DNA from: Clytia hemisphaerica
Lineage: Eukaryota > Cnidaria > Hydrozoa > Leptothecata > Clytiidae
Length of the DNA stretch: 64,000 bases
Assembly (NCBI GenBank): GCA_902728285.1
Contig: CACVBU010000513.1
Span: 41,702-105,701 of the forward strand
Reading direction: 5' to 3'
Made by a program: the position numbers and the translations under genes. Positions 1-64,000 of this stretch are shown here, piece after piece (positions within the stretch are counted from its first letter, which is position 1; each line of letters opens with the position of its first letter). The notes beneath the pieces were generated by a model that searched no databases, had not been told where the DNA came from, and was given only the letters and a program-made list of their open reading frames with translations.

Positions 1-41
1 TAAGTCTTTTCACAGGGTGTTCCCTTACGCTAAGATCGGAG

Positions 42-1278
42 ACAGGGGGGGGTACCAAGAGTGGTACTGGACCAGTGCCGAAAAGTTGTACTTTCTTGTA
101 TTTTGAAATTTATCCACCACCACTTAGTACCCTGGTACTAAGTTGAAATTACATCTTAAAATAGGTATACCACCCCTTAGTACCCGGTACAATCTTGATA
201 TCACCATTGAGAAACGACACACCACCGTTAAGTAGCCTGTACTTAGTTGATTTTTCCCCCTCAAAATAGGTATAACACCCTTAATTCTTAGTAATGGTAC
301 TTATTGGTACACCTCTAAGTTTTTTAAAAAACTTTACAACTCTGTATTAAAAAACATACCACACCACTGTACCACCCTTAATATCTCAGGAAAAATTTCT
401 GTCTGGTTAGGTCAAATCAAATATCATTTTCAAGTCAATTTCTTTTAAATCAAATAAAATAAAGTTTCAAATAAAAACAAATTTAGCTCTAATTAACTAA
501 TTAATTAATTAATCTTTAATTTGAAACATTATCAACATAAACTTTAATCAAGCAAAGTTGATAAATACCTTATTACACGAACATTACTAGTCATTTTATT
601 AACACGAAGTGAAAAATTTTGTGTTAATAAAAACCCCCTTGATTAAAACCAGCCCCTGCTTCTTTGAAAAAGCAGAAAAATTTGTGTTAATTTCAGATCG
701 TGCAAATTTCAAGGCCATTGAATACTTGCCTACAGTAGTAATATTCGTGTAATAAAGTAACTGTTTTTTCAGTTATTCAAAGGGTATGTATTCTAGCTAT
801 CACTGCAAACCGAATTATAACCAAATGAAAATTACTGAAATAAAAACAATTGACCTACATCAAAAAATAAGTTCGCTGGAAAAAATTTATTCACTTAAAT
901 AATTAGAATTTACCTAAAATAAAAAAAACAAATTAAATCAAACAAATGGTGACCACAGATAGCATGCTGTGAAAACAGCAAAAACCTTTAAAAACTTTCT
1001 CTTCAACTCATTTTCTTGCATTTTCTTAAAAATTGGATGAGTCAAGAGAAAGTGAAAGAACATTTTTTGTGATTTTGCAGGATTTTGAGTACCAGATACT
1101 AACTTGATGCCTCATATTTGGTATTGAGACCACCATTTAGTCCCTTGATACAAAGTTGCAAAAATGTTTTTTTCAATTAGGACCACCACTTAGTACCATG
1201 TACTAAGTTGTTTTTTACTTACCTTATCAGACCACCACCCGGCACTGGCCCCCACAACTTAGTACCGACCCCCCCTGT
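42..1278. repeat. Non-autonomous inverted-repeat element, 5-bp flanking duplication
   Basis: The left end reads acaggggggggtac and the right end gtaccgaccccccctgt, an inverted pair. Both are flanked by cggag (37-41 and 1279-1283), which looks like a target-site duplication. The interior repeats accacyacttagtaccctggtac-like units near both ends and has no reading frame of note. A second small element (568-757) is nested inside. The superfamily cannot be named from the ends alone. Confidence 0.65.
568..757. repeat. Nested MITE with CCTTATTACACGAA ends and TA duplication
   Basis: The left end is ccttattacacgaacattac and the right end is the inverse of ctttattacacgaatattac. TA flanks both sides (566-567, 758-759). 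The termini match the element at 29468-29790, so this is a dispersed Tc1/mariner-type MITE family. It is nested within 42-1278 and therefore inserted later. Confidence 0.6.
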
Positions 1279-1455
1279 CGGAGATGTAGATATATAACAT
1301 TACTAAATCAAAGGAACACTTAATATATTTTATCTAGTATATGTAAGATACCCCCTCGGTTTTTTGTGATCCTTTTTTCTGCAATTTTTATATAAAATAT
1401 ATATTTTTATAAAAAACGAAAAACTTTATTTCGTAAAATAACAAGAGGGATCATA

Positions 1456-1888
1456 CTTTAGGCGTACAAACTTTCGCGAGCAGAAACTTTCGCGAGGACG
1501 AAAAATCGCGAAATTCACGACATTTACTTTCGCGAATTTAACGGAAAAATATTTTTCGCGAGCATAAACTTTCGCGAATCAAGACGTAAAATTGAGAATT
1601 TTCACATGAAAAAAATGGCTTAGAGACACAAATACTTCTTGGGTTGGCTTGAAACATTTGTCCTTTGACTTATTAGTCTTTTAACAGGCTAAAAAGTGCC
1701 ATAAAAGTTACATTTTATTCAAAGTTTGAAGTTTTACAGATTTTCTATTTTGTCAAGAATTTTTCGCGAGCATAAACTTTCGCGAATGGCCCTTCTTAGA
1801 ATTTTTAAAGATATTTACTTTCGCGAAAAGAGCCAAAATTCGCGAGAATCGCGAAAGTTTCTGCTCGCGAAAGTTTCTACGCCTAAAG
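1456..1888. repeat. MITE packed with TTCGCGA motifs, TA duplication
   Basis: The terminal inverted repeats start ctttaggcgta and continue with aactttcgcgagcagaaac on both sides. TA flanks the element at 1454-1455 and 1889-1890. The motif (t)ttcgcga or its inverse recurs about a dozen times in 433 bp, a CpG-dense island in otherwise AT-rich DNA. The open frame at 1726-1908 is a by-product of the repeat. Confidence 0.75.
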
Positions 1889-2391
1889 TAATTGGACCAA
1901 CACGATGAAAACTGTCAAAAAAGACAAAAAGTAGAGGAAAAAAGGCTCAAATAAAGAGCAATCAACCGAAATCTCGAGAAAAAAATAAAGAGAAACGAAT
2001 TTAAGGGCGATTATCGGCTTTTCCAGCTACTTTGGCAACACAAATCGATTTTATTGGCAACTGAGCCGCTATAGCGTCAGCCTGGGTTTAGGTCCCAGCC
2101 AAATTTAAGTCCCCCTGAGTTTTAAGTCCCCCCAAAGATTCATAAAATTTTTGGTAGCCCCCAAGCGGGCTTTCGACCCTCGACACTTCTAAAAGTTCGT
2201 TCCACGAAAAAAATGGAAATTCAATGTCAATTGTGTTGCAGTTTGAAGTTAAATAAAATGTTTTACTCATTTTATAAAAAGATATTGCGCCGTGGCGAAG
2301 ATTTTTCAGCTTCATGAGCTTTAATTGGAGTAAATAAAGCCAACCATGATGAAGTATTCAGCCCCTATGTTAAATGATGAAATTTTATCAG
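1889..2391. other. No gene seen
   Basis: AT-rich sequence without a convincing reading frame or splice-bounded exon. A weak minus-strand frame at 2088-2315 has no family likeness. It may be part of a long UHRF1 intron. Confidence 0.5.
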
Positions 2392-5077
2392 GGGGGTTAG
2401 GGTCAGAATTCGCCGGAAATTTGGCCGTCGAAATAGTTCCTCGCCCGGCGGAATAGTCGTCCGGCCGGCGGAAATGTTATTCCAGCCGGCGAAAAATTGC
2501 CCGTCGGAAATATTATCCGGTCCGGAAATTGAGGTAGAGTTATTTTTTTCAGAGTTATTGTTTTGAGCTACGAAAAAACGAGTTATGATAACATTTTTCG
2601 TAAACTCTGGTTTAATTATGATGTCATCATTAATTTCATTACTCGGTTTTCCTTTTGCTTCCTTTAATTATTCGAGTTGTTTTCTGTTGGTAATTCGGTT
2701 ATTATGTTAACTCGGTTATTTCAAACAACTTGTTAGATTAGCTATTCAAATTTCCTTTTAAACTATTCTATAAGTCAGTTCCCTTTAACTTTTCGATTTA
2801 CTCCTGTTTCATAAAACTCCTATTTCATAGCCCATATTCCTCTCAAACTCGAGCTATTTCATAACTTGGTTCGCACGCAAGAACTGGTTTTTCATAACTC
2901 AAAAATAATAGCTCGGAAAAATTAACTTGGCCTCAATTTTCGCGGACCGGATAACTTTTCCGACGGCCAATTTGCCGCGGGCCGGATGACTGTTTCGGCG
3001 GCCGGATAACTGTTCCGACGACCGGATGACTATTCTGACGGGCAATTTTCCGCCGGCCGGACGATTATTCTGCCGACTGAAGTTTAGTCTAGCAAACTAG
3101 ACGACTAATTCAGATATAGTAGAAATAAAACAAAAAGCAATTGAGAGAAAAAATTTTAGTCGTCTAGAAATCTTTGTGCAAGCCAAAAGCTTCACATTAA
3201 TATTGGTTTGCTATTGTTAATGAAAAAAAATCTAGGGGGCTTGTTCGGAAAAAAACGGTTTGTTTTGATTTCGTAAATCGATTTGATTGGTTTAGAAAAA
3301 ACAATCGAGACGCACACCGTTGGTCGAAACACATAAAAGGAGAAATCAGAACACACAACAATTTTCTCTCTCGAAAAATTTTTCTCGTTTGTTTTAAACT
3401 AACTCCAAACAAAAGAAAAGTGTCATGTCTATGGTGGCATGTCAATATTGCAATTATAATTCTTTTCTGTTCAGTTGTTGAGGTTGTTTGGGGGGCGTCA
3501 CTCTCATTGTGAGAGTCTTTGCCCATTGGGGATTTAGATAAATTTTGGAGTATAGTTCAGTTCTGTATCCAGCTTACTGAGCAGAAAAGAGAGCTGATTG
3601 TTTATTAAAGACAAAGATGGGAAGAGGTTACATAGTTTATTTATTTATTTAGAAGAACAAGGTATAACACTAGAACGTGTAGAAGAGAGAGGTGTCAGTC
3701 ATTTAACCTGGATTTATAAAGGTTATAAGACAAAAGATGATTATTTATTATAAGAAAGAAAATTATAGGTTAAAATAAAGAGAATCAGTTTTATTAAAAA
3801 GGGCAAACTTAATATAAGTCAATAAAATATGATTTATGAGCTATTTCTTAATTATATATGACCATGAACATATAAACGACTGGACATCTATCTTTTATTG
3901 TCTCTTTGAAGCGAGCTTCGTTGCCGCCTGTATTTCAAAACTGCTATAAAAAAATCCGACAATAATCCGTCGTAATTTTATTTCTTTGAATTGTTTAGGT
4001 AAAATGATTGATAGAGCTTGAACATTACTCCTAATGCACAAAAAAATTATTTTCAAATTTTTTCACGAGTTTGTAATATATTTTATCAACATTTTCAACT
4101 CTGAAATGCAGAATTTCAACTGCGTGTATACTTTTGAATCCCTTTTGTCACTCCAATAATTTTTTTTATGACTTGAAAAAAATAGCTTGCCAAAGTTGAG
4201 AGCCTGTGTCATAAGAATATCGAAATTAGAATGTGACACTCTCTAAAATTATTAGACACTTTTAAGTCAAAATTTGGAAATATTAGTCGGAGTTTTGACA
4301 AGCTGACGATGATTTTGCCTCTGTTATCTTTGTTATGATATAGATAAAAGACTTGAGAAAAGTAGAACAACAGAGACTTTTGTCGAAATGTTGACGTTGT
4401 TAGCAAGGTATTCCCAAGAGGTATACCATCAGAATTTATTGTTTCATTTGATGATTTTAACGAGGCGGCAACGAAGCTAGCAGTGTTATCTTCAAAAATA
4501 CAAAGGAGATGGATGTCCAGTCGTTTATATGTTCATGATATGACTTAATGTAAGTCTATTACGAATTAGGAAAGAACAGAATTATTAAAAAGGTCAATTT
4601 TTTTTAATTAGATAAAGACTTAATATAAGTGATTATAATTCTTTTCTCCGCTCAAAAAAAACTTTTCTTGAAAAAAAAGTGTGTTGATTTGTTGTGTGCT
4701 AAATTTTTTTTTTTCATCTTTCATTTTGTTTTGAGAGTTTGTTGTTGCTTGATCAAAAATTAATTTCTCCTTACCTTTCGCGCGCCAAATTCTTACGGAA
4801 GCACCCCCGTCCGAGAAAAGCTTTCTTTTGTTTTCAGAAAAAACCCTTTGTTTCCTCGCTACGCAAGTTTCTGCGTAGCTAGCCGGGGATTCTATAAGGC
4901 CGGAACACCGGATTCTTCCAGTCGTTTATACAAACTAATATTATCCAGTAACAGTTATCGTATTATCATATAACGCCTATACTACTGTATTACACGCATT
5001 ATAAACGACTCCAGTCTAACTGAAGAACTATTTTGACGGCCGAATTTCCGGCGAATTCTGACCCTGACCCCCCCCCC
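2392..5077. repeat. 2.7-kb element with GC-rich inverted ends
   Basis: The left end (gttagggtcagaattcgccg and onward to about 2440) is the inverse of 5028-5077 (gcgaattctgaccctgaccc). Next to the left end, and again at 2935-3070, lie many copies of ccggccgg/gccggcgg-type units, unusual in this AT-rich window. No transposase was found. The short minus frame at 3197-3526 is not recognisable. A further element (3863-4537) is nested inside. Confidence 0.6.
3863..4537. repeat. Nested inverted-repeat element with 7-bp duplication
   Basis: catgaacatataaacgactg at the left end is the inverse of cagtcgtttatatgttcatg at the right end. A second inner pair is cgttgccgcc / ggcggcaacg. The sequence atatgac flanks both sides, which suggests a 7-8 bp target-site duplication. 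There is no coding sequence. Confidence 0.6.
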
Positions 5078-6065
5078 CCTTGCTAATGCCTTGCAATTCT
5101 TTGGGGTTACCTATTCATTAAGGGTACCTAGCTGTCTTGATGGAAGCTCTGGGGGCTGGTTATATTTTCCAAATTTTCCAATATTTCAAAATATTTCAAA
5201 TTATTTAATTTTTTTAACCCAGCACCTAGTTTCCCATCCAATTTTTCTTTCGTTTCCCATCACGCCATCTTTTGCTATATTTTTCTAATGTGGTTGTTTT
5301 GATTTACAGCCGCCATCTTTATAGCATAACAACAAAGTTTTATTAGCAGGCGTTCATGTGTGAGCGCTTCCCACGCTATAATAGAGAAGCTAAAACGTCA
5401 GGACATAAGAGTAAACAAACATGGTAGCTAGTTTTGTTTTTGGTTCTGTTTCACACCCATAACATAACTGATAACAATCTTCTGTAGACGTTTTGAAATC
5501 TTTACTGGTACTAATATTTATTCCTTGCTGCATTCCTGTATATTATATAATAACACTATAGTCTTGTTTCTTTTTCATCATTAGAAAGATTTAAAAATCA
5601 TTAAGATTTTAGGAATGACAAAAGAGCAAAAAGGGTCAATTAAAAAATTATCGGCTGAATAGGGGTACATAACTCAAAGCAATTTCTCAAGGGGACCTAA
5701 CTCGTTGGGGGCACCATGCTTCAATGGGGGCACCTGAAAAGTGGGCTGAAACCATGAAATAGAAAGATTTATAAGGAGAAATTTCATATTCAAAATTCGC
5801 AGAAAAGGCGATTTTCGGTATATTTTTGACATTCGGGGTCGGGAACTCGGACTCGCCAATCATATATTTCCTGAAAAATTGGACTCCGTCACATTTTCGG
5901 CGTAATTTGCATATTCGTGATAAAAATCAGAAAAAGTAATGATAAAATCTCGAAAAAAGAGAACCGATTTTTCGGCATATCTCCAGCATTTTTGACGAAC
6001 GGACGAAATGACAAAAGTTCATTTATAGGACCTCCAGTTAGCTCAAAAAATAGATGAAAGCTCAC
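5078..6065. other. Probable UHRF1 intron, no exon seen
   Basis: This stretch follows the donor of the last UHRF1 exon in the window. I searched the minus strand for the next SRA segment and found nothing that fits, so the next exon is probably off the left edge. Confidence 0.5.
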
Positions 6066-9000
6066 CGTATCATCTTCATAGCCACCTGCCAAAACAATGG
6101 AATAAGCACCTTCTGAATCTCGTCCATGCATTCCACTAACGTGCGGTCGATGGACACCTGCCTCGCTTGCCTAATGGATAAATCGATCCAAATTTCCTAG
6201 AATTCCTTCTGAAGGCTCTTGAAGACAACTAAACTCGCATATGATAACTATGATGAAAAATGCTTTCAAAATTTGACTTCCTATATTTCAGATATATTAG
6301 ATTTTTCTTAACTGAATTGCAATTTTACGAGGCGACAAGATCTGTAATTGTGAGCAGAAATCGTAAGCAATTAAATAACACCACCCGAAATCACCTGTAC
6401 ACGATATTTCCAACGAGAGCCGACAGGAACGCCAGGTATAGGTCCAAAGTGATTAGGGGGGACAATAGTACAGACTTTGGTTCGGCCGACACATGCCATC
6501 CCTTTGCCCCAATCTCTATTACTCTTTGAATTAGCTGAAGCCATTTTTGCCTTCTTTGAGCTTTCCTTGAGCTTTTGACCGGCTTTGATGACAGCTGAGC
6601 CGTCGTTTTTACACTTTGGACAATACCAGTCATCTTCTTCGGGAAGACTAGTTAGAGGGGGGTTGAGACATTTCATATGGTATGGCAGGTCGCATTCATC
6701 ACACATCAATTGACGCTCGGGCTCGTCTTTTTCTCCACACTAGTAAGAAATACAAAATCAGGTTTGAGTTGGAAGCACTTTGAAGGTAAGATAACTACCT
6801 TATCGGCCCTTTCTTACGCCGGCCCTAATTTAACGCCGGCCCCTTTTGAGAATGTTTTGCGAACATAGTCTAGAGCATAACGGACAGAGAGACGATCAAG
6901 AAGCTGATATGATTCAAACCAGTATGATTCTAATCAGATGTCAGTTATAACACACAGCATTAGCACTATAGGAAGACTATCTATACTAAAACATTTATGA
7001 GGAAAAAAAACAACAAAAAACCCAGTTTTTGGGGCAAGTTATTTTTGGACCCAAATATCTCCCAAGACTTTTTTTAGAAAATGGGGTTCCGTCATTTTCT
7101 GGGCATTGCTATTTTGCATCATTCTGCAAAGAAAAATAAAAAAAAACTTATGTGCAAATTCCGAGATAAGCTGGTAACAGACGAACAGACAGACGAACAG
7201 ACAGACGAACTGACAAACATTGGTTAATTTATAGGACCTCCCGGGAAAGGCCCAAAAAAGTAAAAAAAAAAGGACTAACCACATGACATCCGCATTGTTT
7301 GCAATTTTTTGTTGGCTCGTCTTTACAGTAATCACAATCTGGCTTCACCTTCCCTAAAAAATAAAGATTCCCCTCCCTTCTTAATCCCTTTGGTGTCAAC
7401 AGAATCTAAAATTGGGCGAAACAAGTAATTTGAATAGTATAGGGGGTAGGAATTATGCTTACTTTTTTCTGGAGCAACCTGATTAACATCTTGCTCTCCT
7501 AAAAGTAAAAACCAAATTGATTGTTACTGCTATTCTTTCTCAAGAATAACACAAAGTTTCGAAAATAATTTCCGTAAGTTTATACCTGTTTTTTCAATTT
7601 GAAATATTTCATCCGTGAAGATGATTTTGCATTCTTCAGCAACTGCTTTGCTAGAAATATCATAAAGAAAATCCAAATTAGGTTATTCCGGGTAGGCAGC
7701 GAGAAAATTTTAGGAAATTGGCCTAAATCCTAAATGATAAGTCAATAAATTGATGAATTAGATCCACATTAATATGTATTTCCACAGCGGAATAGGTAGG
7801 CATAATCTAAATTGTGCCATTGATATAAATAGATTCCACAAGTTTCATTCATTAGCTATAAATTTGTTTGGTGAGCTGTCAGTTAGATTGAAATAAACAA
7901 CTCGTTGCCACCCGTATTCAAAGAAATAACGAGGACATGACTCACTATCTTATTCCCGAAAAGTATTACTTAAGAGTTAAAATAACTCACATTAACACAA
8001 AGCAAAAGCTACCGGGATCATTCTACAAAAATGTGGCATCAATGGTTCGAAGGGTAGTTTGCAGTGGTCAAAATCAAAGGCATCAAGTTCAAAGGGTAAA
8101 AACAATTAAATATTGTAAAACTTAAGTCTTTTTTATCAAATATATGACTATATAATTTTAGGTACCGGGTGTCTCTGAAAAAACTTCCCCCTGTTTGATT
8201 CAAAATTGCGAAAAAGTGAAAAAATATATTAGCTTGATTTTTTCGAAATCGTTTAGAGGAGGGTTTAACTTAAATTTTGGTATATCAAACTTTAAAATTG
8301 CTTCATTAGATCAAAAGTTATGGCAAAAAGAGTAAAAAAGTTTTTTTCAAAAAGAGCGAAAAAAGACGAAAAAACAGGGTATCAAATCTTTTGTTAAGAA
8401 AAAAAACTCAAATAATCTTTTATTCATTTGGAAATGTATTTCCGTTAACTGTAATACATTTATTTACACGATCAATCATACCAGCAAAAGCAGACCTTAT
8501 CATTTGAGGGTCAAGATTGTTTGCAGTAAGACGAGGCATGTTTTTCTTCAGCTTACTCAAATTTTCTCTTCTCCACTCAAATAGAGTCGCTAAGCTTTGG
8601 AAACTTTTGGAAACATTTTGATAAAAGTTTGTTGCTTGTTGAAACTTCATGCTCATTAATGAATCCCAAAGGAGCTCTAAATTGGCAATAAAAATCATTA
8701 AAAACGAATAATGAAACAAAAAAGATGCACAGAAGCTCAAAAGTAAAACTTTACTGCCAATAAAGTACAGTGTTTTCTTGTATAATTTGATACCCTGTTT
8801 TTTCGTCTTTTTTTGCTCTTTTTGAAAGAAAATTTTTTACTCTTTTTGTCATAACTTTTGATCTAATGAAGCAATTCTAAAGTTTAATATACCCAAATTT
8901 AAGTTGAACCCTCCTCTAAACGATTTCGAAAAAATCAAGCTAATGTGTTTTTTCACTTTTTCGCAATTTTGAATCAAAAAGGGGGAAGTTTTTTCAGAGA

Positions 9001-12000
9001 CACCCGGTATGATGGTCTTAAAAAAGAAATAGTTAAATAGTTATTGGCAAGCAAACGACAGCCCATAGTTAGTTAAACTTATCAGAGCAGAGAGACTGCA
9101 GACTCACCCTAGAAGAAGTCTACCATAAAGTTCGTTGTTTCGCCGTTTGTTAGTTGGCTAAATATAAAAAAAGAAGTTTCTAAACAAAACCATAATTGTT
9201 TTTCTAAAATAGAAAATCTAATAAAACCAAATAATGACCCCTATGTCGCAAGATTCTCACAGCCCCTTCGAAACTGGTATCTTACTTCCAAATATTAAGT
9301 GCAGATTTTCAGATATATAATTGTTGTTTTAATACAAAATCTATGTGATTGCCTACCTTTCTTGTGACCTCTATATCATACCAAAAGCCTCTTTCTTTAG
9401 GTTCATCGCAATTATAATTGACCATAACGATTTGACCCACCTCAACCTTAAAAAGGATATCAACATAATCATACTCCTCACTGACATATTTTACAAAGAA
9501 TTGCACAACATTTCTTTTACCGTCCTTTTCGATAGAAAATTCGTCCTTAAAAGAATTCGTCGGCAAAAAATATTTGTCGACAAGAAACTTGCCATGAAAT
9601 TGTCCGGCGAATTATTTAGCAATATAACTATGGCTTGAGGGCCATCCAACGCTTTTTCATAGACTGGATAGCGCTGATAAGTGACCTGGTGTAATTTTGG
9701 CAGACTTTATTTTAGCTTTGCTTAAGTATGAGCATGTAGCAAATCCAGACCACTAGATCCAGTCCCTTTTTGGAGAAAACTAAACAGAAAACATTGAGCG
9801 ATCTTTTCTTCAAATTTTATATTTTTAAATGTAAATAGTTTAAAACAAGTGTGGTAGATCAATGCCATAAGAGTTCTCAATTAGTTAACAACCAGAGCCA
9901 TGTATCAATATTTTAAAAAGTTATCTTCCATTAAAATACTAAAAAGTACATCATTCAGAGTTTAGTACTTACGCACTAATCGACGTAAAAAGTTAGAAAA
10001 ACTGTGCAATAAAACAAGGTAATGAAAACAATGATGGTAATAAAAACAATGATGAAAGCATTAAAAAGTATTGAAAATAAAATTCATGATTTGTCCGGGG
10101 GGACCGATTTGAAGTTCTTTAGAATAAATTTGTTGTTATGGCGACATTTGGAAATAAGTTCAGTTCTTTTGTTTACGAGATCGAGCTCTGACGTAACCTC
10201 TGTGAGACAGAGGTTGCATTTTTTCGAGCCGTAGACATACGGGAGGGTATGGTCGCTAATTTCCCAAGAAGAGTTTTGAGAGCTTTCGAATGGTATGCAT
10301 GATACTGTCTGAAAATGAGTTTGAAATTTTCAAAAGATTTTGCCCTTTGGGTTTTGCCTGGGGAAAAAAGAAATTGCCCAAAAAAGGGATGTTCCACCAG
10401 TGGGATTTTAGGGGATTTTTTCCTGAGGCATAAGCATCCTATAGAGAGGGTCTGGAGAAAGTTTCAGCTATATGTTATTTTTTTCCTGTAAATTATGCTA
10501 AACGACCCCACTATATATACATAACTAAAATACCTTGAAATAATCTGCAACATATCTGTAGAACTGACAAAACAATTATCTGGAGCCAAAGTGATCAACG
10601 AATCCAGTGTGGTAAAAATTATACACTCATACAAGTCAAAATTCAAGCATCAAAATTTAGTTTTATGAAGCAAAATTTTGTTGGTGCACACAGAAGATAC
10701 ATCAGAGCACTTAAATTCAATAAATCTATTTTCTAATCGTTTACAACATCTCCACATTAAACAAGAAAGGAGGAAGAAAAAGAAGCAAACTTCCTTCCGC
10801 CTACTTTTTTTTCGAAATCTAAATATATTTTCCAATCCATGATTTGGTGCCTCACAGAAAATTTAACCATTACATAATATTAAATTGTAGACACTAGCCA
10901 GCTAAAAATATCTTTACCCGTATATCGGCTAAAGGCGGCAAATTTATTGGATGCCAGCACGGGAAAAAATAAAGGCGCCTAAAAGAAAGAGGAGACTCTA
11001 AGCTATCCAGCGAGCTATGAACAAGCTTCTAACTCCTTCTAGATCTGGAGCCTTTAAAGTTTGAACTAGCGATTTTCTTTAAAAAAAATTAGAAAAAAAT
11101 GACTGTGGCACTTAAAGAGTTAATATAGTATTACTACAGGCTGAAAGAGAGTATCCAAATCCTTTTGAAACAGACTTTAAGTAAGTAATCCAAGAAAGAA
11201 ACCTTTTCAATTGGGATCTTTCTTCGTGCTCTTGGTCGAACATCATCTTTACAAAGTTGAACTATTTCATCCTCATCATACCTAACAATGAAGGAGCATA
11301 AAAAACACAAAGTTCTGGAATTCTTTTGCAAATATAAATTATTGCAGAACCATGAAAAAGACGTACTATTCTAGGACGCAAAGTTTAGCTGGAACTTCGA
11401 GCAAAATTTCTGAAGAGTTTGAATGATATTGTTTGTTGATATTTATTTGAATTTATAAAAAAAATTCACGCATTCACGCAGTTTTAAAAAAAAATTCAGT
11501 GCTTGTGCTTTTCCTCTGAGCTTTTATTAATTTATTAATCATTGAGCTGTTAACAAGAGAGTTTAAGGCAATAAAAAGCCTTAATCCCAAACAAGTCAGC
11601 ATAAGGACTCACCCTTCAAATACGACATAAAGAATGACGTGGTTATTTTCATCAGCAGAAATCTTTTTTACAATTCCTTCAAACCATGCACCCATAGTCA
11701 AATCTTTTGCATCTACAAGATCGCCAACCTAAATTGTAATTCAGTATTAGTCTCGTTATAGATACTAATAGAATAATAATAAAACAAGTTAATAAAAGTT
11801 TATCATTGGAATCTCCGTTGTTGACCATGTGGATGGTCTAGGTGATTGTCTGGTCAAGTGGTTGGATGCTAAGACAGATCCTGTTCGATACTGTTACGTG
11901 CTGATGCTGTGAAGGTTGGATCCTGTTACATTTGTGTTGATGTGGATGCTGTGCCCGACAGATCCAGTCGCGATTGTGTTATATAGACTGTTCCTGTTGG

Positions 12001-14585
12001 TCGTGGCTTCATGTTTTCATGATCTTCTGTTTGGTGTTGTTGCCGCATGCTTTGTTATCCATTGGATCGCATAATCATCAAGAACACCTACATCTGGTGA
12101 GTCAACCATATTCAACATTCAGTTAAATTGTAAGTAGATTAATTGGGCTTTCCCAGAAAAAAACCGTACACCCCCTGTTGAGGAGGTCCAACTTTTTGTA
12201 TGAGCTACCCCTGGAATTCCAATTTAAAATATTGTACCCCCCTTGGAGTTCCAAGAAACTTAAGGGTCAAAACCCTCTGAATTCCGAATTTTTGTGGGTT
12301 TTCAAACAATACCTCATGGAATTCCGCTTATTTTTAATGGATTTTTGTAAACCCCTATGGAATTCCGCAACATTTCAAACCTTACCCCCTAGGAACGGAA
12401 ATTGACCTCCTCAACATGGGGTACGTACGGTTTTTTTCTAGGAAAGCCCATTCCACCCTATTTCCACCACTCTTTTAGATAAAAATTTGAATGATTCATG
12501 AATATTATACCTTCCATGCACCGTGCTCTTGTAATCCTTCTTCAGGTTTCGATTTTGGTTCATTGACCTAAGACGGCAAAGTCAGAAACATTTCCATATA
12601 GATACTTTGTACAGAATTTTACAGCATTGTGCAGCATTGTGTACAAAAGGGTCCGAATCTCCCATTTTGATTTCATCTCACATAAATATACATATACATG
12701 TTAAAAAATCTTTCTCAGTAAAAAGGGTTGTAGAAAGGCACCACAGGCAAAAACTTAGCCATTGACGTTGCAACTTAATTTACTAATATACCAAATCTTT
12801 TAAACAAATATGACATATGATAATTTTTTACTATGACATTATTTCTAACCTCCTTATTTTATAAGCAGTATAAAAATTCAGTCTCCCATATAAAGCTTTC
12901 CTTAATAAAAGGTTAGCCTTTGATTGTTCGCACTTTTCTTGTGGAAAATTTATATGCCTGAGTATTTACTGTAAAGGTTCACTGTTTAAAATTTTTAAGT
13001 GATCACCGCTTACACTTTGCAAATTCTGTAATCAAACAAAAATTGTGTGAAAACGTACAGAACATTATTCAAGATCTGATGATCGTCTCTGGCGTGAAAC
13101 AGCCTATAATGTTTTTAATTTTTTGAAGAAAAATAAATTTTGAATTATAGCTCTATCTTGGTATAGAGCACTTTGTCACCGCAAATTACTGATGTTGGTG
13201 AATTGATTGATATATATTATGTCGGGCAAGGGTCATACATACAACATACATACTACGTGAGCACTATGATACTTATTACCTGGTGGTGTGACATAGAAAA
13301 ATGAACTTTCTATCCTTTACTGCTTGAAACTTTGTTTTTGGTACGTACTTTGAAGCCTCCTAATTTCAATCAGATATGCTATTGTTATTAATTATTGTAT
13401 AGAAAGCTATTAGCTGTAGAAGCAGTGAAAAAACAGCATGAAACAATCTTTTTCGACTCAAAAGAGCCATCTTGTAAAGGCTGTAACCCTCGATACAAAA
13501 ACTTTGTACAGGAAAAATAACTACAAAGCTGAAATCACAAGTCTACAAAGTACCACAAAAATTGAGTTTCTAGCACCAAAGTATAAAAAAATTAATTACT
13601 TTCTTTTCCACAAAATTGGATAAGAGTGAGGAAAATCCTTTTCGAAAATCCAGAGAGGAAGCATAGGGCCGGGGGTAGAAAAAGTTGCTTCAAAAAGTAA
13701 GACAGGGGAGAAAAATTATGTGGAAAATTTCTATATCTCTTCTCTTGTAACACAAAATAGTTAACATTCAAGTTGCAACATCGTTAACTTTTTATTCTTT
13801 ACATAAAAAACTTTTTCATTTCATTCTGTGGAAGTTTTTTAATTTTTTCATTGTATTTACAAAGATACTACTACTCACGTTAGAAGTAGCAAAGATTAAT
13901 AAACACTAAAAAAAACTAAAGTGGGGGGATTTTTTTCAATTTTCAAGAGGGGAAACCAACCTTTGAGTTAATTCTTTTACAATATAAATTGCTCTGAATT
14001 ATTTTTTCAATGGTATAAAATGTGTTGGAATTGAATAATTTGTTTAAAAATGGCGAGCAAAATAAAGGTTAGTGCACACTTTAGGGCAAACGGACTTCAA
14101 TAATCTCAATACCTGATTTGTGTCTTTGTTGTTTTTGAGTTCTTCTTTGGTATCTTTATCTTTGCTTTTTTCATCATCAGTGCTGTTATCGCTGATATTT
14201 GTTAAAGTTGAAATTTCTTCGACCTTGTCCAACTCCTTCTCTTCAACATTTGCTGATTCAATTGGGGGCAGGACCATCACTTGGATCAAACAGTTTAGTT
14301 TGACATTGTAATCGAACAAAGTGTGGCCATCTTCAAGCTAAATAAAAAGAAACGACATAAAAAGTATACAAAGTCTAATTTTACTTTTAAGCATTGACAG
14401 TAAGAAAAATTCTGAAAATTCATTCATCTAACCTGCTTCCCATAGAAGAACAGCTTTTGTCGAGAGGGAGGGACATTCAAAGCTTCTTCCAACTGGATTC
14501 TCAAATCTTCTATTTTAGTTAATTTGCTAAGGTTGTCAACTTGGTGGCTGCACTTGCCATCCATCGTTCGAACCCTTATCCACAT
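6066..14585 (-). CDS. UHRF1: UHRF1, E3 ubiquitin-protein ligase (N-terminal 12 coding exons)
   Basis: UHRF1 couples DNA-methylation maintenance to chromatin. SRA binds hemimethylated CpG, the tandem Tudor binds H3K9me, PHD binds the unmodified H3 N-terminus, and the UBL/RING parts ubiquitinate H3 to recruit DNMT1 (family knowledge). Exons by GT..AG and phase, minus strand: 14585-14433, 14337-14113, 12567-12511, 11728-11613, 11281-11203, 9446-9357, 9157-9108, 7650-7586, 7498-7463, 7353-7280, 6739-6395, 6170-6066. All junctions are phase-consistent, giving 465 codons. Residues 1-76 are ubiquitin-like (starts [10 protein letters not shown], then [13 protein letters not shown]). Residues about 145-285 are tandem Tudor ([34 protein letters not shown]). 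Residues about 292-357 are the Cys-rich pre-PHD/PHD ([17 protein letters not shown]). SRA begins near 388 ([13 protein letters not shown]) and reaches [14 protein letters not shown]. The start codon gives the family's usual N-terminus. The end of SRA and the RING are missing because the window ends, not because of a visible break. Confidence 0.95.
7171..7217. repeat. Short tandem repeat (cagacgaacaga)
   Basis: About four imperfect copies of acgaacagacag lie in the UHRF1 intron between exons 10 and 11. Confidence 0.7.
8165..9007. mobile_element. Tc1/mariner-type element with ~225-bp inverted repeats
   Basis: Both ends read ccgggtgtctctgaaaaaac inward and stay nearly identical for about 225 bp. 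TA flanks both sides (8163-8164, 9008-9009), the hallmark of Tc1/mariner insertion. The 843-bp copy lies inside the UHRF1 intron between exons 7 and 8 and retains only a transposase C-terminal scrap, so it is an internal-deletion derivative. Confidence 0.85.
8420..8740 (-). pseudogene. Tc1/mariner transposase C-terminal remnant
   Basis: The minus frame of 106 codons ends with a segment ([15 protein letters not shown], then a short tail before the stop) that resembles the C-terminus of Tc1/mariner-like transposases. The catalytic DDE/D core is absent. Its position between the two long inverted repeats fits a deleted element. The first ~50 residues are hydrophobic and probably not genuine. Confidence 0.5.
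9661..11100. other. Intronic DNA around UHRF1 exons, nothing recognised
   Basis: These are the sequences between UHRF1 exons at 9446 and 11203. A short inverted pair gtaacctctgtgagacagaggttgc lies near 10193-10217. The open frames here (for example 10022-10234 and 10173-10397) have no family likeness. Confidence 0.5.
12144..12450. repeat. MITE with TGGGCTTTCC ends
   Basis: Left tgggctttcccagaaaaaaa and the inverse at the right (ttttttctaggaaagccca) pair for about 45 bp, including gttgaggaggtc. The interior is a run of roughly 45-bp units containing ggaattcc. The ends resemble those of 41212-41476. It lies in the UHRF1 intron between exons 3 and 4; the frame at 12178-12405 is an artefact of it. 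Confidence 0.7.
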
Positions 14586-15476
14586 GGTTATTGATTGAAT
14601 TGACCTTTTTTAGTAAAAACACATATAATATATATATATATATATATGATTATAATGACAATAATGCCTGATCACAAGCCCTGTTTTCAAAACTAAACTT
14701 CTGCAAGCAATCAAATTGTTTTTATAATCCATTTATGGTAATGAATTATCTCTGTAACTGTAATAAATTCACGGATGAAATATTGTTAGGGACCCTGGTA
14801 GACTTTCCATACCAAATATTGAACAGTTTAGTTTAGTAACCATTATAATGTTTGAATATGCTTTGCATATTTTCCTAAAAAATATTACCTGCAAATTTGC
14901 CATCATTTTTTTGCACACAATTCAAGATGGCAAATAGAAAGGTGAAAAAAACCCAACACGCTAACCACTAAGCTACCAAGCTGTAACTGTTTTCGGCAAT
15001 AATTGCCGAAAAGAGCAATAATTGCTGTTTTTATCTTAAACACCCAACTGATAATGAATAACCAGACCTCACAAGTTATGATCGCAAATCCTCCAAATAA
15101 GCCCCACCCATTCATACATTCTTGGAGGGTAAACCACCAACCAGGTGTGGGGGTTACTTGTTTCTTCCAGGTTGGGCAGCTCTGGGGCAGCTCTAACTCT
15201 AGGGGTGCGCCTGCGCGCTCTATATTATTATGGGGATTAACATGAGCTATATTATATTAAAAAAACTCAAAGGGATCTATGCAATTTCCCAAACTGACAT
15301 GGCCAATACGACACATCACAACAGTTAGTCACACTAGGAAATCTAGCTTTCAGAAAAAACAACATCAGTCATCTACAGGATGTATTTGCACAACAAGGAT
15401 GAGAGTTACCTGAATCAAGCCCACAAGACAATCAATTAAAACTTGAAAGTTTGAAACAAGATAAAACGTGCAGCAG
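14586..15476. promoter_or_regulatory. UHRF1 5' flank, no core promoter motif identified
   Basis: DNA immediately upstream of the UHRF1 start codon on the minus strand. It contains an (AT)n microsatellite at about 14626-14648. I could not identify a TATA box or initiator with confidence. No coding exon was recognised. Confidence 0.35.
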
Positions 15477-15618
15477 CAGGGCTCGAAATAACGGTCGGAC
15501 ATCAGACATTGTCCGACCCAAATAGCTTAATGGCCGACCCAAAAATCATAATTTTCAAGCTAAAGTAACCCTGATCGGACATTTTGTCCGACCCACTTGA
15601 AATCGTTATTTCGAGCCT
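15477..15618. repeat. hAT-like MITE with 8-bp duplication
   Basis: It starts cagggctcgaaataacggtc and ends in the near-inverse (cgttatttcgagcct). The 8-mer tgcagcag occurs immediately before and after (15469-15476, 15619-15626). CAGGG ends with an 8-bp duplication are typical of hAT elements. It is 142 bp and non-coding, with inner ggtcggacat / tgtccgacc inverted motifs. Confidence 0.7.
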
Positions 15619-16127
15619 TGCAGCAGCCAAAATCAACCAACCAAAATTTGTCATTCAATTCCCTAGACAGCGCTTCGATTTTTAAGGCCTTGTTTGTACG
15701 CTAAAGTAAAAATAATTCCGCACAATGTAAATGGGTCATTGTTTGAGGTCCGGCAAAATTTCAGGGAAACAGCCTATCCGGTGGTGCGCGGATCTAGGTG
15801 GGTTCCGCCTCCCCCATAGATCTTTTTCTTGGGAAGTTGATCTTCCAATTAGTTTTCAAGGTTGGCTTGGCTCAAATCTTTTCATCTATGGCTCAAATTT
15901 TAGGCAATTTCTCAAAGTTTTTGAAAATATAAATTTCATTAAAAAGCGCCGGGGTATTTTTTCATGAATCTCTTTAGAAGTTTTGCGGCGCATTTTTTTG
16001 CTTGAGAGTCAAGTAAACGATATATAACGCTTTCGCAGCATTAATCTTTGATACGCATTTTGGCGGGACGCTAGTGTGACTAACTGCACAAGGCCAGTAT
16101 AATTAAGGCATATTTCTTTATCTATAC

Positions 16128-17780
16128 GGGCGATTTGCACTAAATCTGTACCGTCCCGTCCGAAATCATTATTTGCATATATCTCATTAAGGTTAAGTGT
16201 TAATGATTTTTTTCTTTTTTCATCAGATACAGCTTGGTAATGGTACACTTTCTGCAAAATTTCATGTTTTAACTGTCTATCATTAGTCTGCAATCATAAA
16301 TTTTGTGTCAATTTTTCCTCGTTTTGGCAATTTTTAGCAAAAAAGTGCTTCAGTTTTATGGTAGCACTTTCTTTCCAGGAAGGTATTTGACCCGTAATTT
16401 TGATTTTCCATATAGGCAATTTATTCATGTGTTTTTCTACAAAAAAAGTGTTTTGAAACCTTTTTTTCATCTTGCTCTAGCAGTGATTTTCTGTTTACGT
16501 CCATTTTGACACCGAAATGTGTCCCGTCCGAAATCATTGCACATTGCCCCTATTTTAAGAGTGTTTATTGAAGGTTTTTTAAGTTTGAGAGTAAGCTCAA
16601 TCTGTATGTGTTTGAAAACCTGTCAAAAAGTATGATTTTACCATTAGGTTAACATTCTATAGGTCCCAGTGCATTGGTGATTGGAAGTGACACCAAAAAA
16701 TGTCCCGTCCGAAATCACAATAAGATTGACAATATTTCTGAAAATCTGCAGGGTAGAAATATTTGAATGGCTGAATGTTGTAATCTTGGATAGAGCATAT
16801 TTTAATTGAGTAAATCTAAGATTCAAAGCTCTTCAGATTTGATTCCAGGGGTACTAGAAAAAATGTCCCGTCCGAAATCATTTGTCCTGTCCGAAATCAT
16901 AACTTTTCAAATATGTTTCAATTTGTAATAAAATGAATGTTTAACATTCAGGAAGTTATTAGCAGGACCTAGTGGTAAGAAATATGTTCAAACAGGCCAA
17001 TTGAAGTAAGTTTTTATACCTTTATTTTAACCTTGAAAATAGGAATTGATTTCGGACGGGACAATTTTCCTGTAAAAATAGGTATTGTATTAAAACCACT
17101 ACTGGAACAAAAAGAGTGGAATATTTTCTATTTGGAATAGTAGTATATTTACTTGTATACTTTCTGATAATATGTAGAAAGAAAAAGTTTAGCAAAACTT
17201 GAAAGTAAACAGATTTTTATGAAAATGATTTCGGACGGGACAGGAAAAATTTAGTGCAAATCACCCTGAAAAAAGATGAAAAAGGTGATTACAGATTTTT
17301 AAGATCTATTCTAATTTGAGGAAGGCCTTTATACAAACAATTTCAGGCTGTTCTACAGCTTCCTTACTTCCTCAATACATTTTTCTGATGTATTCTAGCC
17401 TTTAGTTTTGCAAATTTTGTCCGTCCGAAATCATTTTCGATATCTACATGCCAATCAAAAGAATGCAACAAAAAAAGGATTTCACCTAAGTTTAGTGATA
17501 CTTAAGTATCACCTGTTACAACCCTTATAATATGTGATACTCTCTTCAGTGCAAGTTAGTTTTGATTTTTTTTTACCACAAATTTACCATTTTCATACGC
17601 TCTAACAGCTCCATGTGCCCCTATATCTTTATTATTAGGCCTTAAAAGGTGGTGTCAAGGTACATTTCCATGAAATATAGGCTATAGACTGTCATAGAAA
17701 AGTAGAGTTATGTTTAAAAAATGAACTTTATTTTTCATGATTTCGGACGGGACACGGTACAGATTTAGCGCAAATCGCCC
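16128..17780. repeat. 1.65-kb inverted-repeat element with internal TCCCGTCCGAAATCA repeats
   Basis: The left end gggcgatttgcactaaatct matches the inverse of the right end with a few mismatches. atac flanks both sides (16124-16127, 17781-17784). Inside, tcccgtccgaaatca or a near copy appears about nine times: near 16154, 16518, 16700, 16864, 16886 and 17419 in one orientation and near 17047, 17227 and 17740 in the other. There is no transposase. The minus frame 16009-16293 runs across the left boundary and is not supported as a gene. Confidence 0.7.
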
Positions 17781-17844
17781 ATACGTACTTTACGCGAACA
17801 ACGCACCAAGTCTCGGGGCGTCTAGGGCACTAAGTTTCAAAATA

Positions 17845-19290
17845 CCGGGTGGGCAAAAAAAAACAAGTCCATATTTCATTCTTAATTGACGAAAGATCGA
17901 AAAAAGATGTGCAATCACGATTTTGCACTTTTATTCTATAAGTATTTTCCCGATTTTTTGCCAAGTTTTAGCATCGAGTCTAAAAGTGAAAGGGAGATAT
18001 TAAGATTTTACGATTAGTGGTATTATTCGACTTGTTCAAAATACCTAAAAATTGACGTCAAAATAAATTTTAGAAGTAACAGCATAACCTATTCATCTAA
18101 TGTAACCAAGATATACCGTATATTACAAAAGTTAAATAGATATCGTAGAAGAAGGCACAATACAGGTTGTTTTACAATAAACAGTTCAACCAAACAAACA
18201 TTTTTATACAATGTCCTTCTTTATCATGAACAGCTTGCAACCGGGGGACAAATTGTTTGAATGCTCTACGGATCTCTTGAACTTCTCCTGCAACAAGTTT
18301 TTTTCATGATACAAACGTTTATCAGGGACATCAGCCTTTTTTACTTGGCTATTTACTCTGCTATTTTGTGAATTAATGGGTACATCAAGAGTAAAGTCTT
18401 TTTCGTCTTGGAACACACACTTGTCTACGCTTCTTTTGTGGGAAAACCGTTCAGCCAAGGCACCAGATCTTTCTGTTCGTCGTTTCTTTGTTCTTCGGTA
18501 ACTCTCGGGGTCTTGATTCTTTTATACTGCTTCCATCCATTTCGTTTCACCATTCTTCGCACTGACGATCTCTTTATTCCCGTTATCTTTTCAATCTCTC
18601 ACGGTGATTTGTGTGTGTTCCAGATGATTCTTCCTGCGAGCAAATCCGTTGCTCAACAATTTCTTCGTTTTCTGCGGTTGTTACAGTTATTGGGCGGCCG
18701 GAGCCGGGTTTTCTGTCCATGGTCCCGCTTTTTTTGAATCGATTAATGAGATTTTGCACAGAACCTTTAAACCACTTCATCATGGGATTGCTCTTTACAA
18801 ATCCTGTACTCTGACCAGCCTTTTTCGATATAATCATTCTTTATGACAGCTTTATCTTCGTTGGAAAAAACCATCTTTACGCAAGTAAAACTGCTTTTGA
18901 CTGAAGGTCAAAGTTTCAGAAAGAAAAACGCCGGTTTACTTTTTCGAGCGCAATGGAACGACATCTATTGAAAAGAAGACCTTCAATTGCAATTCTCTCG
19001 CGTTCAACAAGACCGCTCGAGCTAGCAAAAAAAATTTTCATGGTATTGTTTAGTTTCTCCCTTGTTCTGAAAATATTTTCACTTGACGTCAATTTTCAAA
19101 CAATTTAAAAATAGATAGGTCCCTGAAATATCTTCTAACTCTCTTTTGAATGCGTGAAACTTTCTCAAACTTTCACAGAATTAATATAATACCTTTATTT
19201 TTTTCTATCCAAAGACGCCAGCTAAAAAAACGAATAGCGCGTCAAACATCCTAATTTGAAATTTGGACTTGTTTTTTTTAGCCCACCCGG
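17845..19290. mobile_element. Tc1/mariner-type element, defective
   Basis: The ends are ccgggtgggcaaaaaaaaac and the inverse of gtttttttta gcccacccgg, flanked by TA (17843-17844, 19291-19292). It is 1446 bp, near full length for Tc1/mariner. It carries a broken minus-strand transposase (18204-18874). The ccgggtg start resembles that of 8165-9007, but the rest differs, so it is a separate family. Confidence 0.85.
18204..18874 (-). pseudogene. Tc1/mariner transposase, frameshifted and truncated
   Basis: The likely start is the ATG at 18874 (MVFSNEDKAVIKNDYIEKGW), followed by a stop/frameshift near 18780. The next frame carries a helix-turn-helix region with a linker (NRFKKSGTMDRKPGSGRP), typical of paired-like Tc1 DNA-binding domains. 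A later frame holds VFQDEKDFTLDVP, resembling the motif around a catalytic Asp. The rest of the DDE/D domain is missing. At least two frame changes make this inactive. Confidence 0.75.
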
Positions 19291-19444
19291 TAAATGGTAA
19301 AATCCTTGGACATTTGACAAGAAATCCCTGGACTTTCTGGGGTATCAGCACGGTTGTCCTCATGGTTGGACTTGAAAAATGAACAATTTTTTTAATAAGA
19401 TTTTCTCTCTTTTTCTAAACTTTGAGCGAATTTTACAGTATAAA

Positions 19445-19736
19445 CCAGACCTGATCAATCAAATGTAATTTTCTGATTTACATTTTGAATTTGGCATTGA
19501 GAAGAAACTAAAATACGATGGCGGAGTGGCACGAACTTGTTGAACAAAATTGGATTATCGAGCGAACTGATCGAACCGCAACCCATTGATCGAACTTAAT
19601 CGGACACTCACAATTTTGTTAAAAATCTTAAAGTTTGATTAATTTTTTTAATCGAACTTTAATCGTGCGATCATCGACGGAGTTTGATTAGTTCGATTGT
19701 TCGATTGGTTCGACAAGTTCTATTGATCGGGTCTGG
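19445..19736. repeat. MITE rich in ATCGA motifs
   Basis: ccagacctgatcaat at the left pairs with attgatcgggtctgg at the right. tataaa flanks both sides. The interior repeats gatcgaac/gttcgatt in inverted arrangement. No coding sequence. Confidence 0.6.
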
Positions 19737-20592
19737 TATAAAGAAAAACCATCTGAACTGACGATTTATTGGTACATATGAAAGCTGACACAATGGCATA
19801 TCTTTCAAGTTTGTTTTTCTAATCAGATTTTTCTCAAAACATCTCTAACGTCTACGTACATCAAAATTATAATTTGGCTATACTGTAAAACATCTTTCTA
19901 CAAACTTTGCCTACAAAACAGTTCCTCTATCGAAAAAAAAAGTCCAACGATGACGTCAGGAAACCCTCTTTCTTTCAATTAAAAGAGAAATTTTAAACAT
20001 TGACAACTCAATTAATATGAAAGATTTTAAACTGGTTTCTTTTTGCAATGTTTTTCTTATTCAAGAACCAGCTAGACCTGCACTCTGTCTGTCAAAAAAT
20101 AAGGTGATAAGGAAATATCCTCGCCTCAGGCACAGGCGCTCAGCTCAACTGACTCCATCCAGCATCAATAAAATAATATTACTGTTATGAATGATTTGTT
20201 TTTGCATGGAGAAAGCATGGGATTGCTCACAAAATTTACAATGCTGCATAACCATACCCATCCACCCATCATTACAGACTATGATCATCCACATCCATCA
20301 ACTTTGGAAGATTTCCCGCGCTTTTTAGACGAAAGCATTTTGAGTAGGGCGGTTATCTGATATTCCGATGGCGGATTGGCGGCCTCCCGCTGCAAAATTC
20401 TTGACGCAATCTCGCAAAATTCCGTAATGTAACATGTAACATCCAGATGTAGCGAGTACTTCACTAGCGAGCACCTCACTAAAAACCGGGATTTTTCATC
20501 TCGTTTCTTAGTGAGTTCCACTTTGACGATTTTCGAAAAATAGAAGCCTTTCAAGTGTTTTGACGCAAATTTGTTTGTTTTTATGCGATGTC

Positions 20593-20805
20593 AACGAAAG
20601 GGAAAAGAAACGCACGTACGGCTCCCGTATCCTACAAATCGAACACGGATCATTCACGCCAATCGTTTTCACCGCCATGGGCGGCATGGGAAGAGAGACA
20701 AAATGTTTTTATAAGAGACTTAGTGAACTTCTGTCTGAAAAACGTGACGAAAACCTGTCAGTCACAACGACTTGGGTAAGAAGAAAGGTGAACTTTGCAC
20801 TATTG
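20593..20805 (+). pseudogene. Retroelement C-terminal fragment (same family as 48166-48815)
   Basis: The frame reads RILQIEHGSFTPIVFTAMGG and later TTTWVRRKVNFALL. This corresponds to the extreme C-terminus of the REL-type domain at 48166-48815 (there MSVEQGTFTPLIFSVTGV). Only about 70 residues survive, without the catalytic part. It is a short retrotransposon relic. Confidence 0.6.
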
Positions 20806-21047
20806 AGCACAGGAAAAAATGATCTTATCCCAAGGTTGGAATTTAGAATTTTCCGATGTGCATTTTTCGGTTGACTTCTCTAGCCCTGGTATTTCGGAAA
20901 TTGGCGAAGCGGCTTGTTTCGGAAAAAGCCAATTCCCATTTGGAATTTCAAGAATTCCAATTTGTTAGTTAAAGATTGACAAAAAGTTCCATTGCGAATA
21001 TTGCCGGTTTCCAAGGTTGGAAAATTCTCAAATTCGGACTTTGGGAA

Positions 21048-21990
21048 ATGCGGGTCGGAAAATCGTGTTTCCCTAATAAATTGGGTTTTAAATGAAAAAC
21101 CTCATCATTAGGAAACATTGTATTTTTCCAAGTCGAGATTAATTTGCTGGGACTTGCGAAAATGGGTCGGAAAATCGTGTTTCCTAACAAATGGGTTTAA
21201 ATGAAAAACGCTCATTCCATTAGGAAAATTGTATTTTTCCAAGTCGAGATTAATTTGATTGGGACTTGCGAAAATGCGGGTCGGAAAATCGTGTTTCCCT
21301 AACAAATTGGGTTTTAAATGAAAATCGCTCATTCCATTAGGAAAATTGTATTTTTCCAAGTCGAGATTAATTTGATTGCGACTTGCGAAAATGCGGGTTG
21401 GAAAATCGTGTTTCCCTAACAAATTGGGTTTTAAATGAAAATCGCTCATTCCATTAGGAAAATTGTATTTTTCCAAGTCGAGATTAATTTGATTAGGACT
21501 TGCGAAAATGCGGGTCGGAAAATCGTGTTTCCCTAACAAATTGGGTTTTAAATGAAAATCGCTCATTCCATTAGGAAAATTGTATTTTTCCAAGTCGAGA
21601 TTAATTTGATTGCGACTTGCGAAAATGCGGGTTGGAAAATCGTGTTTCCCTAACAAATTAGATTTATTTATGAAAAACGCTCATTCCATTAGGAAAGTTG
21701 TATTTTTCCAAGTCGAGATTAATTTGATTAGGACTTGCGAAAATGCGGGTCGGAAAATCGTGTTTCCCTAACAAATTGGGTTTTAAATGAAAATCGCTCA
21801 TTCCATTAGGAAAATTGTATTTATCCAAGTCGAGATTAATTTGATTGCGACTTGCGAAAATGCGGGTTGGAAAATCGTGTTTCCCTAACAAATTAGATTT
21901 ATTTATGAAAAACGCTCATTCCATTAGGGAAGTTGTATTTTTCCAAGTCGAGATTAATTTGATTGGGACTTGCGAAATGCGGGTCGGAAA
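21048..21990. repeat. 117-bp tandem satellite, ~8 copies
   Basis: Units containing gcgggtcggaaaatcgtgtt and cgctcattccattaggaaa repeat with a spacing of 117 bp (for example 21271 to 21388). Because 117 is a multiple of three, the minus strand stays open through several units and produces a 39-residue repeat (21108-21656, 21664-21891). No neighbouring exon or start supports translation. Confidence 0.9.
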
Positions 21991-22372
21991 AATCGTAACA
22001 AACCATTAATGTTAACATGCTTATCAGCTTTAAATTTACAAGTCTTCTTTACAAAAATAGTGTACATTTTGTGATATCAAAATAATTTTTTTTAATAAGA
22101 AAAAGTTAATCTTTGTAGAGATCCATACAAATCTCAATATATTATTATTAGGGATGGTCAAAGAAAGTTCTTCAGAAACTGAAGGAGAATGCTCAGCAAC
22201 CCCAGGCTTTCATCTGTGTCTGTTTCTGTAAATTTCATTATCAATCTCCTGTGAAAGTGTTAATCTAGATTAGAGTTAAAGTCAAGACTGAGACAGAAAA
22301 ATCAACGGTCAGAAATAAGCAAATTCGAATCAGGTAAAATACTACAATAAATAAGTGCTATTTTATCCAATA
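21991..22372. other. 3' flank of the SAM-like gene, nothing recognised
   Basis: AT-rich DNA downstream of the stop at 22373-22375 on the minus strand. It presumably contains the 3' UTR. No clear polyadenylation signal was singled out. Confidence 0.4.
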
Positions 22373-25300
22373 TCAATCGAGCACTTCAAAATCAAAATGA
22401 AAATATGGTCTATGAACATCAATACATAAAAAGTCATTTTCATTTTCTTGATAAATGATAACAGGGCGACTAATCGCGTTTACATTTTTCACAGCCATCG
22501 CATTTGAGCGTTCAAAAATACGAAAATCTTTTTCCATTCTCCCAGTGAAGATAAACTCGTGTACTTTAAGGTATTTGGAAGGGTCGCCATTTGCTTCCTT
22601 CGTCAGGACAAATTCCTCCACCATACCCACGACACAATCGGTAAAAAGGACGAAAGACCCTTTTTTTACATGCAGATCATTCCCGGGGAGGTAACATGAC
22701 CTAAAGCTTTGGTAAACTTCAACATCTAAACCATCGGTTTGGGCTGCAACAATTACGAGGTCATCTGCTACATGTAAATTTTGGTCACCTCCACAACCAA
22801 TGAAGATGACAAGCGATGAAACATCATCTCCTAGCTCAACGCATTGTTTGGCATATATCTTGGCACCCTCAAGACTCGATACAACCTAGACAATGAAAGA
22901 TCATAATCCAATAAACTTTTTTCTGAATTAGTCTTGCTGGTCTTTCTTTATAACGTTTTTTCTAAAGACACTTACTTGACGCCGCATATTTGATTCTATG
23001 AGGCTTTCCAAAGTTAACAATTAAAACACTGTAAAAAGCTTGTTGAAACCTTTTCTTTCCATTATCGAAAATCACGATTTCACGTAGATTTTAAGTAGAG
23101 TTGTCAAAACTTTACCCAAACGAAGAATTAATCTTACCGCATTTCTGTCGTCTTCTTTGTGTCTCCAACGCAGCGGAACTCCTTTCAATGATCGAATCTC
23201 GCGTTCGATTTCATGCTTAGCATATGTAGCCTCAATGTTTTTGAAATTTGTTTGGATTGCAGTGTACCTGTGAAAAAATATTTAAAACTCAATATCAGAG
23301 TCAATAAAAAATTATCGGCAGAACGATGTATCCTTAGGGAAGAACTGAATTCTATGCATGCTTTATAATCAAGGAATTTTCAATATGATAATTGTACTAA
23401 GTGTGCGAATTCATTCGGAACTTTATACAATAATATTTTTGTTTGTTTGAATTAAAAGAACAAAATGAGAAAGTTTTGTATTTCTATTATATCATTATAA
23501 TATCCACAGGAAAAAATCATTGAATCACATGCGTGTGAATACTAAATTCCAGCCATGTGAAAGTATATGTTTCACACGCGAGTTACACGCGTGTGATCCT
23601 GCACAGATTCACATGGATGTGAAAATGTCAATCACATGATGATTTTTCACACGTGTGAAACCAAGTTTCCCACTTGTTAAACCTTAAATTACAAACTTGG
23701 TATTTCTCCTTAAAATCGAGAATCCCACGTGTTAAATCGAAAATCACAGTCAAGAAGCCCCCAACAGGTTCAATTTTCCGGCGTGTTAAATTGAAAATCA
23801 CGGGCAAGTTGCTCAAAACTGGTTCATGTTAATTTGATTTTCCGGCGTGTTAAATCGAAAATCACAGAGGAGGAGCCCCAAAACTGGCTCATGTTCATTT
23901 GGTTTTCCGGCGTGTTAAATCAAAAATCACAGAGGAGGAGGCCAAAACTGGCTCGTGTTAATTCGATTTTCCGGCGTGTTAAATCGAAAATCACGGGTAA
24001 GTTGCTCAAAACTGGTTCATGTTAATTTGATTTTCCGGCGTGTTAAATCGAAAATCACAGAGGAGGAGCCCAAAAACTGGCTCATGTTCATTTGGTTTTC
24101 CGGCGTGTTAAATAAAAAATCACAGAGGAGGAGCCCAAAAGTGGCTCGTGTTAATTTGGTTTTCCGGCGTGTTAAATCGAAAGGCACAAATGACGTGTTA
24201 GATCAAAAGTCGCAACCAAAAAAATTCTAAAATGTCGACCTGCTTGGAAATTTAAGACAGTTTTCTTTTAGGTAAAAAAAGCTCTAGAAGCTTTAACAAT
24301 AAATATTTAAGAGATATCCTACAAAAAAGTATACAGACTATCTAGATAAACACAAAGTGACGTGTGGTAAAAAATCACAAAAAAAAAAATAAATATCAAG
24401 CTAGATTTTCGTTTTTAAAAATCTTTAAAAAATATATACAGTATTTTTATAAATATAAACAAGATCTCGTAAAACAAAATTTACACACTTTTTAGAAAAA
24501 AATAAAACAGTATTTGTAAAATACATGAAATGTAAATAAATAACCATTTTTTCGTTTTTAAAAAACTATTTACCTGTTAGCCTTTTTACAAAGAACAAGA
24601 TTGTATTCAATCTTTACGAATTGGCTTGATTAATATTAAGTAATGAACTTGAAGACTAAATTTTATACAAACTGAAGAAACCTCACAGTAAAAAGGAGAA
24701 TATAATTTATAAATAGCGAAGCGAATTTTGACTGGTTTTCTCGATTTTTGTTGACGGACTCAAGGAAAAACGTTCCAAAGAATGTCGAAGGAAAAATATA
24801 GATATATCATGTTAATTTTTCTCAATGGTATGACCCAAGTCTGGTCGTTTGAACGTGAAGAAACAAAAAAGTTAACATTTAAGCTTAAAATTCGATATTA
24901 TGTGTATTCATTTTGGCAGGATTAAATTTTCGCCAAAATTTTAAAAATTGGCCGTCCGCCAAATTAAATGCCCGCCAAATTTAGGGACAAGCTGGAGTTT
25001 TTACAAGCTCTTATTTGATTTGGTAAGTCGTTAACCTGTAATAAAACAATTTTGTTACTTTTTCTAAAGAACGCGTCATCTCTGTTACTTTTAATGACCA
25101 ATTAGTGAAGTATCTTATAAAAACTCCAGAACATCCCCAAATTTAACAAAATCTTTTTAGGATAGAAATTCTATTGAAAATCAGCATTTTTAAGTTAAAA
25201 CCATTAAAATTTTAGATTTGCTAAAAATTCCCAACCTGCCAAATTAAATACCCGCCAAATTTTACAAAATATACCATCCGCCAAAATTTACCCTTTGGCC

Positions 25301-28300
25301 AACCGCCAAAATTAATACACTTAAGGTATTTAATACCAATATTGCTTTCCCGCTTTCTTTTAGACACATCACTGTACTGTATGTCAATCATATTTTACTT
25401 TTTACCTTTCTGACGCTTCAATATACCAGATTTCAATGCCCAAATTTTGTCGATGTAGAAGTCTGTATATTCCTTTATATGTTTCGCCAGTGGGAGCACC
25501 TTCTTCTGTTCAATTAGCCATCCTCCAAATAGTGTTCCAATCGTATCAGTGGAATGGCGCACCGACGTTTTGAAATCCGTTTTTGAAATGGTCGATAGTA
25601 AATCTTTCTTTGAAATAGGCTCTTCGGGCAGGGTTGGCTTCATAACGGTCATGAAAAAAGCAATGTTACGCAAGTCTTCGTCCGATAGATCTGAAATAGA
25701 TAAAGCTATAGTATAGAATATTTGACAGGTTTGATGAACACTACATAAAATCACCTTCGCCTTCTGATACAATATGACAGCCTGTTCTTTTTTTAGAAAA
25801 CAGGAAATTGAAAAGAAAACCTCAAACCAGACACCAATTTTCTCAGCAAGAATAGAGTGCAAATATGCCAATATTACCTTTCACTCCGTATTGCTCCGTC
25901 AGGCTTTGCGTCATGGATTCAAAAGGATCTTGTGACTCTTCTAAAAGCGAATTAAGCACTTTAACTTTAGCATAAATTTGAGCTATGTACTTACATGCAT
26001 TTTATAAGAATAGAAGGTGTAGCAAAAATCTAAGAACAAAACAATCCTATATTTTAGATTAGAAATGGCTTAAAAATGCTGATTTCAAGACCCCTCTAAG
26101 TCAATAAAGTGAATTCCTGTGATTAAGTGAATAAAGTAAGCATTTTAATAACATTTTAAAGAACATAAAAAAGCCTGAAAATCGTGAAAAATAAGCTAAC
26201 AGAGTGTAAAATTGTTAAAAACTTTAGTAAATGAATGAAATGCATTTTACCTTGCAGTTTTCTTTGTTGGGGTATTGGAGGGTAATCAGGAGACCCAACA
26301 TCGCTGATATCAGATTTTTCCTAAATGGTAAATTAAGCATTACTTGAAAATAGAATGATTGTATTTGCAAAGGAGGAAACTTAAAACTGTCCAAAAAAGA
26401 AGGCTAGAAATAAGAAAAAGTTAATGATCATACCTTTTCTGGTGTATTCCTTAGTGATTTGATCGGTGATTTGATCGGTGATGATGTTAGGGAAGCTGTT
26501 TCATCAGGATCAATTGCTTTATATTGATTGCCAAACTAAAAAAAGGAAAGAGTATAAGTATTTGAATTATAAACCTATATCATGAACTTTTTTTAAAGGG
26601 AGAAATTTTTCACTTTTCAAATCAAATTAAATTTGGAAAAAACTGCATTAGCTTTGCTAAGTTGAATCCCAATATTTGCCAAAATAAATGTTCTGTCACA
26701 TTCCTTTCTTTATGGTATAACAAAGATATCAAATTTCTTACTAAATCCTGAGAGAAAATATCAACTCGGTCGTCCTGTAAAATAGAATAATAAGAGTAAT
26801 TAGCCCTTTTCGCTGTTATTACATTAAGGAAAAATTATATTGAATATATAACCTCTGCAAAGTCTGCAAAATCAAACAATATCAAAAGAATAAAAAAAGT
26901 GGATCATATTTAGGATTTAAGTTCTTACCTCATCATTTTGAGTTGAAGTTTTCCTTTTCTCCTTCCTCTGTTTTGGTGTTTTCGGATATTCTTTCTTCTC
27001 TTTTGGATCCATACTCTATAAGGTTATGAAGGCAAGATATTTTCAGAAACTTAATCTAAACAAGCTGCTTCAAGTTGATTTAAAAAATCATCATATATCG
27101 TTTAATGATAACGCAAAAATCAAAAATAAAGTTCTGGTGCAAAATCTATTGACAATTGAATCATCAATGTTATCAATAATGTTTTTGTGTGAACTAGAAA
27201 TCAAGAATAAATCAAAGAAATTTTCAAGAAATATCGAACTCCTGAGCATTGCAAAAATTCTGCAAAAATCAGAAAAGCTAGATGAAAAATCGAGAAAATG
27301 TAAATAGCATTTTGAAAAAATATTTTTAGTACAATATTGCCATTTTGCATCAGTGTGCAAAATTTCATGAAAAATATAAATAAGCTCGAGAAATTTACCG
27401 TTTTCCGGCGAAAATATCCGGCGATTAGAAAGTTCCGGCTTAAAATTGACAATTAAAATGCTTGAATTGCTACAAATATACGAAATATAAAGTCCAAGAA
27501 TCTGCAAAAAAAGTCGGAATAGAATCAAAACTCATATAACAAAATGAATCAAAAAAGAAATCTCGAGAAAATGCCAAAAATCATCATTTTGAAAAGTATA
27601 ATTGATCATATTTATTGCCATTTTCCTTTCATTCATTTTGAGATTTTTGAAGTTGTTTTCTCTTTTCTTCTCTCTTCAATGAAAATCTCGATTTGTTTAT
27701 TTTCGGTTTTTCAAAAATTGGACTTCATGTTTTTTCTAATTCTTTGTCTCTAATGATTCTCGAGAAAATGCCAAAAAACCGGTTTTCCGGCATATTTCCG
27801 GCTCGGCCGGAAATGTTCGAAAATAAATTTTGGGAAGTCAAATAATTTTAACTAATCTAAAAAATCTCACAAAAATTTGATTTTTAAAGACGATTATTAC
27901 AAGTTTGTTGTTTATCTTGCTTTAATTCAAATTTCTTCAAAAAAGAAATGACACAATATTGCAGATTACAAAATCTGGTAACACATGACTTGCAAAATAA
28001 CATCTTAAAACACAAATATCTACTTACACTTTTCCTTATCTTTTTATTAGGACTACTTTCGGTTTTTTCTTTGTTTTTCTTTCTTTTATTAGCTGAATTA
28101 ATCTATGGTTGAACAAATTCATTAAATTAGAAATGGCCAATGGTCAAGTATACCTGTCATAATGAGGCCTGGCAAGTTTCCCAACAAGAAACACTAGAAC
28201 CTTAAGCACAGACCTTATTTTAAGTGGAAACAGTGTACAGTACTTAGATATGACTAAGCAAAATTTCTTTTGACATTTCAAGAATTTTTTTCTTTATGTC

Positions 28301-31152
28301 TGAAAGGTTCAACACCTTTGTTGAATCAGCCAAGATAAGAAGTAAATTTTTGCTAAAGTTTCAAAAACAGAAAAATGAGCCACAGCGAAAAATTGTCCAT
28401 GTACCTGAATATCTATGCCATCATTTGCTGTAGTGTTTGCATCTCCCTTTAAGACAGAAAAGGATAAAATTTCAACTCAAAGTGAACTTAGCCGATTTGA
28501 CGTTCCCATTTCTTCAAATGAGTCAAATAAATTCAAATATGGTGTCCTTCCAGTGTCTTCATTAAAAATGTCCAAAGTGTAGTAATTTAAACACATTTAA
28601 GGCAAAAATAATACAATTTACCCTGACATTCGCCAAAATTAGTTCTTGCCAAGATTGAAGAAAGAAAAAGAACTTTAAATTTGATGCAAAAATTGAAATA
28701 CCGTTACATTGTTTCCCAAATCAAGTTTTTTCCTGGCTTTCTTTTCGGGCTTTGATGCATTCTTTGTTGGAGCCTATAATCCAAGTAAGTACATTACATT
28801 ACATTAACTGTCAACTTGTCCTTATTAATCCTACAAAGAACAGTAGAGACCTAAAAGGGGACTTTGAATGAATTAATTGAGCTGCTAGAATACATTGTTT
28901 AAGAAAAGCTGCAAAAATGGTTTACCTCATAGTCCCTCCCACCACGAACTGCTCTTCTTCTTTCGCTCATGATTTTGACGATTTTCTTCCTGATGGTCTT
29001 CTCTTCCAGGTATTTCAAAATTGGAATTTTTTGTAAGTCTTTCACAAAATCAGTAAGTTCTTCAATATTGCTTTGGCTTTCCTTTGAAAAAGTTGGCAAA
29101 GAATTACCAGTCCATTTTCTAGCAACTTGATTCCTGATAGTTGTTTGTCTAAAAGAAAAAGGTAGAATTATTCTTAATTTCACTTTAATAATTGGGTTCA
29201 ATGTATTCATTATCTGTCTTTTATCTCAGTCAGTGTCAATAAATATATATAAGTAAAAAGTATAAACAATGACATATTTTTCTTGACAACAAAGATGGGA
29301 TGACAAGAAATCTCAAGAATCTTTAGTTTTTGCAATACATGGTGGATTTGAAGAATTTTCCTAAGTTCAGGATAAAACACACTAATTCTTTTTTGCTAAT
29401 TTGCTAATTTTGTCTATGGAGAATATGGCCTTTCTAAGATCACAGAATGTTGAAACTAAATTACCTACCTTATTACACTTATATATCTACTCATGTTATT
29501 AACACGAATTGGTTACCCTCGTGTTAATAGACCTTTTGCAAATCACAAAGTCATGTTGAATAATTAAAAACTCCAGCATTAGAACAATAACACATGGAGT
29601 ACATAATTAGTAAAACAGTGTAATAAATTTTTCTTGTCATTGTTTTGATGGTGGAGTTTTTAATTATTCAACATGAAATACAAAATTTGAGCTAAGGTAG
29701 TTTTCAAAAATCCTGCCTCTTGCGTTAATTAATTGTCGCACTCATTTTCCCCGCGTTATATACTTGATAAGTTATATAAGTGTAATAAGGTATCTTCAAT
29801 GTGATCCAAACTGTTACAATATTGCAATTTGCAAAAAGGTATACAATCATCTACTTACTGCATATTCTCAATGTGATTTTGCACTTTTGCCCTGCATGGT
29901 GTCATTGGCACAGGTTTATCAGTTGTCAAATTTGGATAAACAGATTTAAATACAAGTATCTGCCTGGCAGTGAGCCCCATTTTGTCCAGTGTAAGAAATT
30001 GATCATCTGTTGTTATCAATGTGTATAGTAATTGTCCATCCATTTGTTGTGCTAATTAGATAAAATTAATGGATAATAGTTTGGCATCAGCGGAAAATAA
30101 ATATCAATATAGAACTTTGGCCAAAAGCGAAGGTCTATTGAATAAGAAATTACAACAGGACACATTACTTGCCCTCAAATGAGCCCCCCCCAGCAAAACC
30201 CCTCATCACGCCAAAAAATTCTCCATCGCACATAACAAAAATTGCTAAAATTTGTCATAAAAAAATAGCCCAAACCATGCATCACTTCTCAAATTTTTGC
30301 CTTATCATGAATCACGCCGAAGTCTTGATCATGTCAAAAAAGTTTTCAAATCACGCCATCACCCCAAAAAAAAGTCCCAATCACACCATCAATCACGCAA
30401 ACTGCTGGGGGTGAGTTCTCAAATGAAAAAAAAAAAGATCTTTGGGAGCAATTTTAAAAATTATTCTACAATGTTTGAGTCTCCTCAGTCTTTTAGCTGC
30501 TCTGAAAAAAAGCCAGTGTGGAATACATGTTTTTTTTTTTATAAGCAAGTGTATGCCCCTTCGTCAGGCTCGAGTATGCTTAAGCTTTCAAAGCATCCAG
30601 ACATAGAATATGCTTATTATATGCTTAAGAATTATCATGCTTTTGATTCACCCAACCAAATTTTTTAGTAAAATCTTTAAAATTTTGTTAATATTCGATT
30701 CAAAAAGCATTTAAATTTTTGAGCAGTGGAATGTGGCTAGCCGTGGAATGTCTTTTTTTACTTGACCACTTGCAAACCTTTTGAATAAAAAGAGATTGAA
30801 TACTTGAAAAATATTTCAGGCTAGCGTATATGCTTATGTTATGCTTAGGAAATCTGCAAATCTGAGCCTTCATATGCTTATAAGCGTTATGCTTATAAAA
30901 AAAAAACATGTATTTGTCCAATTTTTCATTATTTCCCTATTATCCTACATTTTCTCTGCATAAGATGGAGGATAGAATACGAGATATAGGAGAATCTATT
31001 CTGTAAGACTTACATTTTTTTAATAAAAAAAGTAACTTACCAACAAGGTGGTCTGCCACGTCGGGGGGAAGGACGTCTGTCAACATGGTGGAAACCTCTT
31101 CAGTATTGAGGTTTAGTAAATTTTCAGTAGGCACTTTGTTTCGCATTGACAT
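22373..31152 (-). CDS. 15-exon gene, SAM-like N-terminus, otherwise unidentified
   Basis: Exons by GT..AG and reading phase, minus strand: 31152-31041, 30051-29859, 29148-28926, 28773-28708, 28446-28405, 28102-28028, 27015-26929, 26774-26742, 26535-26434, 26320-26251, 25940-25878, 25690-25399, 24624-24574, 23267-23138, 22885-22373. All 14 junctions keep frame and total 684 codons including TGA, which strongly supports a real gene. Residues about 12-76 resemble a SAM domain (TEEVSTMLTDVLPP ... MDGQLLYTL ... GLTARQILVFKSVYP). Residues about 100-180 are helical and basic, ending RRRAVRGG. Residues 180-330 are Lys/Ser/Pro-rich and probably disordered, with nuclear-localisation-like runs (NKRKKNKEK). 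The C-terminal ~210 residues look folded (GCGGDQNLHVADDLVIVAAQ). I do not recognise a family. It starts 665 bp from the divergent transposase gene. Confidence 0.75.
23517..24200. repeat. ~65-bp tandem array with cacacg palindromes
   Basis: About seven copies of ttttccggcgtgttaaatcg followed by aaaatcacagaggaggagcc-like sequence repeat every ~65 bp. The left edge (23525-23650) carries palindromic acacgcgtgt/acacgtgtga motifs. The opening segment aatcacatgcgtgtga matches, inverted, the end of the array at 39730-40640. It lies in the intron between exons 13 and 14 of the SAM-like gene. Confidence 0.8.
24905..25318. repeat. Degenerate MITE with ccgccaaatt motifs
   Basis: The ends tgtattcattttggcagg and ccgccaaaattaatacac are imperfect inverses. 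The interior repeats ccgccaaatt many times. The motif set resembles the MITE at 34321-34652, suggesting a shared family. Confidence 0.5.
29468..29790. repeat. MITE with CCTTATTACACTTATATA ends, TA duplication
   Basis: ccttattacacttatata at the left pairs with tatataagtgtaataagg at the right, flanked by TA on both sides. The interior carries a second nested hairpin (29552-29675). Its ends match those of 568-757. It lies in an intron of the SAM-like gene. Confidence 0.75.
29552..29675. repeat. Nested hairpin MITE (catgttgaataattaaaaac)
   Basis: catgttgaataattaaaaac plus tccagcat is the inverse of the right arm ending gtttttaattattcaacatg. Related termini appear at 32734-32873 and near 34015-34115, so at least three copies of this family are in the window. 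Confidence 0.65.
30179..30417. repeat. atcacgcc-repeat MITE, copy 1
   Basis: It begins gagccccccccagcaaaacc and ends aactgctggggg. The interior repeats atcacgcc/catcacgc. It is the same family as 35046-35272, which is better preserved. It lies in intron 1 of the SAM-like gene. Confidence 0.65.
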
Positions 31153-31816
31153 GTTTGGTGCAATTTTTTGTCTTCTTGGTTTGACTTTTTTCTTGGTACA
31201 AGTTAAAATTAAAAGTCAAAGCCGAAAGCCGTGCACGTGTAGCTGAGCGATGTTTTGATAAAATCTATAGAAACAAATTCTTCCCGATATTTAAAAATTA
31301 CAGACCAAAAAAGGATTCAAATAATTGTGTCAATTATTGTGTGAAGTGCTTGTTCGGAAGAAATTTAAAACTTTAGAATGACAAAAAATCATAAAACAGA
31401 TCAATTCTAAACATAATGTTAATTTTCTGGGTTTCATTCAGTATAATTCTCAAAATCATTTATGTTTGCAGCGGTCTGTAATTTTTATCTTGAAATTTTT
31501 AAACGTGGTCACTTTACTCAGTCTTTCGGATGAATATTTAATTTAGGAAGTAAAACCATTACAATGAATTTGAATTTGGCGCTTTGAGCCGCTGATTGGC
31601 TTATTCGGCTTGATTGCATCATATTTTCGACATTTGACCAATCAAATTGATTCGAAATTTTGTTTTTGGTAAAGATAAGATGGTAGGGTATTTTCATCCA
31701 AGATTTTCTGTTGCTGGTTTCAAAAAGTCATCGTTTGCTATTGAAGATTGATTCGATTTTTCATTACACAATTAACTGTCATTTTTATAACAACACAACC
31801 ACAAACAATCATCATC
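31153..31816. promoter_or_regulatory. Divergent intergenic promoter region
   Basis: The 664 bp between the start codons of two oppositely oriented genes must hold both promoters if both are transcribed. A CCAAT-type motif occurs as gattgg near 31594 and as gaccaat near 31637, which is suggestive only. A tttataa lies about 30 bp upstream of the plus-strand ATG. No experimental start can be inferred. Confidence 0.4.
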
Positions 31817-32440
31817 ATGTCAAAACGAAAGTTATCTTGGCAAAAACACGAAATTCTACCTTGCTGGTGCTCTGATTCACTAATGCAGCCTCACAAACAC
31901 TGCCCATGTATCAATTGTGGAAAAAAAGCTGTGAGTAGGTCAACAGAGGAAAGACATCGCACACAATATGCTTTGATAGACAATCAGAATAACGTTAATG
32001 ACGAGGAAACAAGGACTTCTTCAGATGGTTCAGACGATGAGGCAGTCGAGGAAGAAGTTCAAAGTGATTCTTCTTCTTCTTATGTTGCTGAAGAAATACA
32101 GGCTGATTGCCAAGAACTTATTTCAGATTATGATTCTGTAGACAATAATGCTCAAAGTGAAGATAATACTACCTTCAGTTGTGAACCAGAAGATCATCTG
32201 GATGATGATGATGATGATGATGACGATATCAATGTCGATAATGGGATGGAAATAGAAGGCGATGGTGCAGAAGAAAATGGTTATCGTAGGTAAATCTATT
32301 ATGTATTATATAATTCTTTTTGTTTCATATCCCAGTCTGGGAAACAAAGGCATGTACGCGGTGTACGTCCGATGTATACCCCTTTTGCTATAAAATCACG
32401 ATCAATGTTTATGTCATGTTGGATAATTATTTGAAGTATG

Positions 32441-33946
32441 TATCCAGACGATCTCAGTCGAACAGAATCCACGATCGAACCAGTCGAACCAAATCGAACC
32501 CAATCGACCGATCGAAATGCGATTGTCAAACGCAATCGAATCTCAATCGATAGTCAAAATTCTGGGTAATATTCGATTGGTTAGATTGTTGTTCGACTAC
32601 ATTCGATTATTGCTTCCTAATCCTAATCGTTTTATAGGAGCAAATTACGACTGAGAGCAGTGAAATTTAACACAGACACCCTTGAGAGAATAAACTCTAT
32701 TGGCTTTCAATAGACCTTTTTTCGAAGAGGAGGTCCTGTTGAATATATAATTATGTAGTCCAGCCATAAAAACAATGATAGAGCCATGCATAATTACTGT
32801 ATCATGCAAATTGTAATAATTATGCATGGCTTTATCATTGTTTTTCTGCTGGACTACATAATTATTCAACAGGGTGGGCTCTTTGAAAAAAGGTCTATAG
32901 TCAGTGAAGCTGGAACCTCGATTTTTGAGGATTACGATTTTACCAGCTTTTTAGCGATTTTTGCCTCGCTAACCCAAATCTCGCAACCTCTTTATCTTAA
33001 AGGATGATCGAAATTAGAGTTTTTCAGCGTTCCGAAAAAAACGCAAAGCAGAAATTTTTTCATCTTCACAGGATCGATTGTCAACAACAAAATACATCTT
33101 TTGGTCTTTGGGTTTGTTTCTGACGTTTTTCCTTCAAAGAATATCGATCACTTTCCTTTTCCCCTTGAGCGCGCGAGAAAAAAATGATTAGCTCTCATTC
33201 TCGCGCGGGCGAATAAAGATGAGGCGGCAATCTTGCACTGAGGGTGCTACTTAGTTTCCGCCCTATTTTACGCCCACCATAGAATGGTCCAAATACGGGG
33301 GTATTCCAAATGATAAACGATGTCGTTCTGTAAGTGTTTTATTTTCTGATAGATACAAATAATATATTGAATACTATTAACTTATTTATTTAAAAATTTT
33401 TGAGCCCAAATTTAAATATCTGGTTAAATAAAAAACAAATGACAGCAGTTCTGTTTTTCCCTCAAACCCCCGGGAAAAGTTTTTTTGCCGACTCAGCTAT
33501 TTTACAAATTTCGGAAAAGAACTCCCATAGGAATTCCGATTCATAACCCGATTGGTTCATTTCAGAACGGCTTCAAGAAAGTCATAATGGCAGATAATTT
33601 TAAAAGTTTCTCTGAGTAAATGTGTGTAATTTATTGATGTTGATGGCTTGTTGATTCTTTAAAGAAAAAAGATAACAGGTATAGCTTTTTCTAATCCTGG
33701 AATATCGAGGTTCCAGCTACACTGATAGTTTCCAATTCCAAAAGTAACCACAGAACTTCCTAATCCTAATCGAACGCAATCGAACATCAATCAAACACAA
33801 TCGAATATCAATCAAATCTTAAAATTGCGGTAATATTCGATTGAGATTCGATTGCGTTCGACAATCAAATTTCAATCAGTCGGTTGCATTCGATTTGGTT
33901 CGACTGGTTCGATCGTCGATTCCGTTTGATTGGGATCGTCTGGATG
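32441..33946. repeat. 1.5-kb inverted-repeat element with cgatcgaacc motifs
   Basis: tatccagacgatc at the left is the inverse of gatcgtctggatg at the right, with tatg duplicated outside (32437-32440, 33947-33950). Both ends carry dense aatcgaac repeats for about 150 bp. It sits in the first intron of the transposase gene. No transposase frame. Confidence 0.7.
32711..32897. repeat. 187-bp hairpin MITE
   Basis: tagaccttttttcgaagagg pairs with the inverse near 32880-32897, and inner arms ttgaatatataattatgtag / ctacataattattcaac and atgcataatta / taattatgcat continue to the centre. The whole copy can fold back on itself. It is nested within 32441-33946. Confidence 0.75.
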
Positions 33947-34320
33947 TATGGATAATGGGTCTTAGGACCTTTTGATACTTAAAATATAGATAGATAAAAT
34001 TAAAAAATCCAGCTGACTCCAGCATCAAAACAATGACAAGAAAATTTAGCACACACTTTTACTGGCAGCTAATTATTAATTAGTTAGTTAGTTTCTAATA
34101 TTATTCAACATGAAATTGTGATTAGGCAGCCATCGAAAAATTGTTCTGTTCGCGTCACCACCTCTGCTCTCAAGAAAAATAAATTGAGTTCCTGGCACAG
34201 TTTTCAAAAACCCAGAAATCTTTCCGAACGCCCACCCGTCTGCACTTTTAACACCCTTTGCGACATGAACAGAGCAATTTTTAAATGGTTGCCTTGGCTC
34301 AAAATTTTCTAATAGTACTA

Positions 34321-34652
34321 CCTTAAAGGAAGAAATTTTGGCGGGAATTTAATTTGGCGGATGGCCAAAAAAGTTTTTTCAGAGGGAATTTAATTTGACG
34401 GATGGACGAAAAAACTAAATTTGGTGGGAATTTAATTTAGTGGTCGCTTAAAAATTTAACCTTAAGATGGCGTCAAAACAGCGAAAAAATAGCAAAAACA
34501 CCTTAAAAGAGATCATATTTTCAAAATGTTTAATTTGGCGGGAATTTAATTTGGCGGATGGCGGGAAAAAGAAATTTTGGCGGGAACTTAATTTGGCGGA
34601 TTTCCGCCAAATCCGCCAAATTTTCTTTCCGCCAAAATTTCTTCCTTTAAGG
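34321..34652. repeat. MITE with CCTTAAAGGAAGAAATTTTG ends, TA duplication
   Basis: ccttaaaggaagaaattttg at the left pairs with caaaatttcttcctttaagg at the right, with TA at 34319-34320 and 34653-34654. The interior repeats ggcgggaatttaatttggcg. The overlapping plus and minus open frames here are repeat artefacts. Confidence 0.8.
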
Positions 34653-35045
34653 TACTTTTTTAGGATCTTGCACAAGAAATTATGTTTAGCGGACTGAATT
34701 TTATCATACTGATTTTCTACCAATGGCAGCAGCCAAGAATGGTAAAAGTATGCTAGGAAAAACAGTTCAAGTTACTGACAAAATTTAATTTTGCTGCCAT
34801 CCCCCAAATTAAAAAATTCAAGATGGGTTTGCCCTGTGAGTCAGAGATATTGGGCTCAAAATTCTGATTTCAGCACTGTCCCTTACTAAAATAAAAACAA
34901 TTTTAGAAAGTTGTGCATTTTATTTCCAAAAAAAAAGTGACAAGTGAAAGAACAAACATAAAAAAATTACATTGGCTGTTTTATCAAGTGTCATTTGGAG
35001 GCAGGGGGGGGTTGGTACTAAAGTCTCAGACATATATGAGTGTTA

Positions 35046-35272
35046 TATGAGGCCCCCCCCAGTGGCACCCCTAATCACGCCATCACGCAAAAAAATTTTC
35101 TCCATCACGCATCACGAAAACTGCTAAAATCACACATCACGCCTCAAATTTTTGCCCTATCACGCATCACGCCAAAATCTTGATCACGCCATCACGCCAA
35201 AAAAATCTCTCATCACGCAAGAAAAAAGTCCCAATCACGCCATCACGCAAACCGCTGGGGGGGCCTCTTATA
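35046..35272. repeat. atcacgcc-repeat MITE, copy 2
   Basis: The left end gaggcccccccccagtgg-like and the right end ccgctgggggggcctc are inverted. The interior is about a dozen atcacgcc/catcacgc units. It lies in the intron between exons 1 and 2 of the transposase gene. Related to 30179-30417. Confidence 0.7.
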
Positions 35273-38200
35273 TTAAAAGGTTTTGGAGAATTTTTTGCAT
35301 AGCACCACCCCAATGTGGTATTTTAGTACACATGTACAAAGAAATTTTAGAGATATTTTGACTTGATTTTTCAATTTTTGCATCTTAAAATTCATTTTTT
35401 GCACAAATTGATACTTTTGAACGGTACTACTTAAAATTTTGCAAATATATATTTCAGACATTTGACTGAATGGAAAAATAATTGAAATTTTGTTCAAAAG
35501 AGAAAAAGGATTTTTAAGTTTATTTTACCACCACGTTGCTAAACGTCATGATGTCTGAGATTCTAAGACCCCCACCCCGTTAGAGGTGGCAAATTCAAAT
35601 TGATATCACAAACCATGGTATCAATTTGATCATCATTATATAAAAGAATAACTCCAGAAGCTATGCTAATAGGGGAACTGGTGAAAAAATGTAGTACCTT
35701 TTGGCCTACTACTTATCCAAATTTCCTCTTTGAGTAAGGAAGTTCGAGGGACTGAAGAAAAGTGGTAGCACTACTAGTCGTAGATGGTATTTTTCAAGCA
35801 CTTTTTTACCACTGTTTTTCGGTGGCAAAAACTCAATTTGAAATTGAGTTTTCAAACTCAATTTTGTGAAGAAAAATATGTGAAAGGTAAATAATGCAAA
35901 GAAGAGAAATTACGGTACAAAAAATCAAAGGAAAATCAACTCGATCTATTGCAATGAGTCTAACAAGTAGTTTTCGAAGGTAAAATTTCAAATTTATCTT
36001 CTTTCACGGTATGAAAATGAGTTTTGTTTAGTTTATTTAGTTCAAAATAAAAGTATTGCTTTTATCAAAAGATAAGGATTGACAACAACGGAACCTAAAT
36101 TTTTCAGAACAAAACGGTGGTAAGGAAAAGTGCTTGGAAAATACCCTGTAGTACTACTTATCAAGCTTCAAATGAATATCATGTTTTCAATTTTGAAATT
36201 TAGTGTTATCATGGAGAATTTGCTTCAAACGCTAACCATTGCATCAGAGATGAATGCATCGATTGGAAACACGGAAAAACTTCTGGCATATGTTGGAAGT
36301 TTGATCAACAATTTCATGGATATAGAAAATGATTGGCCGAAATCTTATGCTTCTGCAATGTCCATTCTTAAACAGACAGGGCTATATGCTAATCCGGAGC
36401 ATACCAGAATTTGTTTTAACAATGAGGAGCATCCAGCACATTTTTATGTTGTAAATGTTGACCAAACTTGCCCAGATTGTGACGAGCATCCTATAGTCAA
36501 TTGTTATTACCTTCCGTTGAAGGATAAAATTAAACGTTGGTTGATTAATACAGAACTAACCACTAAGATGCTTGGTCATTGGAAAAATAGAGATAAGTGG
36601 CTTGGAAAAACAGGCGTAACATACCCCTTGAAAGAATTATGGGATGGGTATCGGTTTAAAGAGTTACAGAGTGTGGTTTTGGGACCCAGAGAAAACATGG
36701 CCACTCCCACACAAATGTATTGAATGCAAAATATACATAAATTTGATGGAGTTAAACATTACCAGTGACCAGCCTTGTGAAATTCAATGTTTCAATTGCA
36801 ATAAAAAGCAGCATGTTAGGCCAGAAATTGTCTCTGGTGACCCAAGAAACATCGGCTTAATTGGGCATTGGGATGGCTGGTCTCCCAAATTTGGAAGAGG
36901 TGTCTCTTATTCCACTGGTAAGTTGCTTAAATAAACCATAAAGATTAACTTAATGAATGAAACATAAGAATTGTGTTTTCAAGCCTGTCACTTAGATTCT
37001 AATAAGCCACAATCAGAAAAGTTATAATTCTATAGAATGATGGCCAAAATTACTCCCTAAAGTATAAATGGAAAATCTCTTTATCAAATAATAATAAAAA
37101 TTGAAAAAAAGAAAAAATTAAGAAGTTTTTTATAGTAAAAGAGCAGAAACCTTTTATGCTGTTATTACCTCTATAACTGTCTATAAACATTTTTGGAAAA
37201 AGAGGCAATCGAAATTTTACTGGCTGGAAAAAGGTAAATTGTGACACAAATTCAGATTATGGTTTTTGTCCTGGCTATGTTCATCATCTTTTCAAAAATT
37301 TCAATTCTATCAAGAGCTATGGCAGTTTATGGACATCCTTAAAGGAAAACTAATTTTGAATCTTTACCTGTTTATACTGTAATATAACAGAATTTCATCA
37401 TACCCTTTTAAGGTTCAATAGAACTGAACATTGCAAACATGGAAAAAGAAGACCGTTGTAAAAATGACCATGTGTACACATCAACTTTTGTCCCAGAGCG
37501 TAATCTACCAAACAGAACTCCAACTTCTTTGGACCCGTTTTTGTTACCTCTTGTTACAGAGCTTGAAGAGCTTTTCATTCATGGTATGTCCTTTTTTATA
37601 AGGTTATTGTACTTTTAGAGGATATTATTAAGTATTATTATACACAACTTCATGGTAGAAGGTTAAACAGCAACTGGTACCTGATTCTAGTCTAAGGCTA
37701 GGGGCCACTTATTCAGCTAGAGGTCACCTAAAGTTATTCAAGCCGAACTGGGGTATGTTCCAAAAAGTGCATTTTTGAAAATCTTCTGCTATAAATAGTA
37801 ACCCTTTGTTATTTGCTTGTACAAACTATTTCAGACCATTGTATTACTTTGATTATGCTTGACAAAAAGATGGTAGATGATACTTCTAAAAAATTATATC
37901 TACAGTATTCTTCAAATTTTCTTAGTTACTTAAACTTAGGGGCGACCTAGAGTATTTCTCAAGTAGGGGTCACCTAAATTCTTGAGGGGGGGACTAGAAC
38001 ATGCTTATAAGCCATGTTATACTTTATTATTTGTTTTTAATCCCCCAGATAATATCTTTTTACAAGTTATTCTTATAATAAAGAGCGTGTACTTTTTTGA
38101 TTATTCAGGGACAGAAGTTGACTATCCGATTGATGTTGGGCCGATTAAAGCAGGGAAAGCAACCCTGCGCTGCATGCTTTTGTGTTGGACAGGGGACTAC

Positions 38201-38536
38201 CCGGCACAATGCCAGATTGGCAAATTTTCGAACAAGGGTACTTTTGGTTGTCGTGTCGATGATTGTGAAGGTAAAAAGAAGTTTGTTTTTCAAGTTTACT
38301 GTTTGTAACACTTGTAACAGAAATGTCTTTAAATATCTTTAAAGAGAGAGTTTTTTAATCTCATTCACATTGAAGGTGAAAGAACATTTGACAGTCTCTA
38401 ATAGCACTGCAACTTTTAATCATCCAATTTATATTTCTAGATTTCTATAAAAAAATATATAGAAATATATATTATTATTATATTTCTTCTTTCGTAGAAT
38501 ACAATTGTGTATATTTTCACGAATGTAAAGTAAATA

Positions 38537-38815
38537 CTCTTAGGTTCCAAATAAACGGGGGGGGGGGTTGGAAAATTTTCTAGATTTTAATAAACGGAGG
38601 GGGGCCTAATTGCCGGGGGGTTGGAAATTGTACTTCTGAAACCCAAAAATAAGGTAAAAATAGGCTAAAATCAGGCTATTTAGAGCAAAATAAGGGGCCT
38701 TCTCTTTGACAGCTGAAAATATTCTTAGAGATTAATAAACGGGGGGGGGTCCTAATAAGGTCCGGGGGGTTGGAAAATTTTCGAAAAATTAACAAGTTTA
38801 TTTGGAACCTAAGAG
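38537..38815. repeat. MITE with CTCTTAGGTTCCAAATAAAC ends, TA duplication
   Basis: ctcttaggttccaaataaac is the inverse of gtttatttggaacctaagag, flanked by TA at both ends. The interior has g-rich tracts (ggggggttggaaaattttc) repeated several times. Its architecture and ends parallel 45147-45322. Confidence 0.8.
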
Positions 38816-39729
38816 TAAACAGCTACAAAATTTAAAGTATCAAAAATAAGACAAAAGGCCAAAAATACTTTTTTAGAGTATCAAGCCTGAAACAAAGCAG
38901 AGAAGTGCAACTGCTAAAAGGCTAAGAGAGTTAAGACTTAAAAAATCTCCTAAATAGTTAACCAGTGTATGATAATAAGAAAACAAAAATAAGTTTAAAA
39001 CACTAAAATTCATTGATAAAATAAATTAAATGAATAAATAAATTAGCTCAAGATTTGGAAAGATTGGCCAAAAACCCTTAGAAACAAGGAATCGAATTAG
39101 TTTGAAATGTAAGGTTTTAATGAAATCTGAAACTTGTTTGATCCAAGTTCATTGTCAGCAACAAAGCCGAGTTCTGTTAAATTAGGGTCATGGGATACAG
39201 TAAAATAACGAATGTTCTGTGCGTGACGAAAAACAAGTTACGCGAAGCTGGGGTCAGCCGTTCTATTCCTTCACAACAAGTCATGTAAGCAAGTTTCTAA
39301 CTTCACTTGTCCTCGGTCGGGATAACACAGCGGTTGACCTTGATTAAGCTCTTGTCGGTGTATTGCCAATGGCGGGGAGCTGATGTTCATCGATGCATAC
39401 TTTCCTACCGATGAAATGCCTCTCCCATGATCTTAATGTTGTGTAACACATGCTAGTCATGAGTTACCATAACGCCTTATCGGCTCTAAAACCTCACTAT
39501 TTCATACAGTCGTTGTGCTGGGTATTAACCAAAACGTATCATTTCAAAGTCTGACGAATGGTTCACCAGATACTGAAAACATATTTATCAAGTTCTAATT
39601 TATTATTCATCATTTATTATGTTGAACTTAGTATATATGGCTATTGGTGATTCTTGATAGTCTAAAAATTCCATATTCGGAGCAAAGACCACTCCAAACC
39701 TTGCCATTTTTTTCAGTCTTTTGTATTTT
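38816..39729. other. No gene seen; unique-looking GC-richer stretch 39120-39560
   Basis: Most of this is AT-rich filler. About 39120-39560 is noticeably less AT-rich and has no repeat, open frame or RNA-gene fold that I recognise. I leave its nature open. Confidence 0.4.
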
Positions 39730-40640
39730 ACATTCCTACACGTGTGACATTGAAAATCTCTAAGTTTGGTTGAACTTAATTTTCATTTTGAAACTGCAAT
39801 TCCCATAGCTAACAAAAACTTGACTTTTTAATTCGTCTGGGCAGTTTTAGAGGTGTGAATAGTAATTTCACACGTTAAACTAAAATTTGAAAACAAGTTT
39901 CACACGCGTGGCTTTTTTTATTCTTCTGGGCAGCATTACAAGTGCGAATTGGAATTTCACACGCTAAACTAAATCTGATCATTTTTACAAAAAATACTGC
40001 GTGTAAAATTAGAAATCCGAGGTTTCGTTAAAAATCTTTTTTTAATCACGGAAAACTGATTTCACACGCGTGACTTTTTTAATTCTTCTGGGCAGCTTTA
40101 TAAATGTGAATTGGAATTTCACACGCTAAACTAAATCTGATCATTTACGAAAATTACTGCGTGTGAAATTAGAAATCCCAGGTTTCGTTAAAATTCTTAT
40201 TTTAATCACGGAAAACTGATTTCACACGCGTGACTTTCTTTATTCTTATGGGCAGCGTTACAGGTGTGAATTGGAATTTCACACGCTCAACTAAATCTGA
40301 GCATTTACGAAAACAGCTGCGTGTGAAATTAGTCATCACAGGTGTAATTTGAAATATTTTTAAATCACGGAAGACGAGTTTCACACGCCTATTTTTTTGA
40401 TTGAAAATTTTTAGTAAAGTTACACATGTGTTTTTAGATATCACATGTCTAAGTTATAAAATAAAATTTCTAATAGACATACTCCAGTCTGTGATATTGG
40501 AAATCCCAAGACAAAAAAAGTAACAGCCCGTCATTCCAGAAAAGTCACATGCCAAACTTTTTTTCTCGAAAATTCCGGCGTGGGAATATGGGTTTTCACA
40601 CGCATGTGATTCGATGGTTTTTTCCTGTGTATACTGGACG
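39730..40640. repeat. 160-bp tandem array with TCACACGCGTG motifs
   Basis: gaaaactgatttcacacgcg recurs at 40051 and 40211, with diverged copies about 160 bp either side. Each unit also holds ggaatttcacacgctaaac and gcgtgtgaaatt, so palindromic cacgcgtg-type motifs alternate regularly. The right edge (cacacgcatgtgattcgatg) is the inverse of the left edge of the 23.5-kb array. Confidence 0.85.
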
Positions 40641-41211
40641 GCGATTTCAGGATATTTTTCCCACATGGAACTGAATTCAGGCAAAATTTTCCAGTAGACT
40701 GTCCCAACGGGGCAATTCTAACATACTAGATATCTCAAAATGGTAAGGCGACACTGACAAATCTTTTTTGGTTTGGTTTGGGTCTGCAAACATTTGAAAT
40801 CAAAAAAAATCTTTGATTCCGAAGATACGAAGTAACGGCATACATAAGTTCATATATGGGAATTAGAATCTTTTATTTAGGGCTAGAAAATTTAGTAAGG
40901 TTCTAAAAAAAACGGTGTGCTTTAAACTTTAAGTGTTTTAGAGTGTACTTGGAACTTTGGAAGATTTACCTGCTAATTTTCCAATGAGAAGGGGTCCCTA
41001 AGGGTCGGTGACAAGGAATGTTAAGCCGTAAATGTTCTAAATATAAGGCCTTATTATAATCAATTATCTAATGTCATAGTGTGGTCCCGATGTTTGAAAC
41101 CATTCAAGCCCTGAGGGAACTAGCCAAAACAGAGTGGTAGACATCCTGAATCTTTATTTTTCTATGTTTGAATTGTGGTAAATGGAAAAAAAATTGATTT
41201 GACCCTCTCGA

Positions 41212-41476
41212 TGGGCGTTTCCAGAAAATATTTGAATATGGGGGGAGGTGGAGGATATGAAATTTTTGGAAATTTACCCAATGGACATTGAGACTTTTGA
41301 CCCCCGGACAGTAGGTCTAACCCCCGGGCAAGCATCAGTTGACCCCATGGACAATCAAAATTACCCCTAAACAGAGCAAGTGTACCCCGGACAAGGAAAA
41401 TTTTGTAGATTTTTCACTACCCCCCGGACACAATATCCTCCACCGCCCATGTACGGGGATTTTCTGGAAGAGCCCA
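41212..41476. repeat. MITE with TGGGC ends and ccccggac repeats
   Basis: tgggcgtttccagaaaat at the left pairs with attttctggaagagccca at the right, and inner ggtggaggatat / atatcctccacc pairs too. The interior repeats accccyggacaa. Its ends recall 12144-12450. Confidence 0.75.
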
Positions 41477-43193
41477 ATTGGCTAAAAACTCCCTTTTTGA
41501 GACAAAGATTTTTTTACAAAAGCCAAAAACCTCAAATCCTACTTTTTGAGGATGGATTGGTAAGGTGGTACGGTTCATACGCTAGTTTGAATGAATATAA
41601 AGGGCGCGGATGTCTTAAATTATAAAAGAGACTGTGTCAAATGAAAGCCTTAGAAAGCAACCGAAATTATAGTATATTGATGAGCTGGATAGATAGGAAA
41701 CTACGATAATGTGCGTCAGAGGATCTAAAACAACTAGACACTCTCAAGTCACAAAATGATATTGAAATAGCCGTAGCTTTTTCCTTCTACCAACAATTGA
41801 AATTGTTTGACTTTAGCTCATGTTATACCCTTATAGCAAGTAGAATTGTTTCATAGCGTACCAGGAATGCCTCCGGGCTTTGTAAAGGTATGTGGAAAGC
41901 CAGAAACGATTGTAATTTATTTTAAAGTAAAATATATTACTCGAAAAAATCTTATATCAGATTTTGCTTCGTTAGAGATGGAGATGCTTCATCTAGTGTT
42001 TTATATAAGATATATGTGACGCAGCAATGGTAGCTTTCATAGATTGGATGTTGGATAATATTGCTTCAAGGATCTAACAACGTGGATTCCCCGTGAATGA
42101 TTCGATGTCGAACAACCGGAGTGGATAGTTACGAGTGAATATTATTGTTTCAAGGATTCAATAACGTCTTTCGTTGATATGGATGAATTATACGATATAC
42201 GGATTAATAGTAGTTTGTTCGGAGTGGATAGTTGAAATGAACGTAAATAAGGACGGATTTGATTGGCTGCTGAATTTCTCTCCATCTGAAACGGGTAAAA
42301 AATACATATCTGAAGCATGGCAAAGCTATTGAAAATTGAAGATCAACCAATACGAGAAACACGAGGAAATTGCATCAAGTGTCGAAAAACAGATTCAGAA
42401 AAAATGGAGCAGTACTATGATTCGTAATGCGTAAATGATTCTCTAGACTCTATACCACACGGTAAGTCCACTATAACGTTCTGAAATGACCATATGATCC
42501 ATTCTGTTCTAGTCTACAATGACCTGCAATGGCAAGTGAATATCTAGAAGAGTGAACGAATCGAATCATTGAATTGCGTACCTTGTTATAATTGAAATAG
42601 ATTTGCTTCGCAATTACATTCATTCGTTGGCCAAGCATCGGGCCTTTTATTAGCATGTTGCTGTCCCTGGTGCTGTAAGTTTTTGTAGAAGCAGCACTTT
42701 GTCAATCCGAGTTTGTTTCGGAAGAAACGGCTATTTGTAACATTGCGAACAAACATTCGACTATTGTTATGCCGCTGGGTCTTCATTCCGCTTCGGCTTC
42801 TTGTTATCTTTCAAAGGAAAGGACGGTTATCTATTTTTCATTGATGATGATGTTCAAGTTAAGAGTAACTTTACTCAGATGTTACGATCTCGTTTTCATC
42901 TGCTCGATCACCATTCCAAGACCATTCACAGACCAAACATTAATTTTAAACTAGATTGCATTTTACTTATTTCACTGAAAAAGAAAGAAGAAGAAAATTA
43001 AGTAAGCTAGGGAGTTTTAAATTTATGGTTAGTTCTCATGAGTTTGACAATTATTTTTAAAAAGCGTTTTAAAAAAGGATTTAAGGAAACAAGGAAAAAA
43101 GTTCCCGAAATTGGAATTTATTTCAGCCAATTTGAGAAAACAGGAGGGATTGTGAGACTAAAAATTTCTCATGCGTCACTGAGACAGCGGTGT
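41477..43193. other. No gene recognised
   Basis: Several short open frames occur here (for example 42471-42656 and 42769-43001), but none shows a family motif, splice-bounded structure or start context. Two gtggatagtt-containing segments near 42120 and 42225 are weak repeats. Confidence 0.45.
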
Positions 43194-44668
43194 AATAAAT
43201 GACAACGAATTACAAATTCATTATGTTTGATCCTAGAAATAAAAAAAAACACTATTTCCATTAATGATACTGAAGACAAAAATTAAAAAACAACCAAACT
43301 TATAAACCTAGAAATAGAGTGAAATAAGTACTAGTTATCGCATGACTTCGAGTGCAATACGAGAAATATTTTACGAGTTCCGAGATTTTTCCGTAGTATT
43401 TTTCCGAGCCTTTAGGCGAGGAAAAATATCGGTAAAATCTCGGAACGAGTAAAATATCGAGTATTGCACGAGAAGTCATGTGATAACTAATTTATTGTCG
43501 ACTCAAAAAAATTGTCCTGATATAAATTTCTTTTTGTTTTTGTTTTAAAACTTACTTCCGCCTTGTCCTTGATTCTTTCTTCTGTGTAGTTTCGAATGTT
43601 TTTATTCGAAAATCTAATTCGAACGTTAGATTCGAACAATAAAACATTCGATATGTTCCCGCCGACAATATTCACACAAAAACAAAACAGAGGAGCATTT
43701 TCGATCATTTTACGATCGAGAAGTTTTGTTTTGAAGAGTTGCAGATTTTTCAGAGATGTATTTGAAAGTTTCTAGATTGATAATTCAAAATGCAGATGGT
43801 GTACAGTATTGTTTCGATAGAGAAGGAACCCTTCATCGTTGGATTAATCAGATTGATAACATTCAGTCTTTTTCTATGTTTTTGTTTCGATGCATGGAAA
43901 AGAATAGCAGAGGAAAGGATTTCCATGATGGAAATGTATGCTTGTAATAATGGTTAAAGAACAACATTTTTTTCAAGAGCAAACAATTTGGATACTTTCT
44001 TGATTATCGTCAAGCTTTAATTGTTTCGAATTTTAGAAGGAAGATGTATAAATGATTGTTGAGTTTACAATTCAAGGACGTACCTCGTCAAGAAGGAGAA
44101 TTAGGAGAGAACTTTTTCAAAAATCACCACTTCCCTTGCTATGTTATGAGAAATCTTACTGGCAAACATTCAAGAATCTCAAGTTTTTTGTATGCATTGA
44201 TAAAAAACTGTTTGGTTACATACGGACGAATTTTATACCAAAAGCTGAAAATATTTGGGTCGTGTCAAGTAGTTTTACAATTTCTTAGTTTATCAGATTT
44301 GATTTTAGTGTCTTTTATGGAAGAACTCCAAAGTAAAATTTAATCTGAACATATTTTTCTTGCGTTTTTCCCATTGATTCCCAAGCCAGTTTCTCCGAAA
44401 GTCACTTCTTTTCGGCTGTTTTGTTTTGATTTTTCTCCCGCCGCTTACCCAGTCCCCCAAAAGTCAACGCGGTCATATTTCCAGACTAAAGAAATATGAA
44501 ATATCGTAAATATCTCGATGCTCTCGACCAATCAAAACGCTGATATTTTTTTGGGTCGGCAATAAATGACAACAATTACAAATTAAAAAAACATTATTTC
44601 CATCGATGATACTCAAGACAAAAATTACAAAACAACCAAATTTATAAACCTAGAAATAGATGAAAAGT
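43194..44668. repeat. Direct repeats of ~110 bp around a 1.2-kb block
   Basis: 43194-43324 (aataaatgacaacgaattac ... aaacctagaaatag) recurs at 44561-44668 in the same orientation with small deletions. The intervening block contains a palindrome at 43332-43489 and short uninformative frames. It could be an old LTR-like or duplication structure; no retroviral domain is visible. Confidence 0.55.
43332..43489. repeat. 158-bp near-perfect palindrome
   Basis: tagttatcgcatgacttcga pairs with the right arm ending gaagtcatgtgataacta, and the pairing continues through gcaatacgag / cgagtattgc, attttacgag / cgagtaaaat and ccgagatttt / aaaatctcgg, leaving a loop near gcctttaggc. It is probably a snap-back MITE. 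Confidence 0.8.
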
Positions 44669-45146
44669 TACAAATTTAAAAAAATATATTTCCAAGTCTT
44701 AGAGTACGTACTGTACCATTTTTTCACGAAAATTCAAATTAAAATAGACCTTCAACAGACTTATTAGGTAGGAGGATCCTTAGCAAAATTTAAAAAAGCG
44801 AGAAACTCCACTTTGAAGTGAAAGCACCACCTAGTTCTTCCTTAAAAGCCAATGTTTGAAATTCTGCGAGTCAGGCATGGTGGAATATAGTAAATATTTG
44901 GCTATTATAAAAAACTTTTTGGCAATGCTGGGGAGTAACTGATGGCAATTCATAAGGATTACAAATATTTTCCGTTCTCTAATTAAAGGTAGCGACTCGA
45001 CTTAATGATCAACGGACAACGCTAGCAACACGTCTATCTGGCGTCCATATTGCCCTTAAAACGTTAGACGAACGTTTAAAAACAGTCATTACATTTAAAG
45101 CTTTCTTAAACACCCCTGACTCAGTGCCTCGGTGTGAATATTTCTA

Positions 45147-45322
45147 CTCTCGGGTACCTAATAGCCGGTGGGTTTGAAATAAGCGGAGGGGTTGGAAAAA
45201 TCTCCAAACTTAATAGGCGGGGGGCGGGGTTGGAATAAAAATATCCTGGGTGGAAAATTTTCGAAAAGGAGGCTAATACAGCAGAAAAATTAATTAGCCC
45301 CCCCCCCTAAGGTACCCGAGAG
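45147..45322. repeat. MITE with CTCTCGGGTACC ends, TA duplication
   Basis: ctctcgggtacctaa pairs with ttaggtacccgagag-like sequence at the right (aaggtacccgagag), with TA on each side. The g-rich interior and ggttggaa units match 38537-38815. Confidence 0.75.
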
Positions 45323-45418
45323 TAGTTAGTTGAGATGAAATGAAAAACAATGGGGTATTGTTTTGTGTGTTTGGATTGTGAAGTAATGATGCGAAAGGGT
45401 AGCTTGTAAAACAAACTC

Positions 45419-46887
45419 ATGATTATATGGAGAACCGAAGATCAACAAGTCTCACCCTCCGGTGAGGCGAAAATTGACTTCACGAAAATCATTGAACAAA
45501 TCATCCCCCAAGACCGGGAAGTTAGAAAGGAGGAAGGGAAAGGCCTTATCCGCCAAAGAAGAGACTTTTCAGATGACCAGGAGACAATCTCCAAAAGAGG
45601 GAAAACGGAATCGCCAAAACAGGATGACCCACCTGGGCTGGGGGAGGGTGTCCAGGAGGCCGAGTCTGCCCTTGAAGGGAAGATCCCCCTGAGTCTAATC
45701 CGGAAGTTAACTTAGTGGAACCAAATCTCGAAAACATGGCAACCCCGGTGATCCCTGAAACTCCCTTGGAACAACAATCACTAGAGGAAATTGACCAGAG
45801 GGAGGAGGAGGGAGAAGTGGAACTTGACTACAATGAGGAAAGCCCAACTCGAACACTCTCTCAAAAATACGAAAGTGAAGGGGACACAATTATCTCTGAC
45901 GAAACCTTCTCAGACGCTGACTTTGAGAAACTTCAGATAGATGAGGGGGAAAACTCTGACAAAATTGAGCAATTCGAGGACACCCAGTCAACACCACCCG
46001 GTGAAGACGGTAATGTTGACGAAATCAAAGAATTCTCAAGCACTAGTTCAAAACCCGATGCTCACTCAGCACCTAGTTCCACACACAGTCCAACCCCATC
46101 TTTTTCGCACTTTGAACCAACACTCGACTTGAAATCCTTGGGAGAAGAACAAACCAAAATTTTCATGAGGAAGATCCAAAATAGGAATAAAACAATAAAG
46201 GCTGACATAAAACGGGTTAGACAAGGAAACCCTGTAAATTATAAGTCAAAGGAAAACTTTAAAAATTGGACCATCGAGAAAACAAAAATTCAAAAAGACG
46301 TTGAAAAACTTAGGAGGTTGAAACCCAGCTTGTGGAGAAAGGAAAACCATCTGGGGTCCGTCACTTTTAAACCATCCTCCGGAACAGCGGTAAAATCCCC
46401 TCCCAAAGTCATTCGAAGCAAAAAAGCTGAAGAACTGGCCAAGGCATCTGTGAACACCGGGGGGAAACCAAATGCTGACAAAAGGGAAATGCTTAACCGG
46501 GTGACCCCAAATCGGCTCCCAAACGTCCCTTTGACGAAATTTGAATTCAACAAGCTATGGCAAGAATTGAGGGAAAAACACAAGAATACGGAAACCTACC
46601 CAACACTGGTCCCCAGAGTAGTAAATGGGAAACTTGTCAAAATGGGGTCCATCACATCCTTGATGTGTGGCGTCGTTGCACCAATATATATTCAGAACGC
46701 TGCAAAAAATGATCTGTATCAAGTTTCCATCATTCGTCACAACTCTTCAAAAAGCCCCAGCGGAATTAGCGGAAGCTTTGATCACGAATGCCTGTGTGAC
46801 CAAAATCCCTTACAACGACCAGAATGCGGATATCGAAGCCATAAACAAATCCCTCAAAGTCAGCTTAAACCGAGGTGGGCAATGTGA
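45419..46887 (+). pseudogene. LINE ORF1-like frame, one frameshift
   Basis: The frame opens at ATG 45419 and runs to 45715. The next frame is open from 45676 to 46887 (first ATG 45736), so one frameshift lies near 45676-45710. The product is acidic (GEVELDYNEESP), then has a Lys-rich coiled-coil-like stretch, and ends with a Cys-containing tail. It has no enzyme motif. Its position directly before an AP-endonuclease-like frame fits ORF1 of a non-LTR retrotransposon (nucleic-acid-binding chaperone role inferred). Confidence 0.6.
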
Positions 46888-46939
46888 CGATAGTCTTTAC
46901 CAATTATACACCAAATATCCAAATCTTTTCTATATTCCA

Positions 46940-48160
46940 AATTAAAAATGATTGAAAAAAATGTTTGTATCTCAAAAAAATTTTCTTTTTTATCATAACA
47001 TAAACGGTACTTATGCGGGATGCCCACGGGAGAGTGGTTCAATTTGCTGAGCTAGTGAGGTGTCAGGCAGACTTCATTTTTCTTCAAGAAACCCATCATG
47101 TTGGCACAGACAAGTGGGAAAACCGGTGGCCTAAAGAGAAATCCTTTTGGTCAGATGGGACTATTTTCTCACGTGGATGTGCAATTTTGCTGGGTCCCAA
47201 AATTAACCAAAAAATTCTTTCTCAAGAACGAGATGCACAGGGTAGATACGTGTTTTTAAAACTTTCCCTTCAGGGGGAATTAAACTCAATCTAGCCTGTA
47301 TATATGCACCTGATAATCCCATGGAAAGGGTGGACTTCTTCGAGAATGTAAGATCCCGCTTAACCATCTTTTGTGGGAACGACCCCTTGATTTTAGGGGG
47401 AGATTTTAACTTTGTGGAAGACCCCTTTCGTGACAGAGTGGGAGGGGATGTGACCCTACCCCAGTTCACCAGGGGAGGGAAGAGTTTCAAGAGATTACAC
47501 GTTCCTTTGACCTCCAGGATCAGTTTTTAACTGTGGGAAAGAAAAGGAACGAGTATACCTGGAGAAAATCAAAAGGCACTACCAGGAGTAGGTTGGATCG
47601 TTTTTACGTCAGCACCCGTGGGGCCATTCATCCTCTGGAACTTAACACTATTAATAAACCTCAAGATCATTCACCTATTTCTCTTAAATTCAAAACTACT
47701 TTTGAACATCCCTTCTAGACTCAAGCTCCTACAAGGAACTCGTCAGTGGAGTCATACAATCTTCACTGGCCCAACATTTGGAGAATATTTCTGTATGGTG
47801 GGATATTCTCAAGGAGGCAATTAAGGATGAATCCATAAGGGCCTCCAAAGAAAGAAAATTGAGAATGTCCGACGCCAAGAAAGCACTACAGAACAAACTC
47901 GATGGCCTGATTTTGAAATGCGGGAAAGAGGACGTTAATGCCCAGATAGTGGACTTACTCTCTAAGCTTAAACTACTCCAACTCGAGAACGCGCGGGGAG
48001 CGCGGGCTAGAAGCGGCCAACAACTGGCCGAACAGTTCGAACAACCAAACTCCTACTTCTACGCGGTCGCGGTTGAAAAAAACGCGCGGACGGAAAACGC
48101 CTGGATGCGCTAATGATTGAAAATGAAGTCACTCTGAAAGAGAAAACTCGTCGAAAAAAA
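46940..48160 (+). pseudogene. LINE ORF2 N-terminus: AP-like endonuclease, degenerate
   Basis: Motifs of the endonuclease/exonuclease/phosphatase fold appear in order: FIFLQETHHVG, CIYAPDNPMERVDFFE, LILGGDFNFVEDPFRDR, RSRLDRFYVS and DHSPISLKF. They are spread over at least three frames (47013-47294, 47321-47530, 47533-47718), so the copy is dead. A helical linker (47778-48113) with EQPNSYFYAVAVEKN follows, as seen just before the reverse transcriptase in L1/Tx1-like elements. The reverse transcriptase itself is absent: near 48160 the sequence switches to another retroelement. Confidence 0.8.
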
Positions 48161-48165
48161 AGAAA

Positions 48166-48815
48166 AAGCACAAAAAATAGATGAGTCATTACCACCAGAA
48201 GCAGTTAAGCATACAAGGCAGCCAGGAGCATCAGCCTGTCTAACCGTTTTACCCCTGAAAGAGCATGGGTTTTCTCCGAACAAAGGAGAATTTAGAGACG
48301 CAGTTGCACCTGAGATACGGAAAAAGTTTAAAGGGACTTCTATCAAAATGCCCATGTACAATGTGAATCACGCACTCAACTGCAAAAAGGGAGATTTTGT
48401 AACAATCCGCCGCAACAATGTTAGAGATTTTGAAGCGGGACTCCTTGCAAAAGTGCATGCTGACGTCGAAACTGAACCACAACTCATAGCAGGAAAAACC
48501 ATCAATGGCCTTGCTGGAGACAACGCTAGGCCTGATGTCCAAGCCAGGGGAGTCTGGAGGCCAGCCCAAAATGCTTATTTTGACATCCGTATGAGCAATA
48601 CCGACGCCGAAACACAAAAAAATAACAAGACAGAAACTGTGTTAGCGAAACAAGAACTCAAAAAGAAACGCCCGTACAACAACAAGATCATGAGCGTCGA
48701 ACAAGGAACCTTCACGCCATTAATTTTCTCCGTAACAGGTGTGATGGAAAAGGAATGCTCGACTTTTCATAAGCATATTGCTGACAAAATTGCCAGAAAA
48801 ACTGAACAGGGATAA
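48166..48815 (+). pseudogene. Retroelement C-terminal domain, restriction-like endonuclease type
   Basis: An uninterrupted frame runs to the TAA at 48815. It reads KIDESLPPEAVKHTRQPGAS, then NHALNCKKGDFVTIRRNNVR, then ARPDVQARGVW and AYFDIRM, then EQGTFTPLIFSVTGV. The His/Cys segment followed by PD...(D)xR resembles the zinc-knuckle plus PD-(D/E)XK endonuclease at the C-terminus of REL-type non-LTR elements. The upstream zinc ligands look substituted (KMPMYN). The reverse transcriptase part is missing. It abuts an unrelated AP-endonuclease LINE. Confidence 0.65.
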
Positions 48816-49346
48816 ACTATCTATGTAAACTATCTTTTCTCATCCTCAGACCTGTCGTCGTGTGTGTCAGAGGAAGCAGGTTCCACACGAAAAAAACTGA
48901 GCATATACCTTTAGAGGACTTTGCACTTGTACATACGAATGCAAGATTCTAAATTATTTTTTCAGTGTTAGATTTATTAAACGGAAATTTTGATACAATA
49001 ACTATAGGAAGATATGGTTTTTAGGCCCAGTCAACTGAGGCTCTGGGAAATGTATTCTAACTAGAAAAAAAAGTGATACATGACCCGACACTTCTGGAAA
49101 AATCGAATGAGTGAATTAAAGGGCAGAATTTCTTACCTAATCCAACTCTGTTCAACACATTACATAAAGCTGAAAGTTTCCTCAAAATCTAATTCCCAAT
49201 GAAGTAAATGGTGAACAATCGAAACCCAGGCACTTCAACAAATCGCTGAATTCATCCCATGGGCCCATGGCTAATTAACCTGAGAAAAAAATGAATCAAA
49301 AGGGAAAAAAGCTGAGGAAAAACAATTTTGGAAGCACGAAGAAGAA
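48816..49346. other. No gene seen
   Basis: AT-rich spacer between two retroelement fragments. It could be a retroelement UTR. No motif stands out. Confidence 0.4.
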
Positions 49347-50272
49347 ATGGATGACGGTCGAAAGTCTGGAAGTCTAACTAGAATAAAGAAAAAAGGGAGT
49401 AACACACAAATTGAATATGACCTATACCTACCATCAATAGGTCACAAGAAAGTCACGGACCTAAGAGAAGCTTTAAACAAAATACATCTACAAGGAATAG
49501 CACGAAAAAACGTATACATGTGCGTAACATCAAAAGATGTCGAAATACTCAAAAAAGCTGAAACCAGAACCACCAAAAAGTATACTAAAGAAAACCAAAA
49601 AGAAAAAGAAGAAAAACAAAAACAAACCTACAAATGAGAGATTGGAAAACAAAACAACACCATCTGAAAGATTTGAGAAATCATCAAATGTGACCTTCAA
49701 TCCACCTCCAGTCCCAACACCAACAAAAAACGCAAACTCTGATGTTGTTGACTTTACAATGGATGAACCGATGGAAAAAGGACAAATCTTTTTAGCAAGG
49801 CCTTACGAACAGAAATAGAAGAACAACCGAGCCTGAAGAGAGGACGTTCCGAAACCCCACCACCGGAGGAAAGCCAAGTAGGTATGGTAAGTACCGGGTC
49901 GAGTGAGGTCCTAAGTCAACCTCTCTTCCCTGAGTTGTCCTAGGCTGAAGAAAATGATTTAAATAACACATGAGATATTATTGATGAACCAGAAGGAGAG
50001 GATATTGATCCACGTCGAATCATAGAAAATTATATTGAAGTCGTCAAAGAAACACCTCCGTTTCCTCCTCAAGTAGAATCACAAATGATCTCTGATTTTA
50101 CTACAGACGAATCACAACATATATCACAATTTCCTTCACTTCTATCCCCAAAAACATCCACACCAACAAAATCTGAAAACACCACCGATACTCAAATAGT
50201 GTCTTTTCTAAGACCAAAAACCAATCTTAGATTACTCCCCGACCACGAGTATAAAAGACACTACGAAGAGCT
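49347..50272 (+). pseudogene. ORF1-like retroelement frame, 5' part (interrupted by Rep element)
   Basis: The frame starts at ATG 49347 (MDDGRKSGSLTRIKKKGSN), shifts near 49540 into a Lys-rich frame (SILKKTKKKKKKNKNK, then NSDVVDFTMDEPMEKG), and after a broken stretch is open from about 49972 to the insertion at 50272. It is charged and low-complexity with no enzyme motif, so ORF1/gag-like is a guess. The 50274-52680 unit splits it; the frame continues at 52681. Confidence 0.5.
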
Positions 50273-50273
50273 A

Positions 50274-50448
50274 CAATCATCTGCATAATATTGTGAGACT
50301 GACACCTCCCCCCCACTCCCCCAAGTCATTGTTGTTTGAATTCGAGAAGCGTTGATGGTCAAATTTCCTCCAATATCCACAACATTGATTTGGGGAAGCG
50401 GGGGACCCTGAATTAACTGGAAAGTCTCACTATTTTCACAAATGATTG
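50274..50448. repeat. Left palindromic terminal repeat of the Rep element
   Basis: About 95% identical to 52507-52680 by reading (roughly eight differences, mostly in a C-run). The outer arms caatcatctg...ttgtgagact and the inverse of agtctcac...atgattg pair. Inner arms ccccaagtca / tgatttgggg and caatgttg-like segments pair as well. The central loop holds gaattcgagaagcgttgatg. It can fold as a long hairpin. Confidence 0.85.
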
Positions 50449-50983
50449 TCTGAATTTGGAAAAAAAATTTGAAAGGGGTTTCCCTGTATCTTACATCACA
50501 TTTTTGAAAAAAATTGAAGCTCCCAGTTGCTAAGCCCACCAAAACATATCCGACGGCCATGTGCAAGCGTTTGAGTGGTTTCAGAGTATACCAATTAGTT
50601 CGCCATGTGTTTTGGGTTGTTTTGAGTTATAGCAAAGAATAAAATGACGTCAGAAGCGCGGGAAAATACGAAAATTCGCGCCGAATTCGCCACGTGCAGG
50701 GGTCTTGCATGAATTTCTCTCCCATAAAGAAGGTAATTTGACCATGGAATATGGTCCAAGTTTAAAAGAAGACAAATCAGACCATGCCTATTTGCATTCA
50801 TAAAGCAGTTACATCTACTATTTACAGGTATGTACATAAATAAAAAATACTTTCTATCAATATCAAGAAATAAACATATAAACAATAAGAAGCTTAAGTA
50901 AAATTTCTAAACACAAGAATGTTTCCGTTGAACTTTGGCAAACCTTAAAGTCTTGACCTGTGTATTGTTTACTGCCTTTCAGA

Positions 50984-52341
50984 ATGAATGGAAAGGGAAA
51001 GAACACCGGCACCAAAGCACCGCTAAGCTCATTGCAACCCCGGCAGTTGCGCACAACGTACCTGATAATCTACAGCCATGCCGACCTAACCAGATTCCCC
51101 GACCGAGAAGACTTTGCACGACTGGTTGTGGGTCTGTTCAACGAGACGGAGGGTTCAGGACGGGTTGATTATTGGGTCTGTGGCAAGGAGGAACAGCGAA
51201 ACACTTCTGGCTATCAATACCATCTCGCCCTGAAGTTGACAGACAGTATCCGCTTTGATAGTGTCCAAGCCCGCCTGGTCGAGGAAAATGATGTGAAGGT
51301 CAATTTTCGAGATGACTATGACTTGTATGTTTATGCACAACGTCAACGTTATTGCGTCAAAGAGGACGATGATGCTGTCTACAGCCCCAAACACCCCCCA
51401 GTTGAAAGCATGAAGTCACCCCGAACAAAAAAGGCAGTTGCGCAGAGACGGGCGAACGCCAGAGCCAGGAGAGAAGCCAGGGAGCAGGATGTCAACGAGC
51501 AGGCCACAGTTTCAAGTCGGCCTAGAACCAGGTCACAAACCGCAGCTCAGCGTGAGCCACTCCCACACAAGGTGCAACGTGTCGGTAAGTTTGAGGTTTC
51601 CCGTTTCATTGCTGAGAATGGAATTGTCGACGTTGCTCACTTGTGGGTCGCAGGTCGATCACGCATGGAGGCTGGGGAGAATGACCTGGCAAAATTTTTA
51701 ATTGACCGCGAATTGAGACCCAAAGAGATTTCCTCCCTTTTTGAAGGCAAAAAAAAGCTTGACGAGTCTTTCAGTCCTGCTGAACGCCCTCCCCCTCGGA
51801 AAAGAATGAAAGTCCTCAGGGAAGTCTTGCGTGTCAATTGCATTGAGGGGTGTGACGGCCGTTGGTTCACTTGCGCCATTGAGATCTTGGAACACAATAG
51901 GATTACGGTCGGCACGTACGCCAAGTCCATGAGGTTGCTGTTTGAAAAGGGAAGGGGCAAGAGGAGAAACATCATGTTGACTGGGGCTAAAGACTCCGGC
52001 AAAACTTTTCTAATGGACCCAGTCCGAAAAATCTTTAAGACTTTCTTAAAACCGACCGAGGACAAATACACATGGCAAGATGCCGAAGATTGGAAGGCCA
52101 TGTTCTTTAATGATTTCCGCTGGTCTAAAAATATGATACCGTGGAATGATTTGCTTGTACTGTTCGAGGGCCACCCTGTCCGCTTTCCCGTTCCCAAAAA
52201 TCAAAGGGCCAAAGACATTTTGTTCACGCGGGATGTCCCAATATTTGCAACCAGCCAATCTACTGTCAGACTCGGAAAGGGCGGTGGATCTTACAATGAC
52301 GACGTTGAGGAGGACGACAACAACACCCATATTTCCAATCA

Positions 52342-52378
<37 letters not shown>

Positions 52379-52393
52379 AACAAGGCACGCTAA
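50984..52393 (+). CDS. Rep-like protein: HUH-type replication initiator plus SF3-type helicase
   Basis: The protein is 469 aa from the ATG at 50984; the frame is open slightly upstream but without an earlier ATG. The N-terminal ~120 residues resemble a rolling-circle Rep domain: motif I at about 26-36 (YLIIYSHADLT), motif II at 77-84 (YQYHLALK) and motif III with Y113 and K116 (YCVKED). A basic linker with an RRANARARREAR run spans 135-180. The helicase part has Walker A GAKDSGKT (324-331), a Walker B-like FFNDF (364-368) and motif C VPIFATSQ (408-415). Motif II has Gln where the first His is expected. After motif C the helicase tail is replaced by an acidic segment and a poly-Asn run, so the arginine-finger region seems missing. 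Expected role: nicking and unwinding at the terminal hairpins. ssDNA-virus-derived gene or Rep transposon; activity doubtful. Confidence 0.75.
52318..52384 (+). repeat. (AAC)n microsatellite encoding poly-Asn
   Basis: A run of aac trinucleotides closes the Rep frame just before its stop. It suggests replication slippage at the 3' end of the gene and may have replaced the original C-terminus. Confidence 0.85.
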
Positions 52394-52506
52394 TTGCTTT
52401 AAGCAGCCTCATTCTTAAGTGTTCACGGCAAACAAAAAAAATTCTCCCCCAGACACCATGTGAAATTTAGAAATGGAATCCAAGTCTTTTTTCCAAAATG
52501 CTCAGA

Positions 52507-52680
52507 CAATCATCTGCATAATATTGTGAGACTGACACCTCCACCCACTCCCCCAAGTCAATGTTGTTTGAATTCGAGAAGCGTTGATGGTCAAATTTCC
52601 TCCAATATCCAAAACATTGATTTGGGGGAGCGGGGGACCCTGAATTTACTGGAAAATCTCACTATTTTCACAGATGATTG
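52507..52680. repeat. Right palindromic terminal repeat of the Rep element
   Basis: Second copy of the 175-bp palindromic sequence, in the same orientation as 50274-50448. Its outer border is ta (52681-52682) and its inner border ctcaga, not ta. Confidence 0.85.
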
Positions 52681-52894
52681 TAGAAGCAAAAAGAAAAATG
52701 GCGGCTAGAGGTGTAAAGTCCTGTAGAAACTCACTATCTCGAAGGAGACACCAAAACACAGTCGAAGATGCCTCTCAAATCAAAAATACATACAATACAA
52801 ATTGCATGCGTGATGACCGCAAGATATTGCAAGTTTTTACAGAAATTCTTAGTAATCCAGACATATCCAAAGACATTCCCTGTTTCCTGTTGTA
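52681..52894 (+). pseudogene. ORF1-like retroelement frame, 3' part after Rep insertion
   Basis: The reading frame continues from 50272 across the inferred empty site (codons GAG CTA GAA at the join) and runs through EAKRKMAARGVKSC and a basic region to the TAG at about 52893-52895. No domain recognised. Confidence 0.5.
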
Positions 52895-52949
52895 GGATTT
52901 CAATTGTGTTTGCGGAAAGATATACTACAACATCAAGCAATTTAAACGA

Positions 52950-53760
52950 CACATAAACGGTTGATACAGAACATTAGAAAAACAGTTAAGGAATCAATAA
53001 AAAGTACCATGGATCTAAGGTTTCGGAAGGACGACACAGAACAGCGGAGGGTTTTGCCAATCGACAGCCCTTGAAACCGTTTATGCACCGATGACATCGG
53101 TCACATGATGACCGGCAAAGCGTATTCTCCATCAATTTTAATGGAGGAATTGTGGGTACAAACTAAAATCCGAAGAAAAGAAATATAGCTGGAGAAGTAT
53201 CGCGATTCTGCTGATCCTTGCCAGTACGCAAGTGAAGACAATCAAACTGAGTAATTGGGTGAACAAGAAACAAAAGAGGTACCCAAGGATTCAGAGACGT
53301 GTACCCAAGGATTCAGAGATTATGTCGCTATGTCAGCATTGTCAAAGATTTCATTACAGCTGAAAGAACGAAAGATTGAAATCTGCATATTACGTACACT
53401 TACGACATGCTCAACCTTTTTGCAGAACCCGGGCACAATAACTACGCAAAGTTGTCAATTTGGATAAAGAATCAACCAGAAGTGTATACCGAAGGGTAAT
53501 CACACTGTCAGAAGAACACTTGCGAGTTGGACTGGCATATGGACACTTTTATGAAATCGTTAAAAAGGAATTGGGAGTGGTGGCCAAAGGAATCACATAA
53601 AATGTTTGAGCGTACGGACAATCTCAATGCATCGATGCGCGGAGATATCGGGAGCTGTCAATTCATTCTTTTTAACAAAACCATCGAAGGAGGCAACTAA
53701 ACACAAAGAGCTGTTTCCTGGCAGGATCAAACGAGATTATGAAGATTTCCGAAAGAATTA
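52950..53760 (+). pseudogene. Degenerate repeat-family ORF fragment
   Basis: Scattered frames carry TYDMLNLFAEPGHNNYAK (near 53398-53450) and SWTGIWT (near 53527). The pattern recalls a dispersed ORF found in several invertebrate genomes, but I cannot name it. Stops and frame changes are frequent, and two copies of acccaaggattcagaga occur at 53281-53320. Confidence 0.35.
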
Positions 53761-53879
53761 ACATAACCTTTCTCTTTAAGAATTTCTATCATTATCTTAA
53801 AAGCCTATAAATCTTATACAAATAAGAATAGAATAAGAGTTCATCAAAAAATAGTTTTTTTTTACGTTTTCCCATTATT

Positions 53880-54455
53880 TCTTCCGAGAGTTCAGTTCTT
53901 TTCGGCTGTTTTGTTTTTCTCACACCGCTTACCCATTGTTAGCCAATTTTTATTTAAAGTCGTCCTAAAGTCTCATAACACCCCTTTCTCATTGCATTCT
54001 GGATATACTTTCCATTCCAAAGAGTGGTTAGCACTTTCCAAACTCCTTTCCAATCTCGAGTTATCGCATTTTTTTTGTTTTGATGAAGTCATCAGCTGAA
54101 AATGGTTAAAAATTCAGCCAAATTTGAAAGTCCTACTCATGCCTTATAAACCCTCCCATCTCATTCCCCATAAAATTCCCGATAGAATGAGATGTCAACG
54201 ACCTCCCAGCTACTTTCCAATCTCAAGTTATTGCATTTTTTTGTTTTGATGACGTTATCAACTGAAAATGGCTAAAAATGTAGCCAAATTTGAAATTCCT
54301 TTTCAAGCCTCAAAAATCCTCCCATCTTACTCCCCATATAATTCTCGATCTAATGAGGGGTCAACGACCTCTCAACTTTTATTTAAACTCGAGATATCAC
54401 ATTTTGAAGTTTTTCCCGAACCCGTGACGTCATTAGGGGTCCCTTTACCCCTAAT
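53880..54455. repeat. ~165-bp tandem repeat, 2-3 copies
   Basis: ttttgatgaagtcatcagct at about 54078 recurs as ttttgatgacgttatcaact at 54243, with flanking ctcccatct, ccccataa and gtcaacgacctc conserved. A third partial copy runs to about 54440. The opening cttttcggctgttttgtttt also occurs at 44399-44430, so the sequence is dispersed. Confidence 0.7.
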
Positions 54456-54462
54456 TACGCAC

Positions 54463-54702
54463 GGAGCGAGCGTAAGCGAGCGGAGTGCGACGACTTCTTC
54501 TTAAAAAACGCTAATTTTCACGAAATTTTCAAAGTTGAAACATTCCAGAGGCTAAACATGGTGAAATAGCGGCTAGACGAAAAAAAAGGTGAAAAACAAC
54601 TGAATTTCATTTTTAGGGCCCGCATATTATTGTAAATTTGTAAATTTCTTACGCGCGTGCGTTTTCCAAAAGAGTCACACTCCGCTCGCTTACGCTCGCT
54701 AC
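54463..54702. repeat. Inverted repeat with gcgagcgtaagcgagcggag arms
   Basis: gcgagcgtaagcgagcggag (left) pairs with ctccgctcgcttacgctcgc (right) across a spacer of about 190 bp. The arms are strongly GC-rich against AT-rich DNA. Probably a MITE-like relic. Confidence 0.65.
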
Positions 54703-54857
54703 GCAAATATTCTTTTTTTATTGCTCTTGATAGTCTTAAAACTTTATTCATTAGTTTAGTACCTTGGCTAAATATTTGAACAATGCTAAATAGTTACTTT
54801 TGGAGTCAGGCAAAACATAATTTTCATTTTTAATTTGTTTTCTTTAAATTTTTTTAG

Positions 54858-57800
54858 CAACCGATCATTGGAAAAAAATTTGAAAATATAAACCACAACT
54901 TTCTGAATTTGAATTCAGTAAATTTTGCAGGGTTATCACTCCACATTGAGAATCACTTAAAAGATGAAATTGAATGTGCTAAAGTGAAGAAAAGGTATAT
55001 ACACCCTATAACCTTTTAAAACTGTTTGAAAAGGACCTGGCTCAAGTGATTTTGTTGATTAAGCCAGAGGAATGTAAAGAGATGGAAAACAGCTTTTCTG
55101 ATTACTTAAAGTTCAACGATCACTTCTATTGAAAATTCTATTGTAAAAACGTTGATTAGATCATTAAATGAAAGTCCAGAAAAGACGGCTCGCCATACAA
55201 ATCGGACGGTTCTACACGACGATAAAAATGAAAATTTGTTTTTCCTTTTTTGCCGATTACTAGTTCAATTTTTAAGAATAAGGAGCAATATTTTTACCAA
55301 TGTATAGCAAAAGAAATTCTTAACGCAATGATATTAAATTGGTTCTTGTAAAACTGTCAGAAGTCGAGTAAAATCAAGATTAAGTTATAATTTTCTCGAG
55401 CTCTAGCTTTCCATATTATGGGTGCGGTCATGATGCGGTTATATCAGTAGAATCGCTAGGAAATTCTGAGCAAGAAGATATAGGTACCTTTTCGTATAGA
55501 AGAGGTGTACCCAAAATATAAGCCCTAAAAGTTTGCGTTTAATCAGGCTTGAAACAAAAGAATTTTGTCACAGCACGCTAATTATGCAGATTTTTTATAG
55601 CGACAACAAAAGAACCCTACTTACTCGACATAAACTCCCTTAAGGGCAAGAGACCTGGTATATGACGAGCCGTTTTTTCTTTTGTTTTCAAGAAGCTGTT
55701 TTTCCATCTCTTTACATTCCTCTGATTAAAGCTATTTAATGGTAATCCTAAAATTTATGGAACAAAATATTATAATGAAATTAATAAATCAGAAAACCAT
55801 CAAAAAATTCAATAGTACCTTTTTCTTTTTCCTAGATTTGTAAAAATTAAACTGAACAGACTAAAACAAACTGCTGATCGTAAGAAAGTTAATAATTTTC
55901 TTTATACTTTTTTAGTATATACGAAAGTCTTGATGCATTAGGCTGTAAAAAATGGAATGTAGCATTGGCAATTGCCTTCACTCTCTGTAGGCTACATCAG
56001 AAGATACTGGTAAGTGGATAAACATTCAAAGTAAATTAGATGATTCATTTTCATTTCCACAACACAGAAACAATTTCCTTATTAGAACCCATTGTACAGG
56101 AATTAAAGGGCTTAGTGGAATCTACGGAATCAGCTTCCGTAATCTACGGAATTTGCTAATATCTTTCCAACCAATTAATATTTTTCAACCAAATTTGACA
56201 TGCATATTACAAACTAACAGATGCACCTTCACAAAAAAATTCAACTCTTATAAACTAGGTAAACGGAGGTTACGGTACGGCAGAAAAACTTTTAGTTCCG
56301 AACTGATTCCGCAAATTACAAATCTACGGAATCTGCTAATAACTCTCGAAGGAATCGGTTATTTCAAACCAAACTTTGCACACATCTCGACATATAAGAC
56401 GCTGTTCTGTGCCAAGCCCTTGTTGAAAAAAACTCAAAATCGTTGTATCTCCCGAACCGATATGTTTTACAGGCCCAAATTTTGCACAAAGAAGCCCCTC
56501 ATAAATATAAAAATGCGTGCCAAAAATCAAGTCTGACACATGACGTAAGCAGGCTTACGGCGGAAAAACGCAAGACTACGTAATACACCCCTGCCTAGGC
56601 TGGTTAAGGCAAAACTCGAAGTACTCGTAACTCACGAACCAAAGAGTTCCAGAACCCCAAATTTGGCACAAAACAGCCCAGCCCCTCATGGATGCGAACT
56701 TGCATGCAAAATTTGCAGCTTATACGATAACGCCGTCGGAAGTTATTTTAAGATTCCGTAGATTAGTAATCTGTGAAATGAGATTCGGCAAATTACAAAT
56801 CTACGGAATCTGCTAATAACTCTCGAAGCATTTGGTTTTTTCAAACCAAACTTTGCACGCATCTGGACATCCATGGTCTGGTCTGGTCTGTGCAAAATTT
56901 GAACGCTTGAATAGGCCGTTAACGGGAACTATGACGGAATTACGTAAAATCAAGTAAGGGACTTTATAAGCCCTTGTTGAAAAAACTCAAAATCTTTGTA
57001 TCTCCCGAAGAAATGCGTTTTAAGAGCCCAAGATTTACACGAAGAAGCTCCTCGTAAATATGAAAAAGCGTGCCAAAAATCAAGACTGACGGATGACGTA
57101 ACCGAGACCTACAGCGGAAAAACCTAAGACTACGTAATAAAATCTGCTAATAACTCTCGAAGGATTTGGTTTTTTCAAACCAAACTTTGCACACATCTGG
57201 ACATCCATAAGACGCTGGTCTGTGCCAAATTTGATCGTTTGAATAGGCCGTTAACGGGAGCTATGACGGAATAATGTAAAATCACGTAAGTGACTACATT
57301 GTAAATTTGGTCGGGAAAATGTGACGAATTTAAAATTTTGGTCGGGTAAAAGTGACAAAAATGCCTCTAGGTAGGTTTTGGGTATAAAAATTTCGGGTAA
57401 AAGTTTCGGTCGTGTATTAAAAAAACCGGGTCAAAGTTTTGGTCCGGTGATAAAATGTCGAGTAAAAATTTCGTAGCCCCCTAAAAAATTTTCGTCACTT
57501 CCCCCGACATTTTTCCCCGAATAGGTACAACCTTTCTTATCAGACAATCTTCGAATGTGCATTTTGACACAAGTTAACATCCTAAAAAATCGCATTTCGA
57601 CGAGAAATGGCAAGCTACTTATTCAAAGCAGATCATTTTACGATTAACCTTCTAAATTCTATCCAAAGAAGACTAAATTTAAGATTGCTAGCTAGGAATT
57701 CCAGGCACCGTTTATGAGAGTTTCTTGTTGACTGTGAGTTTCAATTTTATCGAATAAGGGGGCATAAAGAATAGTAGAAAGTCGAACGTAGAGAGCGTCA

Positions 57801-60800
57801 ACTGTATTTTTTTGAATTTTGTTGTTATAGCGATTATTCAATTTTTCTTAAATAAAGGTAAAAAGTTTCCAAAATAGTAAAATGGTGACCTCTGTGCTCT
57901 GTTACGCCTACTACACTACTTCTCTTCTACTACTCTTCTGTGCTTAAAATTGTAGGAGGGATCATTTTCCATTTTCTCGATTTTTTCAACCCCAAAATCA
58001 CTTTATAATGACCCCCCCCCCATTTTATGACTTTTGTCAAGTGTCAAAAACCTTCATTTTCCTAGGGAAAATCACTAAAATCACACAAAATATCCATTAA
58101 TTTAGATAATTATGACCCCCCCTACAACTAAGCACAGAAGAGTACATTGACTTTGTCGTAATCAGAAAGTTTCCCTGCTGAGTAGCTTGACGGTTTTTCC
58201 CACGCCTTAGTCATCATCATCATCATCATCCTTCGACCGTTAGGTCGGAAATACCGAGTATCTCTCTCTCCACAGCTCACGGTCTGACATAACTGTTTTC
58301 AATTCTTCTAACTCGAGCCCTGTTTCCCGCCTCAAATTGTCGAGGAAAGTTCGCTTCCTTGAGCGTCTAGGACCAGTAGGGCACCACAATAAGATATCTG
58401 AAATGATTTCAGATTTTGCTCTGAAACAATGGCCGGAGAAAGTTAACCTCCTGGAAAAAAGAACAGAAGAGATTCTAGGAAGACCTTGGTAGATTTGGGC
58501 GAGGTTGGGATGATCTCTCCAATCAAGATTTTGAACCCTTTTAAGGAGATTGGTATAACACCCATCAAGACTTTTCTCCATAGATTTTGTCATGGTCCAG
58601 GTTTCAGAACCATAAAGAAGAATGGGCTCCACAAGACACTTGAAAATTTTCAGCTTGAGGTTATTGTCAAGATCACATTGCCAGATTTTGTTGAGCTTGT
58701 TACAAGCTTTCCACGCAAGTGCTTTCCTGGTTTTAAAGTCGCTATCAGAACTGTTGATAAGAGAGCCTAAGTAGTTGAAATCGATTACTTTTTTAATGTC
58801 AACACCTTTCAAAGAAAATAAAGGGAGAAAGTTTTCAGAGGAGCAAAGATATTCTGTTTTTTTCTCGTTACAGTAAAGACCGACCTGACTTGCTGCAGTT
58901 TCTAAAGAATGGAGTAGAATTTCGAGATTTTGAATACTTTCTGCAACAAGTGCGAGGTCATCAGCAAAATCCAGATCAGTCACAAACAAGCCAGGATCAC
59001 GTGTGCCCTGGGGCGTTTTAATTTGAATTCCCTTTTTGTTAAAAGTATCAACAGAAATTCTTAAAACATAATCCAAAACAACTATAAAAAGAAAAGGAGC
59101 AAGAGTGTCTCCTTGAAGAACTCCTGCTTGAATATTAAAAATATCTGTATCCCCATCAGGTGATACAACCTTTGCTTTGGAAGAAGTATACAATGCTTGA
59201 ATAGCATTTATAATTTTCTCAGGGATACCATAGAGACCTAGAATCTGAAACATTTTTTCTCGACTGATCGAGTCGAAGGCCTTTTTGAAATCAACAAAAC
59301 ATATAAAAGCATCTTTATTGAGTTTCCTCATTTCTTCCAGAATTCGTCTGATAGATAAAATTTGAGAGAGTGTGCTCCTGCCCTTCCGGAAACCGTTTTG
59401 GTTTCTCCTAAGGAGGGGGTCAAGAATAGGAACAATACGGTTAAATAAAAGTTTGTTATAAATTTTTGCGGCAATTGGCATCAAGGTGATACCTCTGTAG
59501 TTTGAGGCTAAGGTCAGATCACCTTTTTTGGGAACTGGAATGATACCCCCTGTTAACCATGCAGAAGGTGGCACAAAATCATTAAATGTATGGTTACAAA
59601 ACTCTAGAAGGAGGTCAAGAAAAATAGGGTCTTTCCATAAAACTGTGGGTATATTGTCTAGACCGGAAGATTTATTGATAGAAAAAGATTTTAAAGCTAT
59701 TTTAAGTTCATCTTTAGTAAAAGACTCTGTTGAAATGTGTAAGAGATCAAAAACTTGGTTCAGAGGAAGTTGGTCAGGTCCGAGAAGTGGGGGATTTCCA
59801 AGCAGTGACTTAAAATGAGCAAGCCAATTCTCTTTTCTTTTCTCTGGAGATCCTCCTTTGAGCTGGATCGATGGATGATCCTTGCGCCCTGACAGTTCAT
59901 TGATTGTCTTCCAAGCAGCTGAGTGTTGATTGGAAAAATGAAGATGTGAAATAGAGTCAATTTTACCTTGAATAAAAGATGCTTCAGCTGTTAAATAAGC
60001 TTCATCTAAATATTTTTGGGCGTCAGCAAGGCGTTTTGAGGTTCTTCTGGTTGCGCGAGATAGGTGCCTTGCTTTGACTTTATCGTATTCATTGCGTGCT
60101 GCGATGACAAGATCATTTTCAGACAGATGTGTTCTTTTGCTTTTAACTTTTTTGGGCAAAAGAGAGAGACAGACATGTTCATTTGCGTCTACCAAAGTTT
60201 GGTATTTTTCTTCAATATTGTGATCGGGACGAGAGGTAACCCACCCCTTAAACCCCTTAGTAGGCTCTAGTAGACTTATTTGATAAAAACGTCACTTTAT
60301 TATCTCGTATAACAATGGATAGTCATAGTTTTGATTAGATCGCGTGTCAAAATCTGATAAGAAAAGCATAATCGAATCTTTTTTATTTTCGAACGTCTAT
60401 TGTTCCATTCCTTTTGCTTTTGTATGTCTCCCCTTTTTCCTCTTTTCAATGAAATCGAAAACAGCTTTCGTCTCAGCCAAGAGAAGTGGTTGTAAGAGTA
60501 ATGTTTGTGTTATCGACGTTGTGAAAAATGAAAGAAAAATAAAGTTTTATTTATTCATTCACTTATCCTCGACTTGAAAAATATAAGCAATCTGATTGGC
60601 TAAGAGAGGATACATATTTCACATATTTTATATCTTACACGTAAAATACGAGACCACCTTCAAAAAGAGGTAAGAAAGAAAACAGACTTCATATATAAAC
60701 ATATGGCTTCGTTTTATTCTTTTCTCTCTATAACATTTGATCTTTTTACCATAGTTGTTCGAATTTTCGAATGTTTTGATGTCAGTTTCATTTTCAAATA

Positions 60801-61583
60801 TAAAAGCGAGGGAAAAACAAATATATCCCATATCGTACTCTATACCGTGTGGTAACTTTTACTTATCACTAGTGTATTATCATATTTAGTTTTTAGGAGC
60901 GAAATGAATTACAGAAGGTCCTATAAAATAATAGTAAACAGTTTCTCAAGATGTGCATTTGAAAGTTTGCCCTCTTTTGTACGATTTAAATGTGACTGAA
61001 TAACATTTTGAATTCGATTAATTATTTAGAAAAAATTTGGGCGAAATGATTTTTACACATCATAATTCTATATTTGTTTTTAGTATTGTTGTTCACGAAA
61101 TTTGCAGCACCTTAATGGTGTTAAATATAAACGATTGCAAATCTAGAGCCGCACAGTCAGAATTGTTGCTCCATTTACACGAGTGCATCTATCAAGGCTC
61201 ACAATCAAGAGGACTAAAAAGTTCAGGCTGTGCTGGTGTAGTTCTATATCCAGAACCTGAAATGTATGTTATTTATTTAGAAGTAACTGTGTTTTAAGTG
61301 TTTCGAACACAATTGCTTTAAGACTTTTGAGGATGCAGTACAATATTTTTGGACTGCAATTTTTCAACTTGATGAAAGGCATTTTGATCTGAAGAAAAAA
61401 AGTTAATAAAGTTAAATTAATAAAGAAGGAATTGAACTTTGGTTGATCTTAAATACACCAGTGAAATTACTAAAACTCTTTGATTTCAGGTTAGTCTCGA
61501 GGACTATCAGACTGGATTTTTCGGAAGGGGGTCACTCTGAAGATAAATGCGACTTGCTACGAACTTTTCTTTGGCTAGCTTGA
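54858..61583 (+). CDS. Unidentified multi-exon host gene, 3' part
   Basis: Exons supported by AG/GT borders and phase: 54858-54994 (starts QPIIGKKFENINHN, ends in phase 2), 55916-56009 (IYESLDALGCKKWNVALAIA then FTLCRLHQKIL), 61084-61263 (IVVHEICSTLMVLN ... GCAGVVLYPEPE) and 61490-61583 (LVSRTIRLDFSEGG ... TFLWLA, stop TGA). Exon pairs 1-2 and 3-4 join in frame. The join from 56009 to 61084 does not fit directly, so at least one exon is missing between them. AATAAA follows 14 bp after the stop (61598-61603). I do not recognise the protein: the visible segments look helical and globular with no enzyme motif. 5' exons lie upstream of 54858 and were not found. The intron 56010-61083 hosts an antisense RTE LINE. 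Confidence 0.6.
56100..57300. repeat. Degenerate long-unit repeats (ctacggaatctgctaataac)
   Basis: ctacggaatctgctaataac followed by tctcgaagg and accaaactttgcac occurs near 56323, 56800 and 57126, each followed by similar 300-400 bp containing ggccgttaacgggagctatg. The open frame 56153-56536 is within this repeat and is not supported as a gene. Confidence 0.65.
57301..57932. other. tcgggtaaaagt repeats, otherwise nothing
   Basis: 57305-57490 repeats ttttggtcgggtaaaagtga-like units. The rest is AT-rich intron DNA. Confidence 0.45.
57933..58142. repeat. MITE with CTCTTCTGTGCTTA ends, TA duplication
   Basis: ctcttctgtgcttaaaattg at the left pairs with caactaagcacagaagag at the right, and TA flanks both ends (57931-57932, 58143-58144). 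Inner gtaggaggg / cccctac also pairs. Confidence 0.8.
58209..58230. repeat. (CAT)n tail of the RTE element
   Basis: tcatcatcatcatcatcatc lies just after the stop codon of the minus-strand LINE. A very short 3' UTR ending in a trinucleotide microsatellite is characteristic of RTE-clade LINEs. Confidence 0.85.
58240..60291 (-). CDS. RTE-like non-LTR retrotransposon reverse transcriptase, 5'-truncated
   Basis: One intact frame of over 650 residues, open from 60291 without an early ATG. Reverse-transcriptase motifs in order: WLTGGIIPVPKKGD, NYRGITLMPIAAKIYNKLL, FVDFKKAFDSI (motif A Asp), QAGVLQGDTLAPFLFI, DLDFADDLAL (motif C, catalytic ADD). The C-terminus carries LYGSETWTM and RLTFSGHCFRAKSE. 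The order fits an RTE-like RT with its usual C-terminal domain. The AP-endonuclease that should precede it is missing, as expected for 5'-truncated LINE insertion. It lies antisense in the intron of the 54.8-61.6 kb gene. The absence of stops suggests a young copy. Confidence 0.9.
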   Translation of the reverse strand, partial: RFYQISLLEPTKGFKGWVTSRPDHNIEEKYQTLVDANEHVCLSLLPKKVKSKRTHLSENDLVIAARNEYDKVKARHLSRATRRTSKRLADAQKYLDEAYLTAEASFIQGKIDSISHLHFSNQHSAAWKTINELSGRKDHPSIQLKGGSPEKRKENWLAHFKSLLGNPPLLGPDQLPLNQVFDLLHISTESFTKDELKIALKSFSINKSSGLDNIPTVLWKDPIFLDLLLEFCNHTFNDFVPPSAWLTGGIIPVPKKGDLTLASNYRGITLMPIAAKIYNKLLFNRIVPILDPLLRRNQNGFRKGRSTLSQILSIRRILEEMRKLNKDAFICFVDFKKAFDSISREKMFQILGLYGIPEKIINAIQALYTSSKAKVVSPDGDTDIFNIQAGVLQGDTLAPFLFIVVLDYVLRISVDTFNKKGIQIKTPQGTRDPGLFVTDLDFADDLALVAESIQNLEILLHSLETAASQVGLYCNEKKTEYLCSSENFLPLFSLKGVDIKKVIDFNYLGSLINSSDSDFKTRKALAWKACNKLNKIWQCDLDNNLKLKIFKCLVEPILLYGSETWTMTKSMEKSLDGCYTNLLKRVQNLDWRDHPNLAQIYQGLPRISSVLFSRRLTFSGHCFRAKSEIISDILLWCPTGPRRSRKRTFLDNLRRETGLELEELKTVMSDRELWRERYSVFPT
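60292..61083. other. Intronic DNA, no gene seen
   Basis: AT-rich. Short frames at 60344-60577 and 60628-60831 have no family likeness. The exon missing between 56009 and 61084 may lie here, but I could not place it. Confidence 0.4.
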
Positions 61584-61597
61584 GACCTTTTTATATC

Positions 61598-61603
61598 AAT
61601 AAA
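61598..61603 (+). promoter_or_regulatory. Polyadenylation signal AATAAA
   Basis: A canonical AATAAA begins 14 bp after the TGA that ends the exon at 61490-61583. It supports that exon as terminal. Confidence 0.6.
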
Positions 61604-62432
61604 AAGGAATAGGAGACATGTATGAACTAGAATGGATTTTTCCAATCAATGAAAATCTGCAAATACTTGAAAAATGATGGTTTGGAAGCTTAGGGGGGGG
61701 GGGGGCTAAACCATTTTGGCTTGATTGGGGCTAAGTTGCTGGGGGGGGGGGGTGGGGTTGAGTCTTGAGTAAAAGAACTGGGGCAGAGCTGGTAGGTTAC
61801 AAATATTTTAAATTATGTTAAATATCTATATGCCGTGGTGAAAGTTTTGACCCCTTTTAAAAAACTTTTTTACTGCGGCACAAGAAATTTATTGAGAATT
61901 TATATACGCAAAATTTCTTTGTAAAACTGGGCTACGATTTTAAAATTTAGCCGGAGGCTATTTTCCTTAACCCTCTCCTCTGACAAATGATGGGGCTGGA
62001 CCGGGGCTGGACCCCTCTGCATTGTAAGCTTTTGAATTTAATTTTACTCGTTTAATAGAGCTTGCCGTCTCGCAAGAAAAAAAGACTGAGATAATGAAAG
62101 ACAACGATCGGAAATCTGGCTTGGTAGACTGTGAACATTTGGACAAATTTGAAATTGAATGTGCAGGTTAACTTTCAAAAAATGGAGCTCCTACGGTGAA
62201 AAGGCACGCAATTTTAGACAGTATTTCGAAGATAACATAATGAGAGCAGTGAGACTGCCCAAAAGCAGCGGCTATAGTCAATTATAGCCTAAGAGACTGC
62301 CAGGGTAGCCGAGACAAGGAACTCTGTTCCAAAGAAGCACTTGCACCTCAGAGAGGAAGTACGTCGAAAACACAAAAACAACTTCACCACAAGTGATTAT
62401 TTACCAAGAACGGTATGACAGTTTTGAATTAA
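61604..62432. other. Spacer with poly-G tracts, no gene seen
   Basis: Two G runs of ten or more bases lie near 61691 and 61742. The remainder is AT-rich without a convincing frame. Confidence 0.45.
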
Positions 62433-63272
62433 TATGCTAAAGCTACAACAAACCTAACATTCGATCGCATTAAAACCAATAGAGCCAAGGACAAAACAAG
62501 GGTACTGGAGGGCGTGTTTCCAAGTAGACACGTATGCCCTCCAGAAACCACATATGAGGCTCTGGTTTACGAGGACATTGTAAGATTTAGCGATGACATT
62601 TTATCCATTCATGTATCAAATTCGAAACGCATAACGATTTACATCCGAGATAAAAAGAGCTTTGATAAATTAACACAAAAAGGGTTGCGGTACAGGAGCA
62701 AGCAAGGAGGATGGGATTATTTGAAGTTTCAGCCGAAAAACACGGTCGGAGCATCATGGACTCTAACCTTTTTACAAGTGCCTGGCAACTACCAAGCAGC
62801 CGACCTTCTGAACTATTGTCAAAAATTTGGACTCGTTAGAACAATCTATAGAAAGCGTTTATCATCGGGAATGCATGAATTTTTCGGCCCCAACATCGTG
62901 GCAAGATTCATGGTTACTAATGGGAAGGTTCCCCCAAAATTTTTATGCTTGGATGACCACACGATCAAATTAATGTACAACGACCCAAGAGAATTCATTT
63001 TTTGTGACGGCTCGAGGATGGATCTGACCAAAGGGGTGGAGGAGGTCTCTAGGTCATCTCGAACCCAGCCTGGGCACGAAGAAGCAGTCGTGCCCAGCAC
63101 AGAAAGAGAATTTAAATTTGGCAAGGATGAGGAAGGAAAAATGGTGCAGCAAGTTACAATTAAAAACTGTAAGGACGCTGCCACCGTTGTAGTAGCAGAA
63201 GGAAAATCTGAACAAAACACCACAAGAAAACCTAAAAACGAAACCAAAAAGGAACAAACCAGAAAAAAGTGA
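62433..63272 (+). CDS. Retrotransposon ORF1-like protein, copy 1 (N-terminus incomplete)
   Basis: The frame is open from 62433 to the stop at 63270-63272 with no in-frame ATG near its start, so the 5' end is probably truncated. It has a folded N-terminal half (ILSIHVSNSKRITIYIRD; ASWTLTFLQVPGNYQAADLL; FGPNIVARFMV) followed by a charged Lys/Glu tail (TRKPKNETKKEQTRKK). This two-part organisation suits an RRM-like nucleic-acid-binding ORF1 of a non-LTR element. The family is inferred from layout and from the second copy just downstream. Confidence 0.55.
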   Translation, partial: YAKATTNLTFDRIKTNRAKDKTRVLEGVFPSRHVCPPETTYEALVYEDIVRFSDDILSIHVSNSKRITIYIRDKKSFDKLTQKGLRYRSKQGGWDYLKFQPKNTVGASWTLTFLQVPGNYQAADLLNYCQKFGLVRTIYRKRLSSGMHEFFGPNIVARFMVTNGKVPPKFLCLDDHTIKLMYNDPREFIFCDGSRMDLTKGVEEVSRSSRTQPGHEEAVVPSTEREFKFGKDEEGKMVQQVTIKNCKDAATVVVAEGKSEQNTTRKPKNETKKEQTRKK

Positions 63273-63629
63273 CACTTAAAAGTGTAAGGGATAAAGAACA
63301 TCACGAAGCCTTCACTAGAAGCTCGGAAAATGATATCGCTGTTATGTTATCAGGGGAAGACTCTCTCCATTGCGACACGCAAGTTTTCAAAAAGATCAGA
63401 AAAACTGCGACTAAAGTAAACCTTGACTATCGAGAATACAATAACTTTTGTTAGCGCGTTAATTTTTATTGACGCCATCATTGCTTTTCTTCAGTCACCA
63501 CTTGAAATATAATCCACTTACGGTGAATCTCGTGCTTAAATATCGGTTAAAAACTTGCGGACCTCTCTTTATATTGTAAGGTTATTATGAAACGTGGTAT
63601 GCGGCGGGTAGAGAAAGTTGTGAACACAA

Positions 63630-64000
63630 GTAACCGGTCACAATTTCTAAAATATTGTTCACGTCTCCAAGGCTAACCGAATTAAAGTTTATGTGACTGA
63701 CACTGGGTTGGGTGAAATTGACGATAAAATTCTAACAATTGGCACAGGCAAAAACGGACTCAAACACAAAACTTACAAACTTAAACGTCGTCGTATTCAT
63801 GAAACTTCCTGGAACGTTACTTTAATGAATGTCCCAGGAATATATACTGGAGAGGAACCTGAGCTTATTAAATTCATGAAAACTTTGGTATCTTGAGATC
63901 CCTCACTAGAAATCGAATTCAAACAGTCGACTGGTCAGAAGAGTTTGGAGGGCCCAACATTATCGCCAGATACTCAATTAACTTGAGAATCACTCCATCA
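63630..64000 (+). pseudogene. Retrotransposon ORF1-like protein, copy 2 (diverged, frameshifted, cut by window end)
   Basis: The frame IVHVSKANRIKVYVTD, then SWNVTLMNVPGIYTGEEPEL, then (another frame) EEFGGPNIIARYS parallels copy 1 at the corresponding positions. A stop near 63896 and a frame change break it. It continues off the right edge. Confidence 0.6.

Follow-up and report, generated by a model that had tools for sequence, protein, structure and literature searches.

A Rep/SF3-helicase ORF held between two directly repeated palindromes, with TA at both outer edges, raises the question of how such a unit is copied and moved. The unit lies at 50272-52682 of a stretch of 64,000 nucleotides from Clytia hemisphaerica (the window). 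For its analysis, searches of the species' own genome covered 417 Mb in 951 contigs, and loci were named by contig (C353, C827 and so on), the window being part of C360. The reading proposed here, at a probability of about 0.7, is a two-enzyme transposon: the palindrome would act as inverted repeat for a transposase and as direct repeat and origin for Rep, and rolling-circle copies would be inserted at TA.

The copy in the window

The left terminal palindromic repeat (50274-50448, + strand, 175 bp) has the outer tip CAATCATCTG and is preceded by the target dinucleotide TA at 50272-50273, which was read directly and is alike in other copies. The right repeat (52507-52680, + strand, 174 bp) lies in direct orientation and is followed by TA at 52681-52682, likewise read directly. 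By sequence comparison, the two repeats are 95.4% identical (7 substitutions, 1 gap). This confirmed the original prediction of a Rep/SF3-helicase gene between two 175-bp palindromic direct repeats with TA, except that the lengths are 175 and 174 bp. Both repeats are imperfect palindromes. As had been expected of a hairpin, they folded better than dinucleotide shuffles in two runs (z of -2.9 and -3.2 for the left repeat, -4.2 and -4.8 for the right).

The inner borders of the repeats read TCTGA and TCAGA. TA was thus found only outside, as foreseen for a single inserted element. An inverted-repeat scan detected a left inner flank (50449-50471, + strand, beginning TCTGAATTTGGAAAA) whose inverse forms the right inner flank (52481-52506, + strand, ending TTTTTTCCAAAATGCTCAGA). 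This edge form is resembled in other families, and we take the inverted flanks to resemble the D sequence of parvoviruses.

Compared with the copies at C353 and C827, the window copy lacks the Rep C-terminus, an intergenic palindrome and a transposase gene. By the coordinates of fuller units, the deletion measures about 2.2 kb; it begins at the Rep C-terminus and stops some 110 bp short of the right repeat. A (CAA)n run (52339-52383, + strand) lies at the joint of this deletion. By its sequence, the window copy is therefore a dead, internally deleted derivative of a two-gene element of ~4.4 kb, and the transposase had gone unnoticed earlier because its gene is lost here. The same insertion, in the same flanks, was also found at C612 and C63, with different later deletions at the three places; it was probably carried along when a host repeat was duplicated.

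The Rep protein

The window ORF spans 50960-52393 (477 aa from a GTG codon); an ATG at 50984 is the start that it has in common with its closest relative. Based on alignment and on the model of this relative (P0001), a defective Rep-like ORF with HUH endonuclease and SF3 helicase and a truncated C-terminus was annotated at 50984-52393 (+ strand). In the HUH motif region (51209-51229, + strand), GYQYHLA replaces the GYHYHLA of the closest relative, the first His being changed to Gln. Two extra residues precede the Tyr of YxxK, and about 50 C-terminal residues are absent and replaced by the run encoded by (CAA)n. The peptide GAKDSGKT (51983-52006, + strand), located by alignment, is the Walker A motif of an SF3-type helicase.

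On its own, the window ORF gave no credible match to Pfam, PHROGs or PDB sequences. A search of public proteins yielded 32 relatives with 31-90% identity, of which 30 were aligned and the shorter P0031 and P0032 left out. Common to the aligned relatives are HUH, YxxK, an SF3-type Walker A, DFR(W) and a C-terminal CxxC. The HUH motif and the YxxK tyrosine are intact in all 30, whereas HUH is not in the window copy. In Pfam searches, the relatives matched Parvo_NS1 and PPV_E1_C, and REP_ORF2-G2P stayed below its cut-off; the Gemini_AL1, Parvo_NS1 and E1 matches were weak.

An AlphaFold model of P0001 was compared with PDB entries using VIA-align. Its SF3 part resembled AAV Rep, B19 NS1 and papillomavirus E1, and its HUH part matched geminivirus Rep. 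Foldseek against viral structures placed papillomavirus E1 and parvovirus NS1 at the top, with low TM-scores to the whole model (0.20-0.36). Going by this model, the Rep family has the SF3 helicase fold. The predicted Rep-like protein with SF3 helicase was thus borne out by the Pfam matches of the relatives and by the model, the window protein itself being defective.

The full-length element and its transposase

With the window Rep as query, 100 match rows were obtained from the own genome (the best 91 of 257 candidates) and merged into at least 83 copies at at least 57 loci. Among the matches listed, identity to the window Rep went down to 29-38%. The repeat as query gave at least 31 match rows, several of them ~4.38 kb apart. 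A dispersed family of TA-flanked copies with palindromic ends at other loci had been anticipated and was found, but the full-length copies are mostly about 4 kb and not 2-3 kb long.

The order within a unit is repeat, about 540 bp, Rep (500 aa, + strand), an intergenic part, an ORF of 366 aa (- strand) and repeat. In Pfam, the 366-aa ORF matched DDE_3 (1.8e-12) and HTH_Tnp_Tc3_2 (1.3e-7), and Sleeping Beauty SB100X was its sole PDB match. DDE_3 exceeded its cut-off in three families, HTH_Tnp_Tc3_2 in one (below it in two), and all three transposases examined have D-34-E spacing. In the full element of about 4.0-4.4 kb, Rep (HUH and SF3) and a Tc1-type DD34E transposase thus converge between direct palindromic repeats. 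A convergent transposase was located within 3 kb of Rep in at least 59 of the 83 copies, among the matches listed (for the transposase, the best 112 of 348 candidates). One further copy has a transposase nearby in another arrangement, and for 23 none was among the matches listed; three of the latter were inspected and two contained truncated convergent transposases. The transposase is therefore not the only gene, as it would be in a Tc1/mariner element. Evidence for a composite element with two enzymes is strong. Of the predicted Rep-driven transposon, the Rep-bearing transposon stood; Rep as sole driver did not, since a Tc1-type DD34E transposase is encoded in the fuller elements as well.

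The prediction had also allowed for an integrated virus-like replicon. ORF lists of three units (C353, C254 and C248) contained no capsid gene: no third ORF of at least 180 aa was present in the C254 and C248 stretches, and in the C353 unit, ORFs of at least 90 aa other than Rep and transposase either overlap one of these genes or measure 94 aa. Viral contigs queried with the window protein and a 30-sequence profile contained no Rep relative, nor did prokaryote genome contigs queried with a 20-sequence profile. An integrated parvovirus- or CRESS-like virus in place of a transposon would agree with the Rep fold, with the weak viral Pfam matches and with the longest carrying sequences of 4.1-4.8 kb found for 11 of the 32 public relatives. 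It is nevertheless very improbable, given the lack of a capsid-sized ORF in the three units, the viral contigs without a match, and the dispersed TA-bounded copies with a DDE transposase.

The main competitor of the two-enzyme reading is an ordinary cut-and-paste Tc1/mariner element with a captured Rep as cargo or regulator, in which arrays, solo repeats and matching ends would arise by unequal exchange and gene conversion, as with LTRs. TA edges and a DD34E transposase would be enough for movement. This explanation is considered unlikely, though a serious one, because Rep adjoins the transposase in so many copies, its catalytic motifs are intact throughout the aligned relatives, and it is kept under purifying selection. 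For the latter, the C353 and C924 genes were compared. Two parts of Rep gave pS of 0.82 and 0.93 and pN of 0.26 and 0.17, and the transposase pS of 0.89 and pN of 0.19. In this one lineage pair, both genes have been kept, with synonymous change saturated.

Sequences carrying public Rep relatives (26) and transposases (46, from the best 120 of 1,044) were compared by length. Four lengths of 3-6 kb were shared, and another at 1,575; four shared lengths were reached in 90 of 20,000 jittered controls. In the public pair 4107, joined by equal sequence length only, the two genes disagree in their relatedness, Rep being nearest to 4620 and the transposase to C924 and C353. A Mantel test of Rep against transposase in 8 pairs, 4 of them matched by length alone, gave r of 0.72 (13 of 40,320 permutations). 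These length and Mantel results are suggestive only.

Terminal and internal palindromes

In C254 and C248 (one unit each read), the same gene order with a convergent DD34E transposase was found between palindromic repeats of ~204-206 bp with TA edges. Across families, the palindromic terminal repeats measure 165-206 bp. In long BLAST matches, a repeat is 71-76% identical to the reverse complement of its partner, and the C924 repeat is 71% like that of the window. Visual comparison of the families read showed repeats with CAATC tips (CAATA in some) and with one C-rich and one G-rich arm. Most have an inner arm like CAATGTTGA/TCAACATTG near the loop, and C907 and C303 have ACAAAGCTG/CAGCTTTGT (also by eye). 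All 11 repeats tested, from 10 loci, folded better than their shuffles (z from -3.2 to -11.6).

Self-matching and folding revealed a third palindrome in the interval that separates the 3' ends of the two convergent genes at 6 of 6 loci examined (pieces L031:1061-1173, L051:3522-3775 and L053:3060-3159, and also L072, L073 and L074). Its self-match is 74-92%, and its fold z ranges from -1.8 (C353, weak) to -24.6 (C254). Possible roles are those of a second-strand origin or a two-way terminator.

Outer edges, solo repeats and identity of the ends

Both outer edges were read at 10 loci (C360, C827, C261, C254, C248, C854, C907, C303, C597 and C564), and 19 of these 20 edges have TA, the exception being CA at C854. 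The share of TA among dinucleotides in the DNA sampled here is 6.3%. C625 and C491 (internal junctions), C850 (no shared repeat) and C353 (no readable outer edge) were kept outside this count, and C612 and C63 were not counted separately, as their flanks mark the same insertion as in the window. Further single outer edges outside the count all have TA (left at C232 and C924; right at C312, C432, C753 and two at C926). Judged from the outer edges of inserted copies, the elements are flanked by a TA target duplication, which is accounted for by the Tc1-type DD34E transposase of the fuller elements. Inner edges usually read GA/CAATC or GATTG/TC, with small departures in C612, C63 and C312.

Solo repeats with TA on both sides were found at C693, C94 and C342 (centre deleted) and as one of two at C879, the other C879 copy having TA on one side and TG on the other. 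Such solo repeats could be taken for an abundant palindromic MITE with which the Rep gene is associated by chance, but the repeat accounts for at least 31 match rows in 417 Mb, and Rep is bordered by palindromic repeats elsewhere too, both in further copies and in further families. The association is therefore not an accident, and the probability left to this idea is negligible. The MITE reading was rejected outright on the finding that, in other families, Rep and transposase are accompanied at corresponding positions by palindromes of a different sequence, proper to each family.

The left and right repeat of a locus differ by 0, 0, 0, 1, 1, 1, 1, 1 and 2 substitutions at nine loci, and by 7 in the old window copy. 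Their alignments also contain a gap of 7 bp in C854 and a 1-bp gap at two other loci, and the four repeats of C353 are identical. This identity fits copying from one repeat, because the ends of an element that moves by cut-and-paste only have no reason to stay identical.

At 11 of 11 loci compared, the end repeats are in direct orientation, without the flip and flop ends that hairpin transfer should yield. This makes it improbable that a linear form is replicated by a parvovirus-like rolling hairpin, with the palindromes as telomeres, and is later inserted by the transposase; the match of the HUH domain to Reps of circular viruses also counts against it. The closeness of the SF3 domain to AAV Rep and B19 NS1 would agree with such a scheme, and so would palindromic ends with an inverted inner flank, a trait of AAV.

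Head-to-tail arrays

At least 15 of the 57 loci contain tandem runs on one strand, comprising 41 copies with start-to-start distances of 3.95-4.45 kb (among the matches listed). The junctions read hold one shared repeat (C353, C261, C254 and C248), except at the right end of C254. At this end of the four-unit array (L052:2331-2737), one repeat is followed directly by another in head-to-tail order; the joint has lost about 4 bp and carries no TA. TA is present at both outer ends of 5 of 6 arrays, namely C261 (3 units), C254 (4), C248 (3), C907 (2) and C303 (3), and at one outer end of the C854 array (3 units).

Pieces of the C353 array, covering about 1.5 kb on each side of each repeat, differ by indels only (0 substitutions). 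The independent C827 copy differs from C353 by 5 and 6 substitutions in 1,679 and 1,585 columns. Between C261 units, the main alignments (about 2.3-2.9 kb long) show 4-7 substitutions; there are also some indels and, in one unit, an insertion. Units with a deleted Rep also form an array at C261, as would be expected of a captured Rep without a role in copying, and the array geometry is equal under both models. On the other side, arrays at at least 15 of 57 loci seem, in our judgement, frequent for crossing-over between repeats of 175-205 bp.

Arrays or even rows of transposase matches with no Rep among the matches listed were observed at C881:51346-59125 and C625:1382-7686. Rep and transposase matches together span 1547-15309 of C491 (16,098 bp) and much of the short contigs C353 and C625. 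As matches fill these three contigs, the assembly may break inside long arrays, or the contigs may be extrachromosomal.

Proposed mechanism

In the two-enzyme reading, Rep would nick at a repeat and displace a strand up to the next directly repeated copy. The displaced strand would close as a circle with one repeat, and rolling-circle replication would amplify this circle to monomers and concatemers. The transposase would then cut at two edges, a left one of any repeat and a right one belonging to any other repeat, so that the segment inserted at TA would hold no unit (a solo repeat), a single unit or several. Any repeat could supply these edges, because the palindrome puts an inverted tip (CAATC) at both edges of each repeat. 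Partial dimers of geminiviruses resolve to a circle between two directly repeated origins, and formation of a single-repeat circle by Rep would be analogous. We infer the replication step from sequence; its main rival is the combination of unequal exchange and gene conversion described above.

If the mechanism holds, a single rule would account for TA-bounded arrays of several units, for single copies and for solo repeats. The age of an insertion could then be read from its two repeats, as is done with LTRs. Single-repeat circles and the LTR-like dating by repeat divergence are predictions that can be checked in long-read data. Cut-and-paste transposons are generally considered to gain copies mainly via host repair and replication timing. 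Having an initiator of replication of its own as well as an integrating transposase, the present element would be able to amplify itself despite its very small size. It would also link ssDNA replicons to DDE transposons and would naturally give rise to head-to-tail arrays.

Relation to known elements

It seems rather probable that these elements are a distinct eukaryotic class, in which an HUH-SF3 Rep provides a circle or rolling-circle phase and a DD34E transposase inserts repeat-to-repeat segments at TA. With Tc1/mariner DD34E elements, including Sleeping Beauty, they have in common DDE_3 and a Tc3-type HTH, D-34-E, the TA target and short inverted tips. They differ by the added Rep helicase gene, by tips placed inside long direct-repeat palindromes and by frequent head-to-tail arrays. 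Tc1/mariner elements are usually 2-3 times smaller, and the transposase is normally their only gene. Helitrons combine an HUH rolling-circle enzyme with an SF1 helicase and have no TIR, no target duplication and no DDE transposase; HUH and a helicase are found in both, whereas the present elements have inverted tips and TA edges. AAV-type parvoviruses likewise have an HUH and SF3 initiator and head-to-tail concatemers, and their palindromic ends, too, are joined to an inverted inner flank. In contrast, in the present elements no capsid gene was seen, the ends are fixed in direct orientation, and insertion is TA-targeted and of DDE type.

The nearest precedent found for joining Rep and transposase is, from the excerpt used, a repeat family of Tuber melanosporum with geminivirus-like Rep and transposase ORFs (Liu et al. 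2011, PMC3198968). In the description of the truffle element, the Rep ORF is interrupted, as is one transposase ORF, while another transposase ORF is truncated; the TIRs measure 37 bp, and a target duplication is not obvious. Rep and transposase occur in both elements; the excerpt of PMC3198968 describing that of the truffle mentions no TA target and no arrays. For acorn worm, Hydra and planarian, the same excerpt describes repeats of a parvovirus-like kind (Liu et al. 2011, PMC3198968). Replitrons (Craig 2023, as described in part of PMC10741241) are eukaryotic HUH transposons with direct terminal repeats of 5-11 bp and no TIR. HUH and direct repeats are common to both, but an SF3 helicase and a DDE transposase go unmentioned for Replitrons in that part of PMC10741241, and the palindromic repeats here are 165-206 bp long. 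In the open-access literature, no Tc1-type element carrying an SF3 Rep was found described; novelty is provisional, as Repbase and subscription papers lay outside the comparison.

Other features of the window and its surroundings

Directly to the right of the window (C360:107763-110062) lies a second, degraded pair of Rep and transposase that belongs to another family (identities of 48% and 46%). Inside the window, an ORF at 58240-60291 (- strand) has a reverse transcriptase domain (RVT_1, E 7.3e-32) and is LINE-like. Tandem repeats occupy 21032-21996 (period ~117 bp), 23769-24182 (~64 bp), 39898-40402 (~160 bp) and 54046-54371 (~166 bp).
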